From Phaeocystidibacter marisrubri (GTDB lineage: Bacteria; Bacteroidota; Bacteroidia; Flavobacteriales; Schleiferiaceae): a stretch of 64,000 nt of DNA. The number at the start of each line of letters is the position of its first letter. Within the stretch, counting starts at the first letter, position 1. A model generated the notes under the pieces. The model was not told where the DNA came from and ran no database searches. It saw nothing but the letters and a program-made list of their open reading frames with translations. A program made the translations under genes and the position numbers. The DNA is taken from positions 519,569-583,568 of the forward strand of contig NZ_WBVQ01000002.1 of the NCBI RefSeq assembly GCF_008933165.1, read 5' to 3'. This document shows, piece after piece, positions 1 to 64,000 of this stretch.

Positions 1-31
1 TCCATCACCCGACACCCGACACCCGTCACCC
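1..31. repeat. short degenerate direct repeats (gacaccc)
   Basis: The first bases of the window contain consecutive near-identical heptamers of the type gacaccc/gtcaccc. This is low-complexity intergenic sequence with no reading frame. Its full extent lies outside the window. No function can be assigned. Confidence 0.5.
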
Positions 32-54
32 ACCATCCCCATACCGAAAACAAA

Positions 55-81
55 AAACCACTCCCGGGTGAGAAGTGGTTT
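55..81 (-). terminator. rho-independent terminator (minus strand)
   Basis: An 8-bp inverted repeat (aaaccact / agtggttt, 55-62 and 74-81) encloses an 11-nt loop. Read on the minus strand the stem is followed by a T-run. It lies downstream of the minus-strand polysaccharide genes that end at 349 and may also stop transcription entering from the left on the other strand. Confidence 0.6.
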
Positions 82-348
82 CTGTTGGATGGCATTCGTC
101 CTTGGACTTCTGCTCATTGGTGGAAAGTTGCCGCGAATAGTCTCCTCGATTTTCAGAGCACGACAAGTACGGTTCGCGACATTAGGTCAGCACCTCAATA
201 CTGTACATTATGCAATGATAGCACAGCGAAGCACTACGTTAAACGTCCTGCCAAGTTGGTGAGAATTAATTACAATTGCAACGAATAGTGTGCAATCCTT
301 CACGACACCGAGGCCTCGTAAGTAATTTTGACTTCGGCGGTGCTTGAG
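82..348. other. intergenic stretch, no supported gene
   Basis: The stretch holds two short overlapping plus-strand open frames of about 65 codons with no recognisable motif, no convincing start context and no neighbour that would explain them. It may be the 3' untranslated region of the minus-strand operon or decayed sequence. Confidence 0.4.
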
Positions 349-1779
349 TTAGCGCTGCTTTTGATTGGAAGGGTGCCGATAGAAAGTGTCAATCACGACG
401 ATGACTGCCGTGAAGCCCCAAACCGGCGCGGCTGCCTTGTCCATGTCCAAGAAGTTGTTCAGGAATCCATGAGTAAAGTAGGTAACCAATCCCAACATGG
501 CCACGAGGGCTAAGTAGCCGAGTTCGTCGGACTTTGCCTTTCTATACGCCCTGATTCCATAAACCATCATGGTGGTTACAAGAACGAGTACAATTAGCAA
601 TCCAGGCCAACCTTGTTCGGCTAGCGGACCAATGTATTCACTATGCGCATTCCCCATATTCCCTGCATTCGTAGAGATAATGGTCTTTTCATATGGCTTC
701 TGAAAAGGTGCATATTCAAACATGTATACTCCTGGTCCCCAACCCGTATGTGGGCGTTCATTAAACATCCTAAAGGCGGATGTCCATCGATTAATTCGCT
801 CGAGATTGGATGCATCTGTGGAGACGTTAGTCATGGATTGAACGTGCTCTCCTAAATCGTCCGAACTCACTTGATCGTTCTTCGATAACTTCTGAAATAT
901 CTGGTCGCTATACCCATATACCATCCCCAAAGCGACAAACGCCGTAACGAGCAAAGCGTTAAAATTGACGCGGTATTTTACTAGCAAATACACAATACCG
1001 GCAGCAACGATACTCAACCACGCAGCACGTGTAAACGATAAGATGATGGCCGCAGTCAAAATCATTAACAATAGGAATGCAACAGCGCGAATCCAGAGGA
1101 TGTTCTTCTTTAAAACGAAGTACAGCGACACGGGAAAATACATAGCCAAGACAGCTCCATACGATGTGTGTTCTTTGAAGACAGGCCACATTACCCAAAC
1201 CGAAGATTCCTTGCTAAATCCATGAGCTGCGTGCTGCGACATGGTGTACAATCCAGCTATACAAAGCGGAATGAGAAACAGCCAATAGAACCAATTGATT
1301 TTCCTTTCATCTTTGAAAATCTGCGACATCAAGTAGAAGTACGGCACGATGAACCAAATGCGCGCAATGAGATACTTGATGGACACATCGGGTCTTTCAC
1401 TTAGAATGGTGGTAATCCCCATCCAAATAAGCGAGAGGCCAATGGTAATGGCAATGGGATGACGAAGCACTTTCAAATCTACCTTCCCACTCTGTATAAA
1501 GCGAAAGAGAAGTAAGCCGGTAATCCCAGCTAAAATAGGCTCCGTTGGCAAACTGAGTCCAACGTTGAAATTCTTATCTGTAAGGGTTACCGAAAGCGGC
1601 GTAGCGAAAATGACAAACAGCATCAAGATGTCGAGTTTCAGCAATGCAGCTGCAACAACGATCAAACCAAATGGAATAGCCATCAGAGCAAAATTCTCCG
1701 TTACTATTGCAATGGCATTCAGGAGGATGACTAATATGCCTCCCCCGTAAATCAGTAGCTGTTCCCGTTTTCCGTTCAC
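349..1779 (-). CDS. O-antigen ligase/polymerase family membrane protein (Wzy_C)
   Basis: A 476-residue polytopic membrane protein, almost continuously hydrophobic, with a large polar extracytoplasmic loop at roughly residues 290-390. The conserved Wzy_C features are visible: an SFTRAAWLS segment near residue 247 and the NAHSEYIGPLAEQGWPG motif near 376-392, which carries the histidine typical of O-antigen ligases (WaaL) and polymerases (Wzy). It should act at the periplasmic face of the inner membrane on undecaprenyl-linked glycans. Its start overlaps the stop of the Wzz-like gene by 4 nt, so the two are co-transcribed and probably act together on chain polymerisation. Ligase and polymerase cannot be told apart by sequence reading alone. 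Confidence 0.85.
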   Translation of the reverse strand: MNGKREQLLIYGGGILVILLNAIAIVTENFALMAIPFGLIVVAAALLKLDILMLFVIFATPLSVTLTDKNFNVGLSLPTEPILAGITGLLLFRFIQSGKVDLKVLRHPIAITIGLSLIWMGITTILSERPDVSIKYLIARIWFIVPYFYLMSQIFKDERKINWFYWLFLIPLCIAGLYTMSQHAAHGFSKESSVWVMWPVFKEHTSYGAVLAMYFPVSLYFVLKKNILWIRAVAFLLLMILTAAIILSFTRAAWLSIVAAGIVYLLVKYRVNFNALLVTAFVALGMVYGYSDQIFQKLSKNDQVSSDDLGEHVQSMTNVSTDASNLERINRWTSAFRMFNERPHTGWGPGVYMFEYAPFQKPYEKTIISTNAGNMGNAHSEYIGPLAEQGWPGLLIVLVLVTTMMVYGIRAYRKAKSDELGYLALVAMLGLVTYFTHGFLNNFLDMDKAAAPVWGFTAVIVVIDTFYRHPSNQKQR

Positions 1780-2786
1780 GACTGTGCTTTGCGAACGTCT
1801 TTGTAAGCTGTAATAGATAGAATGACAATCATGGTTGCCACAAAGGTGCCAATCATTGAAATCAACACGATTAGAGAGCGAATCGGATATGTCTTCTTCT
1901 CGGCAGGTGTCGCGCTATTCACTTTAAAGGTAGATGGAAGGTTTTGATGGTAATCCACCTTCGCCTGATCGAGCTTGGTCTTCACCTTGATTTCTTCTTC
2001 CTTAAGCAACTCGAGCTCATCTCGCATATCTACATAACGACCTCCGTATTTTGCCAAGGTATCCATCTGATTTTTAAGCTCCTTAACACGAGAATCATTC
2101 GGACCTCTTTCCACAATCGCTATCGCCAACTGTTCTGAATAAACCGCCGCTTGAGACTCGTAATCATGCACCCCGCGGAGACGCAAATCTTTCAATCCAT
2201 TCTCGAGAGACTTTGCCTCACCCTTGATCTGGTCGTAGGCATTCTGAACAATACTCAAACCAATGCGAGAGCGTTCACGCTGAATTCTTCTCTTTACACG
2301 ATCGAGAAGACCGCTGATATCATTGGCGATATCTGCCGCTGTCTGCGGATCTTCATCCAAAACAGAAATTTCCACAGACATGTATTCTGTTCTTCTGAAA
2401 TCAACATTGTCAGAGAAAGTCTCACGAAGCTCCGTCATTTTGTACGGACTCTCTTGGTCAATCTCATAGTGCTCCATCAAGTTGTACATCTCTACAATGG
2501 AATCGCGAATCTCATCCGAGTTGAGAATTTGGAGCAACTGTTCCGCTTCTTCCTCTGCACCGAACTCAAGAATATCCTCGTCGGCATAACCTGTTTGAGG
2601 AAGGAGTGCCTTAGAGACGGAGTTAGTGGTAGATGGGTAAAGAATTACGCTCGACTGATACTTTGGAGCGATGAAGGTAGGTGCCGATAATATAGCAGCA
2701 ATGACACCTGCAACAAGCGGCAAAATCAGCAAAGGCTTTCTCCATTTGTACAAGAAAGCAATCAGGTTGGTAGATTGATAATCCAT
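1776..2786 (-). CDS. Wzz/GNVR-type polysaccharide chain-length determinant
   Basis: 336 residues. One transmembrane helix lies near the N-terminus (about 18-42) and a second near the C-terminus (about 302-328). Between them is a long polar periplasmic segment with coiled-coil character (residues ~160-280). This is the layout of Wzz/chain-length determinant proteins. There is no C-terminal tyrosine-kinase domain. It overlaps the ligase/polymerase gene by 4 nt, which supports a role in controlling polymer length in the same pathway. Confidence 0.85.
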   Translation of the reverse strand: MDYQSTNLIAFLYKWRKPLLILPLVAGVIAAILSAPTFIAPKYQSSVILYPSTTNSVSKALLPQTGYADEDILEFGAEEEAEQLLQILNSDEIRDSIVEMYNLMEHYEIDQESPYKMTELRETFSDNVDFRRTEYMSVEISVLDEDPQTAADIANDISGLLDRVKRRIQRERSRIGLSIVQNAYDQIKGEAKSLENGLKDLRLRGVHDYESQAAVYSEQLAIAIVERGPNDSRVKELKNQMDTLAKYGGRYVDMRDELELLKEEEIKVKTKLDQAKVDYHQNLPSTFKVNSATPAEKKTYPIRSLIVLISMIGTFVATMIVILSITAYKDVRKAQS

Positions 2787-2802
2787 AGTTGTTCTCCCTC
2801 AA

Positions 2803-3732
2803 TTATTTTTTCCAGCGATCCAATGAAAGTCCACTAAGGCCTTCCAAACGCTGTATGTCATTCAGATAGTATTCTCTCCATCGATCTTCATCAATTTGAA
2901 TAGACGCTTGGTGGTCTGTCAAATTTGATTTCAATCGGTTTTTCATTTTCTCCGGCAGCAAACGCATAGTTCCTCGCACTAAACCAGAGGACCTCAAAGC
3001 CGCATTCAATCGAGGGAATTTGGGAATTCCGCCCGAATTTTCGTGGACTTTGGATTCGAGCGCAAATATCGAAACATTCAAAAAAGAACAGAGCTCATTC
3101 CATACTTTTTGCTGATCCTCAACTAAATCCTCAAATTGAATAATGTGAATCTGATGCCTTGGGAAGTTGGCATACCATCTTTCCAATTGCTCACCGTACT
3201 TGCCCAACTCCAAAAAAAGTTCGCTCACTCCCCAGCCTTTCACCTTTCGTCCATGATCGGCTTCGATCTCAGCATCCGTAGCCGCCTTGATGAAACCACC
3301 TTGCAAGGCCATTTTCAAATGCGACTTCAATCGATCAACAGGGTTTCGCACGCACACAATGATGGATGCATCTGGATAAGCAGTCTTTACCTTCTCTGCC
3401 GCTACCTCACTGTACAGGTAACTCGTGCTACTCTCCCCTAAAAATCTAACACTCTTAGGTGCTTCTTCAAACAAGGCATCATACTGATGAGGATTGCGCA
3501 CAAAATCCAGATGAACCGGAGTTAACGGTCTTTGGGAGAAGTACTCTTCTAAGTCTCTCGTGTTGTTCTCGCGGTAAAATGTGTTGAAATCTTCAACTCG
3601 AATATCAGTGGAGAAGTAATTCGGCTCTTTGATCGGACTCATGTAAATCTCTGGATGAGATCGCAACATCTGATCTACCGTTGTGGTACCACACTTCGCT
3701 GCTCCAATAATAAAAAGTCGTTTCACCGTCAT
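2803..3732 (-). CDS. PAPS-dependent sulfotransferase
   Basis: About 309 residues. The N-terminal GAAKCGTTT (residues 10-18) is the 5'-phosphosulfate-binding loop and the RNPVDRLKSH segment near 127 is the 3'-phosphate-binding element of the sulfotransferase P-loop family. It should transfer sulfate from PAPS to an acceptor, here most likely a saccharide of the surface polysaccharide, judging from the neighbouring flippase, Wzz and ligase genes (inference). I chose the start at 3732 over one 18 nt further upstream because it forms an ATGA overlap with the flippase stop. Acceptor specificity is unknown. Confidence 0.85.
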   Translation of the reverse strand: MTVKRLFIIGAAKCGTTTVDQMLRSHPEIYMSPIKEPNYFSTDIRVEDFNTFYRENNTRDLEEYFSQRPLTPVHLDFVRNPHQYDALFEEAPKSVRFLGESSTSYLYSEVAAEKVKTAYPDASIIVCVRNPVDRLKSHLKMALQGGFIKAATDAEIEADHGRKVKGWGVSELFLELGKYGEQLERWYANFPRHQIHIIQFEDLVEDQQKVWNELCSFLNVSIFALESKVHENSGGIPKFPRLNAALRSSGLVRGTMRLLPEKMKNRLKSNLTDHQASIQIDEDRWREYYLNDIQRLEGLSGLSLDRWKK

Positions 3733-5090
3733 TTGGGTCTCCATCTCCAAGGAATGGGTAAAGATATGATGTTAAAATATCGATACACCTTGTAACCGGC
3801 AACTAAGTTCCAAATCACCATAGAAATAGTGGTTGCAACCGCCGCTCCAGTAATCCCCATGGAAGGAATAGCAATGAAGTTCAGCAAGAGGTTCAGTCCA
3901 GCGGTCCACAACATTATTTGTTGGGTATCCTTTTCATAACCCGACATATTCAGGGTATTCATCACCGGACCACAGAGTGCATTGACAACTTGACCAATGG
4001 CTAGAATGCGAAGGGATGTAGCTCCATCCGCAAAACTTTCACCAACAGCCGTTTCCAATACCCATTCTGGAAAGAAGAAAAACACCACAAATACAGGAAA
4101 ACTCAAGGTTAGGTTCAACCAAGAAATTTGATGAATGATTGCGCGGAGTCCACCCACATTCTTTTGGGTTGAAAATCCGCTAATCATAGGCGCGGCTATA
4201 CTGTTGATGGCAAATTGAGCAAAGGTGATGAGCGTTGCCATCTTAAAGGCAAAGCGATACACCCCCAAACTCTCATCGCTCATATACGCACCTACCATCA
4301 AGGTATCAGTCCAACTCATCACCAAATACACGGACCCAGATACAAACATGGGAAAGGCTGTCTTGAGAACCTGCTTGAAATCAATCTTTTCTGAATCTGT
4401 CCCATTCAAATCGCGCTTGTGCGAACGGAGTAGCATCACAAAACTGACTAGCGTTAATATCACAATAGCCCCCGCATAGGCCTGAACAGCAGTAAGTCCT
4501 GTAACCGTTTCGTTCTCCATTAAAAGCCAGAGGAACAAAACCGACAACAACATGATGGTGCCATTCTGCAGAAGGCTGTAATCCCCCATTCGCTTGAGAC
4601 CTCGTAAAGCCTCTGCATTCAATTGAAGCAATGCAAATACCGGTGTGAGATATCCCACCCACTCAAAACACTGAGTGAGTAAAACCACGTCTTGTTCGTC
4701 AGAAAACCACAGAGCAACGGTATCAGCAAAATAAACAAAGAGCAATCCGAGCAATGTGCTTAGCGCCAAAACGGCCAATGCGGAAATTCCGTAAATACGA
4801 CGAATCTGACCGAATTTCTGTTCAATATGAAAACTCGAGATGTATTTGACAATGGCACTCTCCAGCCCTAAACGAGAAAGAACTGCAACGATCATAATCG
4901 CAGTAGTAGCCAACTCAAATACACCATAGCCACTAGGACCTGCCCATTTGGAAATCAATATGGCAAAGACGTACCCTCCAAGTGCACCTAGGATTTTAAA
5001 CATCAGGACTAATCCCGATCCTTTCAGTAATTCAATAAGTCGACCATCCTCTCGCATACGCGAAAGACGACGATGCACTTTGTCAATCAT
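3729..5090 (-). CDS. polysaccharide flippase (Wzx/MOP-type exporter)
   Basis: About 453 residues forming a dozen or more hydrophobic helices, as in the MOP-superfamily polysaccharide exporters (Wzx) that flip lipid-linked repeat units across the inner membrane. An alternative start lies 63 nt upstream, but a TAnnTTTGC promoter element sits just 5 nt in front of the ATG at 5090, which favours this shorter form with a very short leader. It is the first gene of a flippase-sulfotransferase-Wzz-ligase operon, with a 4-nt overlap to the sulfotransferase. Confidence 0.85.
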   Translation of the reverse strand: MIDKVHRRLSRMREDGRLIELLKGSGLVLMFKILGALGGYVFAILISKWAGPSGYGVFELATTAIMIVAVLSRLGLESAIVKYISSFHIEQKFGQIRRIYGISALAVLALSTLLGLLFVYFADTVALWFSDEQDVVLLTQCFEWVGYLTPVFALLQLNAEALRGLKRMGDYSLLQNGTIMLLSVLFLWLLMENETVTGLTAVQAYAGAIVILTLVSFVMLLRSHKRDLNGTDSEKIDFKQVLKTAFPMFVSGSVYLVMSWTDTLMVGAYMSDESLGVYRFAFKMATLITFAQFAINSIAAPMISGFSTQKNVGGLRAIIHQISWLNLTLSFPVFVVFFFFPEWVLETAVGESFADGATSLRILAIGQVVNALCGPVMNTLNMSGYEKDTQQIMLWTAGLNLLLNFIAIPSMGITGAAVATTISMVIWNLVAGYKVYRYFNIISLPIPWRWRPK

Positions 5091-5094
5091 GGCT

Positions 5095-5103
5095 GCAAAA
5101 GTA
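5095..5103 (-). promoter_or_regulatory. Bacteroidota -7 promoter element (TACTTTTGC)
   Basis: Read on the minus strand, TACTTTTGC matches the TAnnTTTG consensus of the Bacteroidota primary sigma factor. It lies 5 nt upstream of the flippase ATG, so a transcript from it would be nearly leaderless. The -33 TTG element is weak. Confidence 0.45.
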
Positions 5104-5217
5104 CGGATAGAGGTGAAACGATGGAAGATAGGTGATGTTTTTGCAATCCTCAACCCGAAGATGGAAGGCTAAAGCCTGAAGACTCCCCTTCCTTCTATCT
5201 TTTGCTACATTTGAACA

Positions 5218-6336
5218 ATGAAGATTGCTGTAAACACCAGATGGCTGCTGAAGGATCGACTTGAGGGAATGGGTTGGTTTACACACTCTCTGCTAAAACG
5301 CATAGTTGAGAGTCACCCTGAGCACGAGTTTCACTTCATCTTTGACCGCAAAGCGGATGAATCTTTCCGATATGGAGAGAACGTAAAATTCCACCGCGTT
5401 TCTCCTCCTGCACGACATCCCCTACTATGGAAAATATGGAATCACACTACGGTTCCCATGAGGTTGAGAAGAATCAAACCGGACGTTTATTTTTCTCCCG
5501 ATGGAATGGCAGCACTGAACTGGAAAGGGCCACAGTTGCTGGCGGTTCACGATTTGAATTTTGAGCATCATCCCGAATGGATGCCAACCAAAGTGGCAAC
5601 CTTCTACCAAAAATACATGGTGCAATATGCACGCATGGCTGATCGGATTGTCTGTGTAAGTGAGCACACCCTTGAAGATGCTGCTCGGACATGGGGACTA
5701 TCCAAATCGAAGCTAGATGTGGTTTACAATGCTCCACAGGCGAAGTTTCACCCTATGACTGAGGCAAAGCCAGACCTTCCTTTTGATCACCTCAACTATT
5801 TCGTTTGTGTAGGCGCCCTAAATCCAAGAAAGAACCTTGCACTTGCAGCCAGAGCATTTACCAAATACAAGCTTCAAGGCGGCCGTGGAGAGTTGGTGTT
5901 TGTGGGTTCAACCATGTTTGAAGACGAAGAACTCAACCGAGTATTGGATGAATCGCCTTATACCAACTACATGCATTTCATCGGTAGAAAGCACGGAGAT
6001 GAACTAAATGCAATCTTGTCTCGATCTACAGCTCTCCTCTTCCCCAGCTTCTTTGAAGGTTTTGGCATTCCCATCGTAGAAGCTATGGCCGCTGGAACAC
6101 CTGTTATCTGTTCCAATGTTTCATGCATGCCTGAAATAGCGGGTGATGCAGCCATTCAGCTTTCTCCATATGAAGTGGAAGATTGGGTTGCCGCTATGAA
6201 TCAATTGGAAGAGGAAGCGGAACGAAAAAAATGGGTTGAACTCGGACTAAAGCGCGCGGATGACTTTTCATGGGATCAGTCAGCCGAACGACTGTGGGAC
6301 AATATTCTAAAAACAGCAAATGGGCCTACTTCCTAA
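5218..6336 (+). CDS. glycosyltransferase family 4 (GT-B fold)
   Basis: 372 residues with the two-Rossmann GT-B layout. The N-terminal half begins KIAVNTRWLL. The C-terminal nucleotide-sugar domain carries FVCVGALNPRKN near residue 197 and the EGFGIPIVEAM motif near residues 278-288, the EX7E signature of GT4 retaining glycosyltransferases. It is probably cytoplasmic and involved in assembling the polysaccharide exported by the divergent operon. Donor and acceptor cannot be deduced. TAnnTTTG-like elements lie within 25 nt of the start. It overlaps rnhB by 17 nt. Confidence 0.85.
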   Translation: MKIAVNTRWLLKDRLEGMGWFTHSLLKRIVESHPEHEFHFIFDRKADESFRYGENVKFHRVSPPARHPLLWKIWNHTTVPMRLRRIKPDVYFSPDGMAALNWKGPQLLAVHDLNFEHHPEWMPTKVATFYQKYMVQYARMADRIVCVSEHTLEDAARTWGLSKSKLDVVYNAPQAKFHPMTEAKPDLPFDHLNYFVCVGALNPRKNLALAARAFTKYKLQGGRGELVFVGSTMFEDEELNRVLDESPYTNYMHFIGRKHGDELNAILSRSTALLFPSFFEGFGIPIVEAMAAGTPVICSNVSCMPEIAGDAAIQLSPYEVEDWVAAMNQLEEEAERKKWVELGLKRADDFSWDQSAERLWDNILKTANGPTS

Positions 6337-6910
6337 TATCCTTGCAGGTCGACTTGAAGCTGGTTGCGACGAAGTGGGACGTGGCTGCCTAGCCGGGCCT
6401 GTTGTTGCGGCAGCTGTTATCCTGCCAGACGATGTGGATCTACCTCATCTCAACGATTCCAAAAAACTCACGGAGAAGAAGCGTGACGAATTGCGAACCC
6501 TCATTATGGAGAAGGCTACTGCTTGGGCCATTGGTCAGTGTTCCCATGAAGAAATAGATGAGATAAACATCCTTCGAGCTTCCTTTGAGGCCATGCACAG
6601 AGCGCTCGCCCAGTTGAAGAGTGAACCGGAGTATATTTTGGTTGATGGAAACAAGTTTGTTCCCTATCGTGAGATCCCTCATGAATGTGTGATAAAAGGA
6701 GATGGCAAGTATTTATCCATCGCTGCTGCATCCATTCTGGCTAAAACCGAACGAGACCGCATTATGCGCGAAGCCCACGAAAAGTATCCCCATTACCGTT
6801 GGGATAAAAATGTGGGCTACCCCACAGTGGAGCACCGCAACGGCATCCGCCAACACGGACCAAGTCCCATTCATAGAAAGAGTTTTAAATTACTACCGGA
6901 TCAGTTTTAG
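6320..6910 (+). CDS. rnhB: ribonuclease HII
   Basis: 196 residues, normal length for RNase HII, which removes RNA (including single ribonucleotides) from RNA-DNA hybrids. The acidic active site is visible: D17-E18 in the GCDEVGRG motif, D109 in VDGNK and an aspartate near 146 in AKTERDR. The start lies inside the end of the preceding glycosyltransferase gene (17-nt overlap), so it is probably translated from the same mRNA. Confidence 0.95.
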   Translation: MGLLPNILAGRLEAGCDEVGRGCLAGPVVAAAVILPDDVDLPHLNDSKKLTEKKRDELRTLIMEKATAWAIGQCSHEEIDEINILRASFEAMHRALAQLKSEPEYILVDGNKFVPYREIPHECVIKGDGKYLSIAAASILAKTERDRIMREAHEKYPHYRWDKNVGYPTVEHRNGIRQHGPSPIHRKSFKLLPDQF

Positions 6911-6938
6911 GCTAGGCTCTAGGCTTTAGTCAAACTTC

Positions 6939-7018
6939 TGCGAAGCAACCGCCACAGCCCCTGCGAAGCAACCTGCCTCAGCCCTTGCGAAGCAACCTGC
7001 CTCAGCCCTTGCGAAGCC
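6939..7018. repeat. intergenic 24-nt tandem repeat (about 3.4 units)
   Basis: Consecutive copies of a 24-nt unit (tgcgaagcaacctgcctcagccc plus one base) begin at 6939, 6961, 6985 and 7009. The first copy is diverged and the last truncated. Related units recur in the intergenic region at 22621-22704. There are no unique spacers between units, so this is not a CRISPR array. The repeat ends in a T-run just before the promoter of the next gene. Confidence 0.8.
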
Positions 7019-7028
7019 TTTTTTATCT

Positions 7029-7036
7029 TACTTTTG
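7029..7036 (+). promoter_or_regulatory. Bacteroidota -7 promoter element (TACTTTTG)
   Basis: TACTTTTG matches TAnnTTTG and lies 20 nt upstream of the ATG of the lipoprotein gene at 7056, a suitable distance for its promoter. Confidence 0.5.
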
Positions 7037-7055
7037 ACGGAAAATTCGCATCTAT

Positions 7056-9650
7056 ATGAGCACCAAAATCTACGTACGAAGTCTACTTGTATTCTTCTCA
7101 CTATCAATGTGCTTTGGGCTTGTATCGTGCGACTTCAGCAAGAATGAAGTCAGCGATGCAGTAGATGCCCTTCCGCTGAGAAGTTCCATCATTTTCAAGG
7201 TGAACGACTTGGAAGAACTCACCTACGATATTCAGCAAAATGCGATTTACAAGGAACTAGACACTCTTCCCCTTTTTGGAGAATTTCGCGAATGGATTAG
7301 CTCTTTTCCTATTCCACAGAAACAACAAACACTATGGATTGCAGCACACGCCTCTGGTGCTGATGCCTACGACCTTCTTTTGGCGAAAACATCAGAGGGT
7401 GAAACTTCACTTCCATCCAATCTCAATTGGACGAAGAGGACCTATGACAACACCGACATTTACTCTGCAACTCGCGACGAGTACTCTTGGCACGCGGCCT
7501 CTTTCAAAGGAGTGGATTTATTAAGCAGAAGTCCACGTCTTATTGAAGAAGCCATACGTCAATTGAACTCGAAGTATTCGCTTAGCAGTAATTCTGATTT
7601 TGTGACTGCACTCCAGATTACCAATAAGAGAGATGCACTTAATATTTTGGTGAACTACGGCGAAATTGGCGGATTGCTCGAAACTTCATTCCCACATGCC
7701 CCATTGAACTTTATTGACAATCTGGGAACATGGGCAGCCTACGACTTATCATTGAACGTGGATAACTGGATGCTCTCTGGTGTAAACTTCAACCCCGATA
7801 GTGCCAACAGTTGGTTGAGTTGTTTTGATGGAAATAGTCCGGGTTCTTTCGAAGCCTCCAAATTACTTCCCAACAATACAGCTCAAGCCGTTATGGTCAG
7901 CATGAGTTACTCTCAAAGATACTTTGCGAAATACCGCGAGTATTTGCGAAGAGATGATCGCTTGCGCCTTTTTGAACCTCAAATTTCTGAACTTGGTTTT
8001 GACATCAACGAAGTCCTTTACTCTTGGGGTGGGGATGAATTCGGATTGATCAGTCTAGAGACATCTCCAGATGCAATAGCCCAACCTCGCGTAGCTTACG
8101 TTCACGCGGAGGATGTAGAATTAGCGGAAGAAATGTTGAAAATTCAAGCCGACGAAAATTTCATTGAAAATCACCGTGGGTATTTGATTCACAAATCGGT
8201 TCCGAAAAACCTCCTGCTACTCGGCTATGGTCGAATTTTCAAGGATATGATTTCTCCTTACTACACCTTCCACAATGATTATGTCATCTTTGGCAACAAC
8301 CTGCTTACCCTAAAAGGGGTTATCAACGACTTGATGGATGGAAGAACCTTAACGGGGCAGGCTACCTTCAACGAGGTCATGAATGAAATTCCAGGAAAGG
8401 GACACTTGAGAGTGGTGTACAAAAACCCAGGAGCTCTTGGACTTCTTCGTCGTTTGGTGGATGATGAAGCTAAGGAGCAAATTGACGACAACTTTGAGGG
8501 ATTATCTCGAATTGCTTGGGCTGCTCTGCAATACAAAGTAGACGGCGATGTGAGTTACTCCAATATTTACGCACGTCACGAAGAGGAATACGTGGCCGAA
8601 GCCAAACAACTTTGGGCCGTTCAATTGTCGGGAGAAGTTGTTGGTCAACCTCAGCTCGTTCTGAATCATTACACTCAAAAGAATGAAGTGGTTGTTCAGG
8701 ATGAAAACCATCAATTCTACCTCATAGACCACAGTGGAAAGGTCTTGTGGAAAAGAGAATTAGACGGTCCAATAAAGGGCAAAGTGAGTCAAGTTGACCT
8801 CTTCCGAAATGGCAAACTTCAACTGGCTTTCAACACCGAAAAGTTCATTTACATTGTAGATAGAAACGGGCATGATGTCGCTCCGTTCCCAGTGGCACTT
8901 CCTGAAAACGCCACCGCACCAATGGCGGTATTTGACTACGACAGGGCGCGCAATTACCGCTTCGTTATTCCGTGTGGCAAACGTGTATTGAACTACGACA
9001 AAGAAGGTAAACAAGTAGATGGATGGGTATTTGAACCTACAGAATCTCCTGTCCTTCGTCAGCCGCAACACTTCACAGTAGGCACTCGCGATTTCATCGT
9101 TATTCGAGAAAAAAGTGGCGTGGTACACCTCGTTTCTCGAAGAGGAGAAACACGTATCCCAATGGAAGACCGCTTGCCAGACACACACAACGACCTGTAC
9201 TTATCCGTGGGTAAAACAACCGATGAAACTCGTTTGATCACCTTCAGTGAAGGAGGACAATTGGTGAGTCTCTTCATGAATGGAACCGTGGATAGCACCG
9301 AGATCGATATGGAATCCAATCCAGGTGATTTTGTATTCCGTGACAATCGATACGTGATTACACAAAGTGGAAAACTCACGGTAAAAGACGAGCTCCATCC
9401 ATTCCAAGTGGACCTCGATGAAGATCTTTCCGAACCACTTTACTTTGTGCGCAATGATGCTCCAATATATGGAGTGGTTATCCCCGATCTAGATCAGGTA
9501 TGGTTGTACGGCCAAAGTGGTGATCCATTGCCAGGACTTCCACTTTATGGCTCGTCGTTCTTTACCGTTGGAGAATTTGGTCAGAGAGGTGTATTGAACC
9601 TCATTGTGGGTACTGGTGATGGAAACTTGCTGAACTACAAGCTGGAGTAA
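7056..9650 (+). CDS. large lipoprotein, DUF3352-like with C-terminal beta-propeller-like region
   Basis: 864 residues. The N-terminus is a lipoprotein signal ending in a lipobox (FGLVSC, Cys25). The first ~500 residues resemble DUF3352-type proteins of Bacteroidota, with recurrent segments about choosing and scoring substrates of unknown nature. From about residue 520 on there are repeated beta-strand segments (for example FYLIDHSGKVLWKRELDG near 550) that look like PQQ/beta-propeller blades. It is predicted to sit on the outer or inner membrane facing the periplasm. The function is unknown. It stands alone behind its own promoter and faces convergently onto a methyltransferase gene. Confidence 0.65.
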   Translation: MSTKIYVRSLLVFFSLSMCFGLVSCDFSKNEVSDAVDALPLRSSIIFKVNDLEELTYDIQQNAIYKELDTLPLFGEFREWISSFPIPQKQQTLWIAAHASGADAYDLLLAKTSEGETSLPSNLNWTKRTYDNTDIYSATRDEYSWHAASFKGVDLLSRSPRLIEEAIRQLNSKYSLSSNSDFVTALQITNKRDALNILVNYGEIGGLLETSFPHAPLNFIDNLGTWAAYDLSLNVDNWMLSGVNFNPDSANSWLSCFDGNSPGSFEASKLLPNNTAQAVMVSMSYSQRYFAKYREYLRRDDRLRLFEPQISELGFDINEVLYSWGGDEFGLISLETSPDAIAQPRVAYVHAEDVELAEEMLKIQADENFIENHRGYLIHKSVPKNLLLLGYGRIFKDMISPYYTFHNDYVIFGNNLLTLKGVINDLMDGRTLTGQATFNEVMNEIPGKGHLRVVYKNPGALGLLRRLVDDEAKEQIDDNFEGLSRIAWAALQYKVDGDVSYSNIYARHEEEYVAEAKQLWAVQLSGEVVGQPQLVLNHYTQKNEVVVQDENHQFYLIDHSGKVLWKRELDGPIKGKVSQVDLFRNGKLQLAFNTEKFIYIVDRNGHDVAPFPVALPENATAPMAVFDYDRARNYRFVIPCGKRVLNYDKEGKQVDGWVFEPTESPVLRQPQHFTVGTRDFIVIREKSGVVHLVSRRGETRIPMEDRLPDTHNDLYLSVGKTTDETRLITFSEGGQLVSLFMNGTVDSTEIDMESNPGDFVFRDNRYVITQSGKLTVKDELHPFQVDLDEDLSEPLYFVRNDAPIYGVVIPDLDQVWLYGQSGDPLPGLPLYGSSFFTVGEFGQRGVLNLIVGTGDGNLLNYKLE

Positions 9651-9651
9651 A

Positions 9652-10356
9652 TCAAGCTTTTTGAGCTCGGACTAAGAAACTGCCAAACCCATCTTTGTGA
9701 AGCACTTCCATTTTCCATCCTAAGTCGGAGAGTTTGCTAAGAAGGGATTGCTCATCGGCAAACAACCATGGGAAAGAGACTTCGGTAGATCCGTAGCGCA
9801 TCACGTAGGTCTGTTCACCGTAGTACGGCTCTAATTCAAGCGGATTAGAACCTGCCGGAAAATCGTAGATATAAGCGATGTCTGTCGATTCAAAAATTAC
9901 TTGCCCACCTGGCTCTAACCAACGCTCCCATTGATCGGTGAAATCTTTCAATCCTTCTAGAGTGCCTGCTAAACCGATGCCATTCATGAGGAGAAGAATG
10001 GTTTGGAATCCAGATTCTGTAAAATCTTCCCACCTATCAGCGCGCGCATCTTTCACACCTCTGGCTTTCATCACGCGAACGGCACCTTCCGACGAATCTA
10101 TCGCCACTACACTGTGACCTTTTGCCTGTAACTCCAATGCATGTGCTCCGGCACCCGCTCCCATATCCAGAACCTTCCCCTTGCAATACTCTAGAGCGAT
10201 ACTCTCCATTTCAGGGAACTCATCGGCCCTTCTGAAGAAATGAGAAACGGGAAGATCTTCCCAATCTACCGCCTGTGTTCGCACGCGGAGCTTTTGCAAG
10301 CCAAGGCCTGTATGATAATCGAGCATCGCTCGGCCAAAAAGATCCTCTTCGCTCAT
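9652..10356 (-). CDS. class I SAM-dependent methyltransferase
   Basis: 234 residues. The SAM-binding motif I (VLDMGAGAGAHALEL, about residues 61-75), an acidic residue ending the next strand (VVAIDSS) and a following LLLMNGIG segment define a Rossmann methyltransferase, probably acting on a small molecule. The substrate is unknown. It ends 1 nt from the stop of the convergent lipoprotein gene and follows the glucosaminidase gene by 1 nt. Confidence 0.8.
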   Translation of the reverse strand: MSEEDLFGRAMLDYHTGLGLQKLRVRTQAVDWEDLPVSHFFRRADEFPEMESIALEYCKGKVLDMGAGAGAHALELQAKGHSVVAIDSSEGAVRVMKARGVKDARADRWEDFTESGFQTILLLMNGIGLAGTLEGLKDFTDQWERWLEPGGQVIFESTDIAYIYDFPAGSNPLELEPYYGEQTYVMRYGSTEVSFPWLFADEQSLLSKLSDLGWKMEVLHKDGFGSFLVRAQKA

Positions 10357-10357
10357 A

Positions 10358-11248
10358 CTAATCTCTATATCCTTGTAGCGTCAAGACCTCACCTACTTTA
10401 GGCTCTTCTCCTGGCAACATGTGGTTTCGTTTGTACAGCTTGTCCAGTCTAATTCCGAACTTCTGTGAAATTGAATGCATCGTTTCACCTTCTTGAACGC
10501 GGTGCTTCTCTACCGAACCTCTTCTATACTTGCGCTCAAGGTAGATAATCATCCCCTCTTCCAACTTCGTATCCCACTTCAGATCGTTGTAGTCCAAGAG
10601 TCGATCGATGGTAACATCCACCTCCATCGACAGGCGGTTCCAATCATCATTTGCCTTGACCACAACGTATTCCAACCCCGATTCATGAACGAGTACAACG
10701 TGTCCTGAGGAAGCGATGACATCCCCATCTGGAGTGTATTCCATCTTGTCGTACTTGTACAACTCGTAATCTTCAATAATCCCAATCAACAACTCTGGGT
10801 AACGGCGATTGGTGGCATATCCACAGTCTTTGAGTCCTTCAGCCCAGGCTTCATAATCGTATGGATCTAATCGGAAAAGTCGCTCGTATCTACTGCGTTC
10901 CTTCAAGAACAAACTGTGATCGCGAAACGAGGCCTCAGCATGATCATAGACACGGAAACACTCGTCATCTTCATCATCATCCTTATACATTCTTCTGCCA
11001 TTCCAATCTGAATGACATTTGATTCCGAAGTGATTATTTCCCTCCCTTGCCAAATCACTCGTACCGTCGCCCGACTCTAAAATTCCTTGGGCCAGAGTGA
11101 TACTAGCAGGAATGCCGTACATCTGCATTTCACGAATGGCGATGTTCTTATACTTCTCAATATAGGCTTCGCGAAGTTCCAAACGACTCTGAGCCGACAC
11201 CACCGTTGAGAACAAAACAAGGGTTCCCAATATCCAATTCTTCATCAT
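10358..11248 (-). CDS. secreted glucosaminidase (GH73-like) with C-terminal LysM
   Basis: 296 residues. A signal peptide (about 1-20) is followed by a GH73/FlgJ-like glucosaminidase domain (about 25-165) with the catalytic-region motif GILESGDGTSD (Glu58) and the NNHFGIKC segment. A LysM peptidoglycan-binding repeat sits at the C-terminus (about 249-294). It should cleave the glycan strand of peptidoglycan in the periplasm or at the cell surface. The start codon overlaps the ATG of the divergent gene at 11247 by 2 nt, which leaves no room for a separate promoter between them. Confidence 0.85.
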   Translation of the reverse strand: MMKNWILGTLVLFSTVVSAQSRLELREAYIEKYKNIAIREMQMYGIPASITLAQGILESGDGTSDLAREGNNHFGIKCHSDWNGRRMYKDDDEDDECFRVYDHAEASFRDHSLFLKERSRYERLFRLDPYDYEAWAEGLKDCGYATNRRYPELLIGIIEDYELYKYDKMEYTPDGDVIASSGHVVLVHESGLEYVVVKANDDWNRLSMEVDVTIDRLLDYNDLKWDTKLEEGMIIYLERKYRRGSVEKHRVQEGETMHSISQKFGIRLDKLYKRNHMLPGEEPKVGEVLTLQGYRD

Positions 11249-11573
11249 GTGCGCAAACTACTATGTTTGGGAGGGAAACGGCACAGCAGCACAGCTATTT
11301 TATAAACGATGGAAAGTTGATAGCCTCAAACGTTCGCAGGAGCATTTAGACTCCCATCATTCCATACTTCAAAATCATTTCGAGTTGGTACCTTTGGGCA
11401 CAAATTGCTATGAAGTGAAAAATCTCGATCCAGAAGATTACTATCTCAGTCCGGAGGGCTTTATTGTCTTCACGGAGAAATATCATCTGAAAAGAGGTCA
11501 CTGTTGTCAGAGTGGTTGCAAGCATTGCCCCTATGGCTTTGACAAACGAACCGGAACATTTCGAAAAAAATAA
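11247..11573 (+). CDS. small cysteine-rich protein (DUF5522-like C-terminus)
   Basis: Up to 108 residues. The C-terminal ~45 residues contain DYYLSPEGFIVFTEKYHLKR followed by a cluster of four cysteines (CCQSGCKHC) and PYGF, the signature of the short DUF5522 family of Bacteroidota. The cysteines suggest a metal or Fe-S site (inference). The N-terminal ~55 residues are not part of that family and may reflect an over-extended start; a GTG at 11415 is one alternative. It is directly followed, after 3 nt, by the urocanate hydratase gene. Confidence 0.65.
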   Translation: MCANYYVWEGNGTAAQLFYKRWKVDSLKRSQEHLDSHHSILQNHFELVPLGTNCYEVKNLDPEDYYLSPEGFIVFTEKYHLKRGHCCQSGCKHCPYGFDKRTGTFRKK

Positions 11574-11576
11574 CCC

Positions 11577-13592
11577 ATGGATACTGCGAGAAAATTGTCC
11601 TTCGCCGAAGAAATTGAACTCGGAATCCCTCATGATTACTTACCGGAACTCCCTGCATATGACCCGGAAGTTAATCATGCTCCTGTTCGAAAGGAGATCT
11701 TAACCGACCTAGAAAAGAAGCTCGCATTAAAGAATGCGCTTCGCTATTTTCCTGAAAAATTTCACGCGCAACTCGCTCCAGAGTTTGCAGAAGAATTGAA
11801 GAAATACGGTCGTATTTATATGTACCGATATCGTCCGAGCTACGAAGTTAAAGCGCGTCCGATTTCTGAATACCCTGCAAAATCAAAGCAGGCTGCTGCC
11901 ATTATGTTGATGATTCAAAACAACTTGGATCATGCCATAGCACAGCATCCTCACGAATTGATTACCTATGGCGGCAATGGCGCTGTGTTCCAAAACTGGG
12001 CACAATACCGCCTCACCATGCAGTACTTGTCGCAAATGACCGACGAGCAAACGCTACACATGTACAGCGGTCACCCGATGGGCCTCTTCCCTTCACATCC
12101 AGGAGCTCCTCGTGTGATTGTGACCAATGGAATGATGATCCCAAATTATTCAAAACCGGATGATTGGGAGAAATTCAATGCCTTGGGCGTTACGCAATAT
12201 GGTCAGATGACAGCTGGATCATACATGTACATTGGACCGCAAGGCATTGTGCATGGAACCACCATCACAGTGTTGAATGCCTGTAGAAAAATTGATACCG
12301 CTGGAACAACCGCCGGAAAACTGTTTGTCACTGCCGGATTGGGTGGTATGAGTGGTGCTCAACCCAAAGCAGGTAACATTGCTGGCGTTGTGAGCATCAC
12401 AGCAGAGGTGAATCCGAAGGCCGCTTACAAGCGTCACGAGCAGGGCTGGGTAGACGAGGTGATTGAAGATGTGGATGCCGCTATTGATGCCGCTGAAGCA
12501 CATCGTGCAAAAGGTGAAGCCCACAGCATTGCTTACCTCGGAAACATCGTTACGCTTTGGGAGCGCATGGTAGAGCGCAATATCAAGGTTGATTTGGGCT
12601 CCGACCAAACTTCTCTTCACAATCCATGGGCTGGAGGATACTATCCTGTAGACATGAGTTTGGAAGAAGCCAACGAAATGATGGCTCATCAACCTGAAGC
12701 ATTCAAAGAGGCCATTCAAGCCACTTTGAGAAGACATGCTGCAGCCGTGAATGCCCTTACCGCAAAGGGAATGTACTTCTTCGATTACGGGAACGCGTTC
12801 TTACTAGAGGCATCACGCGCAGGCGCAGACATTATGGCTGAAAACGGCATCGACTTCAAGTACCCTAGTTATGTTCAAGACATCATGGGTCCCATGTGTT
12901 TCGATTACGGATTTGGTCCTTTCCGTTGGGTTTGTGCCAGCGGAAAACCTGAAGATTTGGAGAAAACCGACCGCATTGCTGAAAGGGTGCTAAGTGAAAT
13001 CATGGAACGATCTCCAAAAGAAATTCAGCAGCAAATGGCCGACAATATTCGTTGGATTCAACAAGCGGGGCCGAACAAAATGGTGGTGGGCTCTCAAGCT
13101 CGTATTCTCTATGCCGATGCAGAAGGTAGAATTGCCATTGCACGTGCCTTTAATGAAGCAATTGCCAAAGGAGAAATTGGTCCCGTTGTTTTGGGTAGAG
13201 ATCATCACGATGTAAGTGGAACCGACTCACCGTATCGCGAAACCAGCAACATTTACGATGGCTCTAGCTTCACCGCAGACATGGCCACTCACAATGTGAT
13301 TGGTGACAGCTTTAGAGGCGCCACCTGGGTTAGCATCCACAATGGTGGTGGCGTAGGTTGGGGTGAAGTGATCAATGGAGGATTTGGTATGTACCTCGAT
13401 GGTAGCGAAGGAGCGAAAGATCGCCTAGAGCAAATGTTGCTTTACGATGTAAACAACGGCATTGCCCGCAGGTCATGGGCTCGAAACAGCGAAGCCATTT
13501 TTGCCATTAAAAGAGAAATGGAACGCACACCTCTATTGAAGGTAACATTGCCTAACTTGGCCTCCGATGACCTAATCAATCAACAATTTTAA
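11577..13592 (+). CDS. hutU: urocanate hydratase (long Bacteroidota form)
   Basis: 671 residues, longer than the ~560-residue classical enzyme but with its hallmarks: GGNGAVFQNWAQYRL near 130, MYSGHPMGLFPSHP near 165, the NAD-binding glycine-rich stretch AGLGGMSGAQPKAGNIAG near 255 and FRWVCASGKPEDL with the active-site cysteine near 452. It converts urocanate to imidazolone propionate in histidine degradation. No other hut gene is present in this window. It lies 3 nt behind the small cysteine-rich gene and 26 nt ahead of the OmpH-like gene. Confidence 0.93.
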   Translation: MDTARKLSFAEEIELGIPHDYLPELPAYDPEVNHAPVRKEILTDLEKKLALKNALRYFPEKFHAQLAPEFAEELKKYGRIYMYRYRPSYEVKARPISEYPAKSKQAAAIMLMIQNNLDHAIAQHPHELITYGGNGAVFQNWAQYRLTMQYLSQMTDEQTLHMYSGHPMGLFPSHPGAPRVIVTNGMMIPNYSKPDDWEKFNALGVTQYGQMTAGSYMYIGPQGIVHGTTITVLNACRKIDTAGTTAGKLFVTAGLGGMSGAQPKAGNIAGVVSITAEVNPKAAYKRHEQGWVDEVIEDVDAAIDAAEAHRAKGEAHSIAYLGNIVTLWERMVERNIKVDLGSDQTSLHNPWAGGYYPVDMSLEEANEMMAHQPEAFKEAIQATLRRHAAAVNALTAKGMYFFDYGNAFLLEASRAGADIMAENGIDFKYPSYVQDIMGPMCFDYGFGPFRWVCASGKPEDLEKTDRIAERVLSEIMERSPKEIQQQMADNIRWIQQAGPNKMVVGSQARILYADAEGRIAIARAFNEAIAKGEIGPVVLGRDHHDVSGTDSPYRETSNIYDGSSFTADMATHNVIGDSFRGATWVSIHNGGGVGWGEVINGGFGMYLDGSEGAKDRLEQMLLYDVNNGIARRSWARNSEAIFAIKREMERTPLLKVTLPNLASDDLINQQF

Positions 13593-13618
13593 TTACCCTT
13601 GAAGGAAAAATTCAGTTT

Positions 13619-14224
13619 ATGAAAAACGGAAACATCATTTTCCAAGTAGTTTTAGCCATTGCCGTAGTGGTTCTTTTTGCCCTTCACTTTACCGGTGGAG
13701 ACGACACCTCGGCTAAACCAAGCGCTTCCTCTACCTCTACTGAAAGTGCCGCACCCAAAGGCAACATCGTATATGTGCGCATGGATTCATTGCTCAATAA
13801 CTATCAGTTGCACACGCGCTACATGACCAGTCTTTCTGCCAAAGAACAACGTCTTCGCCAGGACTTGGCTAAACGGGAGGAGAACGTTTTGATTGAAAGA
13901 CAAACGCTTCAACAAGCCGCTCCAAGCCTAACTCCCACTCAACTGCGCACTGCTCAAAACGAGTATCAGCGTATTGAACAAGCCTACTTGACGTATCAAC
14001 AAACCAAGATGGCAGAGCTTCAGCTAGAGAATGATTCATTGATGAAAATTGTAAAAGACGACATCGACCAGAGCATTGCAGATTTGCAAACAGAAATGGG
14101 CTTTGATTACGTTTTGCAATACCAGGGAACCCTACTTTATGGTGATTCTCTTGCGGATATTACCACTCAATTGGTACAGCGTTTGAATGCGAAAGACAAC
14201 GCATCAACATCATCTGAAGAATGA
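13619..14224 (+). CDS. OmpH/Skp-like periplasmic chaperone family protein
   Basis: 201 residues. A hydrophobic N-terminal segment (about 8-24) acts as signal or anchor. It is followed by a Ser/Thr-rich linker, a VYVRMDSLLNNYQ segment and a long charged, Gln-rich coiled coil (about 75-150). This is the Skp/OmpH layout, in which trimeric coiled-coil tentacles hold unfolded outer-membrane proteins. The ATGA overlap with the next gene indicates co-transcription. Confidence 0.75.
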   Translation: MKNGNIIFQVVLAIAVVVLFALHFTGGDDTSAKPSASSTSTESAAPKGNIVYVRMDSLLNNYQLHTRYMTSLSAKEQRLRQDLAKREENVLIERQTLQQAAPSLTPTQLRTAQNEYQRIEQAYLTYQQTKMAELQLENDSLMKIVKDDIDQSIADLQTEMGFDYVLQYQGTLLYGDSLADITTQLVQRLNAKDNASTSSEE

Positions 14225-14643
14225 AATCAGCAAAATTGAAAAGTTTAAAACGGTTAACTCGAATTCTCGGGTTATCCGTTTTTTTGTTTTTGGTAGCTTG
14301 TGAGGAAGACCCTATCAATGTGGACGATCGCACCCAATGGCTCGGAGCCTGGGTCTGCAATGAAACCTCTGGCGACTTTGCCCCACAGTCCTACACCATC
14401 ACCGTATATGAAGGCGTACAGCTCGATGAAATCACCATCACCGGACTTCACAACGAAGGGACCTCATGGACCATCGACGCCAACGTGTACAACCGTCAAT
14501 TGCAAATCCCTTCTCAAACCGTAGACGGGCTCACCATTAGCGGTAGCGGTAGCATTAATAGCACTGGCGAACAGGTCAACATGACTTTCACCTTTAACGA
14601 TGGAACAGGCGCCGACAATGTAGTGGCATATTGGACGAGGTGA
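14221..14643 (+). CDS. small hypothetical lipoprotein
   Basis: 140 residues. The N-terminus has a hydrophobic signal ending LFLVAC (lipobox Cys about 27) followed by acidic residues EEDP. The rest is predicted beta-rich, in a lipocalin-like pattern (WLGAWVCNETSGDF, then alternating hydrophobic strands, ending VVAYWTR). I do not recognise a specific family. It overlaps the OmpH-like gene by 4 nt and is followed by a strong terminator. Confidence 0.6.
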   Translation: MKSAKLKSLKRLTRILGLSVFLFLVACEEDPINVDDRTQWLGAWVCNETSGDFAPQSYTITVYEGVQLDEITITGLHNEGTSWTIDANVYNRQLQIPSQTVDGLTISGSGSINSTGEQVNMTFTFNDGTGADNVVAYWTR

Positions 14644-14734
14644 TATTCGCCCTAGGTCTCCAACGATGTCCGACAATTAGAAAATCGTAACCAACGGTTT
14701 GCCTTTGCGCAGCTACTGCCGTATCAACTAACAA

Positions 14735-14768
14735 AAAATCCCCCACAGCATTTGCCATGGGGGATTTT
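14735..14768. terminator. bidirectional rho-independent terminator
   Basis: A perfect 10-bp inverted repeat (aaaatccccc / gggggatttt, 14735-14744 and 14759-14768) with a 14-nt loop sits between two convergent genes. It has A/T-rich flanks on both sides, so it can serve both. Confidence 0.85.
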
Positions 14769-14817
14769 CTATTCTTGCACCGAGCACTCGTACTTAGTAC
14801 CAGTACTCCATACTGTC

Positions 14818-15960
14818 TTATTCATTCGCCAAGAAACGAGAGATAACAATCTTTTGGATCTCTGAAGTTCCTTCGTAAATCTGAGTAATCTTCGCATCGC
14901 GCATGAGACGCTCTACGTGGTACTCTTTTACGTAACCGTAACCACCGTGAATTTGAACGGCCTCAACTGAAGCCCACATTGCAGTTTCTGAAGCGAAAAG
15001 CTTAGCCATAGCGCTTTCTTTATCAAAAGGCTGACCTTGGTCTTTCAACCAAGCTGCTTTCAATACAAGGTGGCGAGCTGCTTCTACTTTCGTAGCCATT
15101 TCAGCCAACTTGAAAGCAACACCTTGGTGCTCGATAATCGGCTTACCAAAAGCAACACGCTCTTTAGCGTACTTGGTAGCCAACTCCAATGAACCACTAG
15201 CAATACCCAAAGCTTGTGCAGCAATACCAATACGGCCACCGCTCAATACCTTCATGGCGAATTTGAATCCAAATCCTTCTTCTCCTAGACGGTTTTCTTT
15301 TGGAACCTTCACGTCGGTGAACATCAAAGAGTGAGTGTCGCTACCGCGGATACCCAATTTCTCTTCTTTCTTACCTACTTGGAAACCTTCCATCTCGCGC
15401 TCAACAATAAGGCAGTTGATGCCTTTGTGACCTTTCTCAACATCAGTCTGAGCCATTACTAGGTAGATAGATGCAGAGTTACCATTGGTAATCCAGTTCT
15501 TCGTACCGTTCAATACGTAATGATCTCCCTTATCTACAGCTGTAGTGCGCTGTGACGTAGCGTCAGATCCTGCTTCTGGTTCAGAAAGACAGAATGCGCC
15601 AATCACTTCTCCTGAAGCCAATGGCTTTAGGTATTTCTCTTTTTGCTCTTCGGTACCAAATTTCTCAAGGCCCCAACAAACCAAAGAGTTGTTCACCGAC
15701 ATCACTACAGAAGCAGATGCGTCAATTTTAGATAACTCTTCCATGGCCAATACATAGCTCACAGTATCCATACCTGCGCCATTGTATTTAGGATCCACCA
15801 TCATTCCCAAGAAGCCTAGTTCGCCCATCTTCTTGATTTGCTCGGCAGGGAATTTTTCGTGGGTGTCGCGTTCAATTACACCTGGCAACAACTCTGTTTG
15901 TGCAAAGTCGCGAGCCGTGTCGCGAATCATCTTATGTTCTTCTGATAGTTCAAAGTGCAT
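14818..15960 (-). CDS. acyl-CoA dehydrogenase
   Basis: 380 residues, the standard length for short/medium-chain acyl-CoA dehydrogenases, which oxidise acyl-CoA to enoyl-CoA with FAD. Visible features are the GAFCLSEPEAGSDATSQRT FAD/substrate region near 125, the NGTKNWITNG segment near 155, and the C-terminal RDAKITQIYEGTSEIQKIVI stretch with the catalytic-base glutamate. The chain length preference (butyryl, isovaleryl or similar) cannot be settled. A promoter element lies about 90 nt upstream. Confidence 0.93.
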   Translation of the reverse strand: MHFELSEEHKMIRDTARDFAQTELLPGVIERDTHEKFPAEQIKKMGELGFLGMMVDPKYNGAGMDTVSYVLAMEELSKIDASASVVMSVNNSLVCWGLEKFGTEEQKEKYLKPLASGEVIGAFCLSEPEAGSDATSQRTTAVDKGDHYVLNGTKNWITNGNSASIYLVMAQTDVEKGHKGINCLIVEREMEGFQVGKKEEKLGIRGSDTHSLMFTDVKVPKENRLGEEGFGFKFAMKVLSGGRIGIAAQALGIASGSLELATKYAKERVAFGKPIIEHQGVAFKLAEMATKVEAARHLVLKAAWLKDQGQPFDKESAMAKLFASETAMWASVEAVQIHGGYGYVKEYHVERLMRDAKITQIYEGTSEIQKIVISRFLANE

Positions 15961-16050
15961 ATCGCTAGTTTTTGAGCCTTGATAATTCGAAGTCGGAATA
16001 AAATAACTTCGATTTCTACCTAAAATCTGACTAAACCGATTTTAACGGTT

Positions 16051-16059
16051 GCAAATGTA
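16051..16059 (-). promoter_or_regulatory. Bacteroidota -7 promoter element (TACATTTGC)
   Basis: On the minus strand TACATTTGC matches TAnnTTTG. It lies about 90 nt upstream of the acyl-CoA dehydrogenase ATG and would give a leader of roughly 85 nt. Confidence 0.5.
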
Positions 16060-16083
16060 GGGTTTTACGTCCATTTTTGACGG

Positions 16084-17163
16084 GTGAAAAACAGTCTATT
16101 CCAGCAGAACAATGGTTCATGGACCGTAACCGGAACCATGTCGGGCACCTCATTAGATGGCCTCGATCTCTGTACGTCCACATTTCATTTGGAAGACGGC
16201 TCTTGGCGTTTCGAAATTCTAAAGGCAGAAACCATCCCTTATCCGCCAGAACTTCTTCAAAAAATAGAGAAAGCGTACACCATCTCATCACCGAATGAAG
16301 CGACTGAAATAGATGTTGTGCTGAGCACCTATATCGGAGAACAAGTGAGGAATCACATTTCCAACCTTGAAACGAAGGTAAATTTGCTTGGATCTCACGG
16401 ACATACCGTACTTCATCAACCCGAGAAAGGCCTGACTTATCAAATTGGAAATCGACCCGAACTTCGAAGTGCCGCTGGCCTTCCTACAGTCTGTGATTTT
16501 AGGGTTGGAGATGTTGATCTTGGCGGACAAGGAGCTCCGCTCGTTCCCATCGGAGACGCTCTTCTCTTTTCAGAATACGACGTCTGTTTGAACCTCGGTG
16601 GATTTGCCAACTTATCCCTCGAGAGAGAGAACAGAAGAGTGGCTTGGGACATTTGCCCTGTAAATATTGGACTCAATCACTTCGCGGCTAAGATGGGATT
16701 GGAATACGACAAGAACGGTCACATCGCCGCCTCTAATGCCATGGATGGACCAACCTTCTATCATCTAAATCAACTTCCTTATTTCTCAGAAGATCCTCCA
16801 AAATCCTTAGGAAGAGAGTGGTTTGAGAATGCTATTCTTCCCAAACTTGACCAATTGAACCACGAGGCGTCTATCGCCACGCTGACAGGATTAGCGGCCT
16901 ATCAAATTGCCAAAACCTTGCAGGAAGTAGACGCCCAAAACGTTTTATGCACGGGAGGCGGCGCGTATAACAAACACCTCATTAACATGGTAAAGCAATC
17001 CATTTCGGGCGAGCTTACCCTTCCAGAATCTACGGTCATTAATTACAAAGAGGCACTAATTTTCGGCTTCTTGGCACTTCTAAAAATGCGCGGTGAAACC
17101 AACGTATTAGCATCGGTTACCGGAGCGAGCAAAGACCACAGTTCAGGCGTGATTTACGCTTAA
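16084..17163 (+). CDS. anmK: anhydro-N-acetylmuramic acid kinase
   Basis: 359 residues. The N-terminal GTMSGTSLDGLD (residues 17-28) is the ATP-binding signature of AnmK, which phosphorylates 1,6-anhydro-MurNAc during peptidoglycan recycling to give MurNAc-6-P. Further family motifs are LLGSHGHTVLHQP near 98, DLGGQGAPLVPIGD near 152 and the CTGGGAYN segment near 290. The start is a GTG. It ends 4 nt inside the 3' end of the convergent response regulator gene. Confidence 0.93.
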   Translation: MKNSLFQQNNGSWTVTGTMSGTSLDGLDLCTSTFHLEDGSWRFEILKAETIPYPPELLQKIEKAYTISSPNEATEIDVVLSTYIGEQVRNHISNLETKVNLLGSHGHTVLHQPEKGLTYQIGNRPELRSAAGLPTVCDFRVGDVDLGGQGAPLVPIGDALLFSEYDVCLNLGGFANLSLERENRRVAWDICPVNIGLNHFAAKMGLEYDKNGHIAASNAMDGPTFYHLNQLPYFSEDPPKSLGREWFENAILPKLDQLNHEASIATLTGLAAYQIAKTLQEVDAQNVLCTGGGAYNKHLINMVKQSISGELTLPESTVINYKEALIFGFLALLKMRGETNVLASVTGASKDHSSGVIYA

Positions 17164-17852
17164 TTGGTCACATGGAAGACAAATCCAACGCCATGGACGT
17201 TTTCAATCTCAAGATGCGTTTCGGCAAGCATCTTTCTCAATCGAGAGATAAACACATCTAAAGACCGACCGAGGAAATAATCGTCATCTCCCCAAACAGC
17301 GAGTAAGATTTCTTCTCGCTTCAGTGTCTTGTTGGCGTGTTTCCAAAGAAACTCCAACACCTCTGCCTCTCGAGCGGTGAGCTTTACGTCCTTATCAAAA
17401 AGTTGAATTCTAAATTCGGTGGGGCGAAACACCACATCTGAAGCCACATATTCTTCAATGGCTGTATTCACGGCACCCGACCGACGCAAAAAAACCTCAA
17501 TCTTCAAGAGTAACTCTTCAATTCGAAACGGCTTCACCAAATAGTCATCCGCACCAATCCGCAGGGCCGTGATTCGATCTTCCACCAGTGTTCTTGCCGA
17601 TAAAAAGATAATGGGTACTTCTCGATTGGCCTTCCGAATTCGTTCGGCTACTGTAAGCCCATCTATGCCTGGCAACATAATATCCAGAATGCACAGGTCA
17701 AAATGCGAAGCATTCACCTGACTCAAGGCCTCTTCCCCAGTTTCCACATGTACCACTTCATACCCTTTCAAACTCAAGTGATCGGAAGTTAGAAAGGCCA
17801 GTGTTTCATCATCCTCCAAATACAAAATGCGGATATCCGATTGTGCTCTCAT
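17160..17852 (-). CDS. OmpR/PhoB-family response regulator
   Basis: 230 residues. The receiver domain (about 6-118) has the acidic pocket ED at 13-14, the phosphoacceptor Asp57 in CILDIMLPG and the lysine in LVKPF. A winged-helix DNA-binding domain (about 135-230) ends the protein. The start at 17852 forms an ATGA overlap with the sensor kinase stop, better supported than an in-frame ATG 66 nt upstream that lies inside the kinase gene. It pairs with the kinase gene directly upstream. Confidence 0.93.
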   Translation of the reverse strand: MRAQSDIRILYLEDDETLAFLTSDHLSLKGYEVVHVETGEEALSQVNASHFDLCILDIMLPGIDGLTVAERIRKANREVPIIFLSARTLVEDRITALRIGADDYLVKPFRIEELLLKIEVFLRRSGAVNTAIEEYVASDVVFRPTEFRIQLFDKDVKLTAREAEVLEFLWKHANKTLKREEILLAVWGDDDYFLGRSLDVFISRLRKMLAETHLEIENVHGVGFVFHVTN

Positions 17853-19081
17853 GATTTTGGAATGATTATGTAAATGGCCGTTCCGCCTAAGTCGGAGTCT
17901 GCAACTTCTATTTTCCAACCGTGCGCCTTTACTACGTGACTTACATAGTAAAGACCAAGGCCAAAACCCTTCGCTTCTTCTCTGGTTGACGAGCGATAGA
18001 ACTTGCCAAATACCCGTTTCCTCTCAGCCACGGGGATTCCCGTACCGTTGTCTTCTACGCGAATCACCGTGCCGTCCCTTCGAACTTCACATTGAATCCG
18101 CACCTCACCATTTCCGTACTTGGCTGCATTGTCAATTAAGTTGAAAAGGATATTCTTCAAATGGATGGGATCGGCCACCACTTCACCTGCTTTTCCCACC
18201 ACATCAAACTGAACCTTTTGGTAGGATAATCGAAGCCCGTCTAATACCTCTTCGCAAAGACTAGTAAAGGACACCGACTCCATCTTCAGAGGGAGAGATC
18301 GAGCTTCAACTCTTGCCAACTCGAGGATACGCTCCACTTCTGAGTTCAAGCGATCACTGGAAGAAATGAGCGCTTTCGCGTACTTCAAGTTCCTATCGTC
18401 ATTGATCACTTCTGGCTGTTCAATCAAGTAAGCAGAAGCCAATCGAATGGAAGAAAGCGGTGTTTTAAACTCGTGGGCCATGGCGTTGATAAAGTCGCGT
18501 TGCATGGAGGCATAACGATGTTGCCGACTAAATGCAAACACTGAGTAAACGTAGATGGCAAGAACCACAATGAGTAATACCGTAAGTAATATCCACTCAC
18601 TTAAAGAAGACACCACAAACTTGGTTCGGCCTGGAAAACGAACTGCAAAATAGTACACATAGTCATCTAGTTTTGGGAAATACTCCGACTCACGTGGCTC
18701 TTCTCCACTTACAGAAACATAACTCCCATAGACCATTTCATTGTCGTAGCAATTGTAAATAGCATACTCAAAATCCAGATTAACCGCTCTTCTAGCCAGT
18801 TCAACTTCCAAGAAGTACTCGAGGAGAGAGGCGTCAATTTCCGCTTCGGTATTCACTGCGTAATAATCCGCAGAGATTCGTTTAACGGGGTTGTTTTGAG
18901 GAAGAGGTTGATCTCGGTACAACTGCTTGACCACTTCGAGCAAAGCAATATGAATGCTCTCGTCCAAGCGGTCTTGTTCATTCTCAAAAGTTTGATACAA
19001 CCAATACGATTGCAAACCCAGAACCCCTGCTATAGCGAGGAACCCGATAACAACTACAATTTTAATACTCTTCGTATCCAC
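17849..19081 (-). CDS. membrane sensor histidine kinase
   Basis: 410 residues. TM1 is at about 8-28 and TM2 at about 168-190, enclosing a ~140-residue periplasmic sensor of no recognised family. The H-box MAHEFKTPLSS (His near 203), N-box NLIDNAAKYG, G1 box EDNGTGIP and G2 box GFGLGLYYV follow. It autophosphorylates and should transfer phosphate to the response regulator encoded by the overlapping downstream gene. The signal is unknown. Confidence 0.93.
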   Translation of the reverse strand: MDTKSIKIVVVIGFLAIAGVLGLQSYWLYQTFENEQDRLDESIHIALLEVVKQLYRDQPLPQNNPVKRISADYYAVNTEAEIDASLLEYFLEVELARRAVNLDFEYAIYNCYDNEMVYGSYVSVSGEEPRESEYFPKLDDYVYYFAVRFPGRTKFVVSSLSEWILLTVLLIVVLAIYVYSVFAFSRQHRYASMQRDFINAMAHEFKTPLSSIRLASAYLIEQPEVINDDRNLKYAKALISSSDRLNSEVERILELARVEARSLPLKMESVSFTSLCEEVLDGLRLSYQKVQFDVVGKAGEVVADPIHLKNILFNLIDNAAKYGNGEVRIQCEVRRDGTVIRVEDNGTGIPVAERKRVFGKFYRSSTREEAKGFGLGLYYVSHVVKAHGWKIEVADSDLGGTAIYIIIPKS

Positions 19082-19237
19082 GGTTCAAGGGTAGTAATTT
19101 GGCGACGTATTTCTCTCTTCCAAAAGAGGGTTAACAGGTCATTAACAAAGGTTCACAATTCGTTGTGCAAGGGGATGGATGAAGTTAATGAGCTTTGAAT
19201 TCAAGAGCGATTTTGCTCCCAACTAAAATTCACTCAT

Positions 19238-19621
19238 ATGAATATTCTACAATCATCCCTCGTTAGCTTATCCCTTCTCATCGGTGCTCCGTTCTATTCG
19301 TCTAGCGATAGTGCCGCTTCTTTCAAATGGGAAAGTACCACAGTTGATCTCGGCGAGATCCCACACAACATTCCTGCCGAAATTCAATTCGAATTCACCA
19401 ATGATGGTGAAGAACCTCTTATCATCAGTAATGTTCGACCAAGCTGTGGTTGCACGGTTGCCGATTTTCCGCGCACACCTATCGCCCCCGGTGAATCGGC
19501 TCTAATTAAGGCCGAATACAACGCCAAATCACTCGGTCAATTTCAGAAGAGCATCACTGTTCAATCCAATGCAGAGCAAGCCACTCAAGTCTTGACCTTT
19601 AAAGGTCGTGTGGTGGAGTAA
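19238..19621 (+). CDS. secreted DUF1573-family protein
   Basis: 127 residues. A signal peptide precedes a single Ig-like DUF1573 domain with the family motif VRPSCGCTVADFPRTPIAPG near residue 67 (two cysteines, CGC). The family is widespread and abundant in secreted proteins of Bacteroidota, but its role is not established. It is a single-gene unit that ends in a terminator. Confidence 0.85.
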   Translation: MNILQSSLVSLSLLIGAPFYSSSDSAASFKWESTTVDLGEIPHNIPAEIQFEFTNDGEEPLIISNVRPSCGCTVADFPRTPIAPGESALIKAEYNAKSLGQFQKSITVQSNAEQATQVLTFKGRVVE

Positions 19622-19643
19622 AACCACTTCGCACTACAATTGA

Positions 19644-19672
19644 GCCCTCTGATGAAAATCGGAGGGCTTTTT
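19644..19672 (+). terminator. rho-independent terminator
   Basis: An inverted repeat gccctc / gagggc (19644-19649 and 19662-19667) is followed directly by five T residues, 22 nt after the DUF1573 stop codon. Confidence 0.85.
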
Positions 19673-19733
19673 CATTCCGTCCATCAAATATCAATTGAAA
19701 CCAAAAAACAACATTCGTTTTAACTACAGAGCT

Positions 19734-19741
19734 TACCTTTG
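19734..19741 (+). promoter_or_regulatory. Bacteroidota -7 promoter element (TACCTTTG)
   Basis: TACCTTTG matches TAnnTTTG and lies about 60 nt ahead of the dehydrogenase ATG at 19801. Confidence 0.5.
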
Positions 19742-19800
19742 GGCGACTTTTAGAGAGTGTTAGACCTCTAATTCAACGGATATTCAGAAGCAATAAGAAT

Positions 19801-21027
19801 ATGAAAGATCGTCTCAAAGCATACGAGCAGAAACCAGCAGAAATTGTTTTTCACTGGCAAGATTCAGAAACAGAAGCACGTGGTTGGACCGTAATTAACA
19901 GCCTTCGCGGGGGTGCAGCCGGTGGCGGAACTCGCATGCGTGCTGGACTTACGGAACACGAAGTTCTATCTCTAGCCAAGACCATGGAAATCAAATTCAC
20001 CGTTGCTGGTCCAGCTATTGGCGGTGCTAAGAGCGGTATCGATTTTGATCCAAACGATCCTCGCAAAGACGGTGTTCTTCGCCGTTGGTACAACGCGGTT
20101 CGTCCCCTTCTCAAAAACTACTACGGAACTGGCGGCGACCTCAACGTAGATCAAAAATCTGAGGTTATTCCCATCACTCGTGAATTGGGAATTCTTCACC
20201 CTCAAGAAGGTGTTCTTCAAGGACACTACAATCCATCTCCAGAAGACAAAGCGCTCAAAATTCGCCAACTTCAAGATGGAGTAAGTTTGATGGTTAAAGA
20301 TGAAACCCTCACCCCAAACACCAATGGAGACGACAAAGTTGGCGATCTCATCACAGGCTATGGCGTGGCCGAAAGTGTTCGTCACTTCTATGAAATCTGG
20401 GGCGGCGACTTGAGCGACAAGCGTGTCATCATTCAAGGGTGGGGAGTGGTTGCAGCTCCGGCAGCATATTACCTATCTCAAGCAGGTGCTAAGATTGTCG
20501 GCATCATCGACAGAGTGGGCGGATTGGTAAAAGAAGAAGGCTTCACCTTTGAAGAAATCAAAGAACTTGTATTGGCCAAGACCGGAAACTTCTTGGTATC
20601 CGATAACATGATGTCGTTTGAAGAAGCGAATGAAAAAATTTGGAGCATTGGCGCTGAAGTATTCATTCCAGCTGCGGCTTCTAGATTGATCACTCGCGAA
20701 CAACTCGACACAATGTCCGCCAATGGACTCGAAGTGATCAGCTCTGGGGCTAACGTTCCATTCGCCGATCGTGAAATCTTCTACGGTCCTATTGCTGAAC
20801 ATGCAGACAATAGCGTTGCTGTAATCCCTGACTTTATTTCAAACTGTGGAATGGCCCGTGTATTTGGCTACTTGATGCAAGACCATGCAGAAGTAACCGA
20901 CGTTGCCATCTTCAAAGACACTAGCAACGTGATTCGCGAAGCCTTAGCCAAGGTACACGCAAAGAGCGATAAAAGAACGCATGTAACAGATACTGCGTAC
21001 AGCATTGCACTAGATCAGCTCAACTAA
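19801..21027 (+). CDS. Glu/Leu/Phe/Val family amino-acid dehydrogenase
   Basis: 408 residues. The N-terminal domain has RGGAAGGGTRMR near 38-49 and PAIGGAKSGIDFDP near 72, with the catalytic lysine of the Glu/Leu/Phe/Val dehydrogenase family. A Rossmann NAD(P)-binding domain follows (IQGWGVVAAPAAYYLSQAG near 211). It should carry out reversible oxidative deamination of an amino acid. Whether the substrate is glutamate, leucine or another cannot be read from sequence. It may be co-transcribed with nhaD 33 nt downstream. Confidence 0.85.
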   Translation: MKDRLKAYEQKPAEIVFHWQDSETEARGWTVINSLRGGAAGGGTRMRAGLTEHEVLSLAKTMEIKFTVAGPAIGGAKSGIDFDPNDPRKDGVLRRWYNAVRPLLKNYYGTGGDLNVDQKSEVIPITRELGILHPQEGVLQGHYNPSPEDKALKIRQLQDGVSLMVKDETLTPNTNGDDKVGDLITGYGVAESVRHFYEIWGGDLSDKRVIIQGWGVVAAPAAYYLSQAGAKIVGIIDRVGGLVKEEGFTFEEIKELVLAKTGNFLVSDNMMSFEEANEKIWSIGAEVFIPAAASRLITREQLDTMSANGLEVISSGANVPFADREIFYGPIAEHADNSVAVIPDFISNCGMARVFGYLMQDHAEVTDVAIFKDTSNVIREALAKVHAKSDKRTHVTDTAYSIALDQLN

Positions 21028-21060
21028 CCACACACAACTACTCACTAAAAGCCGTTTGTC

Positions 21061-22461
21061 ATGTATTTAGCAATGGTCGTTGTCTTCATTTTGGGTTACG
21101 CAGCAATTGCGTTTGAACACCAAATTCACATTGATAAGGCAGCCTCTGCTCTAGTAACGGGTGTTCTTTGTTGGACACTTTACGTTCTTGGAGCTTACGA
21201 AATAGTGGACTTTAGCGGAATAGACGAAGCTGTTCTCAGCATACTGAATTCGCATTCCCACGAACCATTAACACAAGAGCTCCTAATTACAGAATACGTC
21301 ACCCATCACCAGATGTTGGAGTCGCTTTCTGAAATTGCAAGCATCCTCTTCTTCCTTATTGGTGCAATGACCATTGTAGAATTGGTAGACGCTCACGAAG
21401 GATTCACTGTAATTACAGATAAAATTCGCACCACTTCCAAGGTGAAGTTGATGTGGATAATCGCCATTCTTTCCTTCTTCTTTAGTGCGGCACTCGACAA
21501 CCTTACGACATCCATTGTAATGGTTTCGCTTCTCAAGAAACTCATCGACGATCAACAGACCCGCTGGCTGTTCGCTGGTTTGGTAGTTATTGCGGCAAAC
21601 GCCGGGGGTGCATGGTCGCCAATTGGAGACGTAACGACCACCATGCTATGGATTTCTGGTCAGATTACGACTGGGGAAATCGTAACGGGTGTATTCTTGC
21701 CTTCATTGGTTTGTCTCATTGTTCCATTGACGATTTTATCGCTTAGAACCAAGGGCACCATCAAGCGACCTGTTCGTCAGGAAACGGCTGATCACTACCT
21801 GGATCCTACCACTCCAATGGAGAGAAACGTGGTATTCTTTGCCGGTGTAGCAGGACTTTTATTCGTCCCTGTCTTCAAGAGTATTACACACCTTCCTCCA
21901 TTTATGGGAATGATGTTGAGCTTGGGTTCTCTTTGGATATTGACTGATATTCTCCACAGAAGTAAGAATCAAGCCTTCAAATCTCGTCACAGCGTTATTG
22001 GTGTGATTCGCAAAATCGACACCCCTTCTGTATTGTTTTTCTTGGGAATTCTACTTGCCGTAGGAAGTCTCCAAAATGCGGGACAACTAACGCAGATGGC
22101 CAATATGCTAGACAACTCCATCGGTACAGATACGGAAACAGGAGTGTATGGAGTAGGAATCATCATTGGACTGTTGAGTTCCATCGTAGATAACGTTCCA
22201 TTGGTAGCAGCGTCTATGGGTATGTACCCAATCAATCCAACCGGCTTCTTCGCACAGGATGGTTTGTTCTGGGAATTCCTCGCTTACTGTGCTGGTACAG
22301 GAGGTTCTGCCCTTATCATTGGCTCTGCCGCTGGTGTAGCCGTAATGGGCCTCGAAAGAATGTCCTTTGGCTGGTACCTCAAGAAGATCTCTCTACTCGC
22401 TATCATCGGCTATCTCAGCGGTGCGGTAGTGTATATTTTGGAGCACGTTTTGTTTCATTGA
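21061..22461 (+). CDS. nhaD: NhaD-type sodium:proton antiporter
   Basis: 466 residues with about 11-13 hydrophobic helices. Diagnostic segments are SAALDNLTTSIVMVSLL near 143, ANAGGAWSPIGDVTTTMLW near 180 and SSIVDNVPLVAASMGMYP near 376. They match the IT-superfamily NhaD Na+/H+ antiporters common in marine and halophilic bacteria. It exports Na+ at the inner membrane, which fits a marine or brackish lifestyle (inference). Confidence 0.88.
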   Translation: MYLAMVVVFILGYAAIAFEHQIHIDKAASALVTGVLCWTLYVLGAYEIVDFSGIDEAVLSILNSHSHEPLTQELLITEYVTHHQMLESLSEIASILFFLIGAMTIVELVDAHEGFTVITDKIRTTSKVKLMWIIAILSFFFSAALDNLTTSIVMVSLLKKLIDDQQTRWLFAGLVVIAANAGGAWSPIGDVTTTMLWISGQITTGEIVTGVFLPSLVCLIVPLTILSLRTKGTIKRPVRQETADHYLDPTTPMERNVVFFAGVAGLLFVPVFKSITHLPPFMGMMLSLGSLWILTDILHRSKNQAFKSRHSVIGVIRKIDTPSVLFFLGILLAVGSLQNAGQLTQMANMLDNSIGTDTETGVYGVGIIIGLLSSIVDNVPLVAASMGMYPINPTGFFAQDGLFWEFLAYCAGTGGSALIIGSAAGVAVMGLERMSFGWYLKKISLLAIIGYLSGAVVYILEHVLFH

Positions 22462-22467
22462 GTTCGG

Positions 22468-22520
22468 AGATTTGGAGTTTCGGGTTAGGGTTCGGGGTTT
22501 CAGGTTCGGAGTTTCGAGTC
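22468..22520. repeat. low-complexity ggttcgg/gtttcgg repeats
   Basis: Imperfect iterations of gttcgg(a/g)gttt and related words occur just after nhaD. There is no coding capacity. The texture resembles the guanine-rich strand of the repeats at the left end of the window. Confidence 0.45.
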
Positions 22521-22544
22521 CTAAGTATGGAGTTATACATTATT

Positions 22545-22578
22545 GAAAGCCTCGGCAGAAATCTTGGGGCTTTCTTGG
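22545..22578 (+). terminator. possible rho-independent terminator after nhaD
   Basis: An inverted repeat gaaagcc / ggctttc (22545-22551 and 22568-22574) with a 16-nt loop is followed by a T/G-rich tail. It is weaker than the other terminators in the window. Confidence 0.4.
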
Positions 22579-22620
22579 TTGTCAGGCTATAGTCTATAGT
22601 AGGCGGCCTTTACCCCCCTC

Positions 22621-22704
22621 CCTGCGAAGCCACCTGCGTAAGCGAATTGCGAAGCTACCTGCGCAAGCCCTTGCACAGCCCTTGCGAAGCTACCTGCGCA
22701 GCCC
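22621..22704. repeat. intergenic repeat family, second locus (tgcgaagcyacctgcg units)
   Basis: Three diverged units of the form ttgcgaagctacctgcgcaagccc (about 22622, 22648 and 22683) plus a partial ttgcacagccc. They belong to the same family as the tandem repeat at 6939-7018, with tgcgaagc and acctgc as the shared words. Where units abut, cgcaag/cttgcg forms a short palindrome. The whole 22462-22852 gap holds only this, the preceding repeats and the upstream region of exbB. Confidence 0.7.
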
Positions 22705-22852
22705 TACACAGCCTCCACTAACCCCACATTGTTAATATCCTTTAAGAGAGGCGCAACTAAGGGGAGATGAAAACTGCTAAGTTTGGACAATATGCTAAAC
22801 TCCGCGCGTTATACGTTGGAGTAAAGAGATCCGAACAAAACACTGAATAACA

Positions 22853-23569
22853 ATGTCCATCACGGCTTTGAACTTCCTTCAAATTGACATGGCAAGCACT
22901 CCAGTAGATACTGCGGGCGCTGCAGAAACCACTGAGAAAACCCTTTCTGTCATCAGCTTGATTACAAGCGGTGGTATTGGAGGTATTGTTATCATGGGTA
23001 TGCTCTTCGTGCTATCCATTATTGCAGTCTACATATTTGTGGAGCGATTTGGCGCCATCAAACGTGCGAACAAGCAAGACCCGAACTTCATGAACAACTT
23101 GAAAGACCACATTGCCAATGGCAAGATGGAATCGGCCAAGGCACTTTGTGAAAGTACCGATACACCTGTAGCTCGACTCTTGGAAAAAGGAGTAGTGCGC
23201 ATTGGTAAATCAATGGGCGATATTTCTGCCTCCATTGAAAACCAAGGTAAAATCGAGGTTCAAAAACTAGAAAGTGGTTTGCCTTACTTGGCAACAATTG
23301 CCGGTGGTGCTCCTATGATTGGTTTCTTGGGAACGGTGATCGGGATGGTATTGGCCTTTAAAGAGATGGCCAATGCAGGCGGACAGATTGACGTGAGCTT
23401 GCTTGCCGAAGGTATCTATACCGCAATGACAACTACTGTAGGGGGTCTCTTTGTGGGGATTCTCGCTTACTTTGGATACAATTACCTCACTACTCGTGTA
23501 GAGAGCGTGATCTACAAAATGGAAGTTAGCGCTACCGAATTCTTGGACTTGCTTCACGAACCCGTATAA
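22853..23569 (+). CDS. exbB: MotA/TolQ/ExbB proton channel protein
   Basis: 238 residues. Three transmembrane helices (about 40-64, 138-160 and 180-205) surround a cytoplasmic loop. The conserved region from LATIAGGAPMIGFLGTVIGM near 146 is diagnostic for ExbB/TolQ. With ExbD it forms the inner-membrane proton channel that energises TonB. The operon order exbB-exbD-tonB with gaps of 17 and 6 nt supports this. An alternative start is Met13. Confidence 0.9.
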   Translation: MSITALNFLQIDMASTPVDTAGAAETTEKTLSVISLITSGGIGGIVIMGMLFVLSIIAVYIFVERFGAIKRANKQDPNFMNNLKDHIANGKMESAKALCESTDTPVARLLEKGVVRIGKSMGDISASIENQGKIEVQKLESGLPYLATIAGGAPMIGFLGTVIGMVLAFKEMANAGGQIDVSLLAEGIYTAMTTTVGGLFVGILAYFGYNYLTTRVESVIYKMEVSATEFLDLLHEPV

Positions 23570-23586
23570 CCCATCAACCTCAAACG

Positions 23587-23979
23587 ATGAATTTCAACAG
23601 AAAAAATAAGGTCAGTGCCGATTTTGCCATGAGCTCCATGACAGACTTGGTATTCCTTTTGCTGATCTTCTTTATGTTGACATCCACGTTGGTGACTTCA
23701 CGTGCATTGGATTTGAATTTGCCAAAAAGCAATGCACAAACCGTGAAGCGACAGGATGTTGATGTATCGGTAACGAAAGATTTGCGCTACTCGGTTAATG
23801 GTACGGAAATCAATGTAGGTCAACTCGAAACGGTCATTATGGACGCAGTTCGTGGAATTGAAGACCCCGTGATAATCCTCCATGCCGACCAAGACATTGC
23901 GCTTGGAGACGCTGTTCACGTAATGGATATTGCGTATCGGAATCGATTGAAGATTATCTTGGCAACGGATCCTAAATAA
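23587..23979 (+). CDS. exbD: ExbD/TolR biopolymer transport protein
   Basis: 130 residues. A short cytoplasmic N-terminus is followed by one TM helix (about 18-38) containing the functionally important aspartate in SSMTDLVFLLLIFFML, and a periplasmic domain ending ILATDPK. It is the partner of ExbB in the proton-driven motor for TonB-dependent uptake. Confidence 0.9.
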   Translation: MNFNRKNKVSADFAMSSMTDLVFLLLIFFMLTSTLVTSRALDLNLPKSNAQTVKRQDVDVSVTKDLRYSVNGTEINVGQLETVIMDAVRGIEDPVIILHADQDIALGDAVHVMDIAYRNRLKIILATDPK

Positions 23980-23985
23980 GTAGAC

Positions 23986-24750
23986 ATGGCTACGAAAGAT
24001 GAAAGAAATGGAAGAATTGGCACCATCGTGTTTCACGCGGTGATCCTCATTCTATTCTTCTTTGTAGGCTTAAAATATCAAGACCCACCACCCGAAAACG
24101 GAATCGCCATCAACTTTGGTTACGATGCAGTGGGCGGCGGAACAACCAGTTCGGCTCCTTCGGAATCTGAGCCCCAAGTAGAAGAAACGGTAACACAACC
24201 TACTACCCAGCCTACCGAAACGAATGTGGCTACCCAAGATGTTACCGATGCACCTAGTGTAAATACTCAGGAGCAAACCACCGAACCCACTCAAGAGACA
24301 CAACCCGACCCACAACCGGACAGTCGACTAACAGGAGCATTGAGCAGCGTTAGAGAAGGAACGGGAGAAGGTGAAGGCGCAACAGAAGGTGGAGGAGATC
24401 AAGGTGACCCAAATGGCGATCCAAATAGTCCAAACAGAACAGGTGTTGGCGGAACCGGAAGCGGAGGTAATTACCGCTTGGGAAATCGCAATGCACTGTC
24501 ACAACCAAAACCGACGTACGATAGTCAGGATCAAGGACGTGTGGTTGTTAAAGTCTACGTAGATAGAACCGGACGTGTAGTGAGAGCTGAACCAGGAGTA
24601 GATATTCCTGGCGACGTAGCCACGAACGTCTTTTCATCCGTTCTTTTTGACCGAGCCAGAGCAGCTGCCTTGGCTACCAAATGGCAAGGTGATCCCAACG
24701 CTGTTGAAGAGCAAATTGGGTACATCATTTACTACTTCGGTAAGCAATAA
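23986..24750 (+). CDS. energy transducer TonB-like protein
   Basis: 254 residues. One N-terminal TM helix (about 12-28) leads into a long periplasmic linker (about 45-160) rich in Pro, Thr, Gln and Glu and then in Gly, followed by a short C-terminal TonB-like domain (from about 178: GRVVVKVYVDRTGRVVRAEP). It should carry ExbBD-derived energy to outer-membrane receptors. Typical Bacteroidota TonB proteins have this form. It lies 6 nt from exbD. Confidence 0.8.
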   Translation: MATKDERNGRIGTIVFHAVILILFFFVGLKYQDPPPENGIAINFGYDAVGGGTTSSAPSESEPQVEETVTQPTTQPTETNVATQDVTDAPSVNTQEQTTEPTQETQPDPQPDSRLTGALSSVREGTGEGEGATEGGGDQGDPNGDPNSPNRTGVGGTGSGGNYRLGNRNALSQPKPTYDSQDQGRVVVKVYVDRTGRVVRAEPGVDIPGDVATNVFSSVLFDRARAAALATKWQGDPNAVEEQIGYIIYYFGKQ

Positions 24751-24755
24751 ATCAC

Positions 24756-25976
24756 GTGGAATCATTTCGCGAAACCGTTGAATGGCTTTACACTCAACTA
24801 CCGGTTTACCAACGCACCGGACCTGGTGCCCATTACAAGATCGACTTAGATAAAACGCACCGCCTGATGGAACTATTGGACCATCCGGAAGGTGCGTTTC
24901 CTTCTATACACGTTGCCGGAACCAATGGTAAAGGCAGTGTATCACACATGTTGGCTTCCATCCTTCAGGAGGCAGGCTACAAAGTAGGCCTCTACACCTC
25001 CCCTCACCTAGTTGATTTTCGTGAGCGCGTGAAGATCAATGGAGAACTCATGCCCGAGGAAGAAGTCATTTCCTTCGTGAATCGCTACAAAACCCATTTC
25101 CAATCCTTGCAATTGAGCTTCTTCGAAATGACCGTAGGATTAGCCTTCGATACGTTTAGAAAGCACAAGGTTGATGTTGCGGTGGTTGAAGTGGGAATGG
25201 GAGGTCGACTAGACAGTACAAATGTGATTATTCCTGAGGTGTCAGTGATCACCAACATCGGATTGGATCACACGGCATTCTTAGGAACTACCATTCCAGA
25301 AATCGCCGCAGAAAAAGGGGGAATCATCAAGCCGAATGTCCCCGTAATTATCGGACAAAAACAAAGTAGCACAACCCCAGTCTTTCGCGAAATTGCGAAG
25401 AAGAACAACAGTCCCATTTTCTTCGCAGAAGATGAAGTCTTTGAGTCCTTGGAATCCGACTTAAAAGGCTATTACCAGAAGCACAATATCCGAACTGCCG
25501 TGTGTGCGATACGGACACAAAAGAAGTTCTCCGTAACCGATGAAAATATTGAACACGGATTATTGAATGTGGTTCGAAATACCCGATTGGCTGGTAGATG
25601 GCAAACGCTTTCTGAAAATCCTTATGTCATCTGCGACACCGGGCACAATGAAGATGGAGTGAAGTACATCTTACAACAACTCAGCGATACTCCTCACAAA
25701 AAGCTGCACATGGTCTGGGGGATGGTGAACGATAAGGACATCCGAAAAGTGCTTTCTATGCTTCCAAAGAGCGCACAGTACTATTTTGCCAAACCCAGCA
25801 TTCCTCGTGGACTTGACGCCAAAGAATTAGCCGACGCCGCAAAAGAAGCACACTTGGTAGGAGCCGCATACCCATCAGTAATGGATGCCATAGAAGCCGC
25901 TAAATCAAACTTTTGTGAAGGCGATTTGATCTTTGTAGGCGGTAGTACGTTCGTGGTGGCCGACGCTCTGTCTTAA
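24756..25976 (+). CDS. folC: bifunctional folylpolyglutamate synthase/dihydrofolate synthase
   Basis: 406 residues. The Mur-ligase-type P-loop GTNGKGS is at 55-61, the LYTSPHLVDFRERVKING motif near 78-95 and the catalytic-region histidine stretch TNIGLDHTAFLG near 166. It adds glutamate to dihydropteroate and to folates. The start is GTG, 5 nt after the tonB stop, so the gene is probably read from the same mRNA. The stop overlaps the convergent gene by 4 nt. Confidence 0.93.
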   Translation: MESFRETVEWLYTQLPVYQRTGPGAHYKIDLDKTHRLMELLDHPEGAFPSIHVAGTNGKGSVSHMLASILQEAGYKVGLYTSPHLVDFRERVKINGELMPEEEVISFVNRYKTHFQSLQLSFFEMTVGLAFDTFRKHKVDVAVVEVGMGGRLDSTNVIIPEVSVITNIGLDHTAFLGTTIPEIAAEKGGIIKPNVPVIIGQKQSSTTPVFREIAKKNNSPIFFAEDEVFESLESDLKGYYQKHNIRTAVCAIRTQKKFSVTDENIEHGLLNVVRNTRLAGRWQTLSENPYVICDTGHNEDGVKYILQQLSDTPHKKLHMVWGMVNDKDIRKVLSMLPKSAQYYFAKPSIPRGLDAKELADAAKEAHLVGAAYPSVMDAIEAAKSNFCEGDLIFVGGSTFVVADALS

Positions 25977-27223
25977 GGGAGATAACCCAGCTTCTTCAAA
26001 CTGACTTCTAAATGAACCCGATCTGGATAGGGGTGTAAATCCGTGAAACACTGTTCATATTCTTCGGTTAGAAGGGTTTCTTTACAATGGTTCAAAGCCG
26101 CCTTGTTCTCGCGTAGCGGAAAAACGATCTGTCTGGAAGCATTCCAACTTATCACTACAAAAAGCGCAACCACGCCTGTGGCGTAAACACTATAATACTT
26201 CCACCTAGCGGAACTCCAATAGAGCGCAAACAACACCAAGGGAGACATCGCCAAATAACGAGCAGCATGTGCATTCCCTGCACCAGAAGACCATCGAGTA
26301 TAGGTATTCAAAGTCCAGTAAACCATAATCAGTGCAACTAGAATCCAACGGGGATGTATCATCTTCTTTGCCGAATCAACGGTTGGTAATATCCAGATGG
26401 TCAAACTCAAGATAAGGACCACAATCCCAACCCAAAGCTGAAACTCGTGTGCTTGCAAGAAGACGAAATTGGTAGTCAATTCGAGTCCATACATTAACAT
26501 ACCCAGTGCCGAAGTTGAACCTTCCAATGTGGCTGCGCTTTGATCTAAATCTGCTGTAGTAAGCAAGTACATGCCCAAAGCGAAGATGAAAATCAAGTAC
26601 GCCAAATACTCTGCTCTGTTTAGGGAATCTTGAAAAACACGAATGAAGGAGAAGCCCGCAAAGGCCAATACCACCAAATTAGAGTTGAAGGTAAAAGCAG
26701 CGCAAAACAAAATCACTAAAGTGAGCACTTGCCTCAACATCCTTCTCTTCAAGTAATGCAGGGCGATAATAGCTGTCGCAAAAAACACAGTGAATCCGTG
26801 AATGTATGGCACTCGGATCGTGGCCATTAGCAATCCGGGATAGAGGAACACAATGGGAATGATTACATCAGCATACGTCCAATACCCCCTACTCTTTCTG
26901 GAAATGAAAAGTGCAAGCAAGGATGAAAATAACCACAACGCCCCTTGTGTATAGGCGTGTGCTGAAGCACTTGTAATCCCCAAGTTGAAATAGGTTGAAT
27001 ACAGCAGATAAGCTACCCCCATTCGATGAGGTCCATGCTGGTGAGAAAATCCATTCCAGAGGCCATGTTCATTTAGGGCCACATCTACAATGTGCCATGA
27101 ATCACCTGCATACAAATCAACGGAATAATACTGTAGCTGATATCCAAAGTAAAGGCTACTCAGCAAAGTGACAATCAGCAGTACTACTCGAGCATAAGGG
27201 GCTTGCTTCTTTGGATTCTCCAA
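25973..27223 (-). CDS. hypothetical polytopic membrane protein (GT-C-like)
   Basis: 416 residues with about ten hydrophobic helices. The first periplasmic loop contains DSWHIVDVALNEHGLWNGFS and then HQHGPHRMGV, which recall the acidic/histidine motifs of integral-membrane glycosyltransferases, but I cannot assign a family. It lies 7 nt upstream of the secreted protein gene at 27231 on the minus strand. Confidence 0.6.
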   Translation of the reverse strand: MENPKKQAPYARVVLLIVTLLSSLYFGYQLQYYSVDLYAGDSWHIVDVALNEHGLWNGFSHQHGPHRMGVAYLLYSTYFNLGITSASAHAYTQGALWLFSSLLALFISRKSRGYWTYADVIIPIVFLYPGLLMATIRVPYIHGFTVFFATAIIALHYLKRRMLRQVLTLVILFCAAFTFNSNLVVLAFAGFSFIRVFQDSLNRAEYLAYLIFIFALGMYLLTTADLDQSAATLEGSTSALGMLMYGLELTTNFVFLQAHEFQLWVGIVVLILSLTIWILPTVDSAKKMIHPRWILVALIMVYWTLNTYTRWSSGAGNAHAARYLAMSPLVLFALYWSSARWKYYSVYATGVVALFVVISWNASRQIVFPLRENKAALNHCKETLLTEEYEQCFTDLHPYPDRVHLEVSLKKLGYLP

Positions 27224-27230
27224 GGGTTCT

Positions 27231-27908
27231 CTAGAGTTTATGGGATCGAGTATAGCTATACTTTACGGTCTCTCCATTACTTTCAACATACAGCTCTAAG
27301 GTATCTCCTTCCACTTTAAAAGTACTGAACTCTCTAGGCATATTGTCTCCGTATTCCACCCATTCTACCCTTTGTCGGTGTGGATGAATACGATAGGTCC
27401 CCATATGTACTTCATCGCCATCCGTAATCTTGTAAACGTTGTCCCAACGCATAAACAGAGTGTATCGATCTCCATCATAGGCCTCCCCATTAACGGAAGA
27501 AAGCTCCCACAGACCAAGTAGCTTATCTCCTTCTGTAGGCGGAACCGATTCCACTTTCACAAGGTGAACAACTACGGTCATTCCCTCCTCTTCGCGTTCC
27601 CATGTCATGTTTCCATCTTCAGTGAACATCACTTGAAAGGCACCAAATTCATCGTCTACGCCATTGGTAGTTTCAATGGTGAGTTGTCCCTCCGTAAACT
27701 GATACGTGCCTTCGGAGTGCTTCTTCCATCCATTTCCACCTTCATGCGTTCCATCTGCGTGAAAGGTCGACCAACGCGCATCGGGCGTCATGGTGTTTTC
27801 CCCCACCTGAACTCGTACTACTAGCCATGTCCCTATCAACTCTTGCTGCGACCAAAGGGTAGTCGACAACATCAAACTTATGATTAAGACGAACTTGTGT
27901 ATTCTCAT
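27231..27908 (-). CDS. secreted protein with two lipocalin-like domains
   Basis: 225 residues. A signal peptide (about 1-20) is followed by two related lipocalin-like units, each starting with a LxGxW motif (LIGTWLVVRV near 24 and LLGLWELSSV near 130). An internal duplication is likely. It may bind a hydrophobic ligand or be structural; the function is unknown. It lies 5 nt downstream of the DHFR-like gene. Confidence 0.6.
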   Translation of the reverse strand: MRIHKFVLIISLMLSTTLWSQQELIGTWLVVRVQVGENTMTPDARWSTFHADGTHEGGNGWKKHSEGTYQFTEGQLTIETTNGVDDEFGAFQVMFTEDGNMTWEREEEGMTVVVHLVKVESVPPTEGDKLLGLWELSSVNGEAYDGDRYTLFMRWDNVYKITDGDEVHMGTYRIHPHRQRVEWVEYGDNMPREFSTFKVEGDTLELYVESNGETVKYSYTRSHKL

Positions 27909-27913
27909 TTCTA

Positions 27914-28447
27914 TCAGTTTAAGGAATAGATCATCTCTACTACCCCCGACGAATGGACAACTACCTTCGGTTTGCCCAACATGACATTCTCTTTCATCTC
28001 TGCCGTCAAGTCAATACCCGATTGAAGAAAGATAGGCATCACAAATAAGCGAACCTCATCAACCAATCCAGCTTCAAGCATTCGAGCATTTGTTGAACCG
28101 CCTCCTTCGAGCCAGATGTCTTTGTCGGAAGTCATGCTCTTCAACTCCTCAATCTTAGTTTCAAGATCAGATTTCACAAAAATCACATGACCGTTATCCT
28201 CCGGTGTCTCCTTTCTAGTCACCACATAATTATCAAGCCCGATGTACGGAAATTCTATATCCCATGAGATCAACTGTGCGTAGGTGCTGTAACCCATGAT
28301 GGTCGTATCTACCGTCTTCAAAAAATCAGCGTAGCCGTAATCCAACTGGTCTGGATTGGGTATTTGTTCCAGCCATTCAACGCCGCCATTGGCATCGGCA
28401 ATTTTGCCATTAGCACTAGCAGCTATGTAGAGGATTAACTTCCGCAT
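27914..28447 (-). CDS. dihydrofolate reductase family protein (RibD_C type)
   Basis: About 177 residues. The start MRKLILYIAASANGKIAD is typical of the RibD C-terminal/DHFR-like family, as are the internal WLEGGGSTNARMLEAGLVDE near 115 and the end motif VVEMIYSL. I preferred this ATG to one 15 nt upstream because the family begins with MRKxILY. It is a NADPH-type reductase fold; the substrate is unknown and it is unlikely to be the main FolA. Confidence 0.8.
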   Translation of the reverse strand: MRKLILYIAASANGKIADANGGVEWLEQIPNPDQLDYGYADFLKTVDTTIMGYSTYAQLISWDIEFPYIGLDNYVVTRKETPEDNGHVIFVKSDLETKIEELKSMTSDKDIWLEGGGSTNARMLEAGLVDEVRLFVMPIFLQSGIDLTAEMKENVMLGKPKVVVHSSGVVEMIYSLN

Positions 28448-28551
28448 GCATGAAAATTTCAAAAAAGGTACGAAGTGATGGGAGATGTTCGTTCAGTGAC
28501 TAGAATAATCGCACATTTTACTGCGGCATTCAAATTGCTATCTTCGGTATT

Positions 28552-29139
28552 ATGAAACACATACTCTCCCTAATTCTCATCGGCTTTAGTGCAACCTTAA
28601 TGGGTCAGCATGAAGAACTTGCTCAAAAATGTTCTGCATTCGTAGCCGATCACGACAGTCTATACGAAAAGAAATATCTGAACATCTCCAATCCTCCCAT
28701 TGGCGATATTGACGACACGGATTACGAATTTGCCGAGCGCTTCATGCTGGAAAGTCGTGATCGAGTAAAATCGAATATCGACAATAACATTTATGCGAAA
28801 TACTACGTAAATGTATATGGCTACGCCGATGAATACGACCGTGACTGGGCTTTAAAGCACTGGTTTTCAAACTTCATAGAAGGGGAAAGCATTCGCCCAG
28901 GAAGGGATAAAAGGAGCTATGATTACGCTCACCCTACCATCATCATCATCAACAATAAAGACGTTGCTATCCTGCACTACGAATGTCAGTTGTACGACCG
29001 CGACTCCTTTCAGAATTGGCGTGAAAAAATGCTCAGTTACTTCGGTGATGTAAACAGTATTGTTATCGAAGTTCAGTGTGATGGCCCACTCAAATGGACC
29101 AAAAACCCACCAGATCCGAGAGACAGAAGATGGAGATAA
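28552..29139 (+). CDS. hypothetical secreted protein
   Basis: 195 residues with an N-terminal signal peptide (MKHILSLILIGFSATLMGQ). The mature part is highly charged, with many Asp, Tyr and Arg. I do not recognise a family. A TAtcTTCGG element close to TAnnTTTG lies 10-20 nt before the ATG. It stops directly against the convergent TolC gene. Confidence 0.55.
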   Translation: MKHILSLILIGFSATLMGQHEELAQKCSAFVADHDSLYEKKYLNISNPPIGDIDDTDYEFAERFMLESRDRVKSNIDNNIYAKYYVNVYGYADEYDRDWALKHWFSNFIEGESIRPGRDKRSYDYAHPTIIIINNKDVAILHYECQLYDRDSFQNWREKMLSYFGDVNSIVIEVQCDGPLKWTKNPPDPRDRRWR

Positions 29140-30519
29140 TTACTCCTCCCAATAAGCGGCCACGAGCCGCTTTTGTTTTTCTAGCGTGAGGCGATAATCC
29201 TTTCGAATCACCAACCACTTCACGGCGGCTTGAACCATGGAGTTCTCTCTCGAGTTTACCAAGAACACCGAACTCTCACCAATGCGGAACCTTCTTCGCT
29301 CTGCATCTAAGAGGGTGTTGGACATGTTGTAGACTTCCTCTGCTTGCAACCATTGCTGGGCGAGGTTGTAGGATTGTGTCTGAAGACCTATCAACTCAGC
29401 TTCTGCTTCTTGAATAGCATTAAGTCGCTTTAATTCTGCTTCGTGATATTTAGCTTCTGCTGCATCGGCATTTCCCCTAGCTTTTCTCAAGAAGAGGGGA
29501 ATATTCACTTGTACCCCCCATTGATAATTATCGGGAAGGTTCCATGTAGCGTCTCCTGCCCCTCCTCGAAGGAAGTTGTACTGCACACTCACGTCTGGCC
29601 AAAGTTGAGCGCGTTTCCACCTGCGTTGATTCAAGGCACGATCCACTTCTACTGTCAATGCGGCTACTTGTGGTTGATCCGCAAGCATGGCGTAGAGTTT
29701 AGTACTATCGTTCGGGATAATGAAGTCAAGGGCCGAAAGATCGGGATGAATCGAATCTGGCACTTCCAAAGGCACGCCTCCATCGGTCCACAGCATTGCA
29801 CTTAAAGACGCTCTCGCTTTAGCGGCCTTTGCTGCGGCCTCCTGCGTGTTTAGCTTTCGATTGTACCACTGAATTCTACTTTCAACAGTATCCATTGCTG
29901 GACGATCTCCTGTTTCATAGGCGCGTTTCAACCATTCAAAGCGCTCTTTGGCCAGTTGCTCTACCTCCTTGTAAATCGAATATTCGGCCTCCTTCAAAGC
30001 CCATTCAAAGTAGCGAACATGGGTTTCGTACATCACATCGCTATACGCCAATCGTTGCTCTGCTTCTGTACGATCTACCACCAGTTGGGCATCGCGAAGC
30101 ATAGCTCGCCTTTCATCCCAAATTAAATCGCCACCTACGGGAACACTCACCCCCACTTTCCACAACCCCTCGTTGGGCATGGTTTCTTGTGGATTGAGAT
30201 AAACTCCTTCAGCAAATGCACGGTAGGCATAAACGTCCACTCCTAACCAAGTGGGGAGCTTCAAGCCAGCCTGACCATATTGAAAATACTCTGTTCCTTC
30301 AAACTGCTTTTCTGAATAATTTCCAGATAGATAAGGATCGAAAGAACCACGAGTAGCCATCACATTGGCGTTTGCACCTTCCATTCTATATTCCAAGCTG
30401 CGAACTACCGGATGGTGACGTTCTACCCACGTCAATACCGTATCCAGACTTAAGCTCACTTTTTGTGCCGAAAGCCCGAGACTAAAGAATAGCGCGATGA
30501 TTCCTAGACCCCACCTCAT
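29140..30519 (-). CDS. TolC-family outer membrane efflux/secretion channel
   Basis: 459 residues. A signal peptide precedes the two OEP repeats of the TolC family, with long amphipathic helices (for example around LQTQSYNLAQQWLQAEEVYN near 385) and short outer-membrane strands. It should form the outer-membrane channel of the tripartite system encoded with the HlyD and ABC genes. Its ATG overlaps the HlyD stop by 4 nt. Confidence 0.85.
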   Translation of the reverse strand: MRWGLGIIALFFSLGLSAQKVSLSLDTVLTWVERHHPVVRSLEYRMEGANANVMATRGSFDPYLSGNYSEKQFEGTEYFQYGQAGLKLPTWLGVDVYAYRAFAEGVYLNPQETMPNEGLWKVGVSVPVGGDLIWDERRAMLRDAQLVVDRTEAEQRLAYSDVMYETHVRYFEWALKEAEYSIYKEVEQLAKERFEWLKRAYETGDRPAMDTVESRIQWYNRKLNTQEAAAKAAKARASLSAMLWTDGGVPLEVPDSIHPDLSALDFIIPNDSTKLYAMLADQPQVAALTVEVDRALNQRRWKRAQLWPDVSVQYNFLRGGAGDATWNLPDNYQWGVQVNIPLFLRKARGNADAAEAKYHEAELKRLNAIQEAEAELIGLQTQSYNLAQQWLQAEEVYNMSNTLLDAERRRFRIGESSVFLVNSRENSMVQAAVKWLVIRKDYRLTLEKQKRLVAAYWEE

Positions 30520-31853
30520 TTGGAAGAAGAGTTAGAAGATGTAGACTTGGTACTTGAACTTGAGTTCGAGGTTGGATTCTGCGGCGCATCATACGACTCA
30601 GCTGGGAAGCCATTGATCTGTCGCCAGATCTCATACCACACTGGAACCTCATCCAACAAAATGTATGCACGAGCCCCCGTTCCGAAAGGCAATCTATCCG
30701 GCCAATCCTCCGATGGACGAAGTAATATCCTAAATGTACCGCCCGCTTCTGGAGTCTGACTCACCACCGCCACATGAGCAGAATATGTACCGAAGTTCAA
30801 ATCGGGCTTTCCACTAATTGCCAATGCTGGAAAACCTTCAAATTCGATTTGAGCCAAGTGACCTTCTTCCAACAGCGGCATGTCCATAGCGCGCACATGA
30901 ATCTCCACGGCTCTATCATCAGAGGTGGGAAAGAGTTCGGCGATTGGTGTTCCCGCCGAAATGTTCTCACCGATACCTCGAATGTATATTCGACTGACGA
31001 CTCCTTCTTGAGGAGCACGTACGGTGTGGTACGACTGACGAACTTCCACGGTGTTTCTTCGGTTCTGTAACTTGGCAATTTCAGCCAATGCAGCCTCGCG
31101 ATGAGAAATAGCCGTGTACTGTTCACTTCTGGCCTTCGCAATGTATTCCGCATAATCTGCCTCCAAGCGCTGACGAGCAGCTTTGCTTTGTCGCCACTGG
31201 TTCTCTGCACTTGTCAGTTTAGCCTGCGCCTCTTGTAGTGATTGAAGTCGTTGTTCAAGCTCATATTTGCTCTTAATTCCCTCTCGGTAAAGCGTATCGG
31301 CTCGTTTGTATTGATTCCCCGCCAACTCGTAATTCACGCGTGCAGCGGCAAAATCTGCGCTATCAGATTGAATCTTTAGGTCCAATTCACCTCGCTTAAT
31401 TCGCAAGCTCAACTGCAAGGCCTCTACTTGATCTGCTTGAGCATTTGCCTTGTTCAAGTAAGCTTCAGCCGCGGCAACTTTCGCATTGAGTTCTTGATCG
31501 ATACGTTCCAGCAAATTGGGATCGAGATAAGAAGCGTCTACTTCGCTTAGGTAAGCAAGGGTATCGCCCTCTTGAACAGTGTCCCCTTCGCGAACAAACC
31601 AACGTGTAATTTTTCCAGGAATAGGAGATTGGACATCTTGAGGACGAACCGCTGGATCGTAATTCGTGATCTTCCCATAGCCAGAAATGTTTTGCGTCCA
31701 TGGTACAAACAACAGCAAAATCACAACAAACGTCAGCACTGCAGACCATCGCACAAATCGCTTGATCGTCTTACTAATCGAAGTCTGATCGAATGTCTTT
31801 ACCACTTCTGGATCAACCTTATCTCTTATGGGATTTCTTGAAATGTTCAGCAT
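30516..31853 (-). CDS. HlyD-family periplasmic adaptor (membrane fusion protein)
   Basis: 445 residues. A cytoplasmic N-terminus leads to one TM helix (about 34-55). A biotinyl-lipoyl half-domain with GKITRWFVREGDTVQEGDTL (about 94-113), a long alpha-helical hairpin (about 130-270), a second lipoyl half and a beta-barrel domain (VRAPQEGVVSRIYI near 285) follow. The C-terminus ends in an unusual Ser/Asn/Thr-rich tail of about 20 residues. It bridges the ABC protein and the TolC channel and lies 1 nt downstream of the ABC gene. Confidence 0.88.
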   Translation of the reverse strand: MLNISRNPIRDKVDPEVVKTFDQTSISKTIKRFVRWSAVLTFVVILLLFVPWTQNISGYGKITNYDPAVRPQDVQSPIPGKITRWFVREGDTVQEGDTLAYLSEVDASYLDPNLLERIDQELNAKVAAAEAYLNKANAQADQVEALQLSLRIKRGELDLKIQSDSADFAAARVNYELAGNQYKRADTLYREGIKSKYELEQRLQSLQEAQAKLTSAENQWRQSKAARQRLEADYAEYIAKARSEQYTAISHREAALAEIAKLQNRRNTVEVRQSYHTVRAPQEGVVSRIYIRGIGENISAGTPIAELFPTSDDRAVEIHVRAMDMPLLEEGHLAQIEFEGFPALAISGKPDLNFGTYSAHVAVVSQTPEAGGTFRILLRPSEDWPDRLPFGTGARAYILLDEVPVWYEIWRQINGFPAESYDAPQNPTSNSSSSTKSTSSNSSSK

Positions 31854-31854
31854 A

Positions 31855-33522
31855 TCAGAAAAGGAGATCAGATTGAACTTCGCTTGGCAACTGTGAAGCT
31901 GGGCCGCTGTAGATGATTTTTCGGTCTTTTAGCACCACCACTTTAGAACAGCGCATTACAACGTCTTCTCTATTGGAGGCAATCAAGGTCGTCCCCTTCT
32001 GTTCAAAGATGGAATCCAACATTTGATTGCGAAGCGTCTTTTCGCAGTGTTCTAACTTATCGTGAATCAATAGAATTTTTGGATTTCTAAGCAGTGCACG
32101 AAGGAGAATCAATCGTTGTCCCGTAAAATGAGAAATGTGAACCGACTCGTATGAAATGCGTTCATCGAATCCTTTTGGAAGACTCTTGAACCAATCGTAT
32201 AATCCCACTTTCTTCAACCCATCAATAACGATATGATCCGAAGCGGTAGAATTTCCTACAATCAGATTCTCTCGCAGCGTTCCTTCAAAAATGGCCTCCT
32301 GACTCAAATTATCCCCCAATCCACATCGATAAGAGAACAGGTCAAGGTTGTCCAATTGAATACCATCAATATAAATATCACCCATCGTATCTGGATGAAG
32401 GGCAGCAACCGATCGCAATGCACTGGTTCTGCCACTTCCGGCATACCCCATCACCGCCAATTTCTCTCCCGCTTCTAGTCGAATGTTGGTCTCATCAAGA
32501 GTCACATCAAGCGGCCAGGCCTCTACATTGAAGTCCAATGTACGGCCTTCATCGCCCTCCAGTGGACGTTCGAGAACACCGGCTAATTTCTCTAAGGCCG
32601 TTACCGTATCGAAAAGAGGTTCTGCCAATTTGATCAACTTGTCTGCGTTGTTCGTGATCAAGATGAAAACAATTTCAACCGCCACAAATTGACCGATGCT
32701 CATCTGCTGTTGGAACACGAGGATTCCACCAAAAATAAGGAGCATAGCCGTTAGAATGAATCGGAATCCAACGAGTTGAGCATACTGAAGCACTAACACT
32801 TTAAAGTGTGATTTTCGAGCTCCCAACCACAATTCCGTGAGTGATTTCGTCTTCAAATTAGGCCACTTGCTATTGCCCGCCAACTTAAAGGTGTTCATGG
32901 AATTGGCCATTTGCTCTAACCAATATGCCACCTTGTATTTGTAGGTACTCTCATCCAAGCTAGTTCTCAAACCGCGCTTCCATGTTGACCGGAAGATCAA
33001 GATGACCAAAAGGACAACCACTGCACCCGCCACCACAAACAAGGAGTGATAAACAGAAAGCAATAGAAGCCCAAAGAAAATCTGTAGTGCACTCGTGGAG
33101 GCGTCAAGAAGAACCTTGGGAACTGCCTTCTGCACCGTAAGGGTGTCAAAGAAGCGGTTGACCAATTCTGGAGGGTTATCGCCCACTAGTGACTTCGGAT
33201 GAAGTCGGGGTATACGATAACTAAATGCGATGGTAGATCGAACAAAGATTCGCTGTTGAAGGCTCTCCGTAATTTGCATTTGCAGGATCTGAAGTACGCC
33301 AGCAAACAAGATGGCAGCGAGAACAACCCCCACTAAAAACCACCAAGAAGCGCTGGGCCTTCCTCCCATCACCAAGTTGATAATGGCCTGAAACCCCAAA
33401 GGCAAGGCTAAGCCAATGGCACCGTTCAAAACGGCAAAAAACAGTACGTAGAAAACTTCCTTCTTATCCTGTACAAGGAGTCGATACAAGCGCTCTAAGG
33501 GTGAAATTTTGGGCATGCTCAT
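31855..33522 (-). CDS. ABC transporter permease-ATPase with degenerate ATPase motifs
   Basis: 555 residues. An N-terminal six-helix type-1 exporter domain (about 1-310, with no peptidase domain) is followed by a nucleotide-binding domain (about 330-545). The canonical ATPase motifs are altered. Walker A reads GYAGSGRTS (Lys to Arg, near 360), the signature is HFTGQ instead of LSGGQ (near 467), Walker B reads LLIHDKLE with the Asp-Glu pair changed to His-Asp (near 487), and the H-loop histidine is Asn (IASNRED, near 515). The Q-loop glutamine remains. Together with HlyD and TolC it looks like a type-1-secretion-like exporter, but ATP hydrolysis is doubtful. A partner ATPase outside the operon is possible (inference). 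Confidence 0.85.
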   Translation of the reverse strand: MSMPKISPLERLYRLLVQDKKEVFYVLFFAVLNGAIGLALPLGFQAIINLVMGGRPSASWWFLVGVVLAAILFAGVLQILQMQITESLQQRIFVRSTIAFSYRIPRLHPKSLVGDNPPELVNRFFDTLTVQKAVPKVLLDASTSALQIFFGLLLLSVYHSLFVVAGAVVVLLVILIFRSTWKRGLRTSLDESTYKYKVAYWLEQMANSMNTFKLAGNSKWPNLKTKSLTELWLGARKSHFKVLVLQYAQLVGFRFILTAMLLIFGGILVFQQQMSIGQFVAVEIVFILITNNADKLIKLAEPLFDTVTALEKLAGVLERPLEGDEGRTLDFNVEAWPLDVTLDETNIRLEAGEKLAVMGYAGSGRTSALRSVAALHPDTMGDIYIDGIQLDNLDLFSYRCGLGDNLSQEAIFEGTLRENLIVGNSTASDHIVIDGLKKVGLYDWFKSLPKGFDERISYESVHISHFTGQRLILLRALLRNPKILLIHDKLEHCEKTLRNQMLDSIFEQKGTTLIASNREDVVMRCSKVVVLKDRKIIYSGPASQLPSEVQSDLLF

Positions 33523-33545
33523 CCAAGAGTGTTGTTATTTTACAA

Positions 33546-33554
33546 GCAAAGGTA
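33546..33554 (-). promoter_or_regulatory. Bacteroidota -7 promoter element (TACCTTTGC)
   Basis: On the minus strand TACCTTTGC is a perfect TAnnTTTGC. It lies 24 nt upstream of the ABC transporter ATG, which identifies the start of the ABC-HlyD-TolC operon. Confidence 0.65.
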
Positions 33555-33694
33555 ACATCTCAAAAGCCTGACGGTTTAATGCTTACAGAGATTTTAAGAG
33601 AAATTTCACAAGTAATCTCACATTGTATAGAAGGTATGTCGAGAATGTTAAGGGGTTGATATGCGCTAGCCAGGCTCAATCCCCCTTAAAAACA

Positions 33695-33976
33695 TCATTG
33701 ATCTAACGTTTCAAGAAGTCGGCGTGAAGCCACAGCATCTTTGGCTTCCAACTGCTTTGACCAGCGCTCCAACAAAGGGCGCTCCAGCTTACCTTCACGG
33801 TATTCATCAGGATTCATGATGGGAATACCTTGAACGATCGGATAAAGTCGGTTGCACGATTCACAGGTAAAAAACCCTTCGAGAACTTCTCGATCTAGGG
33901 ATTGAGTGACAACGGTGAGTTTCAAATCACTCTTATCAAAAGGGCAACAAAGGATTTCTATCGTTTCAGTTTTCAT
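33695..33976 (-). CDS. Trm112-like zinc-ribbon protein
   Basis: 93 residues. Two cysteine pairs are visible: CC in ILCCPFDKSDL near 9-10 and CESC near 38-41. They are followed by RLYPIVQGIPIMNP near 43-56, the signature of the Trm112/UPF0434 family. Trm112 proteins in eukaryotes and archaea activate class I methyltransferases. Here a methyltransferase is encoded three genes upstream in the same operon, so a partnership is possible (inference). It overlaps the ThiE-like gene by 11 nt. Confidence 0.75.
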   Translation of the reverse strand: MKTETIEILCCPFDKSDLKLTVVTQSLDREVLEGFFTCESCNRLYPIVQGIPIMNPDEYREGKLERPLLERWSKQLEAKDAVASRRLLETLDQ

Positions 33977-34592
33977 GTTCTTTTACTTTTTGATTGAAAA
34001 TTCGAGCAGCTTCTGACGGAGAGTCGCTACTCATGATTCCAGAAACAACGGCAATTCCGTCGTATGGCAGGGTTTGAAGTTGAGGAAGTGTCTCTGGTGT
34101 AATCCCTCCTGCCAAGAAGATCAATCCAGAAAACCTTTCGCGCGCACGATGCACGGAGGCGTGATCTACCCATTCACAACTGTTGGAAGTGGAAGATGGG
34201 AACATGGAACAAAAGGAGATGTAATCAATGGAGTTCTCCTCGGCACGATCAATCACCTCCATTTCATTTGTACATGTGATACCCACAAGTACACCTTCTG
34301 GACACGCGTAATCTGTTGGCCATTCATCAAAGTGAATTCCCGAAACACTCGGACAATCTTCCACCCATTCGGGATGGTTATTGATAAACAGTGGCACGTC
34401 GAAGGTTCCACATAGCTTGCCGACTTTTTCGATCAATGCCAAAGGATTCTCAACCTGATCCCAATGGTCCCATAATTGGACCGCACAGACACCTTCCTCC
34501 AACACACTATTCAGTGCAGAAATAAGTTCAATTTCACTTTTTGAGGGATCTACCACCAGATAGAGTCCGCCCTTCATTCTCCGTCTATTCAT
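33966..34592 (-). CDS. divergent thiamine phosphate synthase-like (ThiE/TenI fold) protein
   Basis: 208 residues with the ThiE TIM-barrel pattern: GGLYLVVDP near 8-16, VCAVQLWDH at 35-43, PLFINNHPEW at 67-76, GIHFDE near 86, DYISFCSMFPSST near 123 and FLAGGITPETLP near 158, then YDGIAVVSGI. Several residues needed in canonical ThiE are changed. The QLRxK motif reads QLWDH, IND reads INN, the Asp after HLGQ is absent and the TK of the phosphate loop is STSNS. It may therefore act on another substrate or be regulatory. The start at 34592 makes an ATGA overlap with the upstream gene, better than the in-frame ATG 39 nt upstream. It is under TPP-riboswitch control. Confidence 0.75.
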   Translation of the reverse strand: MNRRRMKGGLYLVVDPSKSEIELISALNSVLEEGVCAVQLWDHWDQVENPLALIEKVGKLCGTFDVPLFINNHPEWVEDCPSVSGIHFDEWPTDYACPEGVLVGITCTNEMEVIDRAEENSIDYISFCSMFPSSTSNSCEWVDHASVHRARERFSGLIFLAGGITPETLPQLQTLPYDGIAVVSGIMSSDSPSEAARIFNQKVKEHEN

Positions 34593-35644
34593 CTCCACCC
34601 GTTTTTTAGCGCATGGCCAAATGCCTCCCAATAAGGATCCCGATCTTGGTACTCCAACTCTCCACTTTCATCGCCATTGGTCCATTGAAGGCCATGTGTT
34701 TGCTCTTTCAGCACTCCGACCATAGACGCTGAAATTCCAGCATTCTTGAGTCGTTGGATGACCGAATCACTGGTGCCAGCAGCGCAAGCAATAATCATAG
34801 ATCCCGCACCTACGCATCGGAATGGATTCAATGAAAAGAGTCGACATATCGCCTCTTGCGCCTCTTCTAATGGCAAGCTTTCAAGATTGATTTGCAATCC
34901 GCATGAAGAAGCTGTTGCCAATTCAATGAGCGCACCGATCACTCCTCCTTCTGTTACATCGTGTAGGGCCTTTACTTCGGGGTGCTCTCCCTGTTGACCG
35001 ACTGCTATCAGAGCATCCTTCAACGAACTCGTCTGGAAAAACGCCGATGACGCTTCTCGCTGTATTTCAGTGCCGAGTTTTTGCACCACCGTTTCAGGAA
35101 AGCTCATAGCGAGAATGGAGGTAGAAGAAAGTGCTGCCGACTTCGTCACGATTAACTCATCGTTGGGCGACCCCATATTGGAGAGGCGGATTTTATCCAA
35201 ATCACCAATAGAAGTAAGCGTTCCGCCACCAGCGATGGTAGAATTAACTCCCTCAAAAAAACCGGTATGCCCACCAGTGATAGCCAACCCGATCTCCGAA
35301 CTGAACTTATGGATAAAACTCCAATATGTCTTAAAATCACTCTCGCTTAGATGAGCAGGAAGATTCAAGACAAACTGCCCAAACTGGGGAGCTAGACCAC
35401 TGGTTGCCATATCATTGGCCATCAAGTGTACGCTCAACCAAGCCGACTCTTCCAGCCCCAAGGAGGGAATGTAGCTGAGAGGATCGCTTGTTTGAACCAA
35501 ACCACGACCATTCCCTATATCCACGAGACTCACATCCACGCCAAAGGAAGGGCCTGTTCGAACAGCGGATGGAGTGGCGCCTGTTTGCGAACAGATGATA
35601 TCTGTCAACTCAGAAGAGCCCAGTTTACCTGCTTCAAGCTTCAT
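34589..35644 (-). CDS. AIR synthase-related protein (PurM/ThiL/HypE superfamily)
   Basis: 351 residues with the two-domain PurM fold. The ATP/Mg region includes LVQTSDPLSYIPSLG near 50 and HLMANDMATSGLAPQ near 73, the middle has AITGGHTGFFEGVNS near 118 and the C-domain has the hallmark HDVTEGGVIGAL near 227. It lacks the C-terminal PRIC peptide that HypE needs, so a hydrogenase role is unlikely. Position between a TPP riboswitch and a ThiE-like gene suggests a ThiL-like phosphate-transfer step in thiamine metabolism (inference). It overlaps its neighbours by 4 nt on both sides. Confidence 0.75.
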   Translation of the reverse strand: MKLEAGKLGSSELTDIICSQTGATPSAVRTGPSFGVDVSLVDIGNGRGLVQTSDPLSYIPSLGLEESAWLSVHLMANDMATSGLAPQFGQFVLNLPAHLSESDFKTYWSFIHKFSSEIGLAITGGHTGFFEGVNSTIAGGGTLTSIGDLDKIRLSNMGSPNDELIVTKSAALSSTSILAMSFPETVVQKLGTEIQREASSAFFQTSSLKDALIAVGQQGEHPEVKALHDVTEGGVIGALIELATASSCGLQINLESLPLEEAQEAICRLFSLNPFRCVGAGSMIIACAAGTSDSVIQRLKNAGISASMVGVLKEQTHGLQWTNGDESGELEYQDRDPYWEAFGHALKNGWR

Positions 35645-36357
35645 GACTCCACGTCATTAAAGCGAACATACAGGCCAAAGAAATCACCGATAGGCACATG
35701 CCATTGTTGAACAGGGAAGCGCTTTGGCAATCCCGTACAGGTCCATTGAATGCTGTAATCTCGTCCTTCCAAAGCCTCATCAATCACTGCGATGAGTGAC
35801 TTTGGAGTGTAGAAATTTGCCGTTACATAAAACGGGTTCTTGCCGAACATTTGTTGTACCCTTCTACGGATGTACTTGGTCGTATTCCGGTTCATCATAC
35901 CAAAGGCAATACCGTACTTGGCAACCCTTGCCGATTCGCGTATCACGGCTACAGGATCCTTGTAGTATTCAAAAGTGGTAATGAAGGCAAGGCTATCAAA
36001 AGTATGGTCTTTGAAAGGCATGTGGTGAGAATCGGCATTCACCAAGTCACCCGAAAATAGATGACGTGCTTGAGACAGCATTAGAGGTGAAATATCACCT
36101 CCTGTAGCATCAATACCAATCTCTTTCCACCAACGGCTAAAGCGCGTTGTTCCGCAACCAAATTCCAGCAGTTTCTGAACGCGAGGATCACTTTTCACCA
36201 GTTGCTCCATCACGCGCTTCTGCCAAATTTCAGCACGCTTGTACCTACCCTCATACCATTGTTCGTAGGTATCGGTATGATCTCGATTGAAGAACCACTC
36301 CTCCCGGCCTTGCCAGGTTCTCAGTTCTGAAGGAAGAATTTCGAATTTGTTGTCCAT
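35641..36357 (-). CDS. class I SAM-dependent methyltransferase, first gene of the TPP-riboswitch operon
   Basis: About 238 residues from the ATG at 36357, preferred over an ATG 87 nt upstream because the longer form would begin in the riboswitch expression platform. Motif I is LLEFGCGTTRFSRWW near 70, followed by ATGGDISPLMLSQAR and the motif HHMPFKDHTFDSLAF near 115. The C-terminal part (NPFYVTANFYTPKSL) is unassigned. It is a small-molecule-type methyltransferase with unknown substrate; thiamine-related chemistry is suggested only by its regulation. It overlaps the AIR synthase-related gene by 4 nt. Confidence 0.8.
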   Translation of the reverse strand: MDNKFEILPSELRTWQGREEWFFNRDHTDTYEQWYEGRYKRAEIWQKRVMEQLVKSDPRVQKLLEFGCGTTRFSRWWKEIGIDATGGDISPLMLSQARHLFSGDLVNADSHHMPFKDHTFDSLAFITTFEYYKDPVAVIRESARVAKYGIAFGMMNRNTTKYIRRRVQQMFGKNPFYVTANFYTPKSLIAVIDEALEGRDYSIQWTCTGLPKRFPVQQWHVPIGDFFGLYVRFNDVES

Positions 36358-36390
36358 CGAAGTGTCATGTGTTTTTCGTGATATCTGGAT

Positions 36391-36419
36391 AGAAAAACAC
36401 CAACGACGGCTAGCGTCGT
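36391..36419 (-). terminator. candidate riboswitch expression-platform terminator hairpin
   Basis: Read on the minus strand, a 6-bp stem ACGACG / CGTCGT (36414-36419 with 36403-36408) and a 5-nt loop are followed by TGGTG and a T5 run (36392-36396). It lies between the TPP aptamer and the methyltransferase ATG, where a ligand-controlled terminator is expected. Confidence 0.5.
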
Positions 36420-36448
36420 GACAAACAACCATATGTGTGTACAATAGA

Positions 36449-36530
36449 GCATCCCTACGTTGGCATTATCCAAATCAGGTTGTACGGGTATGATCTCAGT
36501 CTATGCCTCTTTGGCATTGACACCCCGTGC
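36449..36530 (-). promoter_or_regulatory. TPP riboswitch (THI element)
   Basis: All conserved blocks occur in order on the minus strand: CGGGGTG (36527-36521), a variable hairpin ATGCC..GGCAT (36517-36503), CTGAGA (36499-36494), ACCCG, ACCTGAT (36480-36474), GGATAATGCC (36471-36462) and GTAGGGA (36458-36452). This is the thiamine pyrophosphate aptamer. It lies about 95 nt ahead of the methyltransferase gene, so TPP should repress the four-gene operon downstream. Confidence 0.95.
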
Positions 36531-36534
36531 AGGG

Positions 36535-36543
36535 GCAAAGGTA
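36535..36543 (-). promoter_or_regulatory. Bacteroidota -7 promoter element (TACCTTTGC) for the riboswitch transcript
   Basis: A perfect TAnnTTTGC on the minus strand ends 5 nt before the TPP aptamer. Transcription would start at about 36530, exactly at the 5' edge of the aptamer. Confidence 0.65.
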
Positions 36544-36563
36544 GGGAATGGTTTTTCGAAAAC

Positions 36564-38057
36564 TCAGTCTCGATTCAAAACATCTTTACGCACCAAGAGA
36601 ATTGTCTCATACTCTGAATAATCCAAGACCACTTCGTAATTTGAGGGAACATTTCCCATGATATCCTGGGGGCGTGCTAACACCAGTTCTTTGGTAAAAG
36701 AAATATCCTCCTTCCAATCGATGCTGATAGGGTAAGATCTGGAATGAACGTAGTAATTGACATTCGAGCGATAAAGCGCGGGTTTCTCGATTTCAATCTC
36801 TCGCTGGGCAATTGAGGCTATTTGACCTGCTCGAGTCATAATCTCCTCCATTTTTGCACTGTATCGCCAGTCTCTAGCATGTGAGAAATTTGAAAATAAA
36901 CCAAAGTTCAACGCCCATACCAGCCCCATTGCCATCAATAAATACTGGAAGAATTTTCTCCATTTTCCAGCTTCACCTTCTAGCGCGACTCCAATGGAAA
37001 ATGCCCAAAGAGAAATCAGCGGGACGTAGATAATTCCCGTACGAGTGCGCGGGAGTAGCGCATCGAAAAGCTCGTGCTCCAATACCCAGCCCAAAAGCGA
37101 AACGAACAGGAGCAGTGAACTCACGACAAATAGCGGATGAAACAGCTTCGTGCTCAGCACTCGCAAAACGCCCACCAATACAAACAAAAGCAAGGGAATT
37201 AAAGTGAGGGGTTTCATGATAGGCACGGCCGTATCGGTATACAAGAAATTAGAAATCAAGTGATCACCGAAGCTGGCATAAGAATCCGTTCCAAAGAACA
37301 ATTCACCGAGGGCTCGAAGCTCTAGTAATTCCATCACCGAAAAAGAAAGACAACTCAGGGCAATGATGAGTGAAACTCCAAAGCTCACCATTACTCTGGA
37401 CGTAAAGCCCTTCTTCCATTTCACCACAAAACCCGCCAAAATCATTATCCACATGACAATAGAGACATTGAGAACAGCATTGTTCGAAAGCACAGCGAGT
37501 CCCGCACCAAGCGAGGCATACACGAGATGAACCTCCCCATTCTTCGAAAACGCCTTCATGATTTGAGCAATGGCAAATGCTGAAAAGGCCATGCTGAGTC
37601 CATATCCTCTCGCCAAGGCAAAAAACTCTAGAGGAAACGGAAGGGCGAGTAAAAGAATTGCTCCTGTGAAGTAGAGCCAATTGGTCTTTGCGTAGCGAAC
37701 AATTTGAGAAACCGACCATGCATACAAGAAAAACGACAACACATTGGGCAGTCGCAAGGCAAAAGCACTGCTGCCAAACACCGATTGCGACAGCTTCATT
37801 AGCTGTGTATTCAGAAAGTGATTGTTGGCAATGTTCATTTCCTCTCCCCAGAGTCCAACTACATAGTTGTACGACATCGCTTCGTCTATCGTAAACGAAA
37901 GCCAAGCACTTCTCAAAACGACATAGAGTCCGAAAAGAGAAGCTAGTAAACCATACAGAGATTGCTTAGTCAAGGCAGCGCTATTTTTACCAACGAAGAT
38001 AAGTCGCTTACCAGATAAAGTCTGCATCCTAGAAATTGAGTGCCTCCTCATTGACAA
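36564..38057 (-). CDS. integral membrane glycosyltransferase-like protein (GT-C, PMT/ArnT-like)
   Basis: Up to 497 residues with about 11-12 hydrophobic helices. The first periplasmic loop has SFTIDEAMSYNY (acidic GT-C motif) near 55 and NNHFLNTQLMKL near 77, followed by FALARGYGLSMAFS near 147. This is the pattern of GT39/PMT-like membrane glycosyltransferases of Bacteroidota, which use polyprenyl-phosphate sugars. The start is uncertain; Met11 at 38027 is possible. It stops about 20 nt before the promoter of the riboswitch operon. Confidence 0.65.
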   Translation of the reverse strand: MSMRRHSISRMQTLSGKRLIFVGKNSAALTKQSLYGLLASLFGLYVVLRSAWLSFTIDEAMSYNYVVGLWGEEMNIANNHFLNTQLMKLSQSVFGSSAFALRLPNVLSFFLYAWSVSQIVRYAKTNWLYFTGAILLLALPFPLEFFALARGYGLSMAFSAFAIAQIMKAFSKNGEVHLVYASLGAGLAVLSNNAVLNVSIVMWIMILAGFVVKWKKGFTSRVMVSFGVSLIIALSCLSFSVMELLELRALGELFFGTDSYASFGDHLISNFLYTDTAVPIMKPLTLIPLLLFVLVGVLRVLSTKLFHPLFVVSSLLLFVSLLGWVLEHELFDALLPRTRTGIIYVPLISLWAFSIGVALEGEAGKWRKFFQYLLMAMGLVWALNFGLFSNFSHARDWRYSAKMEEIMTRAGQIASIAQREIEIEKPALYRSNVNYYVHSRSYPISIDWKEDISFTKELVLARPQDIMGNVPSNYEVVLDYSEYETILLVRKDVLNRD

Positions 38058-38345
38058 CTAGCTCGTCCTAACGCGCGTCCAACAATAGGGGGATTCACTC
38101 TATACTCAACACCATCAAGACCCTACAGATGCTCCAAAAATCAACTAAATACTGATGAAAACCACACATTAACCGTACAGCATCCAATGCTATGAGATTC
38201 TAGTTTTACTCCAAATCCTCAAGTGACTTTATGCCCCTCTCGACATCTAAAACTTTATAAGGAGATATCTAATCTTTCTGTGGCACTCTGGGGTGTAGGT
38301 TGAACTTGAAATGCGAATTCACCTGTCACCTTTGATTGTATAGAC

Positions 38346-38840
38346 ATGAATCTTTCCGATTACACTGCCTGTCAAATGAACTCAAGAGACTTAAAACTAG
38401 TTACAAGACAAGTTGGACTCTCGTGTATCGCGTTTATCCTCTTTGCAGTCTATGTAGGCTATGCCGCTTTTCACGGTTTAATATATTGTTTCACATTCTA
38501 CAACGTATCACTTAGCTTCTTCCTCTTTTCCGCCATCCCGTACTACGTATATCAATACAAGGCACGATCCACGAATACACTGCTCATACTATTACCCTTC
38601 CTCACATTTGGCCTGTTTGTCACCAGTTTGTCCCTTTACATGGGCGGGGCATTTCTATTCACAGCTGGAATCATTGGCTACCATTGCTTGGGGATGTCGC
38701 CCGAAAATCTCGCTCAACACAACCTCAACCACCCGTTCCGGTTCATGATCAACAGCCGAAAGCGATCACCTCGATCTTTAATCCTCTGTCTGTTCGCTCT
38801 ATATGCTTCGCTATGCGCGGTTGTATTGTTCTTGGTGTAA
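38346..38840 (+). CDS. hypothetical small membrane protein
   Basis: Up to 164 residues with four hydrophobic segments (about 26-50, 56-70, 77-110 and 146-163). No family is recognised. Met12 at 38379 (MNSRDLKLVTRQ) is an alternative start. It stands alone between the divergent GT-C gene and a group of secreted-protein genes. Confidence 0.5.
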   Translation: MNLSDYTACQMNSRDLKLVTRQVGLSCIAFILFAVYVGYAAFHGLIYCFTFYNVSLSFFLFSAIPYYVYQYKARSTNTLLILLPFLTFGLFVTSLSLYMGGAFLFTAGIIGYHCLGMSPENLAQHNLNHPFRFMINSRKRSPRSLILCLFALYASLCAVVLFLV

Positions 38841-38853
38841 AGGGTGGAGACTG

Positions 38854-38883
38854 GGAGTGCAAGAGTTTTAACTCTTGCATTCC
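38854..38883 (+). terminator. terminator-like hairpin
   Basis: A 13-bp inverted repeat (ggagtgcaagagt / actcttgcattcc, one G-U pair) with a 4-nt loop lies 13 nt after the small membrane protein gene. The T-run follows only at a distance, so termination is probable but not certain. Confidence 0.6.
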
Positions 38884-38959
38884 GTAAAACTTGACTTTTT
38901 TATAACTGCGTCGTTTTTAGGGCAGTTTACTGATATGCTATTAATTAAACTTTATTCTC

Positions 38960-39346
38960 ATGAAGAGATTACTTTCTCTAACAGGAGTATGCACACTCTT
39001 AACTATCAGCGCACAAGCTACAGTTCCAGAGTATCTAGATGTTAGAAAATCTGGAGGCGGACCTGAAGGCTATGACAAAGTTCGCCAGGATTGGACTGGC
39101 GAAAACAGAGGTAAACTAACGTGTTATAACGAAGGAACATCTAGTTGTCATTGGCGTGAATTTATTGGAGCGCAAGGCTATCCAATAGACATTGATTTCA
39201 TATCTACTCAAATTCTTAATGAATATGAAAATGGTAACTCAAACAGAATAGGCACAATTGTCGTCGGAGATGCGATTGTACATTACTGGATTCTAGAAAG
39301 TTTAGGAAACGGTGACGGGACTATTCGTTTCAGATTGAAGGATTAA
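38960..39346 (+). CDS. small secreted protein, tandem family copy 1
   Basis: 128 residues with an N-terminal signal peptide (about 1-21). The mature part shares a pattern with the next two genes: VPEYLDV, GYDKVRQDW, KLTCYNEGTSSCHW with two cysteines, YPIDID, ILNEYENG, GTIVVGD and ESLGNGDGTI. The family is unknown to me. Three copies lie head to tail with gaps of 24 and 18 nt, which suggests one transcript and recent local duplication followed by divergence. The products are probably periplasmic or surface exposed. Confidence 0.65.
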   Translation: MKRLLSLTGVCTLLTISAQATVPEYLDVRKSGGGPEGYDKVRQDWTGENRGKLTCYNEGTSSCHWREFIGAQGYPIDIDFISTQILNEYENGNSNRIGTIVVGDAIVHYWILESLGNGDGTIRFRLKD

Positions 39347-39370
39347 GAGAACTACCAAAGCATAAATACC

Positions 39371-39757
39371 ATGAAGAATGTATTCTCAATTTTAGCATTG
39401 TTTCTATGTGTGAATCTTTTTGGAACAGTGCCAGAGTATCTGGATGTAACACGCAGAAATGCGGGACCAAATGGCTACGACAAAGTCGACCAAAAGTGGA
39501 CTGACAGAGAAGGAAGTAAAGGTGAGTTGAAGTGTATCAACGAAGGATCTGCGAAATGTGCCTGGCAAGAAAGCGGTGTTGGTGAATATCCAATTGACCT
39601 TGATTTATACACTGAATTAATTCTCACCGAATACGAAAATAATGAGAACGATGGTTCCGGAACTATCAACGTAAACGGGGAGATATTTTCATTTACAGTT
39701 ATAGAGTCACTTGGAGAAGGAGACGGAACTGTCCGTTACTATTTCCACAATTTGTAG
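39371..39757 (+). CDS. small secreted protein, tandem family copy 2
   Basis: 128 residues with a signal peptide (about 1-18). Shared motifs with copies 1 and 3 are TVPEYLDV, GYDKVDQKW, ELKCINEGSAKCAWQ (two cysteines), YPIDLD, ILTEYEN, GSGTINV and ESLGEGDGTV. Copies 1 and 2 are alike in the first 30 mature residues, while copies 2 and 3 are alike in the centre (SGVGxYPIDLD and DGSGTI). No function can be assigned. Confidence 0.65.
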   Translation: MKNVFSILALFLCVNLFGTVPEYLDVTRRNAGPNGYDKVDQKWTDREGSKGELKCINEGSAKCAWQESGVGEYPIDLDLYTELILTEYENNENDGSGTINVNGEIFSFTVIESLGEGDGTVRYYFHNL

Positions 39758-39775
39758 AACGCTAACTTAATTATC

Positions 39776-40168
39776 ATGAAAAAAGTATTCATTTTTCTAG
39801 GACCCTTACTCTTTTCTTTTTCAATTGCTTTCGCTGGCGAAGTACCCGACAGAGTTATTTACAAAAGATCTGGAGGCGGAGAAAACGGCTATAGTTCTGT
39901 TAAACAGAAGTGGCTTGACACGACAAGCGATGAAACAGTAGGTAGTCTTAAATGTACTGGCGAAGGTCTAATTCGTTGTATTTGGCAAACAAGTGGGGTT
40001 GGTTATCCTATTGACCTTGATACATACGCAGAAGAAATTTTGACTATGTACGACTCTGAAAGTGATGATGGTAGTGGTACGATAGTAGTTGGCTCTACCA
40101 CCTTTACCTATCAGGTCATTGAAAATCTTGGAAAAGGTGATGGTACAGTCATATTCACTTTCCTTTAA
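39776..40168 (+). CDS. small secreted protein, tandem family copy 3
   Basis: 130 residues with a signal peptide (about 1-21, ending SIAFAG). Family motifs are GGGENGYSSVKQKW, SLKCTGEGLIRCIWQ (two cysteines), YPIDLD, EEILTMYDS, DGSGTIVVG and ENLGKGDGTV. It is the last member of the tandem group and is followed by a strong terminator. Confidence 0.65.
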   Translation: MKKVFIFLGPLLFSFSIAFAGEVPDRVIYKRSGGGENGYSSVKQKWLDTTSDETVGSLKCTGEGLIRCIWQTSGVGYPIDLDTYAEEILTMYDSESDDGSGTIVVGSTTFTYQVIENLGKGDGTVIFTFL

Positions 40169-40179
40169 GACTAAATTCA

Positions 40180-40213
40180 AAGCCTGAACTTTACAATGTT
40201 AAAGTTCAGGCTT
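40180..40213 (+). terminator. rho-independent terminator
   Basis: A 13-bp or longer perfect inverted repeat (aagcctgaacttt / aaagttcaggctt) with an 8-nt loop is followed by a T/C-rich tail 12 nt after copy 3. It separates the tandem family from the next gene. Confidence 0.85.
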
Positions 40214-40230
40214 CTTTGTCTTCTATAATT

Positions 40231-41505
40231 ATGAATAGACTTCTACCCTTATTATTGTTCACTGCAATAAGTTCACAAATACTTTATAGTCAACTCCCTT
40301 CTCCAATTGAATTTGGATATGACTATTCTTCCTCATTTAGCTCTTCTGAAAGTGATTCACCCCTTTTCTTCTTTTACAATGACAGATACGATGTTGTTCA
40401 CGTGTACTCGAAGGAGTTTGAAGAGCTTGTGAAATTGGAGGTGACTTGTTGGTCTCACGCTACTGATCCTGTTAAATCTGGAGACAACTGGATTGGATTT
40501 GGCTCAAGCAGAGAGGGACTTATTATTTACAAATACAACTCCGACGGAAGCCTACAGGACACCCTCTTGCTTGGGGGGAAATGTGACTATGCAAGTCTCA
40601 ACGAAGATGAACTGATAATTGTTCAAGACTATCCGTACTTGTTAAGCGAGACGGTCATGATGGAGAACGCAACAATTCGCCATATTGACTTAGCAACTTT
40701 TGAAGAATCATCTGTTAGCACGGTTGAAAAATCTTACTCCAATTTATCTGGAGGACTATGGACAACTAATGTTAGTTTTTCAAGAGGAGTTGTTGCTATC
40801 ATTGACCCTCTCGCTTCAATGGTTCATTTGAATAGCAAAAGTTCAAATATCAGTTGGTCAATCCCCACCAATGGCGAAGGCTGGAGTGATAAGATGAAAG
40901 ACCTCGGGATCAATGTTGATAGTATCATTAAAACAGGAGGAATAAAGTGGGTACTTGGCTCTATGATGTCAGAATGGCAAACGATGGACCGGGAGCACAT
41001 AGAAAATGTCTTTTTTGATGAATCCATGGTTGTAGTTCTCAAAACCAAAGACTTTCAGTCAGAATTGATGTACTTCACACAGGATGGTCAACTTATCAAA
41101 CAATACCACCTCGATAAAGAGGCAACACGTCCATACTTGGGACAACGAGTAATCGTTCAGGACGGACGTTTTAACACGATTCGAATTGATGAATTGGGTG
41201 ATTCTATTTTTTATTCGATTGTTGAATCATCTACTCCGTTGAGTCAAGACACCCTTCAAGTATGTATTACAGATTTTATGATATGTGAATCATGTATTGA
41301 CGATCAGTATACTGGGCTCTTGTTAATTCCGAATCAAGATGCAATTCATAACAAGATTGAAAGAGCACGCCTTCAAAGGAAATATCCACTTGCTACTATT
41401 CTCACCGTCAATACAAACGATGTAACAGAGTTTTCAACGAATAGAATCCTCACACTTACAGGAATTGAAGTTAAATCTCTGTTCAGTCAAATTGAGGCAG
41501 AATGA
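40231..41505 (+). CDS. hypothetical secreted protein (beta-propeller-like)
   Basis: About 424 residues. A signal peptide (about 1-20, ending ILYSQ) is followed by repeated beta-strand segments (VVHVYSKEFEELVKLEVTC, LIIYKYNSDGSLQDTL, IRHIDLATFEESS) like the 6-bladed beta-propeller proteins of Bacteroidota. A CESC pair occurs near residue 355, followed by a helical segment with LQRKYPLATILTVN, which may be a small thioredoxin-like end domain (weak). I chose the ATG at 40231 because the alternative TTG upstream lies at the end of the terminator. Confidence 0.55.
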   Translation: MNRLLPLLLFTAISSQILYSQLPSPIEFGYDYSSSFSSSESDSPLFFFYNDRYDVVHVYSKEFEELVKLEVTCWSHATDPVKSGDNWIGFGSSREGLIIYKYNSDGSLQDTLLLGGKCDYASLNEDELIIVQDYPYLLSETVMMENATIRHIDLATFEESSVSTVEKSYSNLSGGLWTTNVSFSRGVVAIIDPLASMVHLNSKSSNISWSIPTNGEGWSDKMKDLGINVDSIIKTGGIKWVLGSMMSEWQTMDREHIENVFFDESMVVVLKTKDFQSELMYFTQDGQLIKQYHLDKEATRPYLGQRVIVQDGRFNTIRIDELGDSIFYSIVESSTPLSQDTLQVCITDFMICESCIDDQYTGLLLIPNQDAIHNKIERARLQRKYPLATILTVNTNDVTEFSTNRILTLTGIEVKSLFSQIEAE

Positions 41506-41544
41506 ATTGCTGTACAGGTTTACTCTATTCATCAGACTATGAAC

Positions 41545-42586
41545 TCATTCCGTCTAGTACTTGATGCGGATGAGTGTTGCTGTATTCAATTTGCCATTCA
41601 ATAGACTTTGCATTTACTTCAACCAATGTCTTGAAGAGGTAGGCATCATGAACGTCTTACCTGTAAGTTCAATTGAACCTTTCGATGTAACTGTTTTATG
41701 CTATAGTGCTTCACAAACTTGCCATCCTGTCTACCAACTCTACAGAAACTCGTCGAGAATTCTGCCTCCCCTATCTAAACTTATTTGAAACTGAGTATTC
41801 TGAATTGATTATAGCTGAGAAAACACCCATTCTATTAAGTGTAATTGCCTTGCTCATTTCGATTTTCATTTCCCGCCGTTTTAGGAACAAGTATGTTCTT
41901 GTGGTATTCAATGGAGACTTAAGCCTTACTATATGATCTCCTATTTTTCTATGGACTTTTCGAAGTAATTCAATTGGAATTCGCATCTCTGCCCTGGTGG
42001 CAATGCTTGTTATATTTTGTACGATGGCGGCTACGACATTCTGATAACCAAAGTCTATTCCAATCTTCAGGGCCTTCTTATATTGTTAATTAGCACGAAC
42101 TATTTGCCCGGTATAATAAAGTACAGAAGCGTAATTCATCAAGCCATAAGCTACGCCTTCCCTATCGGATGGATGCAAACTCTCCAGTGCCTTCTCATGG
42201 TAATAGAGGCACTGTCAAACATTCCCTCTTGCGCTAGAACATTACCCTTACTTCCCAAAATCATGCTTGGAAAAAGCTCTTCAAAGTGAAATTTATGAGT
42301 GAGAACTAGAGCACTATTCAGATCGCACTCAGCAGAATCCAAAAGCCCCATATCATTAAAGCGAATACTAAGACCATACTCTGGTTTTGCCACCAACTTG
42401 AAGTCCTTTCCTTTCAAAGCCTAGTCACGAGATTCGCGCAAAGCTACAGCAGAGGCTTCAACATCTACACCTTCTAGCTCCGTACTCAAGTCATAGAACT
42501 TATTCGCATTAGGGTCTGCCATATCCTTTTGAGCCAACAGGCTTGTTTGAATAACAAGAAAAACAAGAGGTCAGACGTAGCAACAT
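41545..42586 (-). pseudogene. decayed TPR-repeat secreted/signalling protein gene
   Basis: The minus strand holds remnants of one gene in several frames. After an ATG at 42586, preceded by a TACCTTTG promoter element at 42598-42591, there is a signal peptide split by a frameshift (LVFLVIQTSLLAQ). A TPR-like part follows, interrupted by an in-frame TAG at 42423-42421 and by a frameshift near 42215, which joins EGMFDSA to YYHEKALESLHPSDREG. After a TAA at 42088-42086 the next TPR reads QYKKALKIGIDFGYQNVV, and a probable helical segment (LFLKRREMKIEMSKA) lies near 41870. Below 41770 the remains are fragmentary. Such TPR proteins in Bacteroidota often end in a LuxR or kinase domain, but none is preserved here. 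Confidence 0.65.
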
Positions 42587-42937
42587 CTCACAAAGGTAGG
42601 ACTAGCATGCAAACGTGAGAATTCTAAGGGAAATATTGATCTGAAAATACATTCACATCACCAGATATTGGTTTCATTGAAATCTCTAGCCCACTCCTAT
42701 AATTCCGCTTATAGAAATGAATTCAATCTATCTGATAATCAGAATATAAATATGTTAAAAGACTAAAAGCATCCAACGTGTCCATTTCCGACTCCGTACT
42801 CTTTATAAACACTCAATAAGACACCCATTTCATCTATTGAATTACACAATCCTATTTGCGCTTTAATGTTGATCAAATTAGACATAAAAGTGTAGTGATA
42901 ATTCTCCAAATCATGTAATTACTAATCCTTTCTATAT

Positions 42938-44920
42938 ATGAAACTATCATTCATCTCAACGGCGATTCTTGGAGTTTCGCTGAGTGTTTCAGCACAGAGC
43001 TGGAGCTCAATCAACACAACCACAGAGTTGTCAACTTACACAACTGCGGGTCCACCAATTGAGTTTTGGAGCGATTATGAGATCATTCCAGACGCAATTA
43101 CCACCAACGGTGAGAGCTCCAACACACAATTCCCACAGGGGACTGTTTTTTCAGCCTATTCTCTAGGAAGAGGTGCCCGCTCTGATTATGAACCGCAAGA
43201 CGACGGACTTTGGTTACTCGCGTTTGATCAAAACGGAGCGCTTCAGTTGTCCAAGAAAATTACCGTCCCAAACTCGGTCAATGTGCTAAATGAAAATCTA
43301 GGAGATGGTACTTGGCCAGACGCCCCGTTAAGTTACCTGACCATTTCCAGCTTACAATATGATTCAGGTGAAAATCGTGAACTCTTGATTTTTACAGGTA
43401 GTATACGGCGACCTCATTCCGAAAACTACACCAAAACAAAGTATGAAATCATGATAGTTGGGTCATACAATTTAGCAACCGATCAAGTTCAAATTGCATA
43501 TGTAAATCAACCCTATACCTTCTACATGGGAGACATCCCATATCAAGGTCAGGTTTTTTCTAATGGGACTAGCGTTAGAGAAATACGCCACAATGTATAC
43601 ATGGCTCTAGGTCATACAGGGAATCTCACCAACTCAGCGGACTTAGCCGATCATCCCTTGGCGGTTGTTTTCCATGTAGACGGAAATGGAGCCATAAACA
43701 TCTACAACACTCAAAGTTTCGAATACAAATTCAAACCCATTTCCGCCCGAAAATCAATGCAAGATGAAATGGTAGCCGCGGGAATTCATTACAATGATCA
43801 AGGCTATCAACTCTCTACGTCAGGAGCAACCACATACATAGCACCTGCATTAATTGCTTTTAAAGCCTATGAGAATTCTGGTGTTTGGAGTATTCAAATG
43901 GACCGTGGAGTAGTTACATATCTGCCCGAGTACAGCAGCACCAATCAACGATGGGGCAACGGATATTCATACATGGATCTGTTCATTGAAAATGGCAACA
44001 TCTATTTGAGTTTCAGCGAGAGACTCACCCCAACCTATCTGCACCTCACCCTAGACCGGGGTACCGGGAACCCTGTTATTGGCAAATATGATCTCAGCCT
44101 GACCTCTTCAGTCCAGTTCACAAAAGTCCAAATGGAAGACCCATTCGGTTCTGAACTACGCGGTGGGGTTCATCGTCTTATCCCTCGAGAGGGAGAAGGT
44201 GAGTTTGATGTACTTATGGTTCTGGATGATGCTCGAGACAGATGGCAAAGACCCAACAATACTTCCGTTGGAATCATTCGAATAGAGAAAAGTAATTTAG
44301 ATGTGAATGTAGGCCATGGTATTGTTAGTCTTTGGTCTATGGATCAAGCAGGAGCAACCTTGCGAGAGGTGAGCCATGTGACAGGACTGGAAATTGGAAA
44401 CGACTTTGACTATTACCTGGCCGATGGATACAATAGAACAACCAGCTATGTTCGCAGTCATGTTTTTGGTATATGGAACGATGAATACGAATGTGAAGAC
44501 TTTTCAGAGAATATCACCAGTCAACCGATTTCAGTAGATGACGATCACAAAGATTCATTTGGATTACTTAACAACCCACCATGCATTGTTCACACCGTTG
44601 ATCAAGTAGACCTTAATTTTGATGCAGCACATTGCTCTGTTATTGATGTAGTTGAATCTCAAGACAAAACAGGTAACATCTCATTACCTATCCAGAGCAA
44701 CCATAAATATGAGTTGCAAAAAATTGATCGCAATCTATTCCGCATTGAGGCGGGAGATTCTCAGGTAAAACTTGTAGCGTTAATATCCATAACCGGACAA
44801 GTCATATCAGCAAACCTTCCAAGCCGCGAATTAGACCTCAATGAACTTGCACCGGCAGTTTACATCCTGCACTTTGAAATTGATGGTCAACCTCAAACCG
44901 AACGGGTCATTGTAGAATAA
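42938..44920 (+). CDS. secreted protein with T9SS type A C-terminal sorting domain
   Basis: 660 residues. A signal peptide (about 1-19, ending VSAQS) is followed by a ~560-residue body rich in beta-strands and aromatic residues, of no family I recognise. The C-terminal ~70 residues (FRIEAGDSQVKLVALISITG, then LDLNELAPAVYILHFEIDG) form a type IX secretion system type A sorting domain, so the protein should be exported across the outer membrane and attached to the surface or released. It is a single gene ended by a terminator. Confidence 0.75.
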   Translation: MKLSFISTAILGVSLSVSAQSWSSINTTTELSTYTTAGPPIEFWSDYEIIPDAITTNGESSNTQFPQGTVFSAYSLGRGARSDYEPQDDGLWLLAFDQNGALQLSKKITVPNSVNVLNENLGDGTWPDAPLSYLTISSLQYDSGENRELLIFTGSIRRPHSENYTKTKYEIMIVGSYNLATDQVQIAYVNQPYTFYMGDIPYQGQVFSNGTSVREIRHNVYMALGHTGNLTNSADLADHPLAVVFHVDGNGAINIYNTQSFEYKFKPISARKSMQDEMVAAGIHYNDQGYQLSTSGATTYIAPALIAFKAYENSGVWSIQMDRGVVTYLPEYSSTNQRWGNGYSYMDLFIENGNIYLSFSERLTPTYLHLTLDRGTGNPVIGKYDLSLTSSVQFTKVQMEDPFGSELRGGVHRLIPREGEGEFDVLMVLDDARDRWQRPNNTSVGIIRIEKSNLDVNVGHGIVSLWSMDQAGATLREVSHVTGLEIGNDFDYYLADGYNRTTSYVRSHVFGIWNDEYECEDFSENITSQPISVDDDHKDSFGLLNNPPCIVHTVDQVDLNFDAAHCSVIDVVESQDKTGNISLPIQSNHKYELQKIDRNLFRIEAGDSQVKLVALISITGQVISANLPSRELDLNELAPAVYILHFEIDGQPQTERVIVE

Positions 44921-44940
44921 ACTCCATCCTATCATGATTA

Positions 44941-44966
44941 AAGGGCGCCTTGTAGGCGCCCTTTTA
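44941..44966 (+). terminator. rho-independent terminator
   Basis: A 9-bp perfect inverted repeat (aagggcgcc / ggcgccctt, 44941-44949 and 44955-44963) with a 5-nt loop and a short T-run lies 20 nt after the T9SS cargo gene. Confidence 0.85.
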
Positions 44967-45095
44967 CTTATATGCTATTGAGAACGCATAGCACTGAACC
45001 AAGCTTTTGATTGTATCAAATTAATTCAAATTCAAATAAAACATTGCCAGTACATGCAATCCGTCAGCACCTCTGTAGTAACGGAAGTGGTTTGA

Positions 45096-47831
45096 TCAAT
45101 TCGTGAACAACACCTTTGTTCCGTAATACCCGTCTGCAGGAATATTATCCGGTACAAGCTGAACAGCTGGAGCATCTGGGTTTTCCAAATTCAAAAGAAT
45201 AAGTCTATCCCTATATGGCACAGGTGTGCCTTCTGGTAATTTAAGATGCACTGGAATGAGATAGCTATTGTTCCCAATGTACTCCACACTACCGTCTTTC
45301 AATGTGAACTGGTAGTTGTAATTAATCGAGGCAGCTTTTATGGCGTCATCAGACGATCCGAAAGCCTGATCATTCACTGCTTCTGGATAAAAATGATAAA
45401 CACCTGGCTCGGAATTAGCTCCGTAGTACATACCTATTATCTCGTTCCAAGGACCATCACTCAATGGCCCATAATATCTGCCAGGCACCTTGAGAAGCGT
45501 GTCAAGTATCCCCAATTCCTGAGACTGCGTATCGAATGTGAATACATAAGCTTCGCCTGTACTTGCCTTATTAATGATCCCGTATAGCAAACTGCCTTCT
45601 CCCACCAGCAACCGGGTAGAAACAATGGCCTGAGGGTCCTTGAATATTTCAATACCTTCTACTTCATTAAAGTAGAAATAGGTTGGGTTACGGGATCCTT
45701 CGGGTTTGCTTGGATCATACTCGAACACCTGATTCTGAAGGGTAGGATCAGAGGGGCAATCCGCATTTATGGCCCCATAGATTTTTCCGTTGTTACCAAA
45801 TACAAAATCCATTTTGAAGCAACCATTCAGGTACTTGTAAACAGCCACAGACGATTGAATGGATTGGGTAGCTGTATCAAAAGAGAATATTTCATACGTA
45901 GGCTCCCATCCCCTTGGATCATTTGGATCTGAGTTCAGGGTAATTCCATAAATCATTCCCTGATGTAGATATCGGGGCTCAGCCCACGAATCGGCTGGCG
46001 CTCCTTCCATACAGTATTTATGAAACTTCTTGCTAGACAAGTTGTACGTGTAGTAGTACATCTTTTTCGGATCCTCTGGATTAAGCGAACAATTATCCGC
46101 GGAACAACCTACCGTTCTATCCGTATTCACATCCAGATAGTCGTTGCCCATCCAACCGATGGTATGCTTGTCTAAATAAAAAGGAGGAGTCGTATACACT
46201 CCGTTCTGTTGACAGGAAGGAAGAATAGGCTGCAGAGGAGGCTCTGCATTCGCCAAGTTTTGCGAAAGGGTATGATTAGCGTTGATAAGATAGCTATCCA
46301 TGCTGCAAGGGCCAACTGCTTGATGGAACACTGGTCCATACTCCACCATAGTATCCTTTACATTGTCAATCGTTATCACGTATTTCACAAAACCTCTGAG
46401 GTAATACGTATTATCTGGAGTTACTTCCAAGATGCCGGATTGAAGACCTGCATCATTGATCAGTTGCATGACTCTAGAATTGAGATTGGGAGTTGGATTC
46501 TGCGTACTGTAACAAATTCCCCTCTGAACGACATCGAAGGATGAAGAGCCATCTATTTCCAGATTACATGAAACCATAGCTGACATACAGTTGATTGGCT
46601 CCATCTCAACCTGACCGATGTCTACCACAGGCGCACCTGCGTACAAACACCTTACGGGTAAACCCCATTTCCGATTTACAGTTGAAAAGTTGACATAGGG
46701 TTGATATCCTACTATGCTTGCGCTTCCTTCTCCATCTGACGTCCAGAGATACGAATATCTGTGACGAAGATATCCTCTAGGCCCATCTGCAGCTCCAAAA
46801 GGCTGTAAACTAAATCCGGTTTCATCATTCGGCTCTCCATCCCCTGTGATGAGCCAGCCTTCCTCGCTCATAAATTTGAACATTGAAGTACTTGTGTAGG
46901 GCCCGGGACCGTATACATTCAGATAGTCGTTCTTGGATGGCAACTTCCATCCCACTGGAACCAACCCCCGAGAATCACGAACCGCATAGTCGTTATAGTA
47001 ATACACATCTTCAATGAATCCTGGAGGAATTGTAATATAAACTGCCGGCAACTGGCTATCGCCTAGCGCTTGAAATTCAGTAAGTGATGACGCTATGTTG
47101 ATAGGATCCCCGTTCCTGAAGTGTTTGGTTTTAAGAATGTTTTGTGACCAGGTTACACCATTGATTTCCATCGGTACCAACCTTTGCGGATAGGATACGT
47201 TTTTTATACATCGAACTGGCATCCCCACAAAGGAATAGTCTGATGGTGGATATTGTTCATATCCTCTCAGGCTGAAACTGATGCAATATCCCCCACTCAA
47301 CCATAACTTGCTGTAATATCCTATCTGGTTTAACCTCCCCTTGTAAGCAATTACACCGGTAGGATAAGCATTGAAACCCGAAGCATCGCTCGGTACTCCG
47401 TACTTGTCTGTATTGTACCACCCCTTATTACTACAAAGCTTCTGCACGGTCTGCGAGAAAGTTCCCGGACCCTGATTCACCATCAAAGAATAGTAGTCCT
47501 CCACGGTAGGAATCCGGAACCCCTCTGGCGCCAATCCACGGGGATCGTTTATAGCTTGGACATTGTAATAAATTATCGTTGTTCCGGTTATGGTATCATA
47601 ATACTCAAAAGCCATGGGTTGATTGCTGGCACTCAGCCTGTGCCATTCGAGCAAAGAGGTGGCAAACTGTATCTCCGAGCCGTCATTGAACGTCCTGACC
47701 TGCAGGTTTTGTTCCGCCCACACCTGATTTCCAATTGTAACGGTGGGCACATTTGTTTGTCCTTGTGAAACAAGTGCATGAAGGAAGACTCCCCCCAGAA
47801 AGGCTAGTCTTCTTAAGTTAAAAATTGACAT
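45096..47831 (-). CDS. large secreted protein with two FISUMP domains
   Basis: 911 residues. A signal peptide (about 1-24) is followed by two FISUMP (Fibrobacter succinogenes major paralogous) domains. The first starts with VTIGNQVWAEQNLQVRTFND (about 30-135, with GLAPEGFRIPTVEDY) and the second with MEINGVTWSQNILKTKHFRN (about 215-400, with GLVPVGWKLPSKNDY). A region with paired cysteines (EPINCMSAMVSCNLEIDG) and then a ~400-residue part with beta-propeller-like strands and many NGKIYGAIN/LLYGIIN motifs follow. I see no T9SS sorting domain at the C-terminus. The function is unknown; surface location is likely. Confidence 0.7.
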   Translation of the reverse strand: MSIFNLRRLAFLGGVFLHALVSQGQTNVPTVTIGNQVWAEQNLQVRTFNDGSEIQFATSLLEWHRLSASNQPMAFEYYDTITGTTIIYYNVQAINDPRGLAPEGFRIPTVEDYYSLMVNQGPGTFSQTVQKLCSNKGWYNTDKYGVPSDASGFNAYPTGVIAYKGRLNQIGYYSKLWLSGGYCISFSLRGYEQYPPSDYSFVGMPVRCIKNVSYPQRLVPMEINGVTWSQNILKTKHFRNGDPINIASSLTEFQALGDSQLPAVYITIPPGFIEDVYYYNDYAVRDSRGLVPVGWKLPSKNDYLNVYGPGPYTSTSMFKFMSEEGWLITGDGEPNDETGFSLQPFGAADGPRGYLRHRYSYLWTSDGEGSASIVGYQPYVNFSTVNRKWGLPVRCLYAGAPVVDIGQVEMEPINCMSAMVSCNLEIDGSSSFDVVQRGICYSTQNPTPNLNSRVMQLINDAGLQSGILEVTPDNTYYLRGFVKYVITIDNVKDTMVEYGPVFHQAVGPCSMDSYLINANHTLSQNLANAEPPLQPILPSCQQNGVYTTPPFYLDKHTIGWMGNDYLDVNTDRTVGCSADNCSLNPEDPKKMYYYTYNLSSKKFHKYCMEGAPADSWAEPRYLHQGMIYGITLNSDPNDPRGWEPTYEIFSFDTATQSIQSSVAVYKYLNGCFKMDFVFGNNGKIYGAINADCPSDPTLQNQVFEYDPSKPEGSRNPTYFYFNEVEGIEIFKDPQAIVSTRLLVGEGSLLYGIINKASTGEAYVFTFDTQSQELGILDTLLKVPGRYYGPLSDGPWNEIIGMYYGANSEPGVYHFYPEAVNDQAFGSSDDAIKAASINYNYQFTLKDGSVEYIGNNSYLIPVHLKLPEGTPVPYRDRLILLNLENPDAPAVQLVPDNIPADGYYGTKVLFTN

Positions 47832-48006
47832 AATAGATTAGTAGGTTTTTGGAGTATCGAATATAGAACAAACCACCAAAACTAAAACCCTGATTTTCAC
47901 GACTTAGCCAAGGGATTGTTTAGTGCAATTTCTTGAGTACATACGCATGAATGGCCAAACTGATCTATTGCGGATTATTCGTTCCCAGGCTTCTTGAGCA
48001 CTCCCC

Positions 48007-48495
48007 TCACTCCCCCCAATCTCCCCTATCTAAACTTCTATACTGAATGGCTTCTCCTAAGTGAGCCAGACTAACGTCCACGGCTTGATCTAGATCGGCA
48101 ATGGTGCGAGCAACTTTGAGAATGCGGTCGTAAGCTCGGGCGGAAAGCGACATTCTTTCCATGGCTACCTCTAGCATTTGTCGACCTTCTGCATTGAGCT
48201 TGCACACGGAGCGAAGTTGCTTGCTGCCCATTTGTGCATTGTTGTGTACGTGAGAGGTTTCGGCAAATCGCTCGAGTTGAATTCTCCGCGCTTGAAGCAC
48301 CCGCTGACGAATGGCTTCACTTGACTCAGCTGGGTCGTCTTTAGAGATTTCTTCAAACTTCACAGGGGTGACTTCAACGTGCAAGTCGATGCGATCTAGA
48401 AGTGGACCAGATATCTTGTTCAAGTATCGGTCTACAGCACCTGGCGGACACGTACACTGACGGGTGGGGTGGTTGTGATAGCCACAGGGACAGGG
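48007..48495 (-). pseudogene. truncated second copy of comM/yifB (3' part only)
   Basis: An open frame equal to the last ~163 codons of ComM, starting inside the cysteine cluster (PCPCGYHNHPTRQCTCPPG) and ending ...DRGDWGE. The first 167 nt of the copy (48495-48329) are about 98% identical to the full gene (three mismatches by eye), while the last ~320 nt differ at many positions. The sharp change of identity marks a recombination junction. There is no ATPase core, so the fragment is inactive. It lies on the left flank of the inserted methyltransferase cassette. Confidence 0.9.
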
Positions 48496-48539
48496 TTGCG
48501 TGCGGTTTCTGTGAAATCACACTTACCGTTACAAAACCT

Positions 48540-48653
48540 ATGCCTAAGGGTTATCCAGAGGAGGTAAAAACCATTGGTGACAAGATTAGGAGGGCAAGAA
48601 GGGATGCAGGCATCTCTCAGGTGAAGCTACTCAAAAGACTGGAGGGGAGGTGA
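48540..48653 (+). pseudogene. XRE-type helix-turn-helix protein fragment
   Basis: A 37-codon frame starting MPKGYPEEVKTIGDKIRRAR and continuing DAGISQVKLLKRLEG resembles the N-terminus of a family of XRE-like HTH proteins (GYPxxxKTIGDxIRKxRxxxGLxQ) and stops before the recognition helix is complete. It lies just inside the left edge of the cassette and is probably a leftover of a regulator or integrase-associated gene. Confidence 0.5.
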
Positions 48654-49217
48654 AGACGTTGCGACTATAGAGTAGGTAAGAGCATTTCGAATTCATGTTA
48701 TCCTTATAACCATCTTCACGCCAAGTCGAATCCGAATTGTGTTGACAGGTCACAAGTTCAAAATATTCTCTAAGATAGCGAGTGTTGTTGAAAGCGTTGT
48801 ATTTCCTAATTCAACATGTTATTCTTAATCAAGAGACTAGCCTCGAGTCAATATCGAAAAATCTCGTCTAGTGAGTTCTTAGATTCTGGAGCAATTAGTT
48901 CATGCGATTATTTAAGAAGATCAGAAAGAGTTGCTAGCAGTTTCTACGAAATCGTATTCTATGCTTTGCACTAAAACTGGACATTCCCATCTGATCGAAT
49001 TTGAAATAGAATGCTATTCGCATGAAATATTATGCAATCTACAAAGATGAAATGCTGGACTTCGAAATACATCAACAGAGCTAGAGAATCACTAAATTCG
49101 CTCAGCTCCCTAATTAATTCACCACTTATTGATATCAAATGCTTGTGACCTTAAACATTGAAGTTATAGTGGCAGCAAAGAATCGACGACAATACTACGG
49201 AGTAAAATTACGCATAA
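48654..49217. other. AT-rich non-coding stretch upstream of the kinase gene
   Basis: About 560 nt with no convincing gene. A 52-codon plus-strand frame (48816-48974) has no recognised motif. The base composition is visibly more AT-rich than the core genome, as in the cassette genes. It should contain the promoter of the three-gene operon; no clear TAnnTTTG element was found near 49218. Confidence 0.4.
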
Positions 49218-51812
49218 ATGAAATTTGATTACAACCCTAGAATATTAGAGCAACTCGGCACAGAATTAATCACCTCCGATGAGGTTGCATTCACAGAATT
49301 GCTGAAAAACTCCTATGACGCCAGGGCCAAGAACGTAAACGTTCACTTTTTAGATAGTATAAAGAAAATCGCGTCATCTAGACTGCTCGTGCCTGTGAAT
49401 GGTAACCTTCTTTCCGAACTGGAGAAAACTGTAGGTGAGAACCGTTTAATTATTATCGAAGATGATGGCACTGGAATGACCAAGAAGACACTGCAAAATG
49501 GATTCTTTACTGTTGGTTCTGATCTGAAAAAAACTATCAAAGTAGCAGAAGCTCAAATCAGTCGAGAGGATAAAATAACCCTCGGCGATAAAGGATTAGG
49601 AAGACTTGCGTCACAAAGGTTAGGACCTCTATTAATTGTTGAAACAGCTAGTAAGGATGAGCGAAAGATCAACTACGTTGAACTTGAATGGGCAAATTTC
49701 TTTAACGATTTAGACATGGATGCCCCTGAGAAAGAATTCGATAAAGTATCCAGTCAATCCTATACCCGGTTATGGTTTGTAGAAAACCAAGGTTTTGACA
49801 GGTTCATTGAGGACAAAAGGCCCATCCAACTAAATCTAGAGCTATACCCCAATCGAGAAGAAGAGGAAACCAAGATCGCATTACAAGAGGGGCTGCAATC
49901 ATCGGTTAGTTTTTTATACTCACCGTTTGAAAAGATGGAAGAACCATTCAATGTGAACTTTTTCTTGAACGGTGAACCAGTTAAATCATCCTTCCACAAT
50001 AAGAGTATCCAGATAGCCCAGACGATTCATCGGTTTCAATTACAAGAAAAGGATGGAAAAAACACATTAAGCGTCGAATTGGATTTGAAACCATGGTACG
50101 TAGAGTTGTTACATCTAAGGCTACTTGGTAAAAGCTTGTTCCAAAGAGGAAGAAAGAGCTCCAGCTTTTATGCAGGGCTTCTTGAAAAACATAAAGATAG
50201 GATATCACGGAATCTAAGAAAAGAATACAGCCTTAATGAGTTCATGCAAAAGGAAATGGATGGCAAGAAGTCCTTCTTCCAAGGTTCAGTTGAGAAAATC
50301 ATGCCAATGAACGGAGAAGTTTATTCATTCCATAGAGAAGCATTCAGGCTAAACCTGTCTGTTGAAGGGGCAAAAAGACAAGGCATTATTAAGAAGGACG
50401 AAAACATTAAATCAATTAGAGATTTCTTGAATTACCACAATGGTATCAAACTATACCGGGACAAGTTTCGTATTGCCAACTTAGGCGATAAGGATAGCGA
50501 TTGGTTAAACCTTCAACAGGCTCGAACTAGAGGGCAACAGTTCTTCCGCTTTGAATTAGGAAATGTGATAGGTTATGTCAAAATCAACGATTTCTATCAA
50601 CAATACATTAAAGAGATAAGCTCTCGCCAGGAACTCAAACAAAATCAGTACTCTTCGGCACTCAAATGGTTCTTGCAACGGGTGTTCAATCATGATTTCT
50701 ACAACCTGAGTACTACAGCATACTATTTGATTAGGGATATTCTTTATGAAGAGGAACTGGTTCCTAAAAACTCTCCCAAAGAGCTTAAAGAGCAGGTTGA
50801 TGAATCGGAGAAGTTATTGAAGCAAACTTTGGCCGATCTTGAAAAGTTCAAATCAGGATTTGAAACAATAAGCGGAAATATTGCCCTGGATTCGCCAGAA
50901 AAAATCAAGACAGTGCAAGAAGTAATTTCTGAGTTAAACCCTTCTAACGCGGGACTTTCAACCAGTCTTAGCAGTAGTATTTCCACATTAAAAGCTGCTA
51001 AGGACACGCTAGTCATCATTGAGGAGCGACAGAAGGAATCCTATAACAATTACAAATTAATGGCCAATGGTCTCATTACTGAGGTAATGACACACGAACT
51101 GCATTCAATACTACTTAATACAAAGTCCGGGACTGATTATTCATCAAATGTGGAGGCATTAAAATCTTACCTCTTAGAAATGAAAGAGGTTGGCATTTAC
51201 AAAGACAACTTAAAACCGGTATCAGAAAGACTTGATTTTCTTCATACAAGAATTGAAGAGCTTGACCTCTTTTACAATTTCTTGGAGAAGACTTTCATCA
51301 AACAAGGTACCGCAAATGAATTTGTACATGAGAATATTCTCGAATTCACGTCAGATTTCCATACTAGGTTCAGCAAACGGTTGAAGAAATTAAAAACTAA
51401 GCTCGAATTCAAAGGACCTAACGATTACATTTGGTTTGTGCCAAAAGGAAGCTTGACACATGTGTTCTATAATCTTATAGACAACTCGCTATATTGGATT
51501 GGCCAGAGACAGCAAAAAAGTGCCTACGATGAAACATTCAAAAGAGCTGATCAAGATACCATCACAATTGAGAAAACAGATGAATTCACACTGCATTATT
51601 ATGATTCTGGAACAGGAATTTCTAGCGAAATGCAAGATGTGTTGTTCCATCCATTCCAATCCGGCAAAAAAGAAGGAAGAGGAATGGGAATGTATATAGT
51701 CAAAAAACTCCTTGAATCATTTGGTGGTAGTATTTCTCTTCTACCGGAAGAAAATGAATATGGAAACAAGTACATTTTTTCTATAACCATCGGAGACAAA
51801 TTGAATGAATAA
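49218..51812 (+). CDS. dual-GHKL ATPase: Hsp90/MORC-like N-terminus and histidine-kinase-like C-terminus
   Basis: 864 residues. The N-terminal GHKL domain has the N-box ELLKNSYDA near 26-34, DDGTGM near 82 and LGDKGLGRLASQRLG near 121-135, as in Hsp90/MutL/MORC ATPases. A ~380-residue middle part and a coiled coil (about 525-620) follow. The C-terminal part has a possible H-box EVMTHELHS (His near 626), N-box NLIDNSLYW near 752, DSGTGI near 796 and GRGMGMYIVKKLL near 821, i.e. a histidine kinase catalytic core. There is no TM segment, so it is cytoplasmic. Its stop overlaps the receiver-like gene by 8 nt, so the pair is translationally coupled. I infer a sensor/transmitter of a defence or conflict system. 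Confidence 0.8.
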   Translation: MKFDYNPRILEQLGTELITSDEVAFTELLKNSYDARAKNVNVHFLDSIKKIASSRLLVPVNGNLLSELEKTVGENRLIIIEDDGTGMTKKTLQNGFFTVGSDLKKTIKVAEAQISREDKITLGDKGLGRLASQRLGPLLIVETASKDERKINYVELEWANFFNDLDMDAPEKEFDKVSSQSYTRLWFVENQGFDRFIEDKRPIQLNLELYPNREEEETKIALQEGLQSSVSFLYSPFEKMEEPFNVNFFLNGEPVKSSFHNKSIQIAQTIHRFQLQEKDGKNTLSVELDLKPWYVELLHLRLLGKSLFQRGRKSSSFYAGLLEKHKDRISRNLRKEYSLNEFMQKEMDGKKSFFQGSVEKIMPMNGEVYSFHREAFRLNLSVEGAKRQGIIKKDENIKSIRDFLNYHNGIKLYRDKFRIANLGDKDSDWLNLQQARTRGQQFFRFELGNVIGYVKINDFYQQYIKEISSRQELKQNQYSSALKWFLQRVFNHDFYNLSTTAYYLIRDILYEEELVPKNSPKELKEQVDESEKLLKQTLADLEKFKSGFETISGNIALDSPEKIKTVQEVISELNPSNAGLSTSLSSSISTLKAAKDTLVIIEERQKESYNNYKLMANGLITEVMTHELHSILLNTKSGTDYSSNVEALKSYLLEMKEVGIYKDNLKPVSERLDFLHTRIEELDLFYNFLEKTFIKQGTANEFVHENILEFTSDFHTRFSKRLKKLKTKLEFKGPNDYIWFVPKGSLTHVFYNLIDNSLYWIGQRQQKSAYDETFKRADQDTITIEKTDEFTLHYYDSGTGISSEMQDVLFHPFQSGKKEGRGMGMYIVKKLLESFGGSISLLPEENEYGNKYIFSITIGDKLNE

Positions 51813-54189
51813 GTTCCAACAACTCATAGAAACCCTTCAAACAGAACTTATCATTCTTATTGATGATGATTTCACCCCTGTTAAGAACGCACAGGAGATT
51901 CTGACTTATATCTGCTTCATGCATCCGGTTGACCGTCAACTCATGCTGAATCGCCTAAAAACATTGGACCATTCCTTGATTGCGTCAATTATGACACTTA
52001 TCGATGGTGTTGAAAAAATCACTTTAGGAGATGATGACATAGCATATATTCAAGCTGGATTATTGGCTGAATTATTGAATCAAAAGAATGAAGATGTACT
52101 ACTCGATCAAGCCAATCGATTAATTGACTCTATCACTAAATCAATACATAAAGATGATATTGATGATCTGGTAATGATGTACGGCTTGCGACCTACTGCG
52201 GGAACTGAAAATTACAATGGCTTCTTTGAAGGTTTGGAAGCCTTCAATCCTAAAAAATCGATTAGGTTATATAAGGGTCTAGAAGGAGCTGAGTTTACCA
52301 GCTTTGAACAAGAGATTAAAAATGTGAATCAGGCCAGGAACAGTAAATTCCCGTTACTGATAGTTGATCGTTACTTGGCAAATGCTCAAGATGGTAATCA
52401 GATCATTCAAAATTTACGTGACAGCCCAAATGGTATTGACAGGTTCTTTAGTGTTTTGTACACATCACAAGACGCCGAGCAAATTGAAACCTCTGATTTA
52501 CAAAGCTATTTCCACATCCAACTTAGAAAGGATGATGATCAGGCATTAGAGAAAGTTTCAGAAGCTCTAGCGCTTTCCGCTTTTGCTACATTCTTTAATC
52601 AAATTTACAAGTTTCGTGTGGAGGCTCTTTCTTCCGCAAATGAATTGGTTATTGCTTCTGGGACACCTAATATGGTTTACTTGGCGGGGATGGCGCATGC
52701 GGAAGGAGATTCGGTTTTCAATGTATTCAACAAATGGTTCGATTTACTTTCTGGTAAAAAAGTTCAAGATGCCTTACTAACGGATGATCCTGATGGGTTT
52801 GATATGAACTTTATGATCAGCCTTACTTCACTCATCAACAAAGACTTCATTTCGACCATTAACGGAGAGGTTTTGAATGAACAGTTCCATCAAGAGATAG
52901 AGCAATTGGCAACTTATGAAATATTCGATCTTCAAGTCAATAGCTTCTGCTCACCACCAGCATCTGGTGATGTTTTCGAAATTGATGGCCAGTTATATAT
53001 GCTTGCCGGACAGGAATGTGATTTAATTGTCCGTTCAAATGGAGCAGCTGTCAGCAGAAACGAGAAACTCGCTGAGTTGGTCAAATGTTCATTCAAGCAA
53101 TTAAATCAAGACTTAAAAGTGGATTCTTCCCAGGCGAGCAGAGTTGCCGTAAACCATTTTGTGCATGGAGTAAATCACGGCATATTGGAAATTCAGCTTG
53201 GTGAGAAAGACTTCTTTGATTTCAGGTTACTTGATTTGTGCTGCTTGAATGAAGATGGTGAAGCCCGGTTTTCACAAGATAGTTTTCCAGACCAGAAGGT
53301 ATTGCATTTGTTACCTGTGAAATGGACCAACTATGTACTTGCTTTGAAATCTGAGTTAGAGAATAAATTAAAAGTTCAACGCTATATTTCAGATGAAGGT
53401 ATTACTCCTACTTCTATCACCGGTGACTTCAGTTTTAATATTCAGTTTGAGGAAAATGAAGGGAAAATATCCTTTCCAATCAGGAGGGTCGCCAGGCTCA
53501 AAGGGCAATTCCGTGAATATGTTATGCAACGGTACTGGCAGTATAAGACCAGAAAAGGATTAAATACAATTGGTCTTTATCAAAGAAACCTAGTTCAGGT
53601 GCAGAGTATTCAAGCAGGTTTCCCTTATGACCTTCAGGAATTGGAAGGTAATCATCACGCATGGGTGCAATTGACAGGGGACAGAGCTAAAAATAGTAAT
53701 AAAACTTCCCTAGATCTAATAATTATGAAGAAGGACTTATTGGATTCTGTCGGACATGTATTCAAACCATTACTTGAGAAGATCGAAAAAACTGAAATAG
53801 TAATAACTCCCAAGGATGGATTTCTGCAAGAAAAAATTAAGATCACAAGAACATGGAATCGGGATAATGTTTCATTGAAAATATTCTTTCCTCTTCTTAA
53901 TGAATATTCGGATTATTCCATTGCAATGAGCGATAGTTTTATTCTCCATGATCTATTTGGTAAAGATTTTATAAAGTCTCACCCCACAGTAAAAAAGGCA
54001 ATTCTCGTTAATGCTGATATGCAAAAGCCATTAATGGGCGAAGGAGGTTTAGTACATCGTTTTACATTGAATGAACTTATAGAATCTGAGATACATCTAC
54101 CTGAGGAAAATATTAAACTTGGCTTTGACAAGAATAACGGAAAACTTTACAACGCTGGTCCAATAAAAAAGGAAGGTATTGATGAATAA
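51805..54189 (+). CDS. receiver-like protein with large insertion and unassigned C-terminal region
   Basis: 794 residues. The N-terminal part looks like a distorted response-regulator receiver: LIILIDDDF (acidic pocket, about 15-23), a ~150-residue insertion, LLIVDRYL with the candidate phosphoacceptor Asp near 188, SVLYTS near 218 and LRKDD (candidate Lys) near 240. The remaining ~540 residues fit no family I know. Short notable motifs are SGDVFEIDGQLYMLAGQECD near 390-410 and a GDFSFNIQFEENEGKISFP segment near 535. It is probably the phosphorelay partner of the upstream kinase and may contain the effector (inference). It overlaps the methyltransferase gene by 8 nt, with the same ATGAATAA junction as on its own 5' side. 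Confidence 0.7.
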   Translation: MNKFQQLIETLQTELIILIDDDFTPVKNAQEILTYICFMHPVDRQLMLNRLKTLDHSLIASIMTLIDGVEKITLGDDDIAYIQAGLLAELLNQKNEDVLLDQANRLIDSITKSIHKDDIDDLVMMYGLRPTAGTENYNGFFEGLEAFNPKKSIRLYKGLEGAEFTSFEQEIKNVNQARNSKFPLLIVDRYLANAQDGNQIIQNLRDSPNGIDRFFSVLYTSQDAEQIETSDLQSYFHIQLRKDDDQALEKVSEALALSAFATFFNQIYKFRVEALSSANELVIASGTPNMVYLAGMAHAEGDSVFNVFNKWFDLLSGKKVQDALLTDDPDGFDMNFMISLTSLINKDFISTINGEVLNEQFHQEIEQLATYEIFDLQVNSFCSPPASGDVFEIDGQLYMLAGQECDLIVRSNGAAVSRNEKLAELVKCSFKQLNQDLKVDSSQASRVAVNHFVHGVNHGILEIQLGEKDFFDFRLLDLCCLNEDGEARFSQDSFPDQKVLHLLPVKWTNYVLALKSELENKLKVQRYISDEGITPTSITGDFSFNIQFEENEGKISFPIRRVARLKGQFREYVMQRYWQYKTRKGLNTIGLYQRNLVQVQSIQAGFPYDLQELEGNHHAWVQLTGDRAKNSNKTSLDLIIMKKDLLDSVGHVFKPLLEKIEKTEIVITPKDGFLQEKIKITRTWNRDNVSLKIFFPLLNEYSDYSIAMSDSFILHDLFGKDFIKSHPTVKKAILVNADMQKPLMGEGGLVHRFTLNELIESEIHLPEENIKLGFDKNNGKLYNAGPIKKEGIDE

Positions 54190-55366
54190 TAAAACTACTG
54201 AACATAGAAATTATAATATACTATCACTCTTCTCTGGTGGTGGATTTTTGGATATCGGTTTCATTAATCAAGGATTTCAAATATCTGAGGCGATTGAAAT
54301 TAATCCGCACTTTATTGAAGCCTATAATTTTGGGATGCAATCCTATTTCAGCAAATCAGTCAATAAGTATGTAAAAAACGGGATTGTTATACATAATTCT
54401 ATTCAACATCCTGTTGATGCTTCATGTAAAACAGTGCAAAAAAGACTGAAAAAGGAACACGGAGGAATTACTGGAATTATAGGAGGTCCTCCATGTCAAG
54501 ATTACTCTGTAGGAGGAAAAAATGGGGGTATTGATGGTGAAAGAGGAAGATTGATTTACAGTTACCTTGACATTGTAAAAAAAATAAAACCAGGATTTTT
54601 GTTTTTTGAAAATGTAGAAGGGTTATACACCACAAAAAAACACCGAAAATCTTTTGATGAATTTGTAAAAGAAATTGAAAATGCCGGGTACTATGTTTGG
54701 CATGATCTCTTGAACGTTCTCGAATATGGTTACCCCCAAGACCGACCTAGAATAGCACTCGTAGCTTTTCAAAAAAAGATCATACAGAATCTTAAAAAAG
54801 CTGGCTTCACCGTCACATTTGATAATTATCAGTTGAAACATGCTCACAAGGATAATCTTATATTTCGCTGGCCTGAACCTGTATATAAATCCCCAAAAAA
54901 ACTAGAATGGCCCAAAAGTTGGAAATTTGGAAACACCTTTAATAAATATCCATTAAATGGACACTCTAATCTTTGTGTAGAAAGTGCAATCGGAGATCTA
55001 ACTGATGACTACCCAAATCAAAAAGAGTATTTCACGCCTAAATCCAAGCGATTTACCCAAATAGATGAAGGAGATACTAATAGAAAATCATTCAAGAGAT
55101 TGCACAGGTTTAGGTACAGCCCTACTGTTGCCTATGGTAATAATGAGGTTCATTTACATCCTACAAAACCAAGAAGATTAACAGTACGCGAAGGATTAAG
55201 ACTTCAGACAGTACCAGATGAATATGTACTTCCATCAGAAATGTCATTAACTTCAAAATTTAAACTCATAAGTAATGGAGTCCCAACTGCGAAGGCAGAG
55301 TTAATTGCCAAAGAAATCAGAAGAACGCTAGAACTACATGACATCATAATGCAGAAAGAATCCTAA
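54182..55366 (+). CDS. DNA (cytosine-5-)-methyltransferase
   Basis: 394 residues, a normal C5-MTase length. Motif I is SLFSGGGFLDIGF near 14-26, motif IV GGPPCQDYSVGG has the catalytic Cys near 105, motif VI FFENVEG is near 142 and motif VIII is QDRPRIAL near 183. The target recognition region lies at about 195-310 and motifs IX-X (RRLTVREGLRLQTVP, NGVPTAKAELIAKEI) near 325-380. It methylates cytosine in a specific DNA motif that cannot be read from sequence. I chose the ATG at 54182 over a TTG 3 nt upstream. No cognate restriction enzyme is next to it, and the base composition is markedly AT-rich relative to neighbours, pointing to transfer. Confidence 0.93.
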   Translation: MNNKTTEHRNYNILSLFSGGGFLDIGFINQGFQISEAIEINPHFIEAYNFGMQSYFSKSVNKYVKNGIVIHNSIQHPVDASCKTVQKRLKKEHGGITGIIGGPPCQDYSVGGKNGGIDGERGRLIYSYLDIVKKIKPGFLFFENVEGLYTTKKHRKSFDEFVKEIENAGYYVWHDLLNVLEYGYPQDRPRIALVAFQKKIIQNLKKAGFTVTFDNYQLKHAHKDNLIFRWPEPVYKSPKKLEWPKSWKFGNTFNKYPLNGHSNLCVESAIGDLTDDYPNQKEYFTPKSKRFTQIDEGDTNRKSFKRLHRFRYSPTVAYGNNEVHLHPTKPRRLTVREGLRLQTVPDEYVLPSEMSLTSKFKLISNGVPTAKAELIAKEIRRTLELHDIIMQKES

Positions 55367-55401
55367 TTTATATTTCTAATTAAATTAAAAAAAGGTCCTT
55401 T

Positions 55402-55563
55402 ATGGTCTCTGCCTATATTCCAATTCCTTTACTGTATTGCCTTTGCTTAATGCCTCGAACTCCTCATCACGGTGGAGTCGAAACATTCTATAATGTGTAT
55501 GGATGGCCGACTCTGATAATTAGTGGACTTATTATCGTCCTTTTTGCAAGAAAGATTAATTAG
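55402..55563 (+). CDS. possible 53-residue membrane protein
   Basis: A short frame starting MVSAYIPIPLLYCLCLMP and ending PTLIISGLIIVLFARKIN, with two hydrophobic stretches. It fills most of the gap between the methyltransferase gene and the 3' end of comM. An aaaggtcc stretch 5-12 nt before the ATG could serve translation. It may be a small accessory of the cassette or a chance frame. Confidence 0.35.
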   Translation: MVSAYIPIPLLYCLCLMPRTPHHGGVETFYNVYGWPTLIISGLIIVLFARKIN

Positions 55564-55605
55564 CCTTGATTCATCAAACTTTCATTTTTTTACCTTTCCA
55601 TAACC

Positions 55606-57144
55606 TCACTTCCCCCAATCCCCCCTATCCAAACTCCTGTACTGAATCGCTTCAGCGAGGTGACCTGGCGAGACGCCTTCGCTGCCCTCAAGGTCGGCAA
55701 TGGTTCTGGCTACTTTCAATATGCGATCATAGGCACGAGCGGAAAGGTTGAGTCGTTCCATAGCGGATTCCAACATCTTTCTTCCTGTTGCGTCGATTTT
55801 GCAGACTGAGCGAAGTTGCTTGCTCCCCATTTGAGCGTTGTTATGGACGTGTGGCGTGTTTTGAAAGCGTTGAAGTTGAATGTCACGAGCTTTTAATACC
55901 CGGTTTCTTATCACGTTGCTGGCTTCGGCTGGGTCGTCTTTAGAGATTTCTTCAAACTTCACAGGGGTGACTTCAACGTGCAAGTCGATGCGATCTAGAA
56001 GTGGACCAGATATCTTGTTCAAGTACCGGTCTACGGCACCTGGCGGACACGTACACTGACGGGTGGGGTGGTTGTGGTAGCCACAGGGACAGGGATTCAT
56101 ACTGGCAAAGAGCATGAATGCCGCTGGGTAGGTAACGGCGTGACTAGCACGCGATATGGTGACTTCCCTATCTTCCATGGGTTGACGCATAACTTCTAGA
56201 ACGGAGCGTTGAAATTCGGGAAGCTCGTCTAAGAAGAGTATTCCGTGATGCGCCAAACTGATTTCTCCGGGTTGTGGATAACTGCCCCCTCCTACTAAGG
56301 CTGCATTGGAAACGGAATGATGGGGCGAACGGAAAGGTCGATGGGCTACGAGGGCAGTATCTTGACTCAATAGTCCTGCAACGGAATGGATTTTTGTGGT
56401 TTCCAGAGCCTCTTCCATGGTCATGGGCGGAAGAATAGTCGCCATGCGTTTGGCCAACATGGACTTACCCGCACCCGGTGGCCCGATTAAAATGACATTG
56501 TGCCCACCGGCCGCTGCAATCTCCAATGCGCGCTTCACATTATCTTGACCTTTCACCTCGCTAAAGTCAACACCAGAAAGAGAGTAAGCACGCTCAAATG
56601 CCGATTTAGGATCGGTGACTATGAGTGGCAAGTGTTCATCGTCGTTGAAATGCCGAACCACTTGGGCAAGGTTGCTAGCCCCCAATACTTCAATCCCTTC
56701 AACAACAGCTGCTTCCTTGGCATTTTGAAGGGGAAGAATAATGGACTTAAACCCTTCCTTAACGGCTTGAAGCGCCATGGGAAGCGCGCCCGTAATAGGC
56801 ATTAAACTTCCATCTAACGACAATTCTCCCATGATGATAGCAGACGCCAACCCTTCAGAATGCAACTGATCAGAGGCTGCCAGTATTCCCAAGGCAATAG
56901 GCAAGTCGTAGGCACTGCCCTCTTTCCGAATATCGGCGGGCGCCATGTTGACCGTAATTTGTTGTCGAGGCATTTTGAGTTGGGAATAAGCCAGCGCACC
57001 TCGAACGCGCTGCTGACTCTCCTTGACAGCGGAATCGGGCAATCCCACTAGAAAGAACTTAATCCCCGGATCTACACTTACCTCAACGGTAATGGTAGTC
57101 GCATCTACACCATGTATGGCGCTTGCATAAACTTTTACGAGCAT
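55606..57144 (-). CDS. comM: ComM/YifB-type Mg-chelatase-like AAA+ ATPase
   Basis: About 512 residues. The start at 57144 (MLVKVYASAIHGVDATTITV) is the usual family N-terminus; an ATG 132 nt upstream is not supported. The N-terminal ChlI domain (about 20-140), Walker A GPPGAGKSMLAKRM near 220, Walker B LFLDELPEF near 300, cysteine cluster NPCPCGYHNHPTRQCTCPPG near 348 and a C-terminal ChlI_C domain are present. ComM is a hexameric helicase that helps branch migration in natural transformation. The last ~107 codons differ from the truncated copy at 48007-48328, so the 3' end appears to have been replaced together with insertion of the downstream cassette. Confidence 0.93.
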   Translation of the reverse strand: MLVKVYASAIHGVDATTITVEVSVDPGIKFFLVGLPDSAVKESQQRVRGALAYSQLKMPRQQITVNMAPADIRKEGSAYDLPIALGILAASDQLHSEGLASAIIMGELSLDGSLMPITGALPMALQAVKEGFKSIILPLQNAKEAAVVEGIEVLGASNLAQVVRHFNDDEHLPLIVTDPKSAFERAYSLSGVDFSEVKGQDNVKRALEIAAAGGHNVILIGPPGAGKSMLAKRMATILPPMTMEEALETTKIHSVAGLLSQDTALVAHRPFRSPHHSVSNAALVGGGSYPQPGEISLAHHGILFLDELPEFQRSVLEVMRQPMEDREVTISRASHAVTYPAAFMLFASMNPCPCGYHNHPTRQCTCPPGAVDRYLNKISGPLLDRIDLHVEVTPVKFEEISKDDPAEASNVIRNRVLKARDIQLQRFQNTPHVHNNAQMGSKQLRSVCKIDATGRKMLESAMERLNLSARAYDRILKVARTIADLEGSEGVSPGHLAEAIQYRSLDRGDWGK

Positions 57145-57223
57145 GTCAAAATGTTTGGTGCTCGTAAAGTATAAAGGGAAATCTCGGCTAGGCGTTTGTA
57201 AACGTGTAAGTTCGGTTAGCGCA

Positions 57224-58705
57224 TTACATCCATTCTTCCGCACCACTCTCACTCTTGTAGAGTAGATAATTGGCAAGCGCTGTAGCCGTGGCTTTGGGAA
57301 TGAAAGGAATCTGAACCGATCCTCCAGCTGTTTCTACTACCAGCGTTGCTAGTCCTTTCCTGCGCTGATAGATACTTTCAGTGAGAATGATGGACTGCAC
57401 ACGTTCCAATCGCAAGACAGCGCGCTTGTCGAAAATCACCTCACGTCGCACCGATAATTTCTCATCATCGATAAAGATGCCTTGGTTGGCCCAAAGCAAA
57501 TAAGAGTACACCAACTGGAATGGCAACCAAAGGAAAAAGTAGAGGTAATGTGTTTCTTGTGTGATGTAGAATATCGCGGCTGGAATGAGCATGGGAAGCA
57601 CCCCTAGTCGTACGGTTCTATACCAAAACCAATGGAAGGAGGTTCCAGGGTGAACATGTTCTCCAATCTTACCAAAAACGCGTTGACGAAAACGAGCAAC
57701 TTGCTCCACAGGTGAACCTGGAATGGTGAAATCCTCCTTGTTCTTCTTTTCGGCATAGGCCTGCTCAATCTTAAACTTCACAATCCCCAACCACCTAAAA
57801 ACAGGTCCGTGCTCGGTTCGCATGATTTGAATTTTGGAAGGCTTTACCTGACGAGCTTTGGAGTTGATCAAACCGTACTTCGCAATGAACGCATCCCCAC
57901 GTTCCACCAATCTGAAGTTGTAGAATCGAATAATGGTGAAGATGACCGAAAAGGCCACTGCGGCAAATACAACGATTACTCCCAGAAATAAGAAGACGCC
58001 AAACACTTTGGGAATGACATTGTAAACGTGCTCCAGCTCTTCGTTGATCTCTTCAGACGACAAAACATCTTGCATCTGACTGTACAAGTAGAAGGCGCCA
58101 CCAAAGAAACCGGCAATCGTTCTGAAGTGGTTTCGGAAGAGACCAATTTTCGCCAATGTGGAAGTATCAACTTCCACCCATGGGGTTTCCACTTCATCTC
58201 TACTTGGAGCGGATTCGCCCACCTCTTCTATTGCTTCGTCTTGTTTGGTGTGAATGAAGGTCCGCAAGGTTTCAGCCACTTCGTAATCCAGTGCCCATAT
58301 CTCTGCTTCCTTCGACTTTGACCCTGCGGTATCCACTACAAATCGAGTGGCACCTGCTATTCTAAAATACCAAGGCTGCTGCAAATCAATAGCTTGAATG
58401 CGTTCAAAGGGAATGCGAAGATTCACCTTGCGAATCACCCCGTGACGAATGACGAGGGCATCTTCATCTACCGACCAGCGATAAGTGAGGTATCGAATAA
58501 TACCATTCGCTACCGTGAGAAATAGAACGGCGTAAATCGCAATAAGCACCACTTCATCACCTCTTGTTTCTTGCTCCTTGCTCACTTGGAAAAAGTAAGC
58601 CAGCGCCAAAGGCCAAAACTGCTGCAATACGGATTTCAGAATTTTACTGAATACCCGAATCAGCGCAATAGGTGCTAGTTTCTGAGGTTCTGAAAACTGA
58701 TTCAT
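57224..58705 (-). CDS. bacterial PH-domain membrane protein (YdbT-like)
   Basis: 493 residues with pairs of hydrophobic helices (about 48-62, 190-265, 360-395) alternating with bPH2 domains (for example SVDEDALVIRHGVIRKVNLR near 75 and DDEKLSVRREVIFDKRAVLR near 417). The family is paired with a smaller bPH2 protein, as here: the upstream gene overlaps by 4 nt. Relatives in Bacillus (YdbS/YdbT) take part in resistance to peptide antibiotics; the biochemical role is unknown. Confidence 0.8.
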   Translation of the reverse strand: MNQFSEPQKLAPIALIRVFSKILKSVLQQFWPLALAYFFQVSKEQETRGDEVVLIAIYAVLFLTVANGIIRYLTYRWSVDEDALVIRHGVIRKVNLRIPFERIQAIDLQQPWYFRIAGATRFVVDTAGSKSKEAEIWALDYEVAETLRTFIHTKQDEAIEEVGESAPSRDEVETPWVEVDTSTLAKIGLFRNHFRTIAGFFGGAFYLYSQMQDVLSSEEINEELEHVYNVIPKVFGVFLFLGVIVVFAAVAFSVIFTIIRFYNFRLVERGDAFIAKYGLINSKARQVKPSKIQIMRTEHGPVFRWLGIVKFKIEQAYAEKKNKEDFTIPGSPVEQVARFRQRVFGKIGEHVHPGTSFHWFWYRTVRLGVLPMLIPAAIFYITQETHYLYFFLWLPFQLVYSYLLWANQGIFIDDEKLSVRREVIFDKRAVLRLERVQSIILTESIYQRRKGLATLVVETAGGSVQIPFIPKATATALANYLLYKSESGAEEWM

Positions 58706-59295
58706 TCTGCGCTGGATATTGAATCCGAAGAAGCCTCTTCACCTTCTTCAATCACGCGCTTCATAATGAACTCTCTGAGTCGCTCGGCTTCTTCCTTGGG
58801 AATGGCTGGAATACTCAAATCAGAACTCGATCCACCCGCCGTGTATAATCGCAATTTGGCCAAACCAAACTGACGATCTACTATACCTTCACTCAATTCT
58901 CCATGTTGAATACGAGAAAACGGAATAACCACAAGCTTGCGCCAAATGAGTCCGCTTTGATACAGTACATCTCGCTCACGAACGGCATACCCCTTCCATG
59001 GATACGCCAAATGGATAAAGAGGATTCGAGCAATGGCTAAGAGAACGGCCACACTCACTCCCATGAAGAGGAATAGAGTGGAAACTTCCTCTACTCCCAT
59101 TGAGATTGAAATGGCTATGCCTCCCAACACAAGCGCAAACACGATGGAGTACATGTGGTGTATGCTCTTATACTTGGGACTTACATTTTGAATGTGCACT
59201 TCCTCTACTTTGGGAAGTGAATCTATGGCAATACTGATATTGCTAAAAGTGGCACTATCTACCACTTGCTTAGGTGTCGCTGAGTCCGAGTTCAT
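58702..59295 (-). CDS. small bacterial PH-domain membrane protein (YdbS-like)
   Basis: 197 residues. Two TM helices (about 49-67 and 74-92) precede one bPH2 domain with RERDVLYQSGLIWRKLVVIP near 110 and SRIQHGELSEGIVDRQFGLA near 130. It is the partner of the YdbT-like protein (4-nt overlap). An N-terminal polar extension of about 45 residues is additional to the core domain. Confidence 0.8.
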   Translation of the reverse strand: MNSDSATPKQVVDSATFSNISIAIDSLPKVEEVHIQNVSPKYKSIHHMYSIVFALVLGGIAISISMGVEEVSTLFLFMGVSVAVLLAIARILFIHLAYPWKGYAVRERDVLYQSGLIWRKLVVIPFSRIQHGELSEGIVDRQFGLAKLRLYTAGGSSSDLSIPAIPKEEAERLREFIMKRVIEEGEEASSDSISSAE

Positions 59296-59689
59296 CTCTT
59301 AAGTCTGGATTGATGAAAAGGTAGGAAAACACTTCTAATTGACGTTGGTCAAAAAGCTGCAATCCATCAGTTTCAAATGGAAAATGTTGAACCTGGTCCA
59401 ATTGGCGAATAACAAAGCGCTTCATCCTCTGTTCCCAGAGCACCACGCCCTTGTTGTACTCACCATCTGGATCAATCTTAAATTTGATGATGTCCCATTC
59501 ATAAACAGGTGTTCTGTTCTTGTCAAAATAGCCCGTCCATTCATCAATTTGTTCATAGCTAATCTCTCTACCTGTCCACCAGAAAGCATCCTTCGAAAAG
59601 AAGTAGCTGCTGGAACCAATTCGACGCATGTAGCCCACAACCTGATGGTCGCGTCGAAGTCGAAATCGTTTTTCTTCGGGGAGATTCAT
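59270..59689 (-). CDS. YopX-like domain protein
   Basis: 139 residues. The central segment EWTGYFDKNRTPVYEWDIIK near 50-70, followed by GEYNKGVVLWEQRMKRFVI, matches the phage-associated YopX pattern (QyTGLkDkngkeIyEGDiv...G.V). Here it sits in a chromosomal operon and overlaps the YdbS-like gene by 26 nt. It is possibly a domesticated phage protein; the function is unknown. Confidence 0.6.
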   Translation of the reverse strand: MNLPEEKRFRLRRDHQVVGYMRRIGSSSYFFSKDAFWWTGREISYEQIDEWTGYFDKNRTPVYEWDIIKFKIDPDGEYNKGVVLWEQRMKRFVIRQLDQVQHFPFETDGLQLFDQRQLEVFSYLFINPDLRDELGLSDT

Positions 59690-59707
59690 ACCCTGAAAAC
59701 TACTAAA

Positions 59708-60700
59708 TCAATGGCTTTGTTCGGCGAGCATCCTTTTAACGGCAGAATGTACCTTTTCTGATGAAAGTGTCTCCATGCAGGCCCAATCTCCTCGATGACA
59801 CGGAACATTGCCGAATACGGAACAGGGTCGGCATGAAAGCTCGTTGGCACTTATTTGTACCGCATTCTCCACTGATTGCCCATAGCCCAAAAACCCCGCA
59901 TCGGGATGGGTAGCCCCCCAAATGGATACTACGGGAATATGCGCGAGAGACGCCAAATGCATATTGGCTGAATCCATCGATATCATCAACTTCAGGTTCT
60001 GCATGGATTCGATGTCGTTGGCTATTCCTGTACCGTGATGAATGTGAATATGTGGAAGATCTCCAGCAAGTTCACGAAGTGCATCGCCTTCATTGGGGCC
60101 TCCATACAGCATCACTTTTTCACCTTCCGCGCTCAGGGTTTCTAAAAGCTCGCGTGCATGATGCAAAGGCCATGCTTTTCCCCTGTGTTGTGCAAAAGGT
60201 GCGAAGCCAATTCCACTCCGGTCTTCTTTGGGGTGAAGGGTATGAGGAAGCTCAACCGTGAGGCCGAGTTTGCGAAAAACGTCCGCATACCTTTCGGTCA
60301 TTGGACGAAGGGCACCGCGAACTTTATTCTCCTTCTGGGTAAGTTTCTTTTTTTCCGCGCGACCTTTATCCATGGTCGCCAATTTCACCTTGCTTCCATT
60401 CAAAAAGAAAGAGATGGTTCGTGACCGGAGGACAAAGTGCAAATCGGCAATCGCGTCGTACTTGCCAACTTTTTTCAGTTTGACTGCCAATTTCCGCAAT
60501 CCCCAGAATCCGGTAAACTGCTTATCTACATCGGCACCAATGGCACGCAGGCGATCGTGATTGGGAAGCATCTTGGCCATGAAAGGCCTTGTGAGAAAGT
60601 CGATGTGAACATCCGGGTTCTGTTCTAGCACTTGAAGAATAACAGGGACCGTCATGGCCACATCCCCTAAGGCTGAAAATCGGATGACGAGAATCCTCAC
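59708..60700 (-). CDS. glycosyltransferase family 9 (LPS heptosyltransferase-like)
   Basis: 330 residues. The start MRILVIRFSALGDVAMTVPV is the GT9 signature, followed by GIGFAPFAQHRGKAWPLHHA near 165 and the C-terminal region SMDSANMHLASLAHIPVVSIWGATHP near 242. It should transfer a heptose or similar sugar in the LPS inner core. The conserved DxAxxH pattern is present. It overlaps the DUF4254 gene upstream by 4 nt. Confidence 0.88.
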   Translation of the reverse strand: MRILVIRFSALGDVAMTVPVILQVLEQNPDVHIDFLTRPFMAKMLPNHDRLRAIGADVDKQFTGFWGLRKLAVKLKKVGKYDAIADLHFVLRSRTISFFLNGSKVKLATMDKGRAEKKKLTQKENKVRGALRPMTERYADVFRKLGLTVELPHTLHPKEDRSGIGFAPFAQHRGKAWPLHHARELLETLSAEGEKVMLYGGPNEGDALRELAGDLPHIHIHHGTGIANDIESMQNLKLMISMDSANMHLASLAHIPVVSIWGATHPDAGFLGYGQSVENAVQISANELSCRPCSVFGNVPCHRGDWACMETLSSEKVHSAVKRMLAEQSH

Positions 60701-61311
60701 TTCGATTGCTTATATAGAACAGGGTTCAAGGCCGGATCGTTGTACATCTTCATTTGGCGATACACCTTCATGTACTTCTTCCCTGCTGCAAAATCCTCCA
60801 AAAGCTCTTCAATAGCCGTGGAGAGATCCGTATGCTGCTCTTCAAGAACAGCGAGTTTTGCAGACACTTTTGCATGATGCTCTGGAGAAACGTCGGTGCG
60901 TTCTACCTCTTCACGCATGTGATAAATCTTCAAGGCGAGGATGGAGAAACGGTCAATGGCCCAAGCTGGACTTTCCGTGTTGATTTTCGCATCGTCTGCT
61001 ACCTCTACATCGGCGTATTTCTCGCGGAACCATGTGTCAATTTCTTCCACCATATCCGTGCGATCTTGATTGGAAGCATCAATTCTACGCTTCAATGCGA
61101 GAGCCGAAACAGGATCGATTTGAGGATCGCGAATGATGTCTTCAAAGTGCCATTGCACAGTATCAATCCAGTTCTTGTGATATAGCGTAGCCTCAATGGT
61201 TCCCTCTTCGTGTGGATTGTTCATCGGTTGATCTACGTTATCGTGAACGTGGTAATCGGCAATACTGCGGTTGAAAATCTCCCAACACTTTTCTGTAAAA
61301 GACGCGCTCAT
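60697..61311 (-). CDS. DUF4254 family protein
   Basis: 204 residues, soluble and highly charged, predicted mostly helical (AIDRFSILALKIYHMREEVE near 112). The family is of unknown function and is found next to LPS glycosyltransferase genes in Bacteroidota, as here. It is preceded by a strong promoter element at 61333-61341 and overlaps the GT9 gene by 4 nt. Confidence 0.8.
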   Translation of the reverse strand: MSASFTEKCWEIFNRSIADYHVHDNVDQPMNNPHEEGTIEATLYHKNWIDTVQWHFEDIIRDPQIDPVSALALKRRIDASNQDRTDMVEEIDTWFREKYADVEVADDAKINTESPAWAIDRFSILALKIYHMREEVERTDVSPEHHAKVSAKLAVLEEQHTDLSTAIEELLEDFAAGKKYMKVYRQMKMYNDPALNPVLYKQSK

Positions 61312-61332
61312 AATCCTGTTTTAGCGATTGGG

Positions 61333-61341
61333 GCAAAGGTA
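61333..61341 (-). promoter_or_regulatory. Bacteroidota -7 promoter element (TACCTTTGC)
   Basis: A perfect TAnnTTTGC on the minus strand, 22 nt ahead of the DUF4254 ATG. It identifies the promoter of the DUF4254-GT9 operon. Confidence 0.65.
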
Positions 61342-61377
61342 GGGAAAGGAATTGTGTTGAGGGATGGTTAACCAGAG

Positions 61378-62253
61378 CTAGTCCAAAATACGTGCATTGA
61401 CAAACAACGCCATATTGTACTTCTTCTCTTCGTCTCCACGATTCATCAACATCTCCCAGCATTGAGGAATCAACTTCTCTGTTCCGTTGTACGTCCTACA
61501 CGGATCTCCCGATTCCGAAAGTGTACAGGCCATATCGTGCAACTCCACTTCGTCATTGTCCTCTTGGGGTACCCATCCCGGTTCGGGAATCCATTCCATG
61601 GCAATTAATACATCCTGTGAAACAAGTACCTCTTGCGGTAGTTTGACCTTTTGCCAACACCTTCTGCATTCCACTTGATTGACCAAGGAAGAGTCGATAA
61701 TATCATTCATCTGAATGATGGTATCGCCGTCAAATTGGACTGAAAAGATTCGAATCCGGTAATAGCTGTGTCTTTTAGTCCGTCGCGAAACGTAAAAATT
61801 AACATCGAATAGAACGGTAGGCTTATCAATGGAGATGAGCAATCCAGATTTAAACGACATTACAAACGACTTTCCAACCCGAAAGGCGAACTCATCCTCT
61901 TCACTGGGGTTTCCAAGAATGGTATCGGGGCCCTCTTCTCCTGCGTAAATGAAAACCTCCTTGATCATGGTTTTACTTGGAACAAGAAGTATCGTATCCT
62001 TTTCAAACCGGAAAACAGTATCCACATATCCTAGAGCATGAACGCTCAATTTCACATTCTCTATGGGAAAGTCGGCTCTACCATTCCAATCGGTCAACAC
62101 CCAATAACCAGTGCTATCATACACTTCGGCAAGTGGAATAGGACTCTGGTCTTCAGCATCCATTACATACAAGGGATGTTGTCCAAATAAACAAGGAGAC
62201 AACAGTGTAATGAGAACGAGGAGTAGGATTTTCATGGAGAGAGGGGTTTTCAT
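61378..62253 (-). CDS. hypothetical secreted protein with carboxypeptidase-regulatory-like domain
   Basis: About 291 residues. A signal peptide ending SPCLFGQ is followed by a CarboxypepD-regulatory-like beta-sandwich (DQSPIPLAEVYDSTGYWVLT near 36, then VKLSVHALGYVDTVF), as often found at the N-terminus of Bacteroidota surface proteins. The C-terminal ~180 residues are unassigned and hold a CRRC pair near 202. An in-frame ATG at 62280 lies inside the upstream terminator and is unlikely to be used; 62235 is another possible start. Confidence 0.6.
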   Translation of the reverse strand: MKTPLSMKILLLVLITLLSPCLFGQHPLYVMDAEDQSPIPLAEVYDSTGYWVLTDWNGRADFPIENVKLSVHALGYVDTVFRFEKDTILLVPSKTMIKEVFIYAGEEGPDTILGNPSEEDEFAFRVGKSFVMSFKSGLLISIDKPTVLFDVNFYVSRRTKRHSYYRIRIFSVQFDGDTIIQMNDIIDSSLVNQVECRRCWQKVKLPQEVLVSQDVLIAMEWIPEPGWVPQEDNDEVELHDMACTLSESGDPCRTYNGTEKLIPQCWEMLMNRGDEEKKYNMALFVNARILD

Positions 62254-62266
62254 CGAAGCTAATAAA

Positions 62267-62289
62267 AAAGGCCGGCGCAAAGCCGACCT
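62267..62289 (-). terminator. rho-independent terminator (minus strand)
   Basis: A 9-bp inverted repeat (aaggccggc / gccgacctt, one G-U pair) with a 5-nt loop is followed on the minus strand by a run of T. It lies 10 nt after the stop of the DsbD-type gene. Confidence 0.8.
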
Positions 62290-62298
62290 TCATTTATC

Positions 62299-64000
62299 TT
62301 ACTTCTGAGCTTCGTATAACCTTACCCCTTCATCAACCCAATCATTAAATTTTTGAATATCCGGATCAAATGCAGCCCATCCATTTAGAGGAGTCAACTC
62401 AGTATGATTGACAATCACATAATACGGCTGTGAATTAGACCCAAAGTTTGAAGCTTGAAAATCACTCCATTTCTCACCTACTTGGTCAACCGTTTTACCT
62501 GAATAATCAGAGACATACACATCACTTTCAGGCAAATCCTTTCGTTCGTCTACATATAGAGAAATGACTACAACCTTATTATTAAGACGTTCTATTACGG
62601 ATTCATCTGACCATACCTGCTCTTCCATCTTTCTACAGTTCACACATCCGTGCCCCGTAAAATCGAACATTATAGGCAAGTCCTTATCCTTCGCATACTG
62701 AAGGCCCTCTTCATAGTCATTAAAACAATTAATACCTGGAGGGCAGTGATCTCCCCAATCATAGTCGGCATCTTTGGCAGTAACCACTCCGCCTCCGGTG
62801 TAGGCTCCGCCTGGACTTTCAGAATAGTATTGAGGAGGAGGGAACCCAGCAATAAGCTTAACAGGAGCTCCCCAAACACCTGGAAGCATATAAAATCCAA
62901 AAATGAAGAATGTAACGGCAATGAGCATTCGACTTACTCCAATTCTATCTACTGGACTATCATGAGGCATTCGGAACATCCCAAGAAGATATAATGCGAT
63001 AACGAATGAAATACCAACCCAAATCGCAATAAACAACTCTCTTTCAAGCCAGTGAAGCTGAAGAACCAAATCCGCAGTAGAGAAGAATTTCATGGCAAAT
63101 GCCAACTCCAAAAATCCTAGAGTCACCTTAACCGTGTTCAACCATCCACCTGATTTTGGTAGTGAATTCATCCAACCTGGGAATGCAGCAAACAACATAA
63201 ATGGCAGCGCCAATGCGAGCGAGAATCCAAACATTCCCATAACTGGCCCAAGAAACTCTCCTTTACTGGAAGCATCCACTAGAAGTGTTCCGATAATCGG
63301 GCCTGTACAGCTAAAACTCACTAGTGCGAGAGTAAACGCCATAAAAAAGACTCCAATTAGCCCACCTCTATTTGAGGCATTCTCGGCCTTGTTCACCCAA
63401 CTCGAAGGGAGTGTGATTTCAAATGCTCCGAAGAAACTAATAGCAAACACAACAAAAAGACCAAAGAAGGCAAAGTTCACATATGGATTCGTCGCCATAG
63501 CGTTCAAGGCGTCAGAACCAAAAATGAGTGTAATACTCATTCCAAGAACTACATAAATCCCAATAATTGAAATTCCATAAATAATGGCCTTTCTAATTCC
63601 TTCTGATTTCGTTTTGCTCTGCTTCGTAAAGAAACTGACAGTTAATGGAATCATTGGAAAGATACATGGCATGAACAAAGCCAATAATCCGCCACCAAAC
63701 CCAGCAACAAAAATGAGCCAAATAGACATGCTCGGTTCCACTTTAACTGGAGCTGCGACTACCTCAGCCATTGCTTCTGCCTCTGGACTATTCTCCTCCG
63801 TAACCTCCGCGTCTGAAGCTCCACTTTCATCGGTAGATTCTTCAACCTCATCCACCACAGGGTTATCGTTATCAGGTTCGGTGGTTGCCTTGTCCTCTAC
63901 TTGAGGCATGGCAGCGGTAACCTTCGACTTTCTTACATCAAACTCAAAATCTACCTGCTCGGGTGGAAGACACATCTCATCGTTGCATACCATGAAGTAT
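62299..64000 (-). CDS. DsbD-type thiol:disulfide interchange protein, 5' end cut by window edge
   Basis: At least 565 residues are visible and the frame runs on beyond the window (YFMVCNDEMCLPP, typical of the N-terminal DsbD domain). An acidic/Thr-rich linker (about 30-85) is followed by the eight-helix membrane domain with redox cysteines in MPCIFPMIPLTVSFFTK near 107 and SFSCTGPIIGTLL near 226, and a C-terminal thioredoxin-like domain with GHGCVNCRKMEEQVW near 447. It carries electrons from cytoplasmic thioredoxin to periplasmic thiols. It ends in a terminator. Confidence 0.9.
   Translation of the reverse strand, partial: YFMVCNDEMCLPPEQVDFEFDVRKSKVTAAMPQVEDKATTEPDNDNPVVDEVEESTDESGASDAEVTEENSPEAEAMAEVVAAPVKVEPSMSIWLIFVAGFGGGLLALFMPCIFPMIPLTVSFFTKQSKTKSEGIRKAIIYGISIIGIYVVLGMSITLIFGSDALNAMATNPYVNFAFFGLFVVFAISFFGAFEITLPSSWVNKAENASNRGGLIGVFFMAFTLALVSFSCTGPIIGTLLVDASSKGEFLGPVMGMFGFSLALALPFMLFAAFPGWMNSLPKSGGWLNTVKVTLGFLELAFAMKFFSTADLVLQLHWLERELFIAIWVGISFVIALYLLGMFRMPHDSPVDRIGVSRMLIAVTFFIFGFYMLPGVWGAPVKLIAGFPPPQYYSESPGGAYTGGGVVTAKDADYDWGDHCPPGINCFNDYEEGLQYAKDKDLPIMFDFTGHGCVNCRKMEEQVWSDESVIERLNNKVVVISLYVDERKDLPESDVYVSDYSGKTVDQVGEKWSDFQASNFGSNSQPYYVIVNHTELTPLNGWAAFDPDIQKFNDWVDEGVRLYEAQK

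Follow-up and report, generated by a model that had tools for sequence, protein, structure and literature searches.

A four-gene operon was identified on the minus strand of the window (the whole 64,000-nt stretch of DNA analyzed here), with the gene ends overlapping and the first gene lying directly behind a TPP riboswitch: (i) MT (35641..36357; P0004, 238 aa), a class I SAM-dependent methyltransferase (Pfam Methyltransf_11, 6.6e-17); (ii) PURM (34589..35644; P0003, 351 aa), a PurM-superfamily, HypE/SelD-like and probably ATP-using enzyme (AIRS_C, 8.5e-17; AIRS, 1.9e-07); (iii) THIE (33966..34592), a ThiE-family protein (Pfam TMP-TENI, 8.3e-23) devoid of the presumed Mg-pyrophosphate ligands of ThiE (see below); and (iv) TRM (33695..33976; P0001, 93 aa), a Trm112-like zinc-knuckle protein (Pfam Trm112p, 9.5e-10). 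The ATG start of THIE at 34592 was read from the sequence, and P0002 corresponded to THIE from residue 5 on. The four genes included no thiC, thiG, thiH, or transporter gene, as the first-pass annotation had reported.

The TPP riboswitch aptamer (RF00059; 36435..36537, minus strand) was matched over its full length (model positions 1–105; 65.6 bits, E 1.2e-10; Rfam gathering cut-off 54.3 bits), and it was the sole Rfam match over the gathering score within the window. The Bacteroidota-type element TACCTTTGC (TAnnTTTG; 36535..36543, minus strand), a putative promoter read from the sequence, ran into the aptamer start. The earlier description of a complete aptamer directly behind such an element, at the head of four overlapping genes, was confirmed. 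Among the related loci, TAnnTTTG was present at −40..+15 of the aptamer in 36/80, versus 50/2139 for 55-nt control stretches from farther upstream. A terminator-like hairpin with a T-rich tail, absent from the first-pass annotation, was located by pattern scan between the aptamer and the MT start (36403..36419, minus strand), and it may be the expression platform of the riboswitch. The same scan gave eight terminator-like sites on both strands of 33400–36700 versus 3.4 (sd 2.0) in shuffles, and the leader fold of the window was not unusual (z −1.37; 23/200 shuffles folded equally well or better). Because the hairpin pattern was found in only 17/80 leaders of relatives (versus 36/1600 mononucleotide shuffles), the expression platform is probably not uniform across them.

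The four genes recurred in the same order in 78/85 loci examined, so the gene set is shared with other Bacteroidota; the remaining seven (L035, L063, L068, L074, L075, L083, and L092) lacked one or more genes under the ORF filter, and L074 stopped at a contig edge. One TPP aptamer was found just 5′ of the operon in 80/80 loci kept from a genome scan, these being the most similar of 329 confirmed relatives, with several loci contributed by some genera and genomes and with L070 probably on the same contig as L010. Riboswitch model R1 was itself built on four leaders of these relatives, and L070 probably duplicates one of the four. The distribution of the operon was patchy, MT being present in 7/198 Bacteroidota genomes. 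Divergence of the four proteins was correlated in all six pairings (observed r reached by 0/500 permutations), being highest for PURM–THIE (r 0.83) and MT–TRM (0.77) and lowest for MT–THIE (0.58), and MT was the most conserved protein (mean pairwise identity 0.78, 77 loci). A conserved fifth operon gene was sought and rejected: the flanking-ORF clusters were genus-level neighbors (Pontibacter, Algoriphagus, and Arenibacter) or broad families, the largest being an ABC transporter near 14/85 loci in mixed orientation. Plasmid carriage was likewise rejected (at E 1e-30, MT matched none of 72,556 plasmid records), as was a role in defence, for which MT gave only a weak mad2 match (1.4e-06, 25.5 bits).

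TRM passed Pfam PF03966 (38.7 vs. 22 bits) and matched the profiles 6zxw_H (5.9e-13) and 6f5z_C (1.7e-09), while it scored below the cut-off of the archaeal-type Trm112 model NF038101 (69.6 vs. 77 bits); the zinc-knuckle signature [C/D]Px[C/D]...Cx2C (taken from PMC5372719) was present in 31/32 TRM sequences. MT matched profiles of Bud23 chains, which ranked behind three other methyltransferases. From the operon linkage and the correlated divergence, we infer that MT and TRM form one holoenzyme, with TRM as the activating subunit of MT. The operon thus resembles Bud23/Trm9-type systems in pairing a Trm112 protein with a class I methyltransferase, here within one operon; the known partners of Trm112 modify RNA or protein, whereas MT–TRM lies under a TPP riboswitch. 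A 2017 review described the function of bacterial Trm112 as unknown (PMC5372719).

HypE was the top match of PURM in NCBIfam, in the PDB profile search, and in fold comparison (HypE 3wjp, Z 33.7; SelD 3u0o, Z 28.3). PURM shared the PurM-superfamily fold with both proteins, but it scored far under the NCBIfam cut-offs (for HypE, TIGR02124, 57.2 vs. 251.6 bits), and it differed at the characteristic cysteines. HypE carries a C-terminal Cys, while only 1/56 PURM sequences had a Cys anywhere among the final 25 positions; SelD has an N-terminal Cys/Sec-Lys loop, of which the Lys was kept (K7, invariant in 56/56 and aligned to SelD residue 20), while Cys within the first 12 residues was found in 0/56. 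The ThiL-like role once proposed for this PurM-fold protein was not supported: PURM scored 48.3 bits against the ThiL cut-off of 184.15 (TIGR01379), its profile and fold were nearer HypE, and a separate ThiL over the NCBIfam cut-off was present in 56/56 panel genomes, host included. Because the host has a true ThiL, PURM is not needed as one.

The fold of THIE was nearest to thiamin phosphate synthase (3o15: Z 24.8, rmsd 2.4, 202 aligned residues), followed by TenI (Z 21.2), while its score against the ThiE model TIGR00693 was below the cut-off (83.1 vs. 145.1 bits), as were those of the operon THIE copies listed in other genomes (maximum 127.2 bits). The residues that we take to be the Mg-pyrophosphate ligands of ThiE (R59, K61, D93, D112, and K159, in presumed B. 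subtilis ThiE numbering) were retained in 0, 0, 2, 0, and 0 of 50 operon THIE sequences, respectively, where the ligand positions held W (50), N/H (49), N/E (46), or P (48) and never K (0/50), versus retention in 4/4 canonical ThiE proteins of the panel genomes. The substrate-side residues Q35, H83, T102, GG 158–159, and S180 (P0002 numbering) were kept in 50/50, S180 and G159 being variable even among the four canonical ThiE proteins, and THIE had gained invariant W37, C124, and C135, both cysteines occurring in 50/50. Position 125, aligned to what is presumably the catalytic His of TenI in the FGH motif, was S/A/T in 50/50. Compared to ThiE (2tps and 3o15), THIE was therefore alike in fold and substrate-side residues but lacked the presumed pyrophosphate ligands and carried the three additional residues. 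Assignment as ordinary ThiE or TenI was rejected on the sub-threshold TIGR00693 score, the loss of these ligands, and the replaced TenI His; THIE is unlikely to act as an ordinary ThiE, and the label 'ThiE-like' given to it earlier holds for the fold and Pfam family but not for the pyrophosphate site. The invariance of Q35 and H83, together with a fold closest to ThiE/TenI, points to a thiamine-like ligand.

The search for thiamine genes was also applied to the genomes carrying the operon. Gene by gene, ThiC, ThiG, ThiD, TenA, Thi4, thiamine pyrophosphokinase (TPK), and a second ThiE were not found in the host genome, while a true ThiL was; the question raised earlier, whether the host lacks thiL or a canonical thiE, was thus answered in the affirmative for thiE only. 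Of 39 genomes carrying the operon, 4 had ThiC and true ThiG, 5 had ThiD, 1 had TenA, none had Thi4, 7 had TPK, and all 39 had ThiL above the cut-off (thresholds for absence: ThiD, E 1e-30; TenA, E 1e-10; Thi4, E 1e-20), the genome-wide screen covering these seven proteins and the ThiE family. ThiC, ThiG, and ThiD were all missing from 34/39 of these genomes. The genomes screened included a set of 34 reached via their loci, for which no completeness value was given. Weak ThiG matches (19–37 bits; host, 27.9 vs. Pfam cut-off 23) covered at most half of the model and were treated as other TIM barrels, the one in the host included. With the searched thi genes missing from the host and a TPP aptamer at 80/80 kept loci, neither a full canonical pathway elsewhere in the genome nor relatives free of TPP control came to light. 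Another ThiE-family protein above 100 bits was present in 8/39 operon genomes, so a division of labor is possible. The operon was kept in four genomes with ThiC, ThiG, and ThiD and in one with thiM-thiE-thiD-tenA, and from this coexistence it probably supplies something that those routes do not. Both the operon and ThiC were missing from 16 panel genomes; uptake together with ThiL apparently suffices there, so the operon is dispensable.

At about even confidence, we read the operon as an accessory vitamin B1 acquisition module (salvage or repair) that would feed thiamine monophosphate (TMP), or thiamine, to ThiL. Low cellular TPP would presumably permit expression through the riboswitch; the MT–Trm112 pair and the ATP-using PURM would prepare a thiamine-related compound; THIE, with its pyrimidine- and thiazole-phosphate-facing residues kept and its pyrophosphate site lost, would act on a TMP-like molecule; and the resulting TMP (or thiamine) would be converted to TPP via the separate ThiL. 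The undescribed thiamine branch suggested by the first-pass annotation survives as salvage, though shorn of its ThiL-like step; MT might act there on a thiazole or pyrimidine compound, as that annotation proposed. A more specific version, in which MT–Trm112, PURM, and THIE form TMP independently of pyrophosphate, is quite unlikely: MT–Trm112 would methylate a pyrimidine compound so that the methylated group (e.g., a sulfonium or quaternary amine) becomes the leaving group, PURM with ATP would activate the other partner, and the THIE barrel, its pyrophosphate site replaced by invariant Trp and Cys, would join both to TMP.

The accessory B1 module was weighed against four other explanations. The operon could be a thiamine-sparing backup that makes no B1 and substitutes a TPP-independent step for a TPP-dependent one when TPP is scarce. 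The regulatory logic would be that of B12 riboswitches, which control B12-independent isozymes; MT and PURM have, to our knowledge, no known role in thiamine chemistry; and ThiC plus ThiG accompany the operon in 4/39 operon genomes. Such a backup is nevertheless unlikely in view of the ThiE/TenI-like fold of THIE (Z 24.8 and 21.2) and its Q35 and H83 in 50/50. Ordinary salvage, with THIE as a slightly divergent ThiE/TenI and PURM as a ThiL-like kinase converting HMP and HET to TPP, would fit the Pfam family assignments and the TPP control, but it is quite improbable: ThiD is needed for HMP-PP and was not found at E 1e-30 in 34/39 operon genomes, true ThiL was present in 56/56 genomes, and THIE lacked the five ligands and the TenI His and fell far under the ThiE cut-off. 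A complete alternative de novo route, in which the three enzymes build the thiamine moieties without ThiC/ThiG and PURM closes a ring as AIR synthase does, would account for the joint absence of ThiC, ThiG, and ThiD from those 34 genomes and would draw on PurM chemistry, which is formyl-amide ring closure. It is decidedly improbable, as two heterocycles are a lot to build with only three enzymes, the operon stood beside ThiC and ThiG in four genomes, and in the host a second TPP riboswitch preceded a TonB receptor, which fits an importer. That the operon makes a thiamine antimetabolite or degrades thiamine is hardly credible even though methyltransferases occur in antivitamin pathways (e.g., bacimethrin), given that a usual switch would make expression peak at the lowest TPP, when such use is least affordable, and that no export or resistance gene recurred across genera save the broad ABC-transporter homologues (14/85 loci, mixed orientation).

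The second host riboswitch scored 45.7 bits, below the gathering score; a thiamine-binding protein suspected beside it was rejected, the 91-aa candidate having no Pfam match at E 0.001.

Bacteroidota TPP-riboswitch thi operons include thiSEGCHF-tenI, pnuT-tnr3, and OMthi of B. thetaiotaomicron (PMC5613172). The operon shared with them the TPP riboswitch, the phylum, and a ThiE/TenI-family gene, while those operons had no counterpart of MT, PURM, or TRM, and thiC, thiG, thiH, thiS, thiF, and a transporter gene were in turn missing from the operon. No description of the four-gene set was found in the PMC literature searched, which also yielded no paper about the active-site residues of ThiE and, among the matches listed, no lead linking Trm112 to small molecules.

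Many waters are poor in thiamine, and the known B1 synthesis genes searched for were missing from the majority of the 39 operon-bearing genomes examined. The recurrence of the operon in Bacteroidota mostly without these genes points to an undescribed recovery of B1 from a related compound. If the TPP-controlled set lies outside the known routes, the B1 sources usable by operon-bearing bacteria would be underestimated, and pipelines naming THIE a thiE would overstate B1 synthesis. Bacterial Trm112 gains a concrete candidate partner (MT) and a regulatory context, and the pyrophosphate-independent formation of TMP, if true, would give it a metabolic role.

A complete TPP aptamer (36435-36537, - strand; 65.6 bits versus a gathering score of 54.3, E 1.2e-10) was the sole above-cut-off Rfam match in the 64-kb window; its start was overlapped by TACCTTTGC (36535-36543, - strand), and, as the first-pass annotation had described, it headed four genes with overlapping ends (33695-36357, - strand): MT (SAM methyltransferase), PURM (PurM superfamily), THIE (ThiE family), and TRM (Trm112-like). 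A terminator-like hairpin (36403-36419, - strand) lay between the aptamer and MT, so transcription attenuation would be plausible here; a hairpin of this type was recognized by pattern in only 17 of 80 relatives, and the overall folding of the leader was nothing unusual (z -1.37). Immediately ahead of the riboswitch, and likewise on the - strand, lay the gene for a 497-aa hydrophobic protein (36564-38057), for which a Pfam search gave no match at E 0.001. Just downstream of the operon (30516-33522, - strand) came an ABC transporter (ATPase plus membrane domains) and then an HlyD-family protein, an export pair apparently without relation to the operon.

PURM was detected at E 1e-10 in 5 of 88 genomes of the host's family (host included); all four family relatives harbored the same four genes, and three of them the riboswitch, the fourth locus starting within MT. 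Scanning of genome contigs yielded 329 confirmed PURM relatives, the best 80 of which were kept; the record titles of these 80 loci named Bacteroidota lineages and Balneolales. The former we take to be Flavobacteriia, Cytophagia, Sphingobacteriia, and Bacteroidales. A leader search with a covariance model of four leaders from the operon group detected a single TPP aptamer shortly ahead of the operon in all 80 kept loci (best 80 of 329). The full gene set, ordered MT-PURM-THIE-TRM, was present in 78 of 85 loci, which extended it to other Bacteroidota. Two Arenibacter genomes each contained two operon copies (loci L016 and L024; L018 and L022), and the flanking genes varied by lineage, except for members of broad protein families, among them an ABC transporter in the vicinity of 14/85 loci. 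MT at E 1e-70 occurred in 7 genomes, the host among them, of a phylum sample of 198 Bacteroidota genomes (completeness at least 95%): the operon is rare and scattered, yet mean MT identity between 77 loci was 78%, a combination that would fit horizontal spread. Each of the six pairings of the four proteins showed correlated divergence (77 loci, r 0.58 to 0.83; the highest values were PURM-THIE 0.83, MT-TRM 0.77, PURM-TRM 0.72, and MT-PURM 0.69), and the observed r was reached by 0/500 permutations in every pairing; since some correlation arises from shared ancestry alone, these values support a common history of the four proteins and no more than hint at two sub-modules.

The thiamine gene search was applied to a panel of 56 genomes, composed of 39 with the operon (the host, four family members, and 34 picked for variety from the kept loci) and 17 operon-less family members. 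ThiC (PF01964) and ThiG (>300 bits) were found in the identical five genomes (4/39 operon-bearing and 1/17 operon-less), ThiD (E 1e-30) in 5/39 and 1/17, ThiE over the curated cut-off in 4/39 and 1/17, thiamine pyrophosphokinase in 7/39 and 0/17, TenA (E 1e-10) in 1/39 and 0/17, and Thi4 (E 1e-20) in 0/56, while ThiL passed its curated cut-off in 56/56. An additional ThiE-family protein (>100 bits) was harbored by 8 of the 39 operon genomes; in the remaining 31, the operon copy or copies encoded the sole ThiE-family protein above 30 bits. The first-pass annotation had asked whether the host lacks thiL or a canonical thiE: ThiL was present and canonical ThiE was not found, ThiL and the operon THIE being the only ones of these thiamine genes found in it at the thresholds used.

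A second TPP riboswitch of the host (genome G000, contig C2:666894-666993; about 6895-6994 of locus L008, + strand; 45.7 bits, under the gathering score) preceded a TonB-dependent receptor; an AAA_28 protein was encoded just upstream, and this locus is likely one of thiamine uptake. In panel genomes (19 with the operon, 1 without), the genes following 20 other TPP riboswitches were also read, and targets were assigned for 18: (i) 16 preceded a gene of 624-850 residues resembling a TonB receptor by eye, and the four of these searched against Pfam were all TonB receptors; (ii) one preceded an NMN-transporter-family (PnuT-like) gene; and (iii) one headed a compact thiM-thiE-thiD-tenA salvage set in an operon-bearing Lunatimonas genome (L103, G088 C23). 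Given these TonB-receptor targets and ThiL throughout, many genomes with the operon seem to import thiamine and finish with ThiL, so that the operon would be an extra. Marivirga locus L104 (G095) displayed three TPP aptamers on one contig (C36:73917-74013, 74121-74215, and 87466-87561, all - strand), two of them separated by about 100 nt and followed by a TonB-receptor-sized gene, the third 13 kb upstream; a comparable close pair was presented in genome G089 (C32:376118-376239 and 376275-376373). A strong TPP riboswitch (74 bits) in Salegentibacter (L105, G094 C35:158193-158279) was followed by about 1.2 kb in which the ORF filter used showed nothing of 90 aa or more on the same strand.

The ThiL-like role proposed earlier for PURM did not hold, with a separate ThiL in 56/56 panel genomes and HypE on top in profile and fold: in NCBIfam, HypE (57.2 bits, cut-off 251.6) ranked ahead of ThiL and SelD; the PDB profile search gave HypE 2i6r (1e-16); and fold comparison of the predicted model (pLDDT 91.8) gave Z 33.7 for HypE, 28.3 for ThiL, 28.3 for SelD, and 22.7 for PurM. 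HypE has a C-terminal Cys and SelD an N-terminal Cys, but the former was missing from 55/56 PURM and the latter from 56/56; PURM, nearest to HypE but nearly always without either Cys, is thus best placed as a separate member of the PurM superfamily. HDVTEGG was nearly invariant, and K7 (56/56) aligned to SelD residue 20, which we take to be the essential Lys of SelD. PURM probably uses ATP and, by analogy with its superfamily, might activate a carbonyl or other group.

The THIE model (mean pLDDT 94.8) best matched ThiE 3o15 (Z 24.8, rmsd 2.4, 202 aligned), followed by TenI 1yad (Z 21.2, rmsd 2.3, 187 aligned). Fifty operon THIE were aligned with four canonical ThiE from panel genomes (numbering of P0002, which is THIE from residue 5 on). 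Q35 and H83, presumably ThiE Q57 and H107, were kept in 50/50 and 4/4, and position 102 was T in 50/50 and S or T in canonical ThiE. R59, K61, D93, D112, and K159, all retained in 4/4 canonical ThiE, were represented in the 50 operon THIE by W (50), N or H (49) or C (1), N (37), E (9) or D (2), P (48) or Q (2), and A, S, V or other (K in none), respectively; C124 and C135 (50/50) and D85 (49/50) were gained. The numbering and roles of ThiE residues behind this comparison are assumed ones, supported here by a single record title, that of PDB 3o16 (K159A). ThiD was not found at E 1e-30 in 34/39 operon genomes, leaving no evident HMP-PP source; with the lost residues, this suggests that HMP-PP is probably not a substrate of THIE, the pocket of which would still suit a thiamine-like ligand.

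TRM matched 6zxw_H and 6f5z_C, small proteins that we take to be archaeal Trm112, and more weakly human TRM112 chains; it fell under the NCBIfam archaeal Trm112 cut-off (69.6 of 77 bits). At E 1e-5 the MT profile had matches to seven chains; methyltransferases without a named function came first (1vlm, 1.3e-09), and two of the chains were of Bud23 (1.2e-06 and 2.1e-06), a Trm112 partner. We infer that MT and TRM form a complex. The Trm112 metal-ligand signature, as quoted in a passage of PMC5372719, was found in 31/32 TRM. That review states that nothing is known on the function of bacterial Trm112, which makes an operon that pairs MT with TRM behind a metabolite riboswitch a useful case.

The PMC literature searched gave no description of the gene set, and passages of two TPP riboswitch surveys (PMC3766115 and PMC2211319) do not name it. 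Baltic Bacteroidetes, according to passages of PMC12442306, express thiazole and B1 synthesis genes and no HMP synthesis, and part of this signal could be operon THIE annotated as thiE. The main rival reading makes the operon a TPP-sparing backup, not salvage. The undescribed salvage branch anticipated by the first-pass annotation, here widened to salvage or repair, is the better explanation on four grounds: (i) predicted TPP riboswitch control in every locus seen whole, (ii) a majority of carrier genomes that lack the canonical genes, (iii) four genomes in which the operon stands beside ThiC and ThiG, and (iv) a ThiE barrel unlikely to be an ordinary ThiE. We give an even chance to salvage or repair, by which the operon enzymes would convert a thiamine-related compound to TMP, which the separate ThiL would then complete.
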